Shown here: piece by piece, positions 1-64,000 of the stretch | Position numbering within the stretch: position 1 is the first letter of the stretch | Layout of the letters: the number at the start of each line of letters is the position of its first letter | From: Rhynochetos jubatus | Lineage: Eukaryota; Chordata; Aves; Eurypygiformes; Rhynochetidae | Direction of reading: 5' to 3' | DNA: 64,000 bases | Assembly: GCA_027574665.1 (NCBI GenBank) | Contig: CM050652.1 | Coordinates: 5,808,589 to 5,872,588 of the forward strand | The notes under the pieces: generated by a model | Seen by the model: only the letters and a program-made list of their open reading frames with translations | Database searches by the model: none | What the model was told of the DNA's origin: nothing | Translations under genes and position numbers: made by a program

Positions 1-347
1 TTCACATGAATCCTGTTTTTATGGCCTATTCTTGTCTTCTGTTTCTAAGTGATATAGTGCAGAATGAGGGTCTTATTCTGTCACTGTCATTTTTACTGAG
101 GAGGGTGCTATGCCATTAAATACCTCCATTAAAATAGATATGGCTACTTCAGAAATAAGGCGGTACTTGATTTAAGTGAATGGAAACACTGGATCCAAAA
201 TGTCACCTTACTACAAGGGCTGAAGTTGAAAACAAAGGAGCTATAGATAATAAATAGGCACAGATGTCAAATTCTGTCACCATTCGGTTAAAAATCTACT
301 AGAACACAGCAGGAAGCTTCATTGCAAGTGCTAACAGTGCTGGTAGT
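1..347. other. Unannotated AT-rich DNA left of the first LTR
   Basis: I see no coding signal and no recognisable repeat here. The last five bases (343-347, GTAGT) form the left copy of the imperfect target duplication of the LTR that follows. Confidence 0.5.
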
Positions 348-1347
348 TGTGTTGAGTTTCTGTGGTGGATGGTTTTTGGTAGCGGGGGAGGGGATGCAGG
401 GATGACTCTTGTGAGAAGCCAGTAGAAGCTCCCCCAGCTCCAGGTCAGACCTCTCCCTGGCCACAGCTGAGCCAGGCAGCACCTCTGCAATTGACACATT
501 GTGGTGGTTTCAGCCGGGACAGAGTTTTTAAGAGGGGAAAACAAAAAGGAAAGCAGAAGCAGGATCAGTGAGGAGAGAGGAACAGGCAGAGAGAGGAGTG
601 GGATGTGAGAGGGACACCAAGGCAAGACACCCAGGTCAGTGCAGAAATGTGGGGAGGAGTGCCTGGAGCAGAGGCTCCCCTGCAGTCTGTGGTGAGAGGG
701 CAGGTTGTGCCCTGCAGCCCAGGGAGGGTCTCAAGCCAGAGCAGGGGGTTGCCTGAAGGAGGCTTTGACGCTGTGGGCAGTCTGTGTTGGAGCAGTCTGC
801 TCCTGAAGGACCGCACCCCATGTGAGGGACCCATGCTGGAGCAGTTAGAGGAGCAATTGCAGTCTATGAGAAGGACTCATGTCAGAAAAGTTCATGGAAG
901 ACTGTCTCCCATGGGATGGAACCCATGCTGGAGCAGGCAGACAGTGTGATGAGTCCTTCCTTGAGGAGGAATGAGCAGCAGACACAACATGTGGTGGACT
1001 GATCACAACCCTCTTCTCCCTGTGCCTCTCAGGGGGAGAAGGAGAAATGGGGAGCAAAGCTGAGCATGGGAAGAAAGGAGTGGTAGGATGAAGGTTTTTA
1101 AGATCTCTTTTGTTTTGTCTTTCATTGTCCTACTCTGATTTGATTGGTAACTGATTCAACCCATTTTTCCTTCCCCAAGTCAAGTCTGTTTTGCCTATGA
1201 CCACAACTGGTGAGTGATCGCTCCCTGGCCTTGTCTCGACACACAAATCTTTCCTTGTATTTTCTCCTCCCCATCCCATCAGGAGGAGGAGTGAGTGAGC
1301 GAGCAGCTGTGTGGTGCTTGGGTGCCAGCTGGGCCTAAACCACCACA
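348..1347 (+). mobile_element. Solo LTR, avian ERVL-like family A
   Basis: This is a 1000-base solo LTR of an avian endogenous retrovirus. It starts TGTGTTGAG and ends CCACCACA, so it has the usual TG...CA ends. The flanks GTAGT (343-347) and GTAGA (1348-1352) agree at 4 of 5 positions, which fits an old 5-bp target duplication. The order is a U3 start, a block around 405-490, a long middle made of degenerate units around GGAGCAG (near 665, 735, 790, 837 and 930), a polypyrimidine/R-like part (1090-1260) and an end rich in GAGTGAG/GAGCGAG. It is a relative of the element at 35746-36444. I see no AATAAA where the polyadenylation signal should lie. No internal retroviral genes are attached. ERVL-like membership is from memory of avian LTRs. 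Open frames on both strands inside it look like chance. Confidence 0.82.
500..526 (+). other. 27-bp insertion at the TATA position of LTR A
   Basis: The relative at 36285-36294 reads, on its own strand, straight through CATATTTAAG into GAGGGGAAAAC. Here the same place reads ACAT, then 27 extra bases, then TTTAAGAGGGGAAAAC. The extra block begins TGTGGTGGTTT and agrees by hand at about 21 of 27 positions with the first 27 bases of the other LTR family at 9151. It splits the TATA-like motif, so this LTR promoter is probably inactive. How it arose is unknown. Confidence 0.6.
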
Positions 1348-3615
1348 GTAGACCTTAAAAGAGTGGTTCTGATGTGTCCTTAGACACATGTTCTGCTTTG
1401 TTCCACATTCAGACTGTTTTCCATTGGCAATTCTGGTTTAGACCCAGTTCATAACTCAACTACACTTGGGCACTCCAGATTTGCCGTCCCCTAGAGAAGT
1501 CATTTAGGCTGTGCTTGAATTTTTACTTGCAGGATTGTAATTGCAAATTGAAGATAACCCAGTCTGGTCAAAGAGTAGTTTCAGCTCATCTGTAATAGAA
1601 TACCTATAGAGCCCTAATAGAGGAGTTTTCTACTAATAATGCAAAAAAATGCATTTTCTTGTGGCTTTGTCAATTCATTGCAAATAAACACCTACATTTT
1701 GTATCCAAACATTTCTCAGTTGTATATTAGAACTGAGATACAACAATGTGGTTTTACAGCTGTATGTGTATTTCTTAGGCCTTGAGTGAATGCACAGAAT
1801 TTACATTGGACACATTTCAGCATGTCATTTGTGGTATCTTGGTCTTAGCATTCTTAATTAACACAGCTAATGAAAAAGAAAAAAATATTTACTGCTATCA
1901 TTGGTCAGCAGTTATTATCAGTCTTTAGAAGGTCAGAGGAAACTGAATAGTATCAATTTCTAGTTGATGTCACCTTTAGAGTGTCACAATTAATACAATT
2001 CTTTATGTTTGGGTTTATATCTATAGATACATATTATTTCTCTGTCACCTATTCAGATGGGATTCATCTGCCCTCTGAACTGTGGAAGGATGATGTGACC
2101 ATCCCAACTACTCTGAATATCTACTTTAGGATTAAATAGACTGTTCCGTGAATGTGTCCACCTTTTCCACTAGATACATGAGACGTAAAACTTGTGTCTT
2201 CACTTTAATGCCTAAATTAGGTAATGAGCTCTCCTTTCCCTATTGTTACCTACCTATGCATGTGTACATATGAATGAACATCCACACTGCATAGTTTTAC
2301 CTCTTTTAAAGTTTTGGAACTTGAAAAGGTAATAAAAGATGAAATAATGTCATTTTCTTGTTCATTCCTGCACAAAGTACTGAAACATTAATGCAGGTTT
2401 TTTCAAAAACTGTGTTTTTAAAAGAAAAATGCTTGCGTTGATTGTTTAAGGTGGGAGAATTCCATTTCTAAATTTTTGAAATCTTCCTGAATCGTATAAT
2501 AAAAGAAAAATAATATTTCCTTATCACCAACTAATGTTAATACCTCACACATCTTCCCAGTGGCTTGTGGACTGAACACATTCAAATGCTTTAACTCTGA
2601 CAGTGCAGTATCATGACAGCATAGCATTCCTTGAACATTATGCATCAGTTTAATTCAAAACTTGCTTCTGCTTTTATTATTTCAGAAGCAAAGGAAGCTG
2701 CATATCTGGTTTAGGTCCCAAATACCTCAGATGTACAGATCCCACAGCCTGGCAATATTTATGATGATACTGTTTTGAAGGAGGGTAATCTTGTATTATC
2801 CCCACTTCCCAGATTTAAAAGTGGGGCTATGAGGGATTATTCAGACCAACTGCTTTAACAAAACTACCTGATTTCATAGTTCCTGGAGAGAGAAAAGGTC
2901 ATCTAGATGATAACACAGTAGCTTTCCTTCCTTAAGCAGAGGTAACTATTAGGAATATGCCCACTGAGAGAATAATACCCTGTTTCTCAATTTATTTGTC
3001 TGAATGCCACTAACATAGGTTGCACATGAGGCATTTTGATGAAATGGACCTAAACAATTCCTTTATCATCATTCCAACCGTCTGTGCTTAAAAACATGTT
3101 TTCGTATTAGACTCGCTGGCCGTATAGTGGGATATATTTCTGTTCAAGCTGAGAATTAGAACTATTATTTTCTTCCTGTTGGTTAAAAGGGTTCTGTTCA
3201 GTTTTTGGGGTTTTTTTGTCATGTTAATGGGACAGATCTTTAGGAATGAAAGGTCAACTGTTTGAATTGTCATTCTTTAAACCTGTCAAAAGCCAGTGTT
3301 CTACTTTGACGAAATATGATGTCTAATTATAAAAGTCCATAGAAATAGTCTTTGCAAAAAATCCTTTGTGTTCTGAAGAAGCAGTTCAAACTTTCTGATT
3401 AGTTCTTTATTTCTCTTATTGGTTTCATGAATATAATGAGGAAACATTTGTGAAAGGGGTTATGTTCAATAGCATACTGTAAGGATTCATGTTAGATTGA
3501 TGTAAATTTTTTGCTGACACAAAGGTGATTGAATTAGTAAGTTAAGAAAAGTCACGTTATGTGTGGAAAATTTTCTGTGTGATGTAGTTAAATGGTTGCA
3601 ACAGGACAGGACATG
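1348..3615. other. Unannotated AT-rich DNA
   Basis: No convincing gene or repeat is visible. A stretch near 2790-2840 (ATTATCCCCACTTCCCAG) is faintly like the core of old tRNA-type SINEs, but it is too short and diverged to call. Confidence 0.4.
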
Positions 3616-3645
3616 CTTTAATAAAGCCAAAAAAAAAAAAAAAAA
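3616..3645 (+). mobile_element. Minute poly(A) retro-insertion with 6-bp direct repeats
   Basis: Thirteen bases containing AATAAA (3620-3625) are followed by 17 adenines (3629-3645). The whole is flanked by GACATG on the left (3610-3615) and on the right (3646-3651). Direct repeats around a signal plus a tail are the pattern of an extremely truncated reverse-transcribed mRNA end. Against this, only three non-A bases separate AATAAA from the tail, which is closer than usual, and a 6-bp repeat can occur by chance. A plain A-run is the alternative. Confidence 0.35.
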
Positions 3646-3651
3646 GACATG

Positions 3652-5475
3652 GGAAATAGGAACAAAGGTCAGACCTAAAGAAGTGCCTACAAATCACACA
3701 GCAAAATGCTGGCAAGATGGATTTGTTCCCCTCGGTACTGGCAGCTCAACTTTGATTAGGGAAATAGTAACTTCTTACTGACTGAAATCACAGGCAGCAT
3801 GCACCAGTGCCTGCCTGCACCTGTCTGTGTAGGCAGCCCTGACTTTCTGACACCTACCTGCAGCCTCACATCATGCTAAAGGAGTGGAAAAGGAGGAGTT
3901 GAGCATCTCCTTCCAGAGGCACAGAGAGGGAAAAACCCAGTTGCTGACTCCAGTAATGTGATGCTGAGGGCATGAAAGCAAAAGCAGATATGCAAAATTA
4001 ATAGTCTTCAGAATTTGGTCCCTTCTTTATCTGTAAGAGACACCAGAAAGATAACTTTCTTTCTATTCTTCTTTGATAAGCATATTAATAATCTCAGATT
4101 ACCCAAACTGAGATGGATATCACACAACCAGTAGGCAGACATTTCCCATGATTTTGAGTCAGACATATGTATGTCTCCACGTACACCTCCGACAGATTAT
4201 AGCTTAAGCTTTTTGAGCAAGCTGACTTTGCTAATATTTAAAACAGGTACAGTGATAAATAGCTTCATGAATACAGAGAAATCTGTGGAAGCTATGAAGC
4301 TGCTGTCGGTAGAAGTAGATTGAATAATAACTCTGTGCTGGGAAACGTGAGAAGGAAAGTGAATGGTGATTTATTAACTCCAATGAACATACACTGTTTA
4401 ACAAGTATGGCAAATGGAAGTGAATAATACATGAAAAGTGCTAGGCCTTAAATTTAGTGCATAGAAAACTGCAGATTAAATCCATAGTAGTGAAATAACA
4501 AGTGAAGAAGCTGAAGAGTGACAGGTTATAATGGTCGGTGAGGATAGAAATGAACCTGATTACGGATGTCTAGATGTCACAGAGCCTTAGGCACAAGGAA
4601 AACTAGATTGACACTTGAAAACTGAGTAAAACTTTTCTGTGTAGCTAAGGGGCCTGTTATGTGTTACACTCATAGCATGTGGTGCTTAACTTATGGCTTT
4701 GTTCCACGCTGAAAATGAGTCATAAGTGTTGCTTCAAGCTGTTTTGATGCTGATGACAACTCCGAAAATATAAAGGAACCAGGAGCTTCCTACAGCAAGC
4801 TGTTTCCTGTCCAAATAACATGTCAACCTATCTAACCTCCAGGTTTTCTGGCCTGACAGACTTTTGTGGATTGTCTCAAGCCCCAACACCAAAATCTCAC
4901 TTTTGAGGCTAACTTCAAAGATCCCAGCACTTCCAGAACTCAAGCTGTGCAGGGGATGTTGAGAAAAGCAAAATAAATGAGTGGTAATCTATGAAGCTCT
5001 CTGGAAGATTCTGTGCTCTTGAGATCCAACATCACTGATGAGTTTAATTTACATGTTTTTTCCTCTACTGTATCCACCTGCCCAAACCCTTTCACAAACA
5101 AGGAAAGCAGTAGCTTGGGTGGAAATACTTGACTCTTCAAGTCTCAGAAAAGTGTATATATCACATTGTGAATCCCTGCAGGGTTTCCTCTGCTGTTCAA
5201 GCCTGAATTCCCCATTGAATATGGCTTTAATCAGTCATTAAACACAATTCATTCACAGATTCATTGTGTCTGAAGCGAGCAGGGACTACTGAATCATTTA
5301 GTCTGACAACTTTATACCATATGTCATTAAACTTCACCAGTTTATTTCTGTACTCTGATCCTAGTAAGTCGAATTTGTGTACATTGTAGCATCTGAAAAG
5401 GTAGTTGAAGTATCTTAATATAATAATGATAGTAACACATTCTACTGGCTAATTGTTGACACCGTGTCCTGGATT
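3652..5475. other. Unannotated AT-rich DNA
   Basis: I see short chance reading frames only, and no splice-bounded exon or repeat that I recognise. Confidence 0.4.
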
Positions 5476-5594
5476 TCATAGAATCATAGAATGGTTTGGG
5501 TTGGAAGGGACCTTAAAGATCATCTAGTTCCAACCCCTCTGCCGTGGGCAGGGACACTCTCCACTAGACCAGGTTGCTCAAAGCCTCATCCAAG
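5476..5594 (-). mobile_element. CR1 LINE, 3' end fragment (avian type)
   Basis: Read on the minus strand this is the 3' terminus of an avian CR1 retrotransposon. The plus strand shows CATAGAATCATAGAATGG followed by the characteristic GGTTGGAAGGGACC and CCACTAGACCAGGTTGCTCA blocks. The CR1 3' tail lies at the low-coordinate end and the element is cut off on its 5' side after CCTCATCCAA. CR1 copies are usually 5' truncated. This one is little diverged from the sequence I know, so it is relatively young. Confidence 0.93.
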
Positions 5595-5974
5595 ATAGTA
5601 TTTCTTATATTAATGCTCTCCAGAATTTTATTTATTAATCATATTGAAGTACTGTCGAGTCACCTGTAGTGCTTGAGATATAAAAACCCCAAGATTACAG
5701 TATTCTAATAATTATTTAAAACACACCAGTGCATCAGAGATGGCATCAGACAAAACTTGGGTATGAGCCTGTATATTTTAAAATATTTACCCTCTAGTGG
5801 AGGCTGTTTCATGTCTTTCTTGGTCATGAATGGATGGAGAGGTAGCCTGTTTATAGATTTTTGCTGTATTTCCATGCTCAATATCTTAAAAAGATAAAAT
5901 TACTTTTATTTAAAATTATATGTGTTATATATTCATAACATGCCACGTGTAATTTCCAGGGAAGCTAATGTGAC
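5595..5974. other. Spacer between two CR1 fragments
   Basis: AT-rich sequence with no recognisable feature. It separates a minus-strand CR1 from a plus-strand CR1, so it is probably the original host sequence. Confidence 0.45.
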
Positions 5975-6433
5975 CAGAGTGGGAGCATTTCCAGAGAAGG
6001 GCAACAGAGCTGGGGAAGGGTCTGGAGCACAAGTCCTGTGAGGAACAGCTGAGGGAGCTGGGACTGTTTAGTCTGGAGAAGAGGAGACTGAGGGAAGACC
6101 TTATCACTCTCTACAACTACTTGAAAGGAGGGTGCAGAGAGGTGAGTGTTGGTCTCTCCTCCCAAATGGCAAGTGATAGGACAAGAGGAAATGGCCTCAA
6201 GTTGTGCCAGAGGAGGTTTAGATTGGATATTAGGGAAAATTTCTTCACTGAAAGGGTTGTCCAGGGCAATGATTGAGTCACCATCCCTGGGGGTATTTAA
6301 GAGGCACTTGTTAACAAGGGACGAGGCACTTAGGGATATGGTTTAGTGGTAGGTTTGGCAGTGTTACTTTAATGGCTCAGCTTGATGATCTTTAAGGGTC
6401 TTTTCCAACCTAAAAGATTCCATTAATCTGTGA
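5975..6433 (+). mobile_element. CR1 LINE, 3' fragment (ORF2 end and 3' UTR)
   Basis: A plus-strand CR1 tail with well-known blocks in order: GAGAAGGGCAAC near 5994, GGTCTGGAGCACAAGTCCTG near 6020, GTCTGGAGAAGAGGAGACTG near 6071, GTGATAGGACAAGAGGAAAT near 6174, TTCTTCACTGAAAGGGTTGT near 6241, GTCACCATCCCTGG near 6277, and the terminal TCTTTTCCAACC and ATTCC...CTGTGAT repeats. About 20 bases expected between the TTGTC and CAGGG blocks (near 6260) are missing, which is a small internal deletion. The short reading frames over it have no meaning. Confidence 0.94.
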
Positions 6434-8769
6434 TAAACTGTCCTAACTACATTTGTTCAAAATTGATCTATTCAAAACAAAGGTAGTCATTCAAGGCTTT
6501 CTTATCAGTTAATGGAGATATTAGACAACTCGGCTGGATGTAATGAATTGGAGGTATGGGAAGAGCTTTATGTTTCTTAAACAATCGCTCAACAAACATA
6601 ACCTGAGATTTTCAGGTTTGTACTCAGTAAATATAGTATCTTCCCAAACCCTCCCACAAAGTCAATCTCTATTGTGATTTAGATGTGCATATAAATGTAT
6701 TTCTCTCCCAGCACTTAACAGACATTTAAATGTGACCTGGGAAGCTTCACTGAGGACTGTTTTTTTTTCTCATTGGACCTCAGGGTATGGAAGTGGGAAC
6801 ACAGGAGGCTTCTGGAGATAGGGCACTGCTTTGGATTTGAAGTTCTCACCAGAAAATACTTTTTTCCAGCTTTTCTGATGGTAACAAAAGGATTGACAAT
6901 ATAAATTGCTTGTAAACAGAACCCAAGACTTCTCTGGTGTAAGAAAACATTAGCCTGTGCTAAAGCTACATTCTGTTTACTCCAGCCCAAGGACACCTCT
7001 GGAAACTTACCCATATTCTCATTTCTCAGCCTTCCTTTTTTCATTTCTCTCTTCTTTCAATAGAAACACATGAAAAACGTCCTTTACAAACCTTTGTCTT
7101 CACAGGCACCTGAGAGTGGCTGAATGGTTTGTAATCCTATAATTTCGTGCCTGCAGAGTGTCTCATGCAGTGGAGTTTTTACTGATTTGTAAGTGGTTCC
7201 ATTTTAACTCTTTTATTCCTCCAGTTTAAGGTTACACTGTACTTGAAAACACCATCTTAATTATACTTCAATAGCAACTTCATAGTTTTTTGTTCCTCTT
7301 TCAAGTGTTTGAAATGAGTGCATGACTACTCCCTGAGGTTATCTCCATTAGCCTAGTGCAGAACTGCTCATCTTCATTTCAGGTGTAGAGTTTTGAAGGT
7401 TGCTTTCAGCAACCATTAGTCATGCTGAATCCATTGGCTACAAGGACTTACAAGAGAGTTAAGTGGTGCCAGAGGACTTGGGCCAGGTCACTGCTTTCAA
7501 ATGAGTTGTTCTCACATGAGTAATCCCAAAGACTACCAAATGGAAAGATGCCCAATTTGAGGAGTTCCAAGTGAAATCTTGACAAGTGACAGAGCTGCCT
7601 GAACTACTTGTTAGCATCAAATGTACATTTTAATGCAGGCTTACTCTTTGTGAATAACTGCCCCGCTTCCCACAATTTGAGGATGATTATTTTAAGTGGG
7701 TTAGACTGTACCTGCTCATCCTGCTTCTATACAGTGTCATGGGACAGGAAAGAAGCAAAGTTCAACACCCAAGGTCAAGATGCCAAACTTCAGATATAAA
7801 ACAGCAGAAGTTTCACAAGGGAAGTAGTGTCTTTTACTGTCCAATTAACTTAATAAACTAACAGTTTAGGAGTAATTGCAAGTACATACTTACCACATTG
7901 TTCTCCGGGGATGAAGACTGTGACTGCTGCTGTTTTTAAACGAGGCCAAATCTCATATTCTATAATCAAATGTTCCTTTAATGTGATTATGAGCTCCTGA
8001 AACGTGGTCTAATATGTCTACACTAAGTTCATGGCCCCTGAAAGAAAATATCCTCCTCACCTAGCTCAGATTCCTCACTGGGGTCACCTATATCGTTATA
8101 TTTATCATTAAATATGTTTGCATTTTTTCACTCTAGCACTCCAAGGCCCAAAAAGAGGTCATTGTACTTGACTTTCTGTGAGCCCAAAAGAGCTTGTGGT
8201 CTAAATAGGCAAATTATACATGCATTTTGACTGACTGTCTTGACCTTTCTCAGATTGCCAACTTCCCAGATACCTGTATGGCAATGGCTCTCCTGCTGGG
8301 CTAATTACTTCTAATTGTGCTGTTCCTGTTACCTTGACTGGCTCAATTTTTTCCATAAAAACATTTGATATGGACATAAGTCAGGTAAGAAATCATGTTC
8401 CCAGACTGCTGTCACTTCCTTGCTAGGACAATTGCTCTGTAAGTAACTTTACTAATGGTTTCAGAAGGGCAAATTAGTCAGCACAGTTTGGATGCCTGAA
8501 AGAAACTTAAATCCATTTAATAGCAAGAAGAATCGACTGGACTTTCAAATGTCAATAGAGTTTCCCAAGTATGTTGTAGAGTTTACAAAACAAACGTACC
8601 CTGTTTCACTTCTGAGAAATGTGAAGAGCATTTTCTCAGAAAGCAGTATTTCTCATGTTTTGTTCTTCCACAATGGGTAAGAAAAGAATTAGAAACAACT
8701 CATCCAGGCTATGTCAGGACTGACTCTCTTCAACATATGTGTTCTGGGTATGATTGTAGAGGTGGTTGC
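6434..8769. other. Unannotated AT-rich DNA
   Basis: No gene or repeat is recognised. The longest frame here (6715-7044, minus, 109 codons) shows no motif and is probably chance. Confidence 0.4.
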
Positions 8770-9150
8770 CACCTGTGTTGTTCAAGACATTCACATTATT
8801 CAGGATAATAAGAAACTAAAGAATAACTACGAGTAAATGATGAATGAGAAGGAAGTTCAGTGTTGATAAATGCGAAGAAATGCACTTGAGAGTAAAAAAT
8901 CATAACTACGTATACAATTATCAACTGACTTGCACTGTCAGAAATTAGATCCTGAGCTTGTAGTCGATACTTAGCTGAAAATATCCGATCAGTGTTTGGG
9001 AGTGATTAAAAAACAAAGTGAATTTTGTCAATTATTAGAAAAAGCATAAAAAATAATGAAGAAAATGTTGTTCATCTTTATGTGTCTATACCTTGAACAG
9101 TACAATTCCAGTTCTTCTTTTCAGGTAAGATATGCTTCAAATAAAATGGG
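8770..9150 (+). mobile_element. Old CR1 LINE, ORF2 C-terminal part (left half)
   Basis: This is the left half of a degraded CR1 element, older than the two at 5476 and 6433. From 8856 one frame reads FSVDKCEEMHL, which matches the FNVDKC motif near the C-terminus of CR1-type reverse transcriptase, and continues NHNYVYNY before stops appear. The block CTATACCTTGAACAGT near 9086 matches the following conserved part (a YLEYC-like segment in the protein). The element is then interrupted by a solo LTR and resumes at 9875. The left edge is approximate. It resembles the CR1 type common in turtles and crocodilians more than the young avian type, which fits an old insertion. Confidence 0.8.
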
Positions 9151-9393
9151 TGTGCTGGTTTTAGTCAGGGTAGAGTTAATTCTCTCCATGGTGGCTGGTA
9201 TGACCCTGTGGTTTGGATTTGCACTGGGAAGAGTACTGATAACACTGGTGTTTTTTGGTTGTTGCTAAGGAGTGTTTGCACCAATTCAAGGAACTTCTTG
9301 TTACAAGCAGCAGAGGGTGGGGTGTTCAGAAAGCTATCCCAAACTAACTAAACTGACCAAAGGAGTATTTCATTCCATTGAATATCATGTTCC

Positions 9394-9400
9394 GTATATA
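9394..9400 (+). promoter_or_regulatory. TATA box of the family B LTR
   Basis: GTATATA followed by AGTCAGG, in the place where this LTR family carries its core promoter (about 250 bases into the LTR). It appears intact, so residual promoter activity cannot be excluded. Confidence 0.6.
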
Positions 9401-9637
9401 AGTCAGGGGTGGGCCGGGGGGCCATACTTTGTTGTTAATTTGTTAACTCATTAGTTGGTTAGTTGTTCATTAGTTGATTCATCTGTTGACTTTCTTTGTT
9501 GTTCTCTTGCTCATGGGGCTCACTCTATGACTATGGTGTGATGTCTCCCTCAGGTTCGCCCTGACTTTGCTGAGATCGATTTTGGGCTCTGGCTCTCACT
9601 ACTCAGGACCTCCCTGGGTGTTGGTCAACAGTTGCAT

Positions 9638-9740
9638 AATTTGATTTATTTTCCATTATTTTCATTATGTATTAGTATTAGTAGCATTATTAGTATTGTT
9701 AATATTATTACTATCACTATAATGTTAATTTATATTCAAT
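9638..9740 (+). repeat. ATT/AGT-rich degenerate trinucleotide stretch inside the LTR
   Basis: About 100 bases made almost only of A and T with imperfect units such as ATTAGT, ATTATT and ACTATC. It sits just upstream of the polyadenylation signal of the LTR. It looks like a microsatellite expansion that arose inside the retroviral sequence. Confidence 0.6.
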
Positions 9741-9741
9741 T

Positions 9742-9747
9742 ATTAAA
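9742..9747 (+). promoter_or_regulatory. Polyadenylation signal ATTAAA of the family B LTR
   Basis: ATTAAA is followed closely by the conserved TTCTTATCTCAATTCATGAG block, which marks the R/U5 part in this LTR family. The position fits a retroviral polyadenylation signal. Confidence 0.55.
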
Positions 9748-9874
9748 TAGTTCTTATCTCAATTCATGAGCTTCCTTGTCTTTTCCTTCAATTCTTCTCC
9801 TCTGCTGGAGGAGGGGGGGAGGTGAGTGGGCAGCTGTGTGGCACTTAATGGCCAGCTGAGGTTAAACCACGACA

Positions 9875-10470
9875 ATGAGCCTGGAGAAAACTGGCAAAGA
9901 GTGATGAAAGATTCCTTACATGGTATTTCTTCCATGTAAGTAACAGCTAAATGGACTAGGCTATTTTAGTGTGAAAAAAAGATGAGTGAATGTGGTATGA
10001 TTGAAATCTACATTATCCCAAGTGTCATGGCATTGACTGTTAACTGCATGTAGGGATTGACTGTTAGATGTTTCATCCAGAGCAAGAACTAGAATACATT
10101 CGGTGACACTATAAAGTATTGATATAAATCAGAAACAGATCCTTTTTTATACAGTGTGTAAAGGTTTTGAGAACATCCATGAACTCTAGATGCTGCAGAT
10201 GTTAAAAGAGTCTGCACAGGTTCAAAAACTAACCTTAAAAATCCATAGAAAGAAAATCCAGTAAAGTCTGTTAACTACAAAAACACCCTCTTTTCTCAAG
10301 AAGTCCCCAAACCACAGTTTCCATGGATGTACCACTGCATCTTGGCTTGTGCTTTTATCCTTCCCTAAACATTTGCTTTCAGATGTTGTCAGAGACAAGA
10401 TTCACATGGTTATATGGTCCTTCTGCCTCTCTGGCTATTCTCATGTTGCCATTCTTATGCTTTAGTCCTG
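9875..10470 (+). mobile_element. Old CR1 LINE, 3' part (right half)
   Basis: Continuation of the CR1 interrupted at 9150. The order of CR1 blocks is kept: ACTGGCAAAGAGTGATGAAA near 9889, AACAGCTAAATGGACTAGG near 9942, GAAATCTACATTATCCCAAG near 10003, CTTTTTTATACAGTGTGTAA near 10142, GATGCTGCAGATGTTAAAAG near 10190, AGGTTCAAAAACTAAC near 10218, GAAGTCCCCAAACCACAG near 10300, and the 3' end TATATGGTCCTTCTGCCTC near 10411 with GGCTATTCTCATGTTGCC and ATTCTTATG. This last part is the complement of the block found at 27612. Together with 8770-9150 it covers roughly the last 975 bases of a CR1. Confidence 0.82.
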
Positions 10471-13463
10471 GCTAAAATAATTGTTCCACCAGCATCGTCA
10501 GATTTTGATAATGCTACTCCTGTGAGAAAAAAATTTTAAAAAAGAATAAAATTATGATAATATTTCCTTGATCTGTCTGCCCACCTCCTTCCATACTGTG
10601 TATCACCTCTGCCACAAGGCTCATTTCCTTCAGGAGATGGGTGATTATTTGGGCTTGGTTGTGTTTTAAATTGGATTATTTCAATGCCAGCTGCCTTCTT
10701 GCTCCTGATGAGCTGACAGAAACAGGTATGCCTTTTGTTATAGTGTACCTAAGGAGTAAAAAAACATCCATCCTGGATTTTTGGTGGAAATGTCTGTACC
10801 CCTCATGTTAGTCTGCCCAGAACAGATTTGTGGAGGACTTTTCTAATCCATTTCCACATTACGCCAAGCAAGGAAGCCTATGGACTGGCTATACAACCAA
10901 AACTAGAGAACCATCCAGGACTGAAGCTGTGGCTGTCCTAATGAGACCTGCAAATTTTTGTCAGTTTTGCTGATTGTCACCTTCACTGTTTCCAGCACAG
11001 CAGCTATAAGGGAGCTCAGCAGCTCTTATGTCTGACACACCAGCGTTCGATCCAAGCCCTTCTGAGCTGTAAGTCTGAGGAACTCTGTCTTACGCTAATG
11101 AAACACACTTGCTACAGTCAAGCACAGAGGAAACCTCAACCACTCACTCCCCAAAGAGGTTACATGAAGATCTCATCTGTCTGAAACCTCTGCCAAAATG
11201 ATGCCAACCTACATCTCAGAAGAAAGAGAATATTAAAACCCTGTTTCTCAAACTCCATCTCCATGTGGCCTGAGTTCAACGCAGGTGTGACTTCTCTTGT
11301 ACAGTCTCAGTAAGCCTTGGCTTATTTAAAAGAGCACATTTAAAGAAACTAATGTGACGCACTACAGGTGAAGTAGCCTACGAATTTTAATAGGCTGAAT
11401 AATACTTGTGTACTGCTTTACTTGGAAAGCATCAGGTGGCTTTGGTGAGGAGAGTGGCAGTCCCTAGGAATGAACACCCATGGATTTTTTTTCAGCGTTT
11501 TACAGTGTTGCACAATCACAGAAGTCTCATAGAAAGAGTGCATTTTTTCATTGCACTGACAAAGAACTCTCGAATTTTATGAAAATATGAATTCTTATAT
11601 AAAACTACTCTTCCAAAGAAATCCTTAAACCACTGCAATCAACAGCAAAATTTCTTTTTCCCTTTTTTCTTCCTATTGCTTGGCAAAAAGTGTAAACCTA
11701 GTTGTTTATAACAACATTAGTGTTATGGATTTGAAGAAAAGCAATCCCCACTTTTTTACCACTCAGAGAGCAGATGACAACTTCCCACATTTTCTCATGT
11801 CACAGAAGCAGCATGTATCAGTGTCAGGCAGAAGGTGTTCCTTGACTGGAAAATCTCCAGTAATCACAGGAGAAAGCCAGGGAGTTAATCAGAAAGGCAG
11901 CAATGACAGAATATTTCTTTATTTCTCACTGCTCTTAGGTCATTGCCTTGCTCCATGCCTACCCATTAAAAAGATGTAGTCAGTTTGACCTCCTGAGGCT
12001 TGAAAGCTTGCTTTCAGAGCCATGCTGTTATCTTACAGTAGTTTAAATCTGTCAAATAATGCTTCATTACAGAAATATCAGTGATGGAATATATAGAGAG
12101 CTATCAGGTTTATTAAAGAATTGTTTCCCTTCATGGAATACTATGTTGTCTGTCTGTGTCTACTGTTTCTTGCAGTGTTTTCAAGAAGAGAACTTGCCAA
12201 AAAATGTTTAAGGTATTAGATCTTGCTGATAAATAATCTCAAACTGTCAAGAAGAGTGATAAAGACCCTGGGATAAAGCTGCCTGTAATCAGCAGCCTTG
12301 TTTGCAACCTCAGGAAGCAGCAAAGGATTTACTGGGTCTGGACACTGAGCAGACCCTTTCCTTGGAGACTCTTTTGTTCCCTCTACTCATTCTCCTGCTG
12401 AGCACGGAACATCAATCAGTGAGTTTATAGCCTCATCAACTCAAACACTTGCTTCTAGGTTTTAAAAATGCCAACTGTTGCCTTCCCTCAGGAGACAATG
12501 TTTTGCAGAGCTGATAGAAATTCTGAAATGCAAAACTGGGGCTGATTTGAGGGTATTAGTCAGAACCTCAGTGGTCTAGCTGGAGTTAATTTTACATTAA
12601 GAGTGAAGAGCAAAGTAAAGACATAGAAACATGATGCAGGTTTGATGGGATCATGAGAATAAAAATACTTTGCATCTAATACCAAGTGACTTTAAGAACA
12701 CCACTCATGATATGGTAGTTTTAAGACTGTTTTCATTATCCTATTGTTTTGGGGGTTTTTTTTTCAGTTTTCTTGTTTTTTATTAAGACCAAACTTATTT
12801 TTCTTAATTGAAAATATAGGTTTTCATGGAGGTAAAATAGGTCCTTAAAGATTTGACCACAAAATAGGTGCCTTTTTCTGAATAACAGAAGAATTATCAG
12901 CTCAAACCTTGATGCTTGGCAAAACATTTTCTTTTAAGTAGCATTTGTACAAAATATCCCGTGTCTTGAGCAGTCCTCTCTGAGCTCCACCTGAACAACT
13001 CTGACTATTTTAGCACACTGACTTAGCTTCAGGCTGATCGTGTAGAAGGCAACTATTCAAACAGAGTGCAGGGACAAGATCTTACAAGGTATGACTGGAA
13101 GAGTAAGACCAGAGAAACAGGACCATGGGTTGAAAGTCCTGAGAGGAGGCAACTGCATGGTTTCCCTTTGTCTAGTCTTTCACAGCTGTAAGTGCATAAA
13201 GCAGACGTGAGAGCATGCTTCAGGTACTATAAGCGTACCTCAGCTTTTCTTGACTCTCCCTGCTGTACCAAACTATAGTTCTTCCTGCTGTATAAATCTA
13301 TGTCATCACTACTATAATCCCAGACACAAGCCCATGCCCTGTCTACCTGTTTTCTGTAGCTATATGCCTGTCCTGAAGTTAAAGACCTTCTAAGCCCTAC
13401 CATCAAATCCTTATGAAATCTATCCAACAAATTTTTTGTTAGCATTACCATTACTCCTCTCTG
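10471..13463. other. Unannotated DNA
   Basis: No gene is supported. A 99-codon frame at 11680-11979 (plus) has no recognisable motif. The stretch near 10560-11200 is somewhat less AT-rich but matches nothing I know. Confidence 0.4.
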
Positions 13464-13523
13464 GAAAAACAAAACAAAACAAAATGCCAAAACCCCTAAA
13501 AACCAACAAACCAAACAACCCCC
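13464..13523. repeat. A/C-only low-complexity tract
   Basis: About 60 bases composed almost entirely of A and C (runs like AAAACAAAACAAAA, CCAACAAACC, AACAACCCCC), followed by a T run. It is one member of a class of one-strand amino/keto tracts in this window. Confidence 0.7.
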
Positions 13524-13998
13524 TTTTTTTTCCCTGTCCATTCAAGCTGTCACTATTCTATAGACCATAGTAAGTGTGCAAGGAAAAGTAGTTTCCATAG
13601 TGCTGTGGGTTTCTTACTGTTACCAAGCCAGTGTTATTCTTCTTTGTTATTTGGGTCCTCAGATAATGTAATCACGTTTCTGCCCATTGCAGAAGTTGTG
13701 CCCAGAGTAACTGGCAAAAGTAGAACACAAAAATTTAGAAGCAGAAAATGAACTCTAGTGGGTCTTTAGAGGGGCACAACATATGTGCCCAGGAGAGTGA
13801 TAGTCTAACACGTTACAAAGAACTGAGACACCTCAAACAGTATTCAGCACTGGATTCACTTAATTTAATTTGAATTAAAGGGTAAAAGACACAGCTAGGA
13901 TACAAAGATGTTGGTATGTACATTGAGGTGTCTACAGGCTACATAGCAGGGTTTAAGGGTATTATAGTCAATGGACTTATAATCAATAAGCTCAACGA

Positions 13999-14060
13999 AG
14001 GGGGTTTTTGGGTGGTGGTTTGCTTTCAGAGTTTTGGTGGTGTTTTGGTTTGGTTTTTTT
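13999..14060. repeat. G/T-rich low-complexity tract
   Basis: Mostly G and T (GGGGGTTTTTGGGTGG, TTTTGGTGGTGTTTTGG). It is the complementary type to the A/C tract 475 bases to its left. Several runs of 2 to 5 guanines could allow four-stranded DNA. Confidence 0.65.
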
Positions 14061-14513
14061 AGCAGGTAGTACATAAATGACTAATAATAGGTTGACTGAG
14101 ATTATTAGTTTTCAGATATATCCTTAAGTGTATTGACTACAGATTCCACTCACTGAGATACCACAAACACCTAATGCCATTTGACATGATCTAAGGAGTC
14201 CAAAACATTAGCTTGGTCTTGGCAGCTACAACATAGGATATATGGAAGAACCATGTCCTTCTGGACCAGCAGCTTGAGATGATACACCAGGATAATCTTG
14301 GGCATTTCAGGCATCACTATGTGCCCAAATGTGAAAAAACAAGTCAGGCTGTCGATCTCTAGTTACTATAAAAGGTCTTAGATTTATAGGTCTCATATAG
14401 ATGCCTATGTACAGAAAACATACACTCCAAAATGTATGTATTTGGTTCTACTTGGTTACTCCAACATAGCTATCTGATGTCATTTTAGATTTGGTAGGAT
14501 CTGACATCCATCT

Positions 14514-14600
14514 GCCCTTCCACAAAGGTATGTTCCTCCCCTGGCTCCTGCATTACACCTTCTAGGCCTGCACAGATGTTCTGGATACCCCAGGGCATTT
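14514..14600 (+). repeat. Unclassified dispersed repeat, copy 1
   Basis: About 85 bases are clearly related to 49698-49800: shared blocks are CTTCCA/ATTCCA...AAAGGT, TCCTGCAT, AGG..TG.ACAGATG, TGGATACCCC, GGCAT and ATG.CAC. By hand most positions from TCCTGCAT onward agree. I do not recognise the family with certainty; it may extend left toward 14100 and right toward 14650. Confidence 0.55.
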
Positions 14601-14640
14601 CAAATGACACTAAATGCCTGGGTTTAGGCAACTAAATCAA

Positions 14641-16542
14641 ATCCTAAGTGAAGGCTGCATGTATCCCTATCTGAACTACATGGCAAGACTTTCCTTATCC
14701 TCACCATAACCATTACAAAGTACAATACATCTGACTAAAAGAAGGTGTTTACTGCTGTTTTTTCCTTTTTGTATTTTTCATTAGTCATTTATGCCTACTG
14801 AGGGTGGAAATACAAGGCTACTGCCTTGATTAGCTACCGATTTGATTAGGTGGCATTTCAAACATCAGGTCCAAATGTAAGTGACCACATAAGACGAAGA
14901 CCGACAGAAGACTGGGTCCTCTGTTCCTGCCACTCAGTGTTTACATCTGAGTACAGAAAATAAGGTTTACATATGTGAATGGAAATAAAATCTAGTGAAG
15001 AATACTTTGATGGGTTTATGTTTGTGTCTCTTGTGGTGAATAGGCCACTGACGTCCCATTATAAACACTATATCAGTTTATTTAACTCTGGATCTGTGTA
15101 GCAGAGCTATTCAAATCCAGCAAAACAGAATTAATCTCTTACTTCTTATGAATCCCTGAAGTCTTTAGACCCTCTCTTTCGCTTTTTTTCTGTTTACTTA
15201 ACCAGTGCAAGAATCAAAATCACATGTAATGCCAAATGAACCTCCAGGTCCTGAGCTCTGTTTACACTTGGAAAGTAACCTCAACATTTCATCACAGTAA
15301 TCTGCCACTTTTTCCTTTTCCTTGGAAAATGAAGTGGCATTGATGGCTTTAAAACTTGACAAAAATATAGTAGGAATAATACTTGTAGCTTGAGGTTTAG
15401 CAGTTAAGTACTGTGCACTGTTGTTAATGTCTGGTTTTTGGGGGTTTTTTTTGGTAATGCAAAGGAAGACAAATTGAATGATTAATCTTTGACCTGTATC
15501 TGTAGGAAGCAATTTGAACAACCCCTTTTAAGAAGTCTAGCCTTCTCTATAGCATGCACATAACTTTCATTATCATTAAAGAGGGTTACATGTGCACACC
15601 AGGGCATCAACTTCTAAGTAGATATTAATTGACTAAGAAATGATCCAGTATTTCTTCTCCTTGCAGTTACTGTTTGGGAACCTGCTTTTTGCTTGCTACC
15701 TTCACAACTTTTAAAGAATGTGTTTGTTCATTTTCCTTTAACTATTTACATGATAAGATTTCTTCAATGACCTGTGCCAGTACATGCAGCTGCTTAAAAA
15801 TGAAGAGAAGAAACAAATTTTAGTATTTAAGATCTAGAGTTTACTCTGTCCCCATGTCCCTTTCTAGACCAATTCCTGTAAAATATCATAAGTATCTTAT
15901 ATCAACATATTTGACTAGTAAGTTCAGAGGAAAGTGATTATAGGTCTGCAGTCAATATTATTTTGTAGTTGTAGAAAAGAGATTGGAAGCAAACACAATT
16001 TAGTTATGTCTTATGTAGTTTGTTCTTTCCTTGTAACAGTTAACCAATGCAAAATGCCAAGCTGTGTCAATAAAGCAACTTTAATATAGAATTTTGTATT
16101 AAGTATGTCATCTTAATGGACCACTTATGAATAGAAATTGCCTTCTTGTCACATTAGTTTGCCATTGGGACTGGGTGCAGGATTCCTAACTAGCTTTAAA
16201 AATCACAGCCTTAATCATACCAGGTTGACTTTTGTAAGTGTTTCAAATCAACCTATGTAGAATAAGAGTCCAAATTGCAAATATTTGATAGAACTCATGT
16301 AAGTGGTTTTTGGCCCTGCTTTTCTTGCACAGAAAGTCTGGGATGTTGCATTTCAATATTAGGGGAACTCCCTATGTCTCTTTGCACTTACTAAATTGTG
16401 ATCACAGAAAATTCAATGATGTGAAGAAACTTCTTCCTTTGCCTACAATGCTGGCTCTCTGGAAATCAACAGCTACATGATGCAATGTACCTCAACCTTC
16501 AGACAGGTCATTTTAGGGTAAGACTATAAGCATTCGAGGGAT
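14641..16542. other. Unannotated AT-rich DNA
   Basis: Apart from the G/T tract at 15433 I see nothing to annotate. A 107-codon minus frame (15198-15521) runs across that low-complexity tract, so it is probably chance. Confidence 0.4.
15433..15455. repeat. G/T low-complexity tract
   Basis: GGTTTTTGGGGGTTTTTTTT followed by GGT. Same class as 13999-14060. Confidence 0.6.
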
Positions 16543-16615
16543 GATCTGAGCAAGAGTTTGGACAAGAGAACCTTCTGAAATCCCTTCCAACCTGAATTAT
16601 TCTTCAGTCCTGTGA
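16543..16615 (+). mobile_element. CR1 LINE, short 3' end fragment
   Basis: Diverged CR1 tail. GGGATGATCTGAGCAAG leads to TTGGACAAGAGAACC, then AATCCCTTCCAACCTGAATTATTCTTCAG, the usual position of the CR1 terminal ATTCTGTGA-type repeats (here CAGTCCTGTGA). Only about 70 bases can be recognised. Confidence 0.7.
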
Positions 16616-19457
16616 ACATATGAATGCCTATTTGTCCATTCCTCTTTTTTGACTACAATAATAGTCTTATTGGTTAGCTCAGACATGGCAGTTAAAAGTT
16701 ATATGGGATGTCTTCTACCTTTTACTTCTGTTGGTGATTTTCAAAATAAGAAAAAGGATTTTGTGGGACTGTGCTGCAAGTTCAAAAATTAGACAGTAGT
16801 CTCTTCCTTGCATCTATTTGATATTTAAACTGAAATCATCATAGCAAGTCTTGTCTTTGGAGCTGAATTTTTCTAATGTGGCAGGTGTACAAGAGAGATG
16901 AGTTTTGCATCCATCTCTTCTATGTTGGGCAGTAGTTCAACTGTGCAAAGCTTAACTCTAGAATCAGGGGCATTTGTCCATCTGATGTATACTTATCTTT
17001 CTCCTGTATTTATTTTTTTGCTCTCCTTGCTTATGTTAAATAAATGCTGGCTGGTACTGTCAGTTGCTGACAGTGCTGTAGGCTTAAATGTAAAGAAGGC
17101 AGAGCTGATTATTTTTCCCCTTGGGGGTTACCCTTTGGCCTGAAGACACTTCTTTTAAAAATAGCTTCTCTCTGCCTGATGCCATTATTATCACAGATAC
17201 AATTTCCAACTTGACTGTCCAGATCAGATATGAAACCTCTGTGTTCAAGAGCAGCACGCTGCATGCCCTGCTTTCCCATTGTGTTCAGTCAAGTTCTTTC
17301 CATGGGCTGTGTGGCAAGATTTTGTGGTATTGTTTTGCTTAGTTTCTGTGTATCTGATCGTGCTTGTCATACAAGAGCAAAAGCTGAGAGCAAGATGCTA
17401 GTGAGCCTGGAATATATGCGTATAAAACGGATGTTCTGCTTCCCTAAGTCTGCCCAGACAGTGTTGGCAGGCTGGTGGCACTTTCATTTGTATTTCTCAA
17501 ACAGAAAAAGAGAGGAAAGCAGCAAAACCAACTTAGTAGTTGAAACATAATATTGGGAATGTTTCTGCAACAGACTCCTATTAGCTCAGAAACGTCATTT
17601 AAGATCCCTGCCTCATTTTAAGCCTCTAGTAAAATGAGCATCTGCCTATTTTCAAACCAGAAAATCTCACTGCAATCACCAAGAGCAATGCTAGATACAG
17701 GTGACGTGAGCTGTTCCCAGAAGTAGCCACAAGTTTTACTGAGTACTTGAGGAATGAACAGTTTTATCCCTCTCTAAATAGTGGAAAAGCCAGGCTCATT
17801 ACTATCAACTAAAATCTGTGTTTTCAGTTCCACTCTGGGATATCAACTCCCATATTTAATAGAGATTAAGGAAGAACCATCAATCCCATATGAATGGTAC
17901 TGTAAGAATCTGATACTACTGACCTGGCCATCAAAAACTGCAAGATGTATTAAAACATAGCACAGCTTTCCCATCTATCTAGAAAATTAGATCAAAGGTA
18001 CTGTCCATGTGTTGAAACAATCTATGTTTAATGATTTTCCAACGTGGTACAGTGTGGGTAAAGAACTGTTGATGAACTCCTCAGGTCCCACAGAAAAGAT
18101 GACTAGTGGTGGAGTAGTCAATTGAAAATTATTTGGCCTCAGTGATTTTGAGACTGCATTCCTCTCTCATCCTTTCCTTTCCTAGACGTTCCTACATAAA
18201 TTACAATAACGGAGAGTTCAAGATTCAAGCTCCTGAAATAGGAAGAGTAATAATTCAAGTTCATTTAATTGAATGTTGGGTTTATAATTAGGTTGTATAC
18301 AATTCAGTACAGTACAACTATACTGTACAGCCTACTTTCTTCATAGGGATGTTTTGATGCTTAATCTGTGAATCATGATGTGTTCCTTAGGTAAAAGATG
18401 CTCTGTAGTATTCTGTAAGGCCTCAGGCATGAAAGCATCATTAATAATTTAACAATAAAAAATATGGTTACCCTAGAGACTGTCAGATATCTCTGGTGGT
18501 AGAAATACCTACACAGATAGGTACTGTAACGTTGATTGAATAATTTATTTGATTAATTTCTCAGGATATTTAAATACGTTTGACAATGTCTTTCATTATT
18601 CACCTAACTGGTACATCTCTCTTAAACTATTATCTCAAGCATTCAAAAGCTGCTTACTCTACAAAGAGCTTATTTTCATTAAAAAGTAAGAAGTTGCTTT
18701 GCAATGCCATCTAACATCAACATGTCCAGTGAAAAGTTTTCAGAGTTTCACTTAACTAGGCAAGGTGTTCAGAGAATGTGAAACAGTTATTCAAGCTTTA
18801 TCTTAAGTGATACAAACTATCATAGACATTCTGTAAAGTTTTCTTAGTGAAGACTTTGTGTCACAACCTAGTCCAGGATGTAATTGAAAGTTTCAAAAAC
18901 AGGTGTGTGAGGTTTGTCTGGCTTTCTGATGGTAGAAACTGTGGCCTTATCATCAAGGCAACTGTCAGGTTGTCATCAGATTATGGCTTTCAATAACTTC
19001 AGTGCATGATGTGAGTTGAAGATGTATGACTTCACTGATCTACAGATATTCAGGGCTGATGCTGAAAATTCACACTGACCCACCATGCGAAAACCACTTG
19101 GTTTGGAACTTTAGCATATAGCTTTACGGTGTGATGATTTCTGGAACCTCTCTTTGAGCATCTAAGGTTTGTAATACCTATCCTACTCTCAAATGGATGG
19201 CAACACAAGCAAGAGCAATGTGAAGCATTAAATATAAATGCTCATGAATTTAGTTTCTCTTGGAATTTTAGGGTGATGACTGACAGGTCAAGGTTCACAA
19301 TTTATTTGCAAACGAAAAAGACCATAATAGATGGAATTGACCCATCCTACCATCTGCTGTACAGATGTAAGTTTATATAACAGCTCCCAATCCTTCCTGC
19401 AGCAATCTAGCCTGTAAACAAACAAGACATTTACTAGACAAAAAGCAGGCACAAGCA
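16616..19457. other. Unannotated AT-rich DNA
   Basis: No gene or recognised repeat. A perfect 8-bp hairpin (GTACAGTA, six-base loop, TACTGTAC) lies at 18307-18328 but has no context that suggests function. Confidence 0.4.
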
Positions 19458-19560
19458 GATTAGATGACTTCTCTAAGGTTATAATGATGGTTACCAAAAA
19501 AGATTTCTTTCTGGGATAGGCTTGAATCTCAGATCTCCCAAAGCACCTTTTAGTGCTACA
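19458..19560. repeat. Possible ancient SINE (MIR/CORE-like)
   Basis: The string AGATTAGATGACTTCTCTAAGGTTATAATGATGG followed by CTGGGATAGGCTTGAATCTCAGATCTCCCAAAGCACC and TAGTGCT has the order of the MIR-type pattern (TAAGTGACTTGCCCAAGGTCA ... GGATTTGAACCC ... AGTGCT). Divergence is high and some bases are inserted, so family and strand are uncertain. Some CR1/L2 tails contain a similar string. Confidence 0.35.
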
Positions 19561-22500
19561 AACTCATCCTTCTTTGCTGGATATTTGGCTTAGCTGAAAG
19601 GGTTTAGAAGCTCTTGGTAAAAAGTATGGTGAAGCTGAAGATTTCATCATGGAAAATTGTCAAATACTCAGTAATTCCTGATACTGAAATATTGTGCCAT
19701 TAAAATATTCTTTTAACAAGGTCTACATTGTTTTATTCAGTAATGGAGTAAGGAATGGATGTGACTTATTTGCTTTTGTTTTCTTTCACAGATGATCATA
19801 TAGTAAAGGTGAAGGAGACCCTATTTTTTAACAGATCAAAGCATTTGTTTTACTATTTAATTCTTTGGTACTGGCTCTCCCGAGGCCCCTGCTGCTATGA
19901 GCTAATGCAAATTACATCAGGAAATCCAACGGGCTTAGTAAACACTGAATATTAATTCAAGATGTTTTTGAAAATGCATAAACAGCATCAGTCCCAAAAT
20001 CCAGAGCAGAAGCAAATAACAATGTTAAATTGATATGTCAGAATTCTATGTGGAGTGTTGTTTTGGCCATAAAAATCAGCTTTTTCTTGCCATGTTGAAT
20101 GATCATGTTGTTCTACTATAATACATGAATTCTAAATTGTTGAGCCATATCCTTGCTTCCCCCACATTATACCCGGGGCTTGCTCAGGTTTCTAAGAGCT
20201 GCTTTTCCTGTGTTGACCGGTCTGGTTTTGTCTAGATCCACCCAAGAAATATATTTTTTTGAGAATTACTAAAGTTTTGTGATCATGACTCAGAACAAGA
20301 CTCAGAAAACCTACAGCTATTCTCCAGGTTTTATCAAGCACTCTAGTTAAGTCACAGCATTGCTGTTGCCCACCTGTGAATATTTTTTCCCGCTTTGGCC
20401 CCGTCTCAGTATTGGATGGTTTAGGAGAAATTATTTCCATACTTCAGGTAACACAAGAAGATCCAACTATCAGCTGTTTTCTGCTAGAAAAACACTTGCA
20501 GATCAGGTCAACCCTATAAACAACTTCATTTATGAAAGTCAGAACAATTACTATTCAGCTAAGAATCTACCCAATCTACAGCTTGAAAATAGGAAAGAAT
20601 TTGTCATTAACAGAAGTTCTTACATCATCATCAAAACACCCTGATATTCAAAATATCATCTGTGGCTGGTCTCAGCATAACATACTCAGTTGCAGTTTTC
20701 AGTAAGTCTGACACTACTCAGAAGCTGTAGAATCAATAAGAATTCTGAATTCTAGGCTGGACAGTTCTGAGCAAAATGGTCCAACACCGTCTTTCAAAGG
20801 ACCATTAACTGACTGACCGAAGACTGTTTTGTATTTCTTTTCAAATTTGCTCTGCATGCTTCATTCAGGGGCAGAGAGGGGTTGTCCTAATACTGAAATG
20901 GATAAGAAGAATGTGTGAACATGCAGCCTTCTTTACTTTTCCCATCCATCATTACATATTTTATTATTCACCTTGGGAATCTTATGTAAGACATGATATC
21001 ATAATGCATGATCTACATTAGTCTGGATCGGAAAGACTGAGATCCTGGTATCATGGCAAATGCTCAAACTCCATTAATAAAATACTCTATATTAAAGAGT
21101 GGGAAAGGAATTCACATTGTGTAAGCAATGATTTCGCTAAATGTAAAAGATCTAGTGATACACAGAAACTCATCAGATGGCAACAGTAGATAGTGAGCAG
21201 TTTTCATTCTCTAGAGTGTGCAGCTACTTTCCTTGATATTCTAGAGATGAAAAAGCCAATTTAAATATTTTATAGGCCTCTGACCTCGACTGATACCTTG
21301 AATTGGTCTAACAGCCCGCAGATGAACTCAGGCTATCTCACAGCTCATTGGAGACATTCATATAAATGCCTTGTGAAACCACTAGCAATTGCCCAATTGC
21401 CCAATATGACAATCAGAGCTCCTCGAGCCACAGGTTCCACTTTGCAGGATGGAAAAGAAGCGTGATGCACTCTGACAGCAAAGGAACATCTTTTTCTTTC
21501 TCTATTAGCCTTCCTTTTGGAGACGCTGGAAGACACATGATGTTTCCAGGGTCTATTGACAACAAAAGCAGTTTGATACAGAGTTGTACTCAGTTCTTCT
21601 ACAAATATAAACTCAAACCCAGTATTACTGGTTATATCAGTTATACACCTGGGTATTTTCTGCCAGAAGGTATTTTGAAGACAATCATTTCTACATTTGT
21701 TTCATAAATGCATCTAATTTTATGTCTGTCATATTGTCAGCCATAACTTTTGCATCTGCAGATGCTAAATGTAAAACAGCATTGCCACCTAAAAATTTCT
21801 CTAATAAGCACTGGTTTATGGCTAACTAAATATACCTTTTTAATAGATGATTTGCACAGTAATATTTCTTTCATTCCTCCCAGTTAGAACAAGAATGAAA
21901 GGTAAACCCAATGTGTCAGCAACAAAATAATTTGGTGAAATTTAAAAATGGATGCCTGCTAGAAGGTGCCCTGGAATTCAAACACTAATACCAATTAATG
22001 GAAGAGTTCTTGTTTCAATCAATATCTTTTTTTTTTTTTTCTCAAGAAAGGATTAATTCTGATTAATTTTCCTTTGTATTTTTTGCTCAAAGTAAATGTA
22101 ATGGACATTTTTTCTGGTAAGTACAAAATGTATGTTAAAATATTCCTTGCATAAAATATTTTACCGTTGCTTTTATTTGTTTTTCAATTTTGTCTTTGAC
22201 AAAACAGATTTATATATTTTGTCTGAGAAATTTACAAGAGAAAGTAAATGTACCCTGAATTTTAATTATTTCTCATGCTAGTAATGTACTACAATAAATA
22301 TCAGATATATAAACAAAGACAGAGAGAGATGTATTAAACTCCTGTGGCCACCCTGGGAGTCATTAGCTGAACTGATAATAAAACTGAAGATTTCATGACT
22401 TCTAAGCTTATGTTTTGATCACAAAACTTCAGTGTTTTTGTAGAATCCAGCAGTGAACTGTCTTCTGTTTTAATATAGAAGCCAATCCTAAGTCATGTAA

Positions 22501-25500
22501 ATGATGTGTAGTTTCCCAGATGAACATTTACCACTATATTAAACAGAACTCATTAACTTCTATGGATGCTTAGCACTTCCAAGGTGTACTTTGTCTTTAA
22601 AGGCATATGTGAATTTACGTAAGCCTCACACTCATGGCAATGGTCACTGGACAGAATACAGAACACTTCAAATACAGAAGTAAATGTCTACATAAGTTTT
22701 CAGAGAAGTTGAAAATGTTGCCAATTTACCAGCACTTAATTTTGACCAGGAGAATTCACAGGAGACTGTTTCTAGTAATAATATTCTTTTTACACTAAAA
22801 TTAACACTAAAATGATATTAAAGCACAGAAATCATAATTTTGCTAAAGCTAGTTATGGATAACATAAAAATCTGTATAAGTGACATCAGATATCTCTAGT
22901 TACAATGAATGACTTTTTTTTTTTTTTTGGTCAAAATAAAACCATCTTCAGTAAGAATTCAGGGAGATGATTTGGTAATTCACAGAATCTATATGGATCA
23001 ATGGACAATAAAACATTTGCTTACCCTTAGTAGAGTTGAAGAACTGTTTTCCATATCCATATTGTATCTGAAAGCTGTTTGCGTTTTTAGTTATGAGAAG
23101 GTCTTTGAAAAGTATTCAGGATCTAAACCGGTTGTTTCCAAAATGTATTTTGCTTTAGCACAATAAGGAAGGTAGCTAAATTCTGATACTGTAAGTAAAT
23201 TCTCTTGGCTGGTTAAGCACCGAATTGGGATGCAGGATGGAGTGTGAACTTCATTCCATTTCAGCACAAAGGAATGCACTAGAAAGGATGTAGCCTATAT
23301 GTATCGGTTGTGCTCTGTTATATGAATATTCACACAATAAGAAGTAAACAGGGTTATAAGGACATGACGGATTAACTTTGCTACTTTTAGGTAAAAGATG
23401 TTCTATATTTAAATGATTACACACTCTAAAAGCTGAAGAGGTTAAACAGAATTACTCACATAATAAAAAATATTGCATCAGTCTTGACCTGTGTTCTTTT
23501 ATTTTTTAAGCTGTCTATCCTTAATTTATAAGAAAAGTCCTATAAGCAATCAACGTAATTATTTCTAAAGAGGAGTCTGTTAAGTTTTTGGATTTCTTAC
23601 AAGGTAGTGGTTAGCGATAGAAACAGAGCTCAAGGAGTCTTTTTTTTGTTTGGTTGGTTTTTTCAGAGTGAGAAATAGGAAACAGGAAATATGATATTCA
23701 GTTATTTGTAGGTTTCTTTTGGTGAGTGTGTTTGATTTGGTTTTGTTTGGTTGGTTCATTTTGTTTATTGTTGGTTGTTAGTTTTTAATCACTCTTGTTT
23801 CCTTACTACTTTGTCTAGATAAAGATTAATCTATATGCTCAGGAAGTCCCTGGATTCTATTGTCAGGCTTCCCAACAACACACCATTTCTCTGTTCTATA
23901 GTTTTATCCTTTTAAAGCATCTTGCATTAAATGTTACATATTTGTTGCTACATTTCTGAAGTCATGGCTCGAACTGTATTGTTTTCTGAAACAAACTTCT
24001 TTTTCTCCATTGAATTCCTGGTGAGTGTGATCTGTTCCTGGGGCTCATCTTCATTGCTAATGCTAAGTAAACCCCTAGGTGTTCTTACTCTATTGTATTC
24101 TTATTAAGCATGTGCTGGTGGGGGAAAAAAAAGAATCAATGTTGAAAGTTTAAAAAAGAAGTGCAGAAGATTGTTATAGTGGGATTAGCTGATTTATTAT
24201 TGACCTAAAGTGGATTTCTGGGACCTCTCTACAGTCAAAAGAAAGAGATTTTTGCCTTTGATATACTTATCCCTGTGCACTATTGAGGAAACCTTGCTGA
24301 CTGGTAAAGCCTAGGTGGCTGAATCTTAGTTGGTTAAGTGTAGATGAGACAAATCCCAAACTTAGTACAAATGTTTCAAATATTTAGGTACTATTGGACT
24401 TCCTAGGCTTTCCTGGGATTGAACAGGGTTCATACAGATACTTTTCTTCAGTGCAAAGTTAATTAAAAAAATCTTTTAGGATTGGCCTACCTAACAAATT
24501 CTTATTCTCCTAGATACCACAGAAAGGAATAAACACCTGGAAACAGCCTGTGAAAAAATATATATTGCAATGCCTTTGACATCTAAGTCCTTGCCTTGCT
24601 ATGAGTAAGAGGTATTGCTGCCTAGCCTGTGTGTTGATCTGTATGAAATGGTTTTTCAGTCTGCTTCTTAGTGGGTTGAATCATAAAACTACTGGCACCT
24701 TCAGAATTGAATCCTGAAAGATGTTGAGCTCCATCAGTTCTCATTGCTTAGGCTGAAAACTGATGAAATTCAGCAACTTGTCAATACTCAGTCCCATCTG
24801 AGTTGCTAAGAGTTGTACAGACAATGGACATCTAAGAGACCATTGAGGAACCATGTGGGAATCATTTAAGTACCTGCAAACATCACATCTCTTCGGCAGT
24901 GAGCAACCTAAACATTAGCCATTCTCCTGTTTTCTGCCACAAGCACTTTAACATAATATGCACTGAGAGTAAACTACCCTTCATTTTGGCCCACATTGTT
25001 AAAATTCTTGGATGGAGACACATAAATCAGATTCTTCACACTGCATTGATGTGATTTTTTTAGCCTCCGCCAAACACTGGTTCAGTAATTCCTAAAGTGC
25101 TTGCAGCTTACAATGCAAGATGATTGACAGCCATTAAAGTGCTATACCTTGCCTTTTGAGAGAGGAAAAATGCATTACTGATGAGAACTAGAAAAATTAA
25201 CTATGAAAATCATGAAGCTAGCAATTGATTACTATTGGCTCAAGCAATATTTCTTTTCATCACGTTTAATCGTGTGCTGAGGCTAGAATTCCTGTCCCAT
25301 TAAATAAGAACAAGGACACTGTATAGAAACATCCATCTTTCCAGCATGAAAATTCAACTCTGCTTAGAGCTCTGCTGCTGTTTAAGTGAATTTATACTGA
25401 CGACTCCGATGGCTCATCAGATCAGAATTGGTCTTTTATCCTTGCCTTCATGTTTCTGACCATGTCATCTATTTTTCAAAATTTTAAATGATTATTTCAC

Positions 25501-25599
25501 TTCTACATCCAGGGCAAAAGATATTTTCTTTTTCTGGAGAAAATACTTCTCCGTCTCTCTGTGTTTTGTTTTTTTTAAGCTGATGCATTGTTTTCAAGG
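19561..25599. other. Unannotated AT-rich DNA with simple repeats
   Basis: No gene is supported. T runs lie at about 22026-22042 and 22914-22929. G/T-rich tracts with TTTGGTTGG units lie at 23641-23661 and 23717-23790. A 113-codon plus frame at 21366-21707 has no recognisable domain; its surroundings (21300-21540) are less AT-rich than their neighbours and might be a conserved non-coding piece. Confidence 0.4.
23641..23790. repeat. Pair of G/T-rich low-complexity tracts
   Basis: Two stretches (23641-23661 and 23717-23790) are built from TTTGGTTGG and TTTTGTTTGG units. They belong to the same keto-tract class as 13999 and 51566. Confidence 0.6.
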
Positions 25600-25780
25600 G
25601 CTCTGGGTAGCACATCACATAACAAACCCAGCTCATTATTATGCATTATCTACTGCTGCTTGCTGCAATGCAATATTTACACTTTGGCATTAAGGCAGGA
25701 GACGGCCCTCGTTATGCAGCACAGCCACTGCTGATAGATCGACACAACGGTTTTTCAGAAACATGAAGAATTGAAAATGG
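25600..25780. promoter_or_regulatory. Candidate conserved non-coding element
   Basis: A stretch with balanced composition inside AT-rich DNA: TTATTATGCATTATC, TGCTTGCTGCAATGCAATA, then GACGGCCCTCGTTATGCAG and GATAGATCGACACAACGG. It holds repeated ATGCA motifs and five CpGs within about 80 bases, which is unusual here. These traits are typical of vertebrate developmental enhancers, but no alignment was available, so this is inference from look alone. Confidence 0.25.
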
Positions 25781-25899
25781 TTCATCTGGGGATTGCAAGT
25801 GCTATGAATTCTTTATATCTAACAGTTGGCCTGCACTGACCCAAAGGATATTAGATTTCTTAGGAGCAAACGTGCTATGCTGAAATGTACTTAAAAAGC

Positions 25900-26580
25900 T
25901 CGATCTCAACAGCCTGCAGTGGCTGCCCCCCATCATCACTGGCCTTTGCCAGACAGAGCTTCCTCTCCCTCTGTGCAACCCTTGCTCCCTGCCTTATACC
26001 TCCTGCTGGCTGCCTTACCCTTCCGCGCTGACATTATGCAGGCAGCAGGCAGGAGTGGGGAGGGGTAAGCGAATACACCATTAGGAGCTGGAGGAGGTTG
26101 CTCCCAAGCCTGGATTTTATTGCCATGTCACTTGGATTGTTTTTACAGCTGGCAGGCCAGAGCGACCTTTGGCTGCCTCTTCTCATTTCTGTTGGCTCCT
26201 TCTCCATGAGTCCACGTCAAATCTGCTTCTCTTGCGGTCTTTTAAAGGGCTGCTCTGCCATCGTTGCTACTGCCCACAGAGCAGGAGGCTCTGACCTCAA
26301 ATTGGAAAATGAAGGGGGGGAAGGGGGAAGATGAATGCTGAAGGGCTGCTGAATGGCCAGCGCTTACCATGTCTTGCCGCTCTAATGACGTCGGGACTGA
26401 GGCAGGTGCTAACCTGCTGCTGCTGGCATGGGACACCGCAATTCACCAAGGGATGGGAAAGCAACGCAGGTACCATCCAAGCAGGGAGGTGCTGTGGAAA
26501 TGAGGGAGGACATGAAGTGACACCTGCCTTGCAGGAAGCACAAGGCAAAATCACCTTGCCATGCTAATGAGACATTTCTC
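25900..26580. promoter_or_regulatory. GC- and CpG-richer patch, possible regulatory element
   Basis: This is the most GC-rich non-repeat stretch of the window. Between about 26000 and 26500 roughly a dozen CpGs occur (for example TTCCGCGCTG, AAGCGAATAC, TTGCCGCTC, AATGACGTCGGG, ACACCGCAATT, CAACGCAGG), while the neighbouring kilobases have almost none. A near-CRE site TGACGTC lies at 26386-26392. It is too weak for a classical CpG island. Short open frames on both strands (for example 26098-26334, 78 codons) are probably a by-product of composition. It could be a distal enhancer, a weak promoter of a non-coding RNA, or a decayed repeat. Confidence 0.3.
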
Positions 26581-27611
26581 TAACAATTTCTCATTGAGGA
26601 TCCCAATAAAAATAGAGCAGCACAGATTATTCTCAGTTTGTAAGCATCAGTATCACCCCTTGTCCTTTTTCTTTTGAGACAGATCAGTTGACACATGTTG
26701 GTGTTATCAGTGAACCAAATTGCCACTTATGATCATCTAACCACTAGACAATGTTGCTTCCTGAAAAGTCATTCCCCCTTTCTCTCTGCTAAGTACTCCA
26801 GCACCTTTCCACACTTTGTGTTCCCAAAGCATCCCTACTTCTGTGTTAGGAGATGATTACTGAAAAATCCTTTGTAGCAGAAGAAAGCAAGATAGAATTT
26901 GTTTTTCTTTTTTCCACTTAGACTCTAGTGGATCTTGTGTTTCTGCCACCTCATGATGATTTTAGAGACCTGCCCAGGTGGAAAGCAAAGTTCATGCCAT
27001 TGCACTGGCCTCTATCACCATGACCCAAACTCAGACCCTGTATGCAACAGTGCAGTGCCTGGTTCTGCTACCATGGCTCTTGTCATTCAAATGAGGGGAA
27101 GGACAATTCCAAGAGGGTGGAGAACAGAATCTGGGGGGATGAAAACTGTAAGGTAATGAGACAATTTTTAATTAAACTGTGCATTTCACTAACTGCTATA
27201 CACAAAGAGCTTTATTGTAGTGTTGCTGTGGCAACCTTAACTTTGAGTGTGCTGACATGTGATTAAAATCTTAGATTTAAATGTTTCATTAACAAAGAGA
27301 GGATGTGTGGGGTTTATTCATTTTTTTTTGTTTTTTATGGGCAGCCACCGAAATTGCTGATCCTGAAGGCTGAGGGTCAAATTGTCACTGTGGATTTTAG
27401 ATGCTGAGGAGAAGGATGGAGAGAAACAGCCATGCAGATGACTGAAAGCCTATGAGGAAGACACATCCTTTTCCTGACTTGCGAATGCCTGCCCTCTTCT
27501 CCCCCCAGCCCCATGTCTTCCCACTCCCTAAGGATGCTATACCAATCAGACTTAGTAGCTTAAAAGGCCATAAAGGGAAAAATGTCAGGTGTGAGCTGCT
27601 CTGCTCAGCAT
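26581..27611. other. Unannotated DNA
   Basis: No gene or repeat is recognised. A T-rich tract with G (GGGGTTTATTCATTTTTTTT) lies near 27310-27334. Confidence 0.4.
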
Positions 27612-27790
27612 GACAGGAGTTCAGATAAGAACACAAAAAATACCACATGGGGTTAGACATAAGGTTCATTTAGCCTGCTAACCTTTGCCTGGCAACAGCA
27701 AGTAGCAAATGCTTAGGATATGTATAGACTTGACCTTTCTCTCACAGACCCTCCCAGCTCCTGATAACCACTGCTTAAATGTGTCCTTGC
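27612..27790 (-). mobile_element. Old CR1 LINE, 3' UTR end fragment
   Basis: On the minus strand this is the 3' end of the same old CR1 type as 9875-10470. The plus strand begins GATAAGAACACAAAAAATACC (the complement of ...GGCTATTCTTATG), then GGTTAGACATAAGGTTCATTTAGCC and GCAAATGCTTAGGA. These are the complements of the TATATGGTCC and CTAAACATTTGC blocks of the copy at 9875-10470. The match fades toward 27790. Confidence 0.68.
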
Positions 27791-30700
27791 AAATCTCCGC
27801 CAAATGGTGTTTTTTCCTAGTAAAGACCTTCTGAGCTAGGAGAAGCATATCCTTTCCTTTTATTTTTCCCCGTAAGTGGCCACACTTCATCCTTTGAAGA
27901 AAAAATGATTGCTGCTTGTATTGTGATGGAATGGGATCAAGGATTCAGGGCAGCCCTGTAGGCAAACAATGAAATAGAGGCATCCTAGCATTAAGGCAAG
28001 AGACTTTCTCCTTTCTTTTGTTCTTTCTGTGCCTTTTAATAAAGAAAAATAGGATACAGCCTCTCATACATGTTTCTGTATAGAGATGGGGATCTGTCCT
28101 GACATGTCCTTCTCTTTTCCCAGTTAACTGTCATAACAGCTTCATCCTGAAAAGCTGGCTTCAGATCACCATCTCTGATTTTAGTCACCAAGGCTAATAA
28201 ATGGAAAAAAGTCACTTGTATAGCTAAGTTTCTGTCAGCCAACAACCCCGAAATATTATTCCTTGGCTCTTTTAGTTTCTTTCAGGCACAGTTCTCATTT
28301 AAGTTACTTAAGAATATGACACAGTGGAAAGATGTTATATGTTAAATAAGGGACTTGACCAGGAAAATGAGGTCTATGTTAATGCAACATTTATCGCATC
28401 ACTTACAATGCTGGATTTCTTCATTACTCCACCCAGCAATGCAGGTTCACTCAGTCATAGTGCTTCCCTTGTTTCAGGGGAAGAGGTAAAAACTCAGAGG
28501 ACATCTAACCAATTGTGTAATGTAGGAGCAACACATAATTTTCTGACCTGCTGGGCAATTAGTTTATGCCCTGAAGTGTGATGTTTGATTACCATTCCTT
28601 ACACACTTAGTTTGCAGTGCTAATGGCCATAAAATTATTGAGTTTCTTATTAGATGCAGTCACAGAATTTGTCTCAATGATTTCCAGTTGCAGTGAATTA
28701 CCCAGATTGATCATATGCTGCATGGTCTGTTCCAAACTTGCTCTCTTTTGACTTCACAGGATAATCCATGCATCAGGACTGTAACAAGAAGAGAGAAAAT
28801 TTACTCTAACTTGCAAAATTTGGAACAGCTCAATCATGGCAAGATTGCTTGCTCACTAATCTTTGCACTACTCTAATTTGTGTTTATTCAAAAACACTCA
28901 CACATTTAGAGATTGATGAGAACTGTATTTGGCCTGTGGTTTTATTTAGTAAGTATTTTACAGATTTTCTCTATCCTGAATTGGACAAAATCTTGTGACT
29001 TGTGAAATATTAATAAACACACAGACATCCAGAAGATAAGCTTTGGTAAACTGAACTATTTCGTACGATGTCTTCTGTGAGTCTGGAGGTTGCAAGGGAT
29101 TAAAAAAAAAGTTTATTAGGAGAAATATTTTTTTTACTAGAGAAGTGGTATATTAAAAATAAAGGAACATGACAGGTATTATTTTAACTCCATCATTTGT
29201 TGTATTAGGAGATATTCTCAATAGACATCTTTTTGATGCTGACTCTTTCCTGATTCTTTTAAACTAACTAGAGTCTACATTTCAAAATTTTAAAAAGTGA
29301 GTTTTCCCTTATATTTTAGTACCTGTCTACATGGATTTCCTCAGAAATTTCTTTCTCTTTTTTTCAACCTTCTTGCTACTACTTTTTAAATGATAAAGTA
29401 TTTTTCCAGAGATATTTCCAGCAGATCAACACTGTATCTAAAACGAGTTTAAAATTTCACAGAGTCTTACTAATCTTCTCTGTCCTGAGTACTTTACCTC
29501 AAGATTTTTTAACACAGCTAAATAACACAAGGTTAAGACTCTATAGACCATGATTCAAGTGGGAAGCAAATCATTATAAGATAGTGATTGAATGAAGAAG
29601 AAAATGTGTAACACTGTTTCAATATATCCACATTTTTCTTCAGCAGGATTAGGGGAAAATGTTCTCAGATTTGAGAAATGAGAATTGTTCTCAGTTTTTA
29701 AATGTCTTAGTGCTTGAGCAATGAAGCAACATCAAAACATCTACTTTGGGTACCCTAATAACTAAAAAAAAAACCAAAACTACTGGTCTCAACTTGTTAT
29801 ATAGTTAAGTATTGCTTAGAAAAATAAATGCAAAGCTCCTATATGCCAAGTAAATTGAGTTTGTTGAGAAGAAACATCAGGAACAGATCTTTCCAGCCCA
29901 CTAAGAAAAAAACCCCTCATGATAATATGAATCAAGGATTTATATTGATCATTGTGGTCTACTAACAACAGAGTTGCATGTCCTCAATCAAAAGGGCACA
30001 ACCAAATAATGGCCATAGTTTTGAGGAGGTGTTTTTCAGTTATGGGTAAGAGTGTATTTTCAAGGATGAAGAAATCAGCATCTGAGTGCCCTTTTGGTCT
30101 AACAAGACTTGAGGTCCTATCTTCCACTTCTTAGAGGTGACCCTAACTACAGAATTATTGGAGAGGAACAGGTGAGAAGTCAGATTTGAGACGAAAATAT
30201 CAGTTCCCTCAAAAAAAGGCTGCAGAGCAGATAATTACATAAATCATTGGCAAAGGAAAGAAAAAGCCATAAAATCCTGGTTGTATAGTAAAACACTTGA
30301 TGCATGTCTTCACATTTTTGTCTCTGTGGTGTTCATATAGTCTGCTTTCTCTTTAGGATGCTGTAATGGTATGTGTTTGGTATTTGTTTAAAAACAATCT
30401 TTTAAAGTAAAAGATGAAATTATTCACATTATCCCCTGAGCAAGGACTGAAAGGAGAACTCAAATATTATGAGTTGTACGACAAAAATCACTCTGCAATG
30501 CCTGTTTCAAACAGCAGATCAATTAAGCTTTGTAGTTATTAATGAGAAACCAATGGTTCTTCGTCTTGCTTGGAGACCTGAGGTGCTACAAGATCTAGGA
30601 TTTAGAAAATAAATATATTATTGATGACAACCAGCATATGTTTTGCATTATACACCAAAATGCATGTGCTCACTTTTTCTCTTAGCAAAGTTTGCATCCC

Positions 30701-32739
30701 TCTCTGCAAAATGTGGTGAATGACTTTATGGATTTTAAAGAGTACAAGTTTTTTTTCCATTTCTTATGTTGTTGGATTCGATTAAGTTTAACTGTATTTT
30801 ATCTGCCAGAGGTGGGAATTAAATAATTTCTCAGAGATCTAAAGAAAGCTGGAACTTTCCCCAGTTGCCTGCCTTTTTTTCTTTTTCGCATGTCTCAGAG
30901 TTTTGACATTTTCCCTAGTGACAGTTGCTATGCTATTCCTCAGCACATTGGCTGGTGATCCTTGCAATGCCTAAGGTGCTAAGGCATATTTTGTGCAGAA
31001 TATCTTCCTTTTTTTTTTTTTTGGTCTTAAAAAAAGTTTCTTGGAACAGGACCTCAGATTTTTTTTCCCCCAGAGATGGTGTCAAATTTCTCACCGACAC
31101 ACAACAGAGTCAAAGGTATACGAAGTTAATAATGACCAAAGACATTTTAGACAGTCCCCCGACCTGTTATCATCAAGAGGCACACAAAATTAGCTAGGTT
31201 CAAGTAACTGCCTGTGTCATTAAAACCAATATCCCACTTCTGGAAGATGTCAATGGAGGGTTGCAAAAGGAAGGAGAAATCTTTACACTGGCTAATAACC
31301 CGGTGGGCCACTCCTTCAAGGATGAGGATGTGTGTGAATATTGCCTTCCTAATAGCTTGCAAACCCAGTTTAATATCTGACACCTGAGATCACAAAATTG
31401 TCTTACTCAAAGCATAAACAAGAGAGAATTTATTTTCTCCACGTCTGTTTCCATTTAACAGCGAATTTCACTCGTATGTGCAAACAGCAAGACAAAAATT
31501 TCTTTTCACACGTGGCCCCTTATCACTTGTCATCTGCCTTCTCTCCCAGCTCAACCTGTTTTCTGAACACCTAAATTGCCTTATGAAAAAAAAAAAAACA
31601 ACCCACAAACAAACAAACAAAAAACCCGAAACATAACAAACCAGCACTGTTTGTCCTCATTTTTGTGAACTCTGGCAGACTCAGGCCTCCGGGAGGAGAT
31701 GCCGGCAGGTAAAATTGACAGCAGGCTATAGCTGACTGCATGTCTGCCGCAAGGATCAGCTCCCACCAGGCCTGACACATGTTGTCACCTTTGTTGCACA
31801 AGCAATAAAGGAGGGACAGGCTGGTGGATTTGTAGAGGAAAGATCTTTTTTGAGCATGCTCCAAGACTGATATGTTGAGAGACCCATGTTTGGTTATAGT
31901 CCAGCGTCAACTTATATTCTTCAGTCAGGCTGTGTGAAAAATTGATTTTTTTGGAGTTGGCTGCCAAATTGGGGAAAACAGTGATGGTAGCAACAGAACA
32001 ATAAAAATAACAATAAAAATTGAGCTAAATGTCGAACTTGGGGAAGGATGGGAGGAGGGAAGGGTTTATTGCTGAATTAAGAAACGTCATTTTGCTTGAC
32101 CCAAAATGAAAAGTTGTGTTACAGGCACTTGTAAGGCAAAAAAAACCCCAGAACCACCAATCACCAAGGCCACACTATCATCCACCTTTCACTTAGGAGT
32201 TAGGCACATTTAACCTTGGCTGTAAGATATCCCTGTGACTGCAGAGGTCTGAACCTGTTCGTATCTTTGAAAAGGCTGTAAAGCTCACAAGATTCTGCGT
32301 GATCCTGAGCATTCATAATTTCCCTCACTCATATTGTTCAACCAAAAGAGTATATAGTCCAAATTTGCTAAGGTAGGTGAAAAAGCAGCAAACAGAAATC
32401 AAAAACAGAAATTATCATGAACTGCTTATCTAGGGCTAGATTTCATCTAAAGAGGATGAGAAAGAAAATAACTAATTTTTCTCTTTCAGCATTCAGGTTT
32501 TCATTTGCTACATATTTTCCCCCTGCTGTGATTGAACCTTTTTTTTTTTTAAATCTGTACATGATTTATCCATATGTCTGGGGGTGGGTGACAAACTTCA
32601 TTTAAAGTTAAATTCTTCAAACAGCATATAAGAATATTAATTGCTGTAGCCAGCCTGTTTCAAGAACTCAGGCTCTGATAATCAGGTCCCCTCTGTTAAT
32701 ATCCCTGACTGATGAATGTCTCTGCCTGATGTTTAAACA
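27791..32739. other. Unannotated AT-rich DNA
   Basis: No gene is supported. Homopolymer runs lie at about 31008-31022 (T) and 31586-31599 (A, passing into an A/C tract to 31627). A second A/C tract is at about 32137-32160. The 97-codon minus frame at 31571-31864 runs through the A tract and is not credible. Confidence 0.4.
31586..31627. repeat. A/C-only low-complexity tract
   Basis: A run of A followed by CAACCCACAAACAAACAAAC and AAAAAACCC. Same class as 13464-13523. Confidence 0.65.
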
Positions 32740-34210
32740 TACCCACTGGGATCTCACACTATTTAACATGCACATAAAACCATAAACATAATCCCAGGGA
32801 AAGTCACATCCTGAGGGCAGTGGATCAGTGTGGGCACCTTACTTATATTCACATCCAGGTGCTGCTTGGACTGGTTTTCCACTATTTGCAATGAATCCAC
32901 TCCATTAGGGTAGAACATTTAAAACTGGACCAGAGAATCACTTTTGTCATTATGAACTGAGACGAAAATTACCCTGCTCTATATTGCATAGAATGATGCT
33001 GAAGCAGAAGTGCTAAGAATTGCTATTCTGAGCAGCCATGGAATATTTCTTTATCTTCTACACTTTATGGCTGTCTAATGCTTTTTTTTTTAATAGGGAT
33101 TGTCAATCAGTTTATAATCATGGTTTATATTTCTAATCTGAAAGAAGTTGTTTAAATTGAGATAAATGCAGATAGAAAGATTTTTTGTAGTAATAATTCA
33201 GTGAAGTTTATGCTGTATCTAAAATAAAAAGATGATATATTTATCACCTGTCTTAGAAATCTGGATTTTCTTATTAATTTTCATCACTTTTTCAGTAACA
33301 AATATAATTCCATTATACTTTGTCTGGGATCCTCCAATATAATCTTTATTTTTTCTAGATATGAAGACAAAATCAAAATCAACAACCAACCAGCTATAAT
33401 CTACAGAAAACCTGCAAACCACCTCATCTGTTTCCATGAACACAGTAACCATCCAAAATACATCAATAAAAATTATGTTATCAAGCCATGCCCTTGGACA
33501 CCAATATATCTACTTTGAGGAGAACATTCATGATACCTACCTAAATAATTAAAAGACGAATTTTATCCAACAAGGCACTTTTCCAGGGGAATAGATTCTT
33601 TTGAAAGAAACATTCAATACATCACAAGAATTACTTCCACACGTTGTAGACACGAAGTGTTACAGGCCATCCTGCCCTGAAAACTCTGTGGGAAATCGAT
33701 GAACAATATGATTGAACGGCTTGTTTAATTATACATTAAACTTATACGGGAAGAACATGCTCAAAACTCTTCAAACCATTCACATTCTGCAAATCACTAA
33801 GCTCATCAGAGGAAAACCCCTTGTAGGCCAAAAACATGACAAAATGATTTAGATCATAACCGAGGAACAAGTTTAAACCTTACCAATGCGTCTCCACTAC
33901 AACCACAGTAAATATTCCCGCAAGGGACTCAACAAACATTTGATCTTTCACTTGTCTTTTTGCAACACATATTACGCTTTATGTGTGAACTTCACACTCC
34001 ACCTGTGATCATGGAGATTCTTTCTCCTACAAAACAGTTGCTCATTACTATTTCAGTCCTGATCATCAAAAGAGACTTACAAAAGCCTTTTAAAGCTGAA
34101 ACTGAGAAATAAAATTTGTGAATTGGTTGGTTAACAAAAACCTGGATTCAGAGTCTTGATTTTGTGATACATTATAATGTGCCTCCCATTGGTCATCAAT
34201 ATCTGTATGT
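32740..34210 (+). pseudogene. Decayed Penelope-like element: reverse transcriptase with traces of GIY-YIG
   Basis: PLEs encode a telomerase-related reverse transcriptase fused to a GIY-YIG endonuclease. The best-preserved part, 33228-33515, is an open run of 96 codons without a start. It has DDIF (33231-33242, RT motif C), YRKP (33402-33413) and HP (33450-33455), with spacings of 57 and 16 residues as I recall for PLE proteins. The frame then shifts (from about 33478): SHAL...EEN...L..KTNFIQQG fits the usual SQALR...L..F..RGY block. Other frames add FLDMK (33349-33363), QTIHIL...KPLVG (about 33772-33828), CNTYY (33961-33978, the block before GIY-YIG) and WLTKTWIQSLDF (34128-34163, weak). On the 5' side, LFNMHIKP (32759-32782) may be the LPKIHK motif and TLLYI (32971-32985) motif A with its aspartate lost. 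The expected tyrosine before DD is a TAA stop (33225-33227). Many frameshifts and stops make it inactive. The core is firm; both ends are approximate. Confidence 0.72.
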
Positions 34211-34894
34211 TCTTCTGCAACATCCCTTCTATTCCTAGGTACCAATCACCTTTTCTAGACATATGGCCTAATACTTATCTAATTAAGCTAATAATTTCAT
34301 TTTAGTTTTAATTCAGCTTTAAAACTCACTACTTTACTTTTGTTTTCAAAAATACGCTTACTTTTTTTGTGTACACTAATTAGTCTAATAAAAGTTGTTG
34401 TCTTTACTTCTCTGTGACTAAAAAAAATATAGTCTACTGTTTCTTTGAATTTTAATAATTCTTCTGAATCATTATTTTGTCCATTTATTGCATGAAGATT
34501 TTTCACTAAATTTAGCTGAAACGTTTTTTAAAAACTCACTTCCTGAAACTCTTAATTCATCTGCCTATATTTTTTGCAGATAATTGGATTGGATAATAAA
34601 GATAATTTTAGGAGGAAACTTTAACCAGAATCTATTTCAGTGATTTTTGGAAAAGAAAGTATATTTTTTCTAAAGCAATTATGAAAACTTTCATGATCTC
34701 CAGGGACCACAGGATGCCTTAACATAATTATCAAATGATGTTCAAAAAGTCAGTGTCTGATATGTAATTAAAGGTGATGATTAAGAGGAGGAATGTTTTA
34801 CATTACTTTAGACAGCTGCAATATAAATGTCTCTATCTGATCCAGTCCTTTCCATCCCTTCGTAAAGCCAGTGGAAAGAAATACAGATTCCTAT
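34211..34894. other. Unannotated, very AT-rich DNA
   Basis: I see only AT-rich sequence after the PLE fossil, and no repeat or gene is recognised. The end of the PLE may lie in here. Confidence 0.4.
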
Positions 34895-34934
34895 CTTTAG
34901 CTCCTGCATTACTCCTTTAGCTACTGCATTACAG
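34895..34934 (+). repeat. Two tandem copies of a 20-bp unit
   Basis: The unit CTTTAGCTCCTGCATTAC plus two bases (34895-34914) is repeated with about three differences at 34915-34934. It is a simple local duplication. The CTCCTGCATTAC part also appears in the dispersed repeat at 14514-14600, which may be coincidence. Confidence 0.6.
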
Positions 34935-35745
34935 AGCAGACATTTCAACATTTGTCCAGATGATTCCCACCCTAGACCCTGAACAGTTGTTGGTGCTTTA
35001 GATGTTTTGGTGAGATCAATCCAGCTGCCAATATGTCACAATTGGAGTAAGGAAGCTGGATAGGTGGTGAACTGGAGATACCATGGGCAGACCCAGCAGT
35101 GTTTAGATTGGGTACTCATCAGCTACTTGTTGCTGAAACTGCTTTCAGTTTCTAACTCCACATTTCCTAACAGAGGCTGATTGCATGGTTTCATCCCCAG
35201 GATTTCCACATATGGCATACAGACTAAATATCAACGGCCTCTGAACTGAGAGTGATATTTACCCACAGTACACGTGCCATTAACAAGTAGCTAAGAAAAG
35301 ATTGATCTAGACTCTGACCTTAAGAAAGGATCTGGCAGTTGTGTGTGTATAACTTGTGTTAGCACCAGAAGTATTATCCTTGTAAACTGTTGGGGCTTCA
35401 TGTATAGAGCTACAATATATCATTTTGATTCTGCCTTCTTAGCTAAATCATACTAAATTGTTTCAGATTGACCAAATTGTTGTTGTTGCTATTTTGCTTA
35501 TCATCGCACTTTGTTTTGGATCATATGAAACATTGTTTTCTTTTCCAAGCTATTTTTAAATAGCAAATGTTGCCAATCAAGGCTAAACCCTTGAAAGATT
35601 CTTCTAACAAAATGGGTGCACTGATTCACAGTTTAACCACTCACATACCATCTGGGGGTTCTCATAACTTCAATTCTTGTCTGGGTTTGGCTGATTCAGA
35701 GCAGCAATATGAAACTGATTCACTCCAACACAACGGGTATCTCTA
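34935..35745. other. Unannotated DNA left of the minus-strand LTR
   Basis: No gene or repeat is recognised. The last five bases, CTCTA (35741-35745), are the left target duplication of the LTR. Confidence 0.4.
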
Positions 35746-36444
35746 TGGCATGGTGTAGGACAAGCCAGCAACAATAGACCACAAGGCTAATCAATCACTC
35801 CCCCCTCCTCCCCAGTGGGATCAGGAGGAGAAAATACCCCTCGTTCTTCCCCCACTCAGCTTTGTTCCCCATTTATCTACCTCCACCCCCCCGAGTGGTG
35901 CAGGGGGACAGGGAATGCAGGTTGTGGTCAGTCCATCACACATCTCTGCTTCAGCGTAGGTCCCTCCCATGGGGTGCTATCCTTCAGGAGCATCCTGCTC
36001 CAAATCAGGCTTCCCACAGAGTCACGTGCTCTTCAGGTGCAGCCACCTGCTCCAGCATGGAGCCCTCCCCAGGCTGCAGGTGGGATGTCTGCCCCACCGT
36101 GACCCTCCATGCCTGCAGGGCACAGCCTTCCCTCTCACCATGGGCTGCAGGGGAACCTCTGCTCCAGGCACCTCCTCCCCACCTTTCCACACTGACCTGG
36201 GTGTCACCCACATCCCATTCCCCTCTTCAAACTCATTCTCCTCACTCTGCTTCTGCTGGCAATTCTCCTTTTGTGTTTTCCCCTCTTAAATATGCTAATT
36301 TTCAGAGGTGCTGACTGGCTCAGCTGTGCAGTGAGGTGGGTCTGGCATGCAGTTGGGGGATGGGAGCTTTTCTGGAAGCTTCTCACAAAGCCCTGTGGTC
36401 CTTCCTCAGCTACCAAACCCCTCCTACCACAGAAATCCAACACA
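35746..36444 (-). mobile_element. Solo LTR, avian ERVL-like family A, minus strand
   Basis: A 699-base solo LTR flanked on both sides by exact CTCTA (35741-35745 and 36445-36449), the 5-bp duplication expected for ERVL-type integration. On the minus strand it begins TGTGTTGG and ends CCATGCCA. It shares with 348-1347 the U3 block GTGAGAAGC, the GCTGAGCCAG.CAGCACCTCTG block, TTTAAGAGGGGAAAAC, CACCCAGGTCAGTG, GTGCCTGGAGCAGAGG, GATGGACTGA.CACAACC and the 3' blocks. Compared with that copy it lacks part of the GGAGCAG middle and the R-like segment, and it has an extra GGAGCAGGTGGC unit. The longest open frame of the window (35862-36314, plus, 150 codons) is antisense to it and is chance. No internal genes remain. 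Confidence 0.92.
36285..36294 (-). promoter_or_regulatory. TATA-like motif of the minus-strand LTR
   Basis: On the minus strand CATATTTAAG stands just before GAGGGGAAAAC, about 150 bases into the LTR. It is the undisturbed form of the site that is split by 27 bases in the copy at 348-1347. Confidence 0.5.
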
Positions 36445-37559
36445 CTCTATGTTTGGGTCAAATGGTATATAGCTAATACTAAAATCCTAATCCTTTCTTG
36501 AAACTATACATAAACAGTAACAGTAAATCTGTGATCCTTCTAGATAGGTCACCTGTCTGCGGTTTGTTGGCATATGGTGGTTTCAGTCTCTGATCCATGT
36601 CCATTGAATTATTTTCACAAGGGGATACATTTCCATGGCAGCAATGGAGAAAATATAATCTCAGAATACCTGTAAAATTAGTGCTGGGAAACCTTTGTTG
36701 ACATATTTTCCCTTCCAAGCTATCACATAAATCTCAGCCCCTCATCTGGAATGTGTGTCCTGCCTTTTCACAGGTACCTTCTCCTTCACATAGTTGACTC
36801 CACCTCCTGCTATAATGTTTTAGAAATACTAGAGTGATCCATTTGAATGCTTATAAAAACATTTTCACCTCATCCCCCCCTGCCACGTCTCCATTCTCTT
36901 TCGATGTAAAGTTCCATATTTGCAAAGTTTTCAGCAAATACCAGAAAAACTAAAATTGTTTTGCTAAACTACACTAGGAGTACTAGCAAACTCAGCCATT
37001 CCACCTGCTGCCTCCCCACTCCCCAAACACCTGCACTTAGCCTGTTTCCCTTTGGCTCACAATCTGCATAACCCACGCAGGGCTGGAGAGGGCAGGTCTG
37101 TGCCCTCAGCCACAGCTATGGTCCTCTTCACAATTAACGCTTACCTGTGGTGCTAAAAGATTACTTTGTCTTGCTGAAAATCAGAGTTCTTTAACAATGT
37201 ACAATTACTGCAGGCAACTGAGAAATCAGATGTCAGATGCTTTTTTTAATTCTTGTTAAGGTTGCATTTCTTTGTTCTCTGCATTCCTCAAATTCCTTTT
37301 GCATTCAGCCAGAAATTTATAAAGGCAGGAAGAGAGTAGTTTAGCTCCTCAAATGATATAGTTTTGCAGGTGTGCATATGAGTGTAGAAATAATTATAAA
37401 AATTATATATACAGAGAAAAAAGTACTGCAGATACACTGTAGAATATCTTAAAAGGATCACTACTTAGCAAGAAACACACCAAAATTATTGATTTTATTG
37501 GGTAAGGAAAAATAATTGATTTTTTTCTTCTAGTAGGTGGCAATAGCTTGTTGAATAGT
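36445..37559. other. Unannotated DNA right of the LTR
   Basis: Begins with the right target duplication CTCTA. No gene or repeat is recognised. Confidence 0.4.
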
Positions 37560-37980
37560 TAAATGGATTGGATTTAAAGATATGGCTACATGTTATTATC
37601 CTTTAACACTGCCATATTAAAGCCTGGAAGACTCAATCCTCTAAATGAAAACCACATTGTAGGATGCCGTTTTATTTGGGAAGAGGATTATACATTCAAA
37701 ATTATCTTTGGCACTCCAGAGTTAATAACCCTTCAGTGATAATTTCCAGCGTGTGCAGTTTTAAACATTACCAATGGAAGATGGAAGGATTAAAACTTTC
37801 AAGGTTGCCAATAATTTTAGCAACCCTCTCCTGTGTTTGTGACATTCACTCGAAGAGCAGCGGTTATTTTTGTGGTTTATGACATACGGCTAGAATGGGG
37901 CACTTGGTATATTACTTATGCAGCTTGATATTTGTCTTGTATGATTATTTTTTCCTTCAGCTAAAAATAATTTAATCACA
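37560..37980. promoter_or_regulatory. Candidate conserved non-coding element
   Basis: The sequence is not low in complexity and holds isolated CpGs (GATGCCGTTT, CCAGCGTGTG, CACTCGAAGAG, AGCGGTTA, ATACGGC) inside AT-rich DNA, together with TAAT motifs. This is the look of vertebrate conserved non-coding DNA. A 72-codon frame (37664-37882) has no recognised motif. Without alignment this is only a suggestion. Confidence 0.22.
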
Positions 37981-38814
37981 GATTAAAGCCATGAAAATTC
38001 CATTGCTTTTGCAGACTAGATGCTCCAGATTTATAACCTACTTACCTCACATGGTTTTGTTTTGAGATTTTGAGATTGGCTTTATTTATTATGGAGTCTA
38101 TAAAGTAAAATTATTCTAAATCACTCCTGTGGTACCATGAAAATGAAACCTCAGATAGGCAAGAGGAATTTTATGTCTTTTAATTAGAGCTCATGTTGAA
38201 ACTTCAAATGTTACAGCAAAATGTTCATTGAACAGCTTTTTCTCAAGCTGACTACAAAGGACAGAACCTCAGCTGTTTAGAGATGAGATGTCACAGCTTT
38301 TGAGCAGTTTTCAATGATAATAGCAATATTGGAAAAGCCTTAGGTCTTATATAGCCAGGAGCTTTATATAGGAAACCTGTTGCTTCATCCCATTTTACAG
38401 CTAGGCATGTTGAGGAGAGGTGAATGTTTGAATTGTTGCACTTGCCTCCATTCTACAGCTGCTTGGGGGCAACACAGTCATGGGGTTGTCCAGGACTTGC
38501 AGGCTACCAATCTAAAGTCAAGCAATGATTATAACTTGCTACAATTAATCCTTACACTTCAGGATTTCAGTTATTAGGTTGGGATTCAGAAAGTTTTGTC
38601 CACCTCACGCACAATTATCTGACGGTGTTTGGATTTCTTCTTTTTTTTTTCTTTTCTGAAGTATCAGATAATCCGTTTTCTGTGTTTACAGCCACTCAGA
38701 CATAGCTGTCACTATTTTTCCTCCTGTTCTCTGCCTGTGGCACATGATTTAGTCTTCTGAAGGCTGAAAAGCTTCAGTTTAACTAGTCTTCGGGCATAAG
38801 ATAGTTCATGCATG
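37981..38814. other. Unannotated DNA
   Basis: No gene is supported. Around 38386 the string CCCATTTTACAGCTAGG...TTGAGGAGAGG is faintly like the MIR core but not enough to annotate. A T run lies at 38639-38650. Confidence 0.4.
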
Positions 38815-38900
38815 TGAAACATAATGGCCTATGATATGCAAGCAGCCAGACTAGATGATCTAATGGTACCTTCTGGCCATAAATTCTATGGAATTATTAA
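38815..38900 (+). mobile_element. Old CR1 LINE, 3' end fragment
   Basis: GGCCTATGATATGCAAGCAGC and CAGACTAGATGATCTAATGG, then TACCTTCTGGCCATAAATTCTATGG, match the 3' terminus of the older CR1 type (the version with ...CTTCTGGCCTTAAA.TCTATG). The left edge is uncertain. Confidence 0.7.
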
Positions 38901-41900
38901 ACCTATTAAATTGTTGAACATAAAATACAAGATAATGTGAAGCCAATGGGAGTGGTGGAAACAAAGCATTGTGAGTATTAGACCCCACATACTTGGTTTC
39001 ATTAAGCTCCAAGCACTAGAATTTCCCTCCGGCATTACCATTACATAGGATGATAAAAGAAAGAGGAAGAAGCTTTAAGGCCACTCGACCAATATCTCCT
39101 TATATTTGGTAAGTGAACACACTAAAACTAATTTTCAAGGAATTGAATGTCTGAGAGTGAAACCAGAAAGCTAAATAAAACCTTACAACACCTGCAATTC
39201 AGTGGGAAAGAAATATTCTCAACATTCTCAACACTTCTTCAGTAAGATGTATGCAAATTGTACTGCACATACAGGGGTATTGATACTGTAACTCAGTCTC
39301 AACAGTTATTGACTATAGACTTTTTAACAGAATGGGGGAAGAAATCACTTTTTAAATTTGAAAAGTTTTAATATTTACAGAAAGCATCTAATACAGTTAA
39401 TCAAAATCCTTTAAAGTACTTTTCCCAGTTACTTCAGCTAACAGTTATCTTAGTGCCAAGTACATATATGTTTGTTTGTTTACTTATTTATTTCCTTTCT
39501 TACTATTACTTGAAGAAAACTTTTCATAATAATTGTTCACATCTCCCAGGGAAGCATGGTGTCACATTCAGTAGAAAACTAAAGTTAAAGAGGTCTTGAA
39601 TCTCATCAAATTGAAGATTTGTGGTAGTTGCCTTGGTCAAACTTGTTTTAGTCTATTCTCAATGGCAGACTCCTCTCTTTCTGCTCTGCTAAATATCCTT
39701 ACATAAAAGCTTCACATGTGTTGGTCCTGAACTCAAAAACCATGCAGGTCTTCAATATACAAGGTAACTTGCCACTTAAATTTTAATGTATACATATATA
39801 TAAAATTCAGAACACAAAATACAGAGATATTGTTTTGTTAATCCCATATATCTCACAGAGTAGATGCCTCTTATGTCAGATCCCACACTCGTGGTTCCTT
39901 ATCTAGATGACAAGTAGAATGTCATGGCACCTTTCTAGTCTGGCTGTGTAAGATTTTTTCCCACACAAGCAAGTGATGAGTTAGTCTGTTCATGGTTCTC
40001 ATTCCTGGATGCAGACTAACTGCACATCTGGACATCTAGACTGACAGAACTGGTAAAACCAGTATGAAAATCTGCAGAGTCCAGGGATTCACATATAAAG
40101 CCAGGGAGAATCTTTTCTCCAAAAAGCCCAAGTTGTAAGAAGCTAATGCTGAGTCTTGAAAGCTTTACCCAGGCCATGTAGATACATGACAAGGCAAAAT
40201 CTAATCTCTGGGCTCCTGAGTCATTGCTTATGTTCATGGAAGTTATCTTCTGCTGTGCCATGTCTTGGTCAACATTAACAGGAGCAATAACAAGAACATG
40301 CAGGATGAGGCTATCCTAGCCTGTGTTTTGTTGTTGACAAGATCAAAGGAAGTTTGTCTGTGCAAATGCATATCTAATGTAAGCAAATATATAACTGAAA
40401 TCTAACACTCTTACAGGTGAAGTTTCTGGAACTGTAGTTCAAAGGTTTTTTGAATGAGAAGTTATTAGAAACATGCTGACACTAATTTTTAAATATTAAC
40501 TCCATGTGATGTTTGAAAAAGCTGCCTCTTCCCTGACTGAACATACAGAATAATTAAATAAGATTTACATCTTGTAATGTATGTGCATAGTGAAAATACA
40601 TTATATGTTTTCTTTCAGTGTGGACAAAATTCCCAAGTTCCTCAGCATTTAAAATCATTTTTTCCCAGTATCTTTTCTGCCTTCCACCTGTAACAATCAG
40701 TCAACTTACATACCTTCAAGAAAATAATGTTGCTGCATGACTTCAGGAGTGGGGTTTGATTTTGGTGACACCCTTTTCTGACTGTCCTTTTGAAACACTG
40801 AGGAAGGCCAGGCCTGGAAAGGGAATACAGGATGAACTCAGAAATGGCCTGAAGTCAGACCATGACGGCATTTCTGAGTAAAAGAAGGTCCGTGTTCACT
40901 ATTTCAGTGACAAATTCAGTCTTATTATTCTATTTTCGTGAGGAAAATAGCTGAGACTTCATACCCCAGTCACTGTCTCTATAGGGAATAATAATAGTGA
41001 TAATAACAATAAAATCTGTCTTTTTTTGAAGACAAATACATGACAAGATGGATATTTGGGTAGCATGATAATGGAGGTCTCTTAAGAAGCTTACATGAAT
41101 AAAATACTCCAACCTGTAGTTCACTGAAAATTACAGCCCCTGGGTTTGGCTTTTAGAATCAGAAATGGTTAGTCTTTCTACTATTGTTATTATTGTCTTT
41201 GATGACTTTAGGTCTCTCTATATGTTGTAGCCATTTGTACCACATGAAAATTTTAACTATGGGCTTCACATTTTAGGTTGACGTTGTATATTTGACAGTG
41301 ATTGTTTAAACTAACCTATCTGAACTATTTACAGCAGCACTTTATTTAAGATTATTTGTTTTCCTGATAAGACTGCTAAAATTATGTTTGTGAAAACTGG
41401 ACTAAACTGCCTGTGGCTATCAAGGATAGCATTAATAATGCCACTTTGAAACAGAGACCTCTTTCTGTGGTGAGCTTCATTTCCACCTAATGCTGGCTCT
41501 ATAGATAGATGTTAATAAAGAACTTATCCTGGTAGATATTCCATATCTACTTCTCTTAAAGGTGGTTAACAGGACTTTCTGATGTCTGGCAAAGTTTGAC
41601 GACTTCATGTTACATCCATAAGTATTTTTCCTTCTTTTCCATGTAATATAGTCATTCTTTTTCAATGAGAGTTTGTATCTTCACGTTAACTCATTAACTA
41701 CACTTGTAAACTGTCACTGAAGCAAGCAGAGCTTACAGGAATCTGGACACGATATTGGCTTTTATTGGTAAAATGCAATTACAAAGGTAATTGGCTCCTA
41801 TATATCTGTGTGACACTTTCTTGGCACTAGCTTCTCCCATTTCTGGATTGCCTTCCTCTCTTCCACTCCTCCTCAATATGTTTTAGTATTGGAGCCAATA

Positions 41901-43922
41901 GCCTGGTGACCATTCAGAGGTTATACTTGGCAGGTTTAGGACACAGATGCTGAGTTGCAACATTCAAGGGTTTGCAAGAGTTTTCATACAAAGTTCTCTG
42001 AGTGGCTCAGTCTCTTGGATCATGAGGCAATTACAAAATTACCTTTAAATATGATGAGAATTAACTTGTTGATGAACTAACTCCATTTTGTAGATCTTTA
42101 GTTTCTTTTGGTTTATTTTTATCTGGAAATGATTATGTTCTCTCACCTTCTGCCCAAGATGAGCTGATGATGAATTATTTTATGTAACTTTTTAATGATA
42201 GAGGGCCTTGAAGACCACCCACCTAAGCCTCTGTGCAGTCATTGAGACATATTATCATTTCTGTAACCTACTACAAATAATCCAAAGTGTAAAAAAAAAA
42301 CCCCAAACACACCAGGTGGCTGAAGTGGGAAGTGGGGGTAACAGAATGATGTGATGCTGTCAATACTTTACCAGTCAAAAGCAGTAATCACAGCCCACAA
42401 AATGCAAGCAAATATAGTCACAGTCTTCTCCATGATTCTTTGTGAGAGCTCCCTTGCACAAGATCCATTGTCACTTAACAGTTCCAGCATGAGTACAAAC
42501 TAGGTACTGGTTCATTTCCCATTGAGCACTACTTTAGACTCAGGTCTTTCCCTGAACACAGAAGAAAAAAAAAAATTGTTCTCATATGAAATAGGACAGG
42601 TGTTCCTGAAAAAAGTTCTTTAGGTAGTGGACTCTGCAGTAAAGGGGTTTTACCATGAAAGATGTGACAACATGATGCTGACATCAGCTTCAGTGAGATT
42701 AGTTTTTAAACAGAGCATCCCAAAGAGAAATAAACATGAATTCCTCAAGCCCCTAAAACATCTGAGGGTGGTAGGCAAACTCTTCAGAATACAGGTGAAA
42801 AAGCTGAGTCCCTGCAAGATGAGATCTGGTTTAGATGTTGGGCAAAGCCCAACAACAGCTTCCTTGTCACTCCTTCTTCTTTTCCTTTTCTTTTTTTTTA
42901 AAAAGAATATTTGTAAGATTTTGAGATAGAGATTATAAACAAAGGATTTCTTTTGGGGGTTTTGGAGTTGCTTTATTACTAGAAGAACCAATTACTATCT
43001 CCATTTGGATTCTGCAGAGACACAGAGATGTAATTTCCAGCTCTGGACCCAGTGAAATCAGAGGCATTTAGGGGTGCCCACCACTTCTGGAATTTTTGTC
43101 TTTACCTCTAAATGAATTTATGCAGGAGCTGGAATACTGTTTTATTATTTTGCAGAATAAAAAACAAGAGAAAAAGCACATTCTTTGGTCTTTGTATCTT
43201 GCCTGAAGAAAACAATGTCAAAATTCTTCCATTAATAATTCTCAGGACTTGTCCAGACTGCAATGGAAAGCTCTATATTTTTGGAAGGCCCATATACAAT
43301 TGACACACGTTGGTGTTCCGTAATCAATAAGAGCATCTGGAAGCTTAATAAGATGATTATTTGGAGTGATGTTACTATCTGTGTATGAAGTAATTGCTTT
43401 GTTTTCTGCTCTACTGACCATAATTTCTTCAGTTTGTTAAGGGTTGAATAAGTTTAGTAGTAAAGAAGCAGTCCAAAATTTTAGACAATGTGTAAGTAGA
43501 AAGAATCAGAATTAAGAGAATTCAGACAATAGTGTGCGGAGTCAATAAATGTGAGTCTAGCAATATCCATTGTTAACTGAACAGAAATTGTTTGTCTCAT
43601 ATCATTCATTGCATACTGCCTATATATACCTATAGATACATCATGTGCGAAAGTTATGGAATATTTAAATGCAGATCTAATTTAAGTGAACATAACCTTT
43701 CGATCTAAAAAATAAACATTCTAACAATAGGAAAAATTACAATCTGTCGAGACATATTTGAGTTATTTTACAGTAATTGGCTTGGCAGCAGCTTCAGTCA
43801 CAGATTTCTGTTTCACAGATTGTCCCCAAATGAATAAAAGGTTTGCTTTGAAATATAATTAATACTGCATTCAGCTGCAAGACTTTCTCAGGTTGTCAAA
43901 GGAATTTGAAGAAGGTAGTTAC
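38901..43922. other. Unannotated AT-rich DNA with simple repeats
   Basis: No gene is supported. An A run followed by CCCC lies at 42291-42314 and a T run at about 42890-42899. Frames at 40016-40261 (minus), 42627-42929 (plus) and 42650-42991 (minus) show no motif, and the last two cross the T run. Confidence 0.4.
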
Positions 43923-43968
43923 AAAAAAAAAAAAAAAAAAAAGAAAGAAAAAAGAAAAAAGAAGAAAA
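43923..43968. repeat. Poly(A)/GA-rich purine tract
   Basis: About 46 bases of only A and G: a run of about 20 A followed by AAAGAAAGAAAAAAG-type units. Long pure-purine strands can form triplex DNA. It may instead be a decayed poly(A) tail, but no retroelement body is visible beside it. Confidence 0.75.
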
Positions 43969-46900
43969 CAAACCAAAATGAAAGAAGAAAAACAGAGTAG
44001 CATGAAATATCTAAGCCAAATTCAAACATGAAGGACAACAGTAAAAAAACACTAGGTAGGCTGAAATAAATTGCAGAAATCTTTCAGGCATATTTTTTTT
44101 TATAAAATCAGCCATCAACAAATACTTCAATAATGTTCCATTACAGACACTTTCATATTGTTAGTTAAGGTAACGTGTGATGGTGAAAGATCTGGCTGTG
44201 CAGTGTTTATAGATTTCAAAAGAGAACAGACAGGGAAAGCTTATTTTTCCAGTGCTAAAACCATAAATATCTACTTCACATACACATTCATTTTCACCTT
44301 AAAGCTATGTATAGGTGCTTAGGGTTCAGAAAGACTCTTTTGGGAAGTCTCTAACTGGCTCTGAGTGCAATATGCAACACAAATGGAAAACTGGGGGCAA
44401 TTTTGATCCTCTTCACAATTAAAGTCATTACTGAGACCATGAGTCCTTGGCCACTGGGTACTGCATTTGTTTTTCCACATTTTATGGAGCATGAGATTCT
44501 AGATGTGCACACAAGGAAGGGGATACAAATTCTTGTTGGCAATGAAATGAAACCAGGAATTCAGTGTGCAGGGCAGGGTCGTGGTACAGTTGGAGGTGGC
44601 ACCCATCAGCATTGCTGAGGAAGGAACAGATGACCCTAGGTCATAGCCCATGGGCAATGATGGACAGAGACCCCTGTAGGGTTGGTAAGGGTTATTATTG
44701 TCCTCAAAGCCATCACACAACCCATTTTACCCCTAAAGACCACCTGTGTGACTACTGAGAGTTGACATTTTAGGTGCCAAAGTGTCATGGCCAGGTACAC
44801 ACATATTCGGTGTAGCAATGTTTGTAAAACTTCCTTAATACTTACCTGCATCTATCTACTTCTCCCATTAAAAAAAAAATAAAAAAAAAAAGGAGTACAA
44901 CACTCCCTAATAAACATTAATGACCATGAACTGTTCAACACAATTTTTATAAAGTACAATGGACAAACAGCGTTCCCTAGAATATTCTTGTATTGTAACA
45001 CCTGCTATACTATTTCATGTGAAGGCCAGTTCTCAAGGCATCTCTTGTTGGTATAGCTCCTTATATGCGGTTTAGTTTACATTTGGGAAGTCCACATTTG
45101 AACTAGTCACGCTTCATTCCCATCATTTCCAGCAAAGAAACTTCAAGTCTCATCTCATCTCATCTCATCCTGTGATGTATCAGATGGAACACCTTTTTTG
45201 ATCAACAGGGAGAGATGGCCACTTCAGACTTTTAGAAATTTAAGGTGGAATAAGAAAAAAAATTGCCATTCTGTATGATTACATCTTTACTTATGAACCA
45301 AATAAGGAATTGCAACTGTTGATGACAGACTAGGGTTTCCCAAAGTCAAAATCATCTTTGCTTTGCTTGGACCTCAGTCAGCTAAATTAAATACACAAAC
45401 ATCTGCAAGAACTCCCTCATTGCTTCAGTCTTTAACTGACTGACAGGACAACATTTGGGTGAGCTTTCTTTTATCCCAAGTGCCTGTGGGGTGCAAAAGA
45501 GTTTTGGATACCCATGCAAGAGGATATTTGATAATCGGTCAATGTTGGGTGCTTTACTTGGCCATCTTGGATGGCTTTTCCTTAAAGATTGGAGTCAAAC
45601 ATTTAAATAGCATTTGCTTCATTTTCAGGCAGCTTCCATTTATCTAGTTCAGGTCATCCAACAGGGAAAACAACAATTTTTTGCCAGTGTCTGTATGTAA
45701 CATGGTATCACTACATTTACAGTTCACTGGGAGCTTGATATTGTCAGAGCTGATTTACAGCAAATTCTACATATTAGCTAGATTCCTTTTCAGTTCAGAT
45801 AATTTTCAGTGAAGTAGTTGTATATGTTGCTTGTCCAGAAGAGTTTTGGGAGGGCAAGAATGTAACTGCAGTTTCTATGCTTCAAGCTAGCTTCACAGAG
45901 GGGTACGGATTAGCAAGAATCTGCTACTGAGACAGGTTGATGTACGAAATGGAGCTGTTTGCAAAGGATACTGTGTAAAAGTAGAGAGAAGGGGGAGATT
46001 GAAGATGTGGCTTACTGTATATCCTAAATCTGGCTGGAAGACGGGCTTTGAACAAGCTGTTATTTTCCACATGGGAGTAGCATTGCTACAGTAAAATGCC
46101 AGATTTCATCCATCATAATGTCATGGCTCATAATAAAATGTCTTCAGGGACCTGAGGGAGGGATGGGCAAAAGACATCAAATCAATTTCAGGCAATTGCT
46201 ACGGTTTTCAGAATCTAAGCCCTATGTGATGGTGTTATGGTTGCACAAAGGGAGGCTATAAATAAGGTCCATATATCAAGAGAGGAAGTAATTTAGAAAA
46301 AGGCAGTTGATTTGACTTTTGCATGAGGCTGAACATATGGTGAAATACAACCAGGTTATCATTCTATATATTCCTCACAGAGATAAGCACCAAATCAATA
46401 CTTAAGAAATTAGAACATCAGTGTAGTCCTAAAAGTGACAGCTCTGGAGCAGGGTCACTCTTGTTTATCAAAAAGAAAAAAAGAAAAAATAAAAAGGTTA
46501 TAAGGTTATTTTACATTTGTTCTAATGAGTTAGCATTTATTTATGATATATGCAAGTCAAACACCATTACGTAGGTAGTTAATTTTGAAAGCTTGAACAT
46601 TAACCTTCCAGCAGAAACGGGACTTTTTTATAAGATGCTTTTAATTTCCCAGAGAATGGGAAATTACCCCCAAGATAGTCTTACACTAAAAGCAAGTAGA
46701 GATTTAAAATTCAATAGCCTATATAAACAAACATAAATAGATTTACAGTGAGTTTGTCAAGACAATAAATGGTATTCATATGACAGCATGCATGGGGAAA
46801 TGCTTGAAGATCACCAAGCAGGTGGCTTAGAAGCAAATTGATCTAATGGCTTAATGTTTCTGGATACTGCATCCACATAGGAACCTGTTTCCAGGTCTTT

Positions 46901-48764
46901 CTCCTGGAGAAAGACCAGCAGATAGGAAGTATTCAAAGGCATCTGAGTGCCTTCATATTCCATCTGGAAACAGTAGGATCCAGGGATTTGCTTGTGAAGG
47001 GTCTTAGAAAAAATACCTGTGTTTCAGGTATGTGCCTGCGGATGTTTATGTCCTTTTTGAGCCACGTAGAAGGAAGTGAAAAGAAAAACATCCATGAGAG
47101 AAGGTGATTTTCTCTTAAATGTTCATTATGGTAAACATTATTGACCTGCAACAATCACTAAAGAAAGAATTTTGCTGGTTACTATGTAGTTTTAATCGTA
47201 GGCAAGCAAACATCAAGATTTGCTACCTAGCAGCTGTTTATATCTTATATAAAATTTACAGCTGGCCTCAATCTTAGCCAAAGTGGACATATGGCTGAAT
47301 AAAAAAACTACAATACTTAACACTAATTGACATACTTGTTGGCACTAGAGCTGGGTGAATAATTCAGTTTTTTTCTGTTTAGTAGCCAAACAAAACAAAA
47401 AAATGGGGAAATTTTGTACAGCAAAATGTTTCAGTAAAAATAATGAAATAACTAAAAACCCCAATGATTTCTGCTCTATTCAAGTGTTTCATCAATAAAA
47501 GCATATTTATTTATTTATTTTATTTCCAATATTAGTCAGTGTTATTACTTGATCTTTTTCCTTCCAGTGTAGATGATTTGTTTAAGTACAAGATACTGGT
47601 CCTCAGTATGAAGTCAGTTATTTCTGGTGAAAGTAATAACGTTCATTTTTAAATAGTGAAATAAAATACTATGACATTCTCAAAGGACTTCCTTTCATAT
47701 TTCATTTTCTTTTTGGCTGAAAATAATTACTGATTTCGTCTAAGTTTCCAGAGATTCATTATTGCTCCTTTAAGGCTTTATTTTTCAGTAAAATTACCGT
47801 TCACTAGGAAAAAGAATGATTGGTCATTTCTCATTGTTAGTCCCAGCATGGGCCAATGTGCATGAAGAGCAAAGTAAATTTAGGTCTAATCTCTATAGCC
47901 AGCTATATCTGATGTCCTTTGGAGACTGTGGATTTCCTCCCTTTGACTTTATTTGTCATACCAGCAACGTGGATGTGTAAATTAGTTTCATGTTTTGTTC
48001 TTTCTTTCAGCATAGACCTCATAATGATATCCAGAAATGGTTCCAGTATATAGTATCATTTTCATCGCAGATTTTGGACAATATCCATTCTGAAGCTGTG
48101 CTTGCTGTGGTCAGTAATGGTTTTCTTATAAGGAAGAAAGCAGTCATATGGCAGTTAAAAAGTCTCTTGGAGTACAGATTATTTCTGAGAAAGAAACATT
48201 TCTGGATTTGAGTAAGGGGATCTGTGGTAAAAAAGGGTGAAAAGCACCTTCAACCCTATCTACAGTATCTACGCTTATTTTTACAGAAACATTGGTCTAA
48301 TGAAAATCTAGCTCAGCCTACAAACAGCAGAAAAGGTGGATTGTACTTTCTGGACTATGATCTACGATACACAGTCAGTATAGTTAATCTGTCGAACAAA
48401 TTTTTATGCTTTCTGGAAGCATTAGGCCAATTCCACTCTTGCTATGCTCTGTATACACAGGCAGTTAACTTTTACACCTAGACTTCTTAAAGGTTTGAAT
48501 TATGAGCAAAAATACCTAGAGATGGCATCCCATATCTGGCCACCACCTTGTTCATGATGTCCTCACCTCATTATATCCCATGATCAGAGGTCTATGACAA
48601 AGAATGAGATCCAGAGTGCCCCGAGAAGATGATGTGCCATCAGGTACAGGATACACCAGAATCTTTTATCACAAGAATGTTACCAGTCTGCAGCTTCCTC
48701 ATATGGACTTCTCCAGATGGAAGAAACACAGACCCAGGAATTCAGAAAACTTTGCAGACTGTGA
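43969..48764. other. Unannotated AT-rich DNA
   Basis: No gene is supported. An A-rich run lies at about 44871-44891, a TCTCA microsatellite at 45148-45167 and a TTTA microsatellite near 47505-47521. Confidence 0.4.
45148..45167. repeat. (TCTCA)4 microsatellite
   Basis: Four perfect copies of TCTCA in a row followed by TC. Confidence 0.9.
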
Positions 48765-48820
48765 ACTATTAAATTTAACTATAACTTTGCACTATTAAAT
48801 TTAACGATATACTATTAAAT
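48765..48820. repeat. Decaying tandem repeat of ACTATTAAAT units
   Basis: ACTATTAAAT starts at 48765, 48791 and 48811, the first two copies continuing TTAAC. Spacing is 26 and 20 bases. It is a short local duplication with an internal deletion. Confidence 0.7.
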
Positions 48821-49697
48821 CAGTTTATCTGCATAGGTATAAAGTCACTATCTTAAAGTATCAGGACCTCTGGCACAGACAAGCTGGCTTTATTTTAAAA
48901 GGAGGCGCTGTAGTTTTGTCCAGCCACAGCATCCCTGTCTTTATTTGAGCCATGTATAATATTATCTGTCCATTGACTTCCAACAGAAAGTCAGGTATGG
49001 CAGTTTGACTCAGTTGTATCTTTAAGTAAAACATTAATTTAGATCTGGTTAAAGGCAAACAATTATTTTAACATAATGAACAACTTATGTGGGATGGTAG
49101 TAGTAAGATTTTTGTATGGTTTGAGTTGGAGTTGTTTGTTTCTTTGTTTTCTGTCATGTGAACATACAAGAAACCCTAGAGGAAACCAGAGATTTTTTTA
49201 CTTTTCTTATGGTTCTCTGACCTTAGGCTAATAGTTTCATCTGTCAGTCCATTTGCAAGCGAGTGGTTAATTATGTTCATGTAGAGAGTTGCTCTGTGAT
49301 ACCTGCGAATGAAAAGTTTGCAGCCCCAGGTGGAGACATCATTTGGCAAAACTCTGCAAAAGCCAACAGTGTTCTATGGCTTTCTACTTGCTGTAAACCC
49401 AACATGAATATTTCATCTTATTGCAATGATGGGTTAATTAATCAGTTTTGCTAGCTGTGCAGTAGAACTTGGTTTCAAGAGATAGCTACTTCTGCTGTTA
49501 GTTCACTGTAGCAATTAAGTTCTTTTCTAAGGCTAAGAATCCTTCCCTGATTTCACACCATTAATAAAAGTAATGATATTGATTACCCAGGTGTTGTTTA
49601 ACAAAATGCATTAACAGAAGCTTCTATGTAAGCCTGTTAATACAGTATTAAATTCAATTCACTTACTTGAATGTAAGTGTCTGCTACTCTCCAGTTA
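48821..49697. other. Unannotated AT-rich DNA
   Basis: I see no gene or repeat in this stretch. Confidence 0.4.
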
Positions 49698-49800
49698 CCA
49701 TTCCAAAAGGTCACAGGTCTCCCTTAGGTCCTGCATAATATTTGTGAGGTTTGTACAGATGCATTGGATACCCCCAGGCATCTGAATGGCACCAGATGTT
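49698..49800 (+). repeat. Unclassified dispersed repeat, copy 2
   Basis: Related to 14514-14600 in the same orientation: ACCATTCCAAAAGGTCACAG, TCCTGCATAATA, GTACAGATGC, TTGGATACCCCC and AGGCAT. The match fades after about 49800 although the following bases up to 50150 have a similar feel. Family unknown. Confidence 0.55.
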
Positions 49801-50736
49801 TATCCATAGGTTAGTGAAAGTATCTTTAGGGACTGGTTGCCGTTACAGGTTGAGATAGGGTGTCTAGTATGTAGTGTTCAGAAATGAATTATGTTTCTAA
49901 CCTCCTATTTTTGTCTACAGGGCTTATAAAGCTCTTCAGCTCATCACATGTAGGATTCTACTACAGGGACCAGCTGAATAGTTCTCATCTTCCTTGAGCT
50001 AAATTAAGTTGCAGACAGAAGCATTTAGAATTATTTGAGTTGCTGGAGTGTATTTAAGACATCCTCATGGTGCTTACACATATGACAAGACATACAGGGA
50101 CCTTTGCCTCCTGGAGAAGCAGCTGGAACCCAGGTGAGATGCTTTTTCGTATCTCAACAGACAGTACATGTCTAAATATGGACAACTGATTTAAACCTTT
50201 CTGACTATATTGGGAAATTACTTGATTTGGTTGCAAAAATAGTTATCTACTAACCCTTAAAATGCTTCAGATCAATCCCGTGTTCTCCATAGGGCTGGCA
50301 GATGTGACAGAGACCAGAAGAAGACTCAGGCTCCTCTTTAGCAGGAGGTGGATGCCAGGATATCTGAGTTACATAAAATATCACTAGTTGTGTGGTACAC
50401 AGTTGTGTCTACAAGGTCAAGCCCCGTGTCTATACTGTATAGAGCAGAAGTAGCAAGTTCTTCTAGCTGTCATAGAAGCACATGCAGAATCAAAGGTAAT
50501 GGTCAAACTCCAGAGCTGAATCCTGCCCAGAATATGATGATCACCTGAACTGGACAGACACTGAACCTATAAAGCATTTAAGTATGTCAGTCAGATACAT
50601 AAAAATAGCCTTTTAGGCAAGTGTTAATAGGCACATTCTTAAAATTCAGCATGTGCTCAAGTATTTTGGTGATTCAAACCTTGAAATGTTTGGCCGGTCT
50701 TCCCCTCTGTAAAACTCAGATTAGAAAAACATGTGA

Positions 50737-50772
50737 TTTTCTTTTTTCTTTCTTTTTTTTTTTTTTTTTTCC
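50737..50772. repeat. Polypyrimidine tract
   Basis: About 36 bases of only C and T, mostly T, ending in CC. Confidence 0.8.
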
Positions 50773-51565
50773 AAGGCAGGCAATAATTTTCACTTTTTTA
50801 AGTGCCACTTGGCTGTGGGTACTGTAAAAAATGTTAGATCTTGTGGAAGTGCCAATTATAGACAATAATCACTTGACTGTCTGCTTTAGCACTGAAATGC
50901 CGAGAACTCCTTGTCCTTGACAGCTGGAATTTTTATTTCTATGACTATATGATTTAGGAAATACAATTTTTTTAATAGAACCCAATTTAATGATCAACAA
51001 GAAGGTTGCCCAAATTGGAGAATTCCAATCTTTTTTAAACTAATATTCCTAATCTCTTTATTTCATTTATTAATTTTAAGAATCCCTTCCAGGGCAGCTT
51101 GTATGATCACTTTGGATCATTTAAACTTCATATTAACATTAACTGCAACATAGTTTTTATGTAGAATATACTCCTAGACCAAGTTTTCTAAAAATATAAT
51201 GGATTTTCCCATCCCAAGTAATATTTTCAAGGAAAATGAAATCAGTCTGTACTAATGAAAACCTAATTTCCTTGAACTATTTGTGTGTAAATCAAATGGA
51301 GCACAAGGCAGAATGATATTGTTTTATATAACTCTGACTAAGTCTTACGGTGTTCTGGATGAGAAAGTGGAAAAACCCCAAAACAGCTAATGCATTTTGA
51401 CATATTTCTGCATTTTAGCAGATGCCCCTACAATTTTAAAAATCATAAAGGTAGTTTTTTCTAGAATGTTTTTATGAGCTTTTAATAATTCTCATGTGTA
51501 AATAAAATTGCTAGTTTAAATGCACATTAGGTACTTTCACTGGAAAATGCTTCCAACCAAATTCT

Positions 51566-51622
51566 ATGGGGTTTTTGGAGGGTTTTTTGTTGTTGTTGTT
51601 TTTGTGTTGTGTTTGTTTTTTT
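51566..51622. repeat. G/T-rich low-complexity tract
   Basis: ATGGGGTTTTTGGAGGG leads into T runs with TTG triplets and GTGTTGTGTTTG. Same keto-tract class as 13999-14060. Confidence 0.65.
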
Positions 51623-53957
51623 GATTTAACTAGTACAGAATATTTTAGAGTTTTTTTCAGAACTATTCAACACCACTTCTGACTAAAAAAGCGTATGCAT
51701 AGGTGGGTGTTGATTAATGGTGCTAAAAACACTTTGTGTAGGATCTTATGCTAATTACCCTTTATACCCTAACCTGTGTCAGTTTTAACAATCTAAATTA
51801 GCATTTTCTCTTAGGACTAGAGGAATGTGAGAATTGTGAAATTGGCTCAGTAAGCTGAATTAACAGTGCGAAAATTGAGATGTTCTGTCTTTCCATATTA
51901 ACATCTGCTGCTTGTACTAAATGTGAAGTTCTAATCTAAGTGATGGAGACATTACCCCACCCCCTTGGAGGAGGGGGAGGAGAGGGAAAGACAAAAAGAA
52001 AGAGGAAGAAAAGATGGAGCAGAGACAGAGAAATAAAAATCTTGCTACATTGTAAAAAAGTGTAATTGGTGACAATTGTTATCGGCAGTTCCAGGTAATC
52101 ATGTCTGGAATAATGGATTTTTGACATGCAAGTCTTGAAAATTGGTTGCATTATTGTTGATGCAAATAGTTTAGTTTCTTTCCTATTACTGCTGTGGTAT
52201 AATGGAACACAATCTTACAGGCAGTGGGTGATACAGAGAGCACATTGCTCAGATAAAATCCTGATTACAAATGGTTCCATTTGGTTTATTTTATATTCTA
52301 ATAGGAACATAAGTCTTTCTGGGTTCATTACATTATTAAAATAAAACCCCACATTTCTGAAGAGAATAGGAAGCTTTTATTATTATTTCTTCTTCTAAAA
52401 TACTATGAGGATTATTCAGATTTTAGGTCTTAGACACTGAGTTGATAAACAGCAGTAATCAATGGCAGTGAGAAAAAATTCCTGTTTTCGAAATATAATG
52501 ATCTCTCCCAGACTTGTGAACTGCCCATTGTTGCTCATTATTATCATAATCAATACCGCTGAAAATATTTCTGGGCTGCCAGGATGGCATCTGTGTAAGA
52601 AGCAGCATCCAGACACTAGTGACTCGCTCCAGCTGAGTGCCAGTCAAACTGCAACTTCCTACAGGCTGTGCTCACTGTTCCTGCAAGCATGAGGCTGGAA
52701 TTAAAAAAAACTTAAATCCAGTCAGTGCTTAAAGATTCAACTTTGTTCCCAGAATTCAGGCATTCAGAAATTAAAAAAAAAAAAAAAATAATACAAAAAC
52801 CCAACAACTCAATGACAACAACAACTGGAAAGGCATTGTGGATAATAAGATGCAAAGGAGGGAGATGTGAGCTGCACCAGGTGGGTGATGCCGTGTTAAC
52901 TTAGCCTTAATGGAACCAAGGATGTTCATGGCTGGCTGGGAAAAGCCTGTTCCCGCAGGGCTCCAAAGCCCTGCGTGTTCTGGCTAGGGGGGAGGATATG
53001 AGAGCACCTGGTGTCAGTCCTAGAGCCTGCTTCCAGCTCACAGCTATTTCATAATGATGCTGAAGGCCTGAGCTCTAGGAGCAAAGGGAAAGGTTGGAGA
53101 GAGCTGGTTCAAGGGCTCAATTCTCATCCTTCACTGCCTGGCAGGAAGGAAAGAGGGGAAAGTGTTTCCTATTTCTATCTTTTTTACTGCTTTTGCTCAA
53201 ACTTGTAAGAAAGGTAGAAATAATGAGTTTGGCCCCCAGTCATCCCTTCATTAAAATAAAAATCCTTCCTGACAGCCCAAATGTGATCTTTAAAATCGTA
53301 TTACTTGTCAGAATATACTTTTGTCTTATTTCTAGCCGAGAACATTTTAAGTGATTTTTTTAAATTTTATTCTTTTCATCCCCACAGCATAGTTATATAC
53401 AACCCTTCAGACTCATTGTATCACTTTCCAAGAATTCAGTTAGAATTGAATTTCCAGATCTTAAAGGTAACTGCTAACAAAACAGATTACAAAAAAAAAA
53501 AACAAACCAGAAGGCAGCATGGTTTCCTCAGTTATGGTAGTTACCTTCATGTTTCTTCCTAAACTAGCACAATCCAAGAGATCAACAATTTAGTTTTGAA
53601 AGGTCTGGCTGCGTGAAAATGTAAATGAGTTGTCATCCCATTGGTATGGTAGGGTTTAAGCATGTACTTCCATTATACACCTGCTTAATTGTCTATCTGA
53701 AATAGCACTTCAAAATGCAAGCATCACCCTAGCCTGAGTTTTGCTTATTAGAACTAAATGTATGTGGACTTCAAGCAGACCCCAGTGTGTGAACCCCACC
53801 CTGTACTTGCTAACCCAGAATGACAGGCAATATACGATGTTCAGGGTAACCTCAACTTCAGTGCCTTTTATTAAGATGCAGGATGACCCAGACAGGGCAC
53901 CAGTAGCTGTAATACATTTACAGATGTTTATCTACCTGCGTCTGAATTACACATCTC

Positions 53958-54012
53958 TTTTATGATTGGACTTACTGAACTTTTCCAACTTAAATGATTC
54001 TTTGATTCTATG
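53958..54012 (+). mobile_element. CR1 LINE, short 3' end fragment
   Basis: TATGATTGGACTTACTGAAC, then TTTTCCAACTTAAATGATTC and TTTGATTCTATG, is the terminal part of a CR1 with its ATTCTATG-type end repeats. Upstream similarity is not recognisable. Confidence 0.75.
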
Positions 54013-57000
54013 CTTTAGCCTGCTGCACAGCTCACACCAAGTGTGTGCCAGCTAAGCATACAGGCTCATGGTTTGCTAGTTTCTCGTCTAACTCTATGAG
54101 TTTTTTGTTCACTAAACATGCCATTTACATTTTCTGTTACCATTGCTTGAACATCTGCAGTAAAAGTGTTGCTATAATCTGACAATTAGATACTGGTAGA
54201 CATAAAATTAATACTTAGGTACCTGTGCATTTTCCCTGTATTTTTCCACTTTCTCTTAAGGAATGATAAAAGTGATAAATTGCAGCTTAGTTTGTCACCA
54301 GAAGGAATTTCTTCCCAAATACCCAGAAATGCCCAACAGTGTCATGCGCCATTCCCATTCCGTGATCTAAGACAAATCTTTTTCCCATACTAACGTGCAA
54401 ATCACCCCTTTCAAACTGCTTTCTTATGATGTTCCATACTACAATCCATACTGACTAGTCAGTGCACCTCTCCATCTACTGGAAGCAGGCCGATATGTAT
54501 AGGTCAGTATCAGCTTTGCTGATGCATCTGCTTTCTCCCTACAAAGTTCATGTTGTCCCATCCTGGGTGATCTCTTCTCTCTAAAACCATTGCTGTCTAG
54601 CATCTCTTAGGACTGCGATATTTAATCAGTTATGTTCAGAGCTGTGACAATAAGGTGGTTCTGGCAGTGTCATATTGTATTCAGTTTCAGTGCTGAACCT
54701 TTTTGGCAAACTTGATTTTTGTTAAATATATATGATTTATGTTCAACTGCCTCTTGAGGGTGAAAAGGCAAATTAATTTAATAATAGATTCACTTTCTAC
54801 CAACATCTGTTTGCAATCTGGCCAGGCTGTTATAAATATCACTTCTCTGTGTATCAAAATGAAGCATTGTATTATTTATACTGAGTTCTAGAAAATATTC
54901 CAGAGCGCTGGAAGGATTTTTTTTCCCCCTTAAGTTAAATAATATCACATTTGGACCTTCAAAAGCAGTGATTTATCCTTCCCCAGGAATTAACATATTC
55001 AGTGGTATTATCTTTTTGGAAAAGGCTGCAGAAATTAGGAAAAAAAGTGACAAGCCAATATTACATTTTTTTCCTCTTCTCTTGGAAATGCATGAAAAAC
55101 AACCAGTCACATTACCCCAGTTCTTTATTTTGTTGTTCTTTGCATCATCATAATGTTTAGGAAGAAGCACTGATGATAGAAGAAGTCCAAGTGGTAAACT
55201 GAGTCCAAGAAGAACGGTTGAAGAGACATCAATGTCAGTACTTTCACATGTTGGGCACCACCACTCAGCAAATGACATGAACTCGTGAATTTCTGCAGTG
55301 CCCCTGAAGACCATGTGCTCAATTGCAGGATTAGATTGTGGACACAGCCCTCAGATCTTTGAAATGTTAGGAACAAAAGAAGCATCCTGGAATGGAGCAG
55401 GAGAAGGTATGTCTGTGGAGGATACTAGAACTGGGAAGAGCACTTTGATTTTTAGGGATATTTTTGGTCGTGGAGGTCCTGTCTCCATTCCCAATGCCTG
55501 AAGTGGTATCTCTGGGCCTTCCCTTCATTAGGTAAGAAATTCATCTATTGGGTGCTATTGGTTTTTCTGTCTTTCTGAAGATGGAGAAACCTGTGTAATT
55601 GGTGACATTTAGTGGGACTGTTATTTTAGAAAGGTTGTTCCATCCTTTATGCTGAGGAAAGCCAAGACAAAGCCCAAGACGGTACACTCCAAGCAGAGAG
55701 TGACAAGGTGTATGACATTTCATGTCTCCTGCTTTATCTTTGCCAGTATAACAACATTCCCTTCCACATGAGAGGTGATATTACCTTCCACTCACAGTTA
55801 AAACACTCTGCACCTGAGGGAATGAGGCCTGATGTGCTGGACCTGAACAGCAATTCTGAGGGAAGTCACTGGAGGGAAAAGAGGATTCAATGCAACCTGA
55901 GCTCTTGATAGTCCCTTGGAAATAATTATGTTCTTTGCCACTTCGCATTTCCAAAGCAAAAAGGAATTACTGCTAAGGCTCAGCACATGTTTCCCACAAC
56001 AGATAAATTTTCACATCAGTTATGGTGAATTGTTTTGGCTTCCTAGTTCCACAGTTCTTTGCCCTCTCTTCAAATTCCCTGCGTCTGATTTCTCCATCCT
56101 CTTCATTAATTATACTCTTCTTCTCATCTCTGTCACTTAACATTTCCCTCCTTTTCTTTTAATCAATATAAAATTCTTGCCTCTGGCCCTTCTTTTCTAG
56201 GGCATGGAAGAGTAATCACCAGAAAAGGTGATAGTTGGTTTTGACTCCCTTCAAAGCTGAAGACTCCATCTATTTTTTCAATACTATCTTCCAGTTTTGA
56301 AGCATTTATTTGACTATTGAATTAGCAACATTTCTCCTGAAAACTCTTTTCTACGTCCTACTTGCTCATAAAGCATCACTGGCTTTAAGAGGATGTTTCC
56401 GAGAACCACAGTAACAAACATAGTAACTCTTAATTTTTTGGTGAGATTAAGATGAGTCTTCAGAGCTACACCATCTCACACCTTTCCTTTTTCTTCCATT
56501 GCATTTTTAATTAATGTATTTTTGCCCCAGTTGTGGAAACTGGTATAATATTGTCCTGCAAACCTCTTTCCTGATGTAATTTCTGGTGTTCCTTTACCTT
56601 TTTTCAGCTTGGCTATTGTTCTCTGTGTTTATATGCACCCATCTGGAGAGCTGATTAGAAAGCATGGGCCAAACTGCCAGAGGTGGAAAGACAACCCTGC
56701 CAGTTCTCATTGGTATGAGAGATTTGCACCACTTAAAATCAAGACCTGAAAAAGCATCTCAAGCCTAACCCTAAAAAGAACTAAAAAGAAGTGAAGGTGG
56801 TATGAAGATGATGCACATCAAAGGATATGACTTCTTGACACATCTCTCAGCATCCAAATTACTTGTTTCAGACTGTTAGCATTGCCTACTATTTAAAATC
56901 CTTTTGCATTCCTGGATGCTCAGTTGCCTTGGCAGCAAAACAGGTTATCCCAACACGTAGCTGGCTATTAAACTGCATGCATCTTACCAACCTCTGACTG

Positions 57001-58181
57001 AATACAGAGTGTGCCATCAAAAAGAGTGAAATCCCATGACCTGAAGAAACAAAACAGAACAAAAGCTTTGCAGATCACTACAAGGAAAAGAGGAAGAGTT
57101 ATATGGTCATGGCAACCCAAACTTCAACTCAGTTCTTTCCTTGTATTTGTACGTAGGGTTTGATTGGACTCTGCAAAATTCTTACCAAGAGAAACCTTAA
57201 AAGAGTTCATGCCATTACTGTAACTCACAATATTTAATTGGTGATGTAATGCCTTTGTATTTTAAGAAAGGATTGCATTAGGAATTATTGTCTAAGCAAA
57301 AGCACTAATTAAAATATCCCTGGAGAAAATATACAAGTAACATTGTTTAAACTTTACTTTTTTGTTCCCCTACCACAAGGAAAAAGAGAAAGGAAGGAGG
57401 TTGCCACTCTCTTTAAGCCAGAGAAGGAAGACATATCCAGACTAGCTTGCCTGAGTGACTTCAGAGCTGTTTATAATACCAGAAATGGGAAAGCTGTGGT
57501 TCCAAGTATTTTCAAGTTGTCCCAGGGTGGCTAACCACTCACCACCTTAATCTTCATGCTGAAAGAGGATAGTTATTGTAAAGGATCATTTATTTATTAT
57601 TTCCATTTGTTTTTCTCATTTTTTGTACTTACATAGGAAAAGTCTAACTTTGAATGCCCTGGGCACAAGATAAGTGCTGTTGCCCTCAAGGCCAGTCATT
57701 CTTCAAGGCCACACTGCACTTCCCCAGCATTTTCACCTAACAAACTGGGGGACATTTGGAGCCCTGAGGGTCTGTAGCTGCAAGATCCTTGCTGAAAGCA
57801 AATAATGTTAATTGCCCAATTGTGGAGAGGTTTATCTCCTGACAAGTGTTATCTTGAGTTTCTTTGGCAAACAAGATAGTGGATAAAGAGTCTTAAACAG
57901 AGGGTTCTACACAAGCCCACCTACCACCTGCAGCCCATTTGCTTGACGGTGAGCCCAGTGAACTAAGTGTTTAAAAGTCATATTTAACATATAGCTGAAC
58001 AAAAGCAAACTCCTAGCCCTAACATACCAGTCTCAAAACTCAAAGTTTATTTAGAGTTGACCCCACGTCCTTGAAGAATGGTTTCTCTCTACGTGATCCT
58101 GACCATGATAATGCAACTTGATACTAATTAGCAGCACAACACCTAAACACCTTGCTAAATATATATGTTTAGGGTTTTCTG
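54013..58181. other. Unannotated AT-rich DNA
   Basis: No gene is supported. A 113-codon minus frame (54973-55314) ends in low-information sequence and has no motif I recognise. Confidence 0.4.
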
Positions 58182-61100
58182 TTTTTCTTTTTCTTTTTTT
58201 TTTTTTTAAGAGATGGTTTTTTCCTGTGAAACTTTCTTTCTCATAGGATGATAATACCCCAATGTACTGGTTTGAACTGGACATTGCCATAGTTCATTAC
58301 TTCTTTGACTTTGTTTTCTTTCCATGTTTGGTTCCATAAGGTTTCACCTGACCATTTGAAACCATTTGGATGAATGTGACCTGAGAGTGCAAACATTTTG
58401 AAATAGATGGAGATTAATTACATGGGATTATAAAGACGTAGATGAGAAACTAATGGAAAGACAACAGACCCGAGTTTGACCTCTCTTCTGCCAAAAAATT
58501 CCCGCTGATCTTGGACAAATCTATTTAAGTCTTTGTTCTTTCTTTGTTGGCTGTGTCCTTTCAAATACAATGCTCTCTGGGACAAGGATTGTTTTTTCCC
58601 TGTGTCTGTACAGTGTCTAATACAAGAAGTTTCAGCCTTGGTGGAAATCTTCAAGTGGAATTGCAAGAATAGTAATTATGGAGTCTTTGTATCCAGTGTC
58701 ACAAGCCCTTAATGAGTTAATAGAGAAGTGTCAGTATTAATATTGAAGGAAGGACAACAGATACAGCCAAGAGAGGAAAAAAACCTACCTTCAGTGCTTG
58801 AAAAATCCATAATAGCGGAAGAGTTTCTTGTGGAGTCTGTTTTATTTAGACAATAAGACACTTGTTCAAATTACAATAGACATTCAAACACTTCTTATTA
58901 GAAACTTTAAAATCCTGAAGGAAGCTTTTCTTTTCTTTTTTTTTTTTTTTTCCATTGAAGTCTACAAGAAAGAAATGTTCTTGCTTTCTTATTGCCCTGA
59001 GAGAGACTTTTTTACCAGCAAGTGAAACATTTGTAAATATAAGTTGTTTGGGGTCTTTGGGTTTTTTTTATATATCAAAGTATTTTGTCCATACCCATTG
59101 TTTATAAACATTTCCAGTTTCTTCAGTGTCCTTTCCTTTTTTTTAAAAGCTGCAGTTACTAGGGTGGAAGCTAACAATAGGGCTCTGAGCAGTGCAGTGT
59201 ACCAAATGCATTGTACTGAATATCCGTGTGTATTTGAGAATGATGAAAATGATAGAACCTAAGTTTGTGCTGCTGGAAAGAAAAGCATACAATTGTGCAA
59301 TTCTATTGATATAAAAATGTTCTTTGGGTTCAAAGGCTAAGCCTGATGATGGGGAATGAATGTGTTTACATATCTTAATTTCTTTGAAGCAGAATGTTTA
59401 CCATTTTAGCTCCTCACTGTGAATAGAGAGCAGAGCTTATGTGGTCACTGAAAGCAACAAAAGATTTCAATGAGTTTGTAACATAATTTCCCTGAGCTTT
59501 CAGAATACTGCAGCAGTAGGAAAATAGCATATCCAATAAGCTGCTTTTTGTGAGAAAACTGGAGATAGAAAGATGTAGACTAAGAAAAGATCCTCCAAAT
59601 ACTTCTACTTGTAAGTAGTTCTAACGCTTCCATGGTTCAGGGCCATAAACACATAACCATGAAGTGTTTGAAAAGTCCAATTCATTTCAGTTGGACCACT
59701 TACATGTTTAAATTAGACAGATGCTCGGTATTCTGCTGGGCTGGCATGCCCAATTTGATACTTACAGCAGAAAATGAGGAATGCATTAGATCATCAAGAA
59801 AAGAAGCAATTTCCAGGACAAAGGAATTAGACTGCGGGTATATTCTTATGGGTAAAAAAGTAACTTGCAACATTTGTCTTTAAAGGTTTCAAAACTGGTA
59901 AGATGTTCAGTAGCAAATGCTATGTGCATGAGTTTATTATCACTTTAAAATACTGGGAAAGAGGAGGATAGTGCCCTCTTCTCTTGGTGATCCCACTGAC
60001 ACCCTTACGAGAGTCCGAGCAGATCATGAATAACTCTGCTGAACATACCCTGCTTCTCTTAACACCCTCTGGCCCTCTCTGGTACTTTTCTGCTCACCTG
60101 AGAATAGCGCAGCAGAAATATTTGTGGAGAGTCACTTCTGAAGCTGCATCCATGACATTTACTTATCCCATTTTATAAACCTGAGTGCATACCTGACTAC
60201 TATATCTGCCTTACTTCTCTGAAACTAATAATGCTGTATGATTTATCTGGTGATGTTTGCCACATTCCAAAATAAAGGAGGGCAACACTTGCAGCACTGA
60301 CCTAGAATGGTAAAACAGATGTTTGGGCAGAATGAGAGTGGCCAGATCTCATAGACCACAGTTGACTTTCCAGTGCTGACTGGTCCACGAGATAGCTAAA
60401 TAAAGCGGTGTCCACATTGTAAAGATTCCAGGCTTTGAAGATATTTGAAAAAAAAAAAGTGGTTTCTTCAAGCTGTGCCACAAGCTGGCCATAAAGTATT
60501 TCACATTATTTGTTTTCACCAGGATTCCTGGCTCTAATTTTGCCAAACTACATCATCTTTGACATACCAAGAAGTCTACACATGGGTTTGGCCCTTTATT
60601 GACTGAACTATATTCAACACAGAACCAGAACTGGGAATACACACAAAGCATCCTATCTCCTGAGTGTTTTCTTAGTCCTAGGGCCAGGCGGGAGGTCCTG
60701 CATGTGGTGGGGAAAACTCCCCAGTTACCTAATCAGCTTGTTTGGGCAGAGTGCCCTGATGAGGGGAAAACCCCATGTGGTGGGTAGTACTAGGTCTTGC
60801 CAAGAGACAGGGCTGAAGTTGCAGACTTGGGTATTCTCCAGCAGTATATGGAAATAGAAAAGTTATTTATTTGCCCTTTCTCCCTGCCCCAAATCTTCAC
60901 ATTTTTGTCTTCAGAAGGCCCTGATGCATCTGTGCAAGAAGAAAGATTCACTCAATTCTTAAGATTCATAGCTTCAGGATAACGTTTTAGTGATATTTTC
61001 TAGAAAGAAAAGAGCACACACCCTTGAGATGTCAATCCTGCTTACCACAGTCAAACAGCCCATGTCAGTGCAACTTGGTAGAGCCACTATAATATAACAA

Positions 61101-63668
61101 AACACTAGATTATACATCCTTGTTCCTTTCCCTTATTCTGCTTCAGAAAATTGGAGGGCAAAGTCTAGTGGTGGTTTTGATTTAATTTTTTGAAAATATT
61201 TTAATTATTTGTGACTCTGCATTGAATTTGGAAATGTAATTAGCTTCATATAGCTGGACTGTTCACTGCAGACATTAGGTGTTAAGTAAAATGTGCTAAG
61301 AAAAATCACAAAAGCTATTGGGTTTCTTACGTACCAGCTGGCTGAACAGATAGTGGGTTTGGGTTTCTTTCTGAAAGTGGACAGGCCTTTGAAGTCAGAG
61401 AAATAACTCCTGGTTCAGATTCAATTTTCAGTCAATTGCTGGTCAGATTAGCTGTAGGACTGCTAGTGTCTTACTAGTGATGAGCTAAAGCAATTAGATG
61501 CCTGAAGCTTGTCATCTCCTTGTTAACAGGCTTCTGGGTATGCCTGCAGCCCCCTTATTTGCAGAAGACTGTAATTCAAATGACATCTGTGAGTTATTTA
61601 TAGGAAACCAGTGCTGGAGCTGTAACTCATATAAAATCAGCCACTATTTTCGTTCCCTGACTGAGACACATTTTCCAAGACTCCTATGCTTCAGGATGCT
61701 CCTAATTTCAAATGTAGGGTCAGGGCTGACCCGTGTTTTTTGATTTTGTGTTTTGCTCTATTCAGAAATCTTTCTACTATTCAGTGTTTAACTTCTGTTG
61801 GAGACTCAGTCCTGGACATGCTGGGAATAAGAAATTTTAAAAAGTGCAGAAATAAGCAGGGGACAGCAAGCAGCCTCAGGACCCCTTTAGCGGAGAGGTG
61901 CTGGCCAGCATAGCAGCGTGAATGTTTCACAGAGTACATTCATTCACAGAGCTCAGAAGGAAAGCACTTGGGTACTGGGAAGAAAATTCAGGAGCATATC
62001 TGCTCAGTCAGCTGCAGAGATGGAAACGCTGGGTAACAGCAACATTAACTGTGAGAAAGGAGCTGCATCTGCCCTGTCACTCATAAGCAGACACATTTTC
62101 TCTGCTTGCTGAATTCATCCACTGGTGTCATTATTCTGTGGGTCGTGCCTGCTCCTTCTATCTCCGCAGTGGCACCAAATCAAACATTCCTCCTTTCCCC
62201 CTGCAACATAGAGGAATCCATCACACCAGTTCAGCTCTGTCTAGTCCAACACGACACCTTCTGGGTTAAACCCTCAGAATAAATCCAGCACATGTAGTCA
62301 CTTTTATTTGTCAGATTCACTTTTCATAACTTCCTCTCACTCTCCTCTTCCCCCTTAAAAATTACCTGGAAAGAGTTAAACTTGAAATGACAGACAAATG
62401 TTTAAATTTAGGTTGAACAAATTTAATTAATGTGTAGAACTAAAAGTTAGAATGGTGTCAGTGCCTTGCTCTTAATGTGTATTAGAAGTGTTATTTAAGA
62501 ATAGGTGTAATTTACTTCAGAGCATAGAATTGATCAGATCAATGCACAGCAAAATGGTGCACGGATGCTGAGATTATGGTAATTAATTAATCACCTAAAT
62601 ATATGTTTAAAGTGATGCTTGATGGAGAAGAGCCAGGAAGTTCAAAATTAATCAGCAATCCAGAGAAAATGCACAACGATTTTAGCATCATTGCTGTAGC
62701 TTTTTCACAATTCTTTGCAAATATTAATAAAAATAATATGGTTTGACTCTAGAAAATAACCTTAAAAGCATCTTGGGATCCATTTTTATTACCACTCTGT
62801 TATCTTTAGGATAAATGTGTTTCTGTTATGCGCAGGAAGATGCCAGATTGACACATCCATTCAGGAATGCCACACTGTGTTCTCTCTGACTGCTATATTC
62901 CTTCCAGTGAGAGGTTCTGTCACCGGATCTTAATTAAGCCTGATGTTGATAAAACTCAAACCAGACTAAACACAACACATTCTTCATTGCTACACTCATT
63001 CCTAAGAGATATTAGGAATCAGAAGTAGAACCAGTTCCTACTTAAAGGTAGAAACTACTTATATTTTGATTTTGCAAAGGATTTAGGCTGTCATAATCAC
63101 CTCTGAACACCTCAATTAACCATTCTTATCAATGTCTCATTTCTCATGCTTGTGCAAGTGAGAATTTATGTATATATTTTATGGTTTCATATATTTATAT
63201 GTGAATATATTTGCTATGGGTCTAACCTCCTACTCTAACGGAGGTCTAGCCAACACATTGGATGGAGAAACTAACTTCACCTCAAAGTAGACATTTATAG
63301 TAAATGGCTGAATAGCTTTCTAGTCTTCACTGGTTGTACTATATATATGTCCAGGGACTGTATTTACAGCTGAGACATCTAGCTCACATGTAGAAATGTA
63401 CATCTCAGCACTTAGGTCAAAGCATTTCAGTGTGTATGTTGAATATCACTTCTGGTCTTTCAGCAGTGACATTTTTCCTAATTATTTGACAGTATCAGTA
63501 ATAATTTCTTCTCTTTTATAAAAGTTTAGTTTATTGAGTCTGAGTTTGGCTTATATTTATACAACCCTTTTCTTGGATTGAAGACTGAAAGCATGAACAT
63601 ACAAATAATTCCTAGCTAAGCATGTGACAAGCACATGAGCATAAGTTAAAAGAATTCAGATATGATTG
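58182..63668. other. Unannotated AT-rich DNA with simple repeats
   Basis: No gene is supported. Pyrimidine runs lie at about 58190-58207 and 58925-58953 and a G/T tract at 59047-59070. The stretch 60680-60790 is GC-richer, with two GGGGAAAAC-type strings (60709 and 60762). The stretch 62560-62720 (TAATTAATTAATCACC and neighbours) looks like conserved non-coding DNA, but that is an impression only. Confidence 0.4.
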
Positions 63669-63722
63669 GAAAAAAAAGCCAAACAAGCCCCCCCCAAAAA
63701 AACTAAAACCCAAACCCCAAAA
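63669..63722. repeat. A/C-rich low-complexity tract
   Basis: A run of A, then GCCAAACAAGCCCCCCCC, AAAAAAACTAAAACCCAAAC and CCCAAAA. Same class as 13464-13523. Confidence 0.65.
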
Positions 63723-64000
63723 TTTTGAAACCAAAATAGCTAATTGAAAACTTCTTAATATTTGGACTTTTGGAGTAGATAATTATATGTGGTTTTGATA
63801 AACCACTTCACCTTCTTTCCATCTACTCATGTACTGTCCATGGAGGAGGAGTAGTGAAGGAGCCATTGGAATCAGGCAGACACAGACTTTCAACCTCACA
63901 CACCAAAATTCCACTCCATTAGTTTCTCCGAACAATCCCTGTCACGATGTGTGCACTGCAGCAAACAAATGGCAATAATACATCACTGGTATGGGAATAA
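63723..64000. other. Unannotated DNA at the right end
   Basis: Nothing recognised in this last stretch. Confidence 0.4.

Follow-up and report, generated by a model that had tools for sequence, protein, structure and literature searches.

A long-dead Penelope-like retroelement and its dispersed relatives in the genome of the bird Rhynochetos jubatus

Penelope-like elements (PLEs) of the GIY-YIG type encode a single protein, which combines a reverse transcriptase (RT) with a GIY-YIG endonuclease, and move by target-primed reverse transcription; PLEs are also marked by terminal pseudo-LTR repeats, target-site duplications and a hammerhead-type ribozyme. In a stretch of 64,000 nucleotides of the R. 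jubatus genome (C5:5808589-5872588, hereafter the window, to which all positions given without a contig refer), a few short strings resembling PLE motifs raise the question of whether they are the remains of such an element and, if so, how old it is and by which route it came into a bird. As detailed below, the site is almost certainly the 3′ part of a long-dead PLE, reaching from the end of the RT to the GIY-YIG region.

Motif strings and profile searches at the site

The earlier note on this DNA, made by reading the letters, described an open run of 96 codons containing DDIF, YRKP and HP, and all of these were found exactly where, and as far apart as, it had claimed. In the frame listing, the stop-free run occupies 33228-33515 (+); DDIF, which strings and alignments identify as what is left of RT motif C (RYIDDIF in the family consensus), lies at 33231-33242 (+), with a stop codon immediately 5′ of it at 33225-33227; YRKP follows at 33402-33413 (+), 57 residues after DDIF; and HP starts at 33450, 16 residues past YRKP, within EHSNHPKY (33438-33461, +), which the alignments place against the family sequence YRKPT...HADSFHPPPLK. 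The FLD motif (SLFFLDMKT; 33352-33360, +), absent from the strings reported in the earlier note, lies in the +1 frame when DDIF and YRKP are taken as reference and enters several of the alignments; under some decay settings the same stretch is read in the original frame instead. The frameshift and the SHAL...EEN...KTNFIQQG block that had been claimed to follow are also present, the next frame carrying SHAL at 33484, EEN at 33517 and KTNFIQQG at 33553-33576, and further on KPLVG and CNTYY; in the decay-aware alignment described below, this block (SSHALGHQYIYFEENIHDTYLNN*KTNFIQQG; 33481-33578, +) is the counterpart, after the frameshift, of (Y)SQFLRLRRICSSDEDF...KKRFLQRGY. The open run is not special: the minus strand carries one of the same length (33219-33509) and, in all, the window is overlapped by 37 runs of at least 90 aa between stops. 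It is by the colinear set of matches, and not by the run itself, that the site exceeds chance. In fact, FLD at 33352, YRKP at 33402, HP at 33450 and QQG at 33568-33576 stand at family spacing in a single decay-aware alignment, and FLD, YRKP and HP occur together in the generic DP alignment as well.

The PLE proteins used for these alignments were gathered with two bait sequences, which at a cutoff of E 1e-10 had 1414 and 2105 matches, respectively; from each set the top 120 were taken, giving 239 distinct sequences. The members with an organism name are invertebrate in the first-bait set and mostly fish, frogs and axolotl in the second, most sequences of both sets being without such a name. 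The first profile was built from the longer 109 of 120 proteins and the second, after the first had failed, from the longer 111 of the 119 new proteins. A frameshift-aware profile-to-DNA aligner was used and, after its generic form, a decay-aware version was introduced, in which codons are scored after mutation from the ancestral residue.

With the first-bait profile (109 PLEs) the site scored 21.0-21.1 bits, which is not significant when compared to 27.0 elsewhere in the window. With the second-bait profile (111 PLEs) the generic frameshift DP gave it the best score of the window, 36.6 bits, against 24.2 for the next place and 27.4 with the reversed profile; the highest of 40 shuffled windows reached 31.3 (Gumbel P 0.001 per 64 kb). 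The decay-aware DP reached 47.6 bits at 33204-33929 (+), whereas the runner-up in the window had 24.9, the reversed profile 26.6 and the highest of 60 shuffled windows, under the first setting, 34.1 (Gumbel P 2.7e-6 per 64 kb); across six settings the site scored 43.4-52.7 and the next place 24.1-27.4. The frameshift-aware PLE profile search that had been proposed as a check was thus significant. Taken alone, this profile score would be expected to occur by chance 0.056 times in 1.33 Gb; a locally fitted background lowers it to ~38 bits, with a maximum of 22.2 in 40 shuffles.

The core of the relic (33204-33473, +; 36.6 bits in the generic DP) comprises the end of the RT domain with motif C (DDIF), FLD, YRKP and the S-HPK block, and none of 200 local shuffles reached its score. 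The significant part extends over 33204-33761, and the RT domain is recognised through DDIF, which lies within the significant colinear alignment to the 111-PLE profile. When tested alone, the upstream part, corresponding to RT motifs A and B, did not beat its shuffles and the two motifs were not recognised; similarly, with the generic model the SHAL-KTNFIQQG block (33481-33578) alone scored no better than its shuffles. Beyond the RGY block, the decay-aware alignment follows a decayed coding region (33579-33929, +) that includes KPLVG at 33814-33828, reading the stretch around this string in another frame and ending at 33761 or 33929 according to the decay setting. Reading the raw sequence caught a PLE fossil that standard searches missed: Pfam, with the 96-codon run and the read-through, gave only a single irrelevant sub-threshold match, and phmmer, with residues 229-400 of the padded read-through against 5.8 billion proteins, gave 333 candidates, none at E ≤10. 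A PDB search with the 161-aa read-through returned one irrelevant match (E 0.66), and Rfam found no family at gathering score in the 64-kb window.

Elements with an RT abound in this genome, and the site could in principle be the relic of another of them, a LINE or an endogenous retrovirus. Ten RT frames taken from the genome scored 14.9-21.8 on the stretch, against 37.8 for the best of the 239 PLE proteins, the rival set being made up of YMDD and FADD frames. The seven YMDD-type frames, standing for endogenous retroviruses, gave 17.3-20.9 (one further locus, L004, yielded no frame), and the three FADD-type frames, standing for LINEs and presumably CR1-like by their look, gave 14.9-21.8, all at noise level. 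The median over the 239 single PLE proteins is itself noise (20.8 bits); the top three reached 35.6-37.8, with shuffle maxima of 22.9-31.5 (60 shuffles each; 26.9 for the best protein). The site is therefore closer to PLEs than to the other RT families tried, as had been supposed; moreover, the order DDIF-FLD-YRKP-HP-RGY is PLE-like and a sibling copy carries a GIY-YIG motif, so that an origin from a LINE or a retrovirus is scarcely credible.

A sibling copy and a dispersed family

The genome searched comprises 1.33 Gb in 148 contigs. A DNA search with the relic found in it only the relic itself, as expected of a word-based search at 57% identity. The sibling copy, L023 on contig C7 (around C7:27021070), was instead found with the Xenopus laevis PLE P0224, through a weak match (E 4.9), and it carries CPHGKYVGET, a GIY-YIG motif. 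The whole recognisable relic of the window, 33086-34420 (+), with an uncertain 3′ limit at either 34307 or 34420, aligns with L023 at the DNA level at 125.5 bits, against a maximum of 39.2 for 38 control stretches of the window and 32.9 for the reverse strand, where the real-DNA controls were the rest of the window and named loci. A repeat of the alignment gave 124.0 bits (30 shuffles, maximum 38.4) and a shorter stretch 113.6 bits (100 shuffles, maximum 33.8). The two copies are 56-57% identical across ~1300 sites, with a K80 distance of 0.66-0.69. Since the profile was not used on the window in this comparison, the sibling alignment is the stronger proof.

Several of the motif strings find their partners in L023: EHSNHPKY pairs with KHSSHPKH, EEN with SEENI and QQG with KQGY. 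The sibling alignment also points to a putative remnant of the start of the GIY-YIG domain at 33961-33992 (+), made up of CNTYY (33961-33975) and a broken counterpart of YVGET (TATGTGTGAACTT); the YVGET of the CPHGKYVGET of L023 maps to window positions 33980-33992, a stretch that alone is not significant, and the CNT of CNTYY pairs with the family CNT in a noise-level alignment. WIQSL, a string in the third frame (34143-34157, +), may be what remains of the terminal (REAY)WIYTLDTLAPKGLNE block; it lies within the stretch common to the window and L023 and is paired with the terminal block in none of the alignments. Thus, the downstream blocks pointed out in the earlier note (KPLVG, CNTYY and WI..L) are present as strings and the sibling alignment covers their stretch, but none of them beats shuffles when tested alone.

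A chance resemblance in an AT-rich non-coding stretch, for which one could invoke the preference of AT-rich codons for I, K, N, F and Y, the noise-level score of the first PLE profile and the blocks outside the core that are not significant singly, is refuted by the alignment at the DNA level, over ~1.3 kb, with a PLE relic found independently on a different contig, besides having against it a colinear profile score above 40/40 and 60/60 shuffled windows, and deserves practically no credence. With the significant profile search, the noise-level scores of the LINE and retrovirus frames and a sibling with PLE domains of its own, the identification of the site as a dead PLE, which the earlier note had put forward, is supported.

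A read-through search of the genome with L023 led to two further places, L051 (C3) and L052 (C6), whose alignments reach 76-78 bits to L023 and ~90 bits to one another, the null maximum being at most 38.0. Under the PLE profile L051 scored 29.3 (20 shuffles, maximum 20.8) and L052 gave no score. For the window, the DNA alignment with L052 is weak (52.4, null maximum 45.5), and that with L051 stays below the null (27.3, maximum 39.7). On the L023 alignment and the PLE domains of L023, the window copy is, as judged from sequence similarity, a member of a small dispersed family in which one copy is clearly a PLE relic; the window and L023 clearly belong to it, and L051 and L052 are connected through L023. 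The sparse PLE record of birds thereby gains one dispersed family; a limited literature search found no published account of the window copy or of its family.

The closest known relatives are vertebrate PLEs, such as P0224 of Xenopus laevis, P0207 of Ambystoma mexicanum and P0144 of the fish Coilia grayii. Like them, the window shows RT motif C, FLD, YRKP, S-HP, the RICS region and the RGY block in the same order and at the same spacing, and its sibling L023 keeps the CP-GKYVGET of GIY-YIG; unlike them, the window copy is dead and its RT motifs A and B are not recognised.

Other PLE relics in the genome

Whole-genome searches with the PLE proteins P0224, P0238 and P0207 led to 9, 6 and 7 places, respectively, and the window was missing from the results of all three. 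After removal of duplicates, 15 places outside contig C88 and one on C88 remained, and 14 of the 15 beat all 40 of their own shuffles under the PLE model. These further relics (L015-L023, L025, L026, L029, L032 and L034) cover profile columns 36-210 and 270-699 of 726 and include RT (GTAIGT...PNYTNLF), the FLD-to-RGY region and GIY-YIG (CPHGKYVGET, CPCELICIGKT); they were picked by PLE similarity, so that their scores are partly expected, and many alignments run well past the seed matches. The window relic is therefore one of at least 15 PLE relics in this genome. Among 17 relic stretches, 13 of 136 pairs gave DNA-level alignments above every reverse-strand control, for example L026-L032 and L032-L034, and by sequence there may be more than one PLE family.

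Loci outside the window were scored with their local base composition; the window composition inflated the scores, with controls up to 139. L026 scored 102.4 on 1.2 kb (40 shuffles, maximum 22.7), its full-length scores (206.2 and 101.6 on the two strands) being inflated. L036 was rejected as a PLE relic (18.8 against 21.8 in shuffles, and 18.7 against 19.4), as were L011-L014, the relic's own weak genome matches (E 0.3-6), which scored 15.7-23.4 under the PLE model; two of these exceeded their 12 shuffles, L012 with 23.4 and 22.3 against 17.9 and 18.7, and L014 with 20.0 and 20.1 against 18.5 and 18.8, and L011 contains an open frame of 307 aa, apparently from an unrelated gene. The RT loci L001-L008 scored up to 30.1 under the same model, several of them above their own 12 shuffles.

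On contig C88 (34,048 bases), an intact stop-free frame of 260 aa at 12087-12866 on the minus strand (L030, L037, L038) is a PLE C-terminus (LCHKHYIGET...WITQLNTITPLGLNEKA) and adjoins TTAGGG-like repeats. The observed/expected CpG ratio is 0.55 in C88, as opposed to 0.14 for the window. Outside C88, the genome gave no match to a 6-kb piece of this contig, and long stretches are repeated within it. C88 is probably a foreign contig, perhaps fish-like; an origin from the bird is less likely.

Decay, age and origin

Over the 123 codons aligned, the window copy has accumulated 3 stops and 3 frameshifts, and it retains 26% identity to the profile consensus. Its best-fit decay is ~0.4 substitutions per site; the 14 other relics, which were chosen by a search favouring well-kept copies, have 0.05-0.2. 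Half of the distance between the window and L023 amounts to ~0.33-0.35 per site. The avian neutral rate is ~1.5-2.5e-9 per site per year, and at this rate the half distance would place the insertion roughly 130-230 My ago, bearing in mind that the copies may derive from different source elements and that the alignment is noisy. With a K80 of 0.66-0.69, the divergence of the copies suggests that the insertion predates modern birds and, thus, inheritance rather than recent transfer.

We propose that an active PLE inserted a copy in an ancestor of the bird by means of its RT and GIY-YIG endonuclease, through target-primed reverse transcription, and that the inserted copy was probably 5′-truncated; point mutations, stops, frameshifts and deletions would then have led to its present state. 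All that the window copy retains starts at about RT motif C, in keeping with either 5′ truncation or loss by decay.

It is unlikely that PLEs were still active in the bird lineage after the crocodilian split, some of the relics or the C88 fragment then being bird-specific and not inherited. Less likely still is that the PLE entered the bird lineage by horizontal transfer instead of coming down from amniote ancestors. The distribution of PLEs is patchy and, among the listed PLE proteins with an organism name, none is from an amniote, most of those listed being without a name. Of the two possibilities left by the earlier note, very old or transferred, the heavy decay and the copy-to-copy K80 favour great age and speak against transfer, as do the further PLE relics in the same genome. 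Moreover, inheritance is made simpler by the two Penelope insertions among the 32 markers reported for crocodilians (Suh et al. 2014, PMC4316615) and by the human fossils of Frith 2022 (PMC9004415), whose table 5 has 54 pre-amniote Penelope fossils and table 4 at least two Penelope entries of tetrapod age. The crocodilian insertions belong to the other living archosaur lineage, where they serve as presence/absence markers within crocodilians. The human fossils are likewise old and broken PLE fragments, recovered by sensitive DNA-protein alignment, but their age was shown by genome comparison (PMC9004415), whereas that of the window relic is estimated from copy divergence.

The supposition that PLEs had not been reported from birds does not hold, as Penelope copies were already counted in the repeat tables of the chukar (108 copies, 22,583 bp; PMC10837146) and of the spotted owl (169 copies, 35,110 nt; PMC5629816). 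These repeat-masking counts concern fossils of this kind in other birds. The class of finding is thus already known in birds and the relic of the window is fairly ordinary; it fits the view that PLEs were present in amniote ancestors and were silenced on the line to birds, a picture that is unchanged.

Some ancient protein fossils of transposable elements have been exapted (Frith 2022, PMC9004415), and the fragment could have been retained as a conserved non-coding element. No conserved block was seen, the identity with L023 staying at 50-67% through all 12 bins of 100 sites, and we regard exaptation as very improbable.

Elsewhere in the window, a repeat of ~0.5 kb is present in two copies of opposite orientation (348-844 and 35946-36444), which are 66% identical and contain proline/leucine-rich open frames. 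A 100-aa open frame at 5974-6276 (+) has no Pfam match and presumably resembles the tail of the avian CR1 LINE protein.
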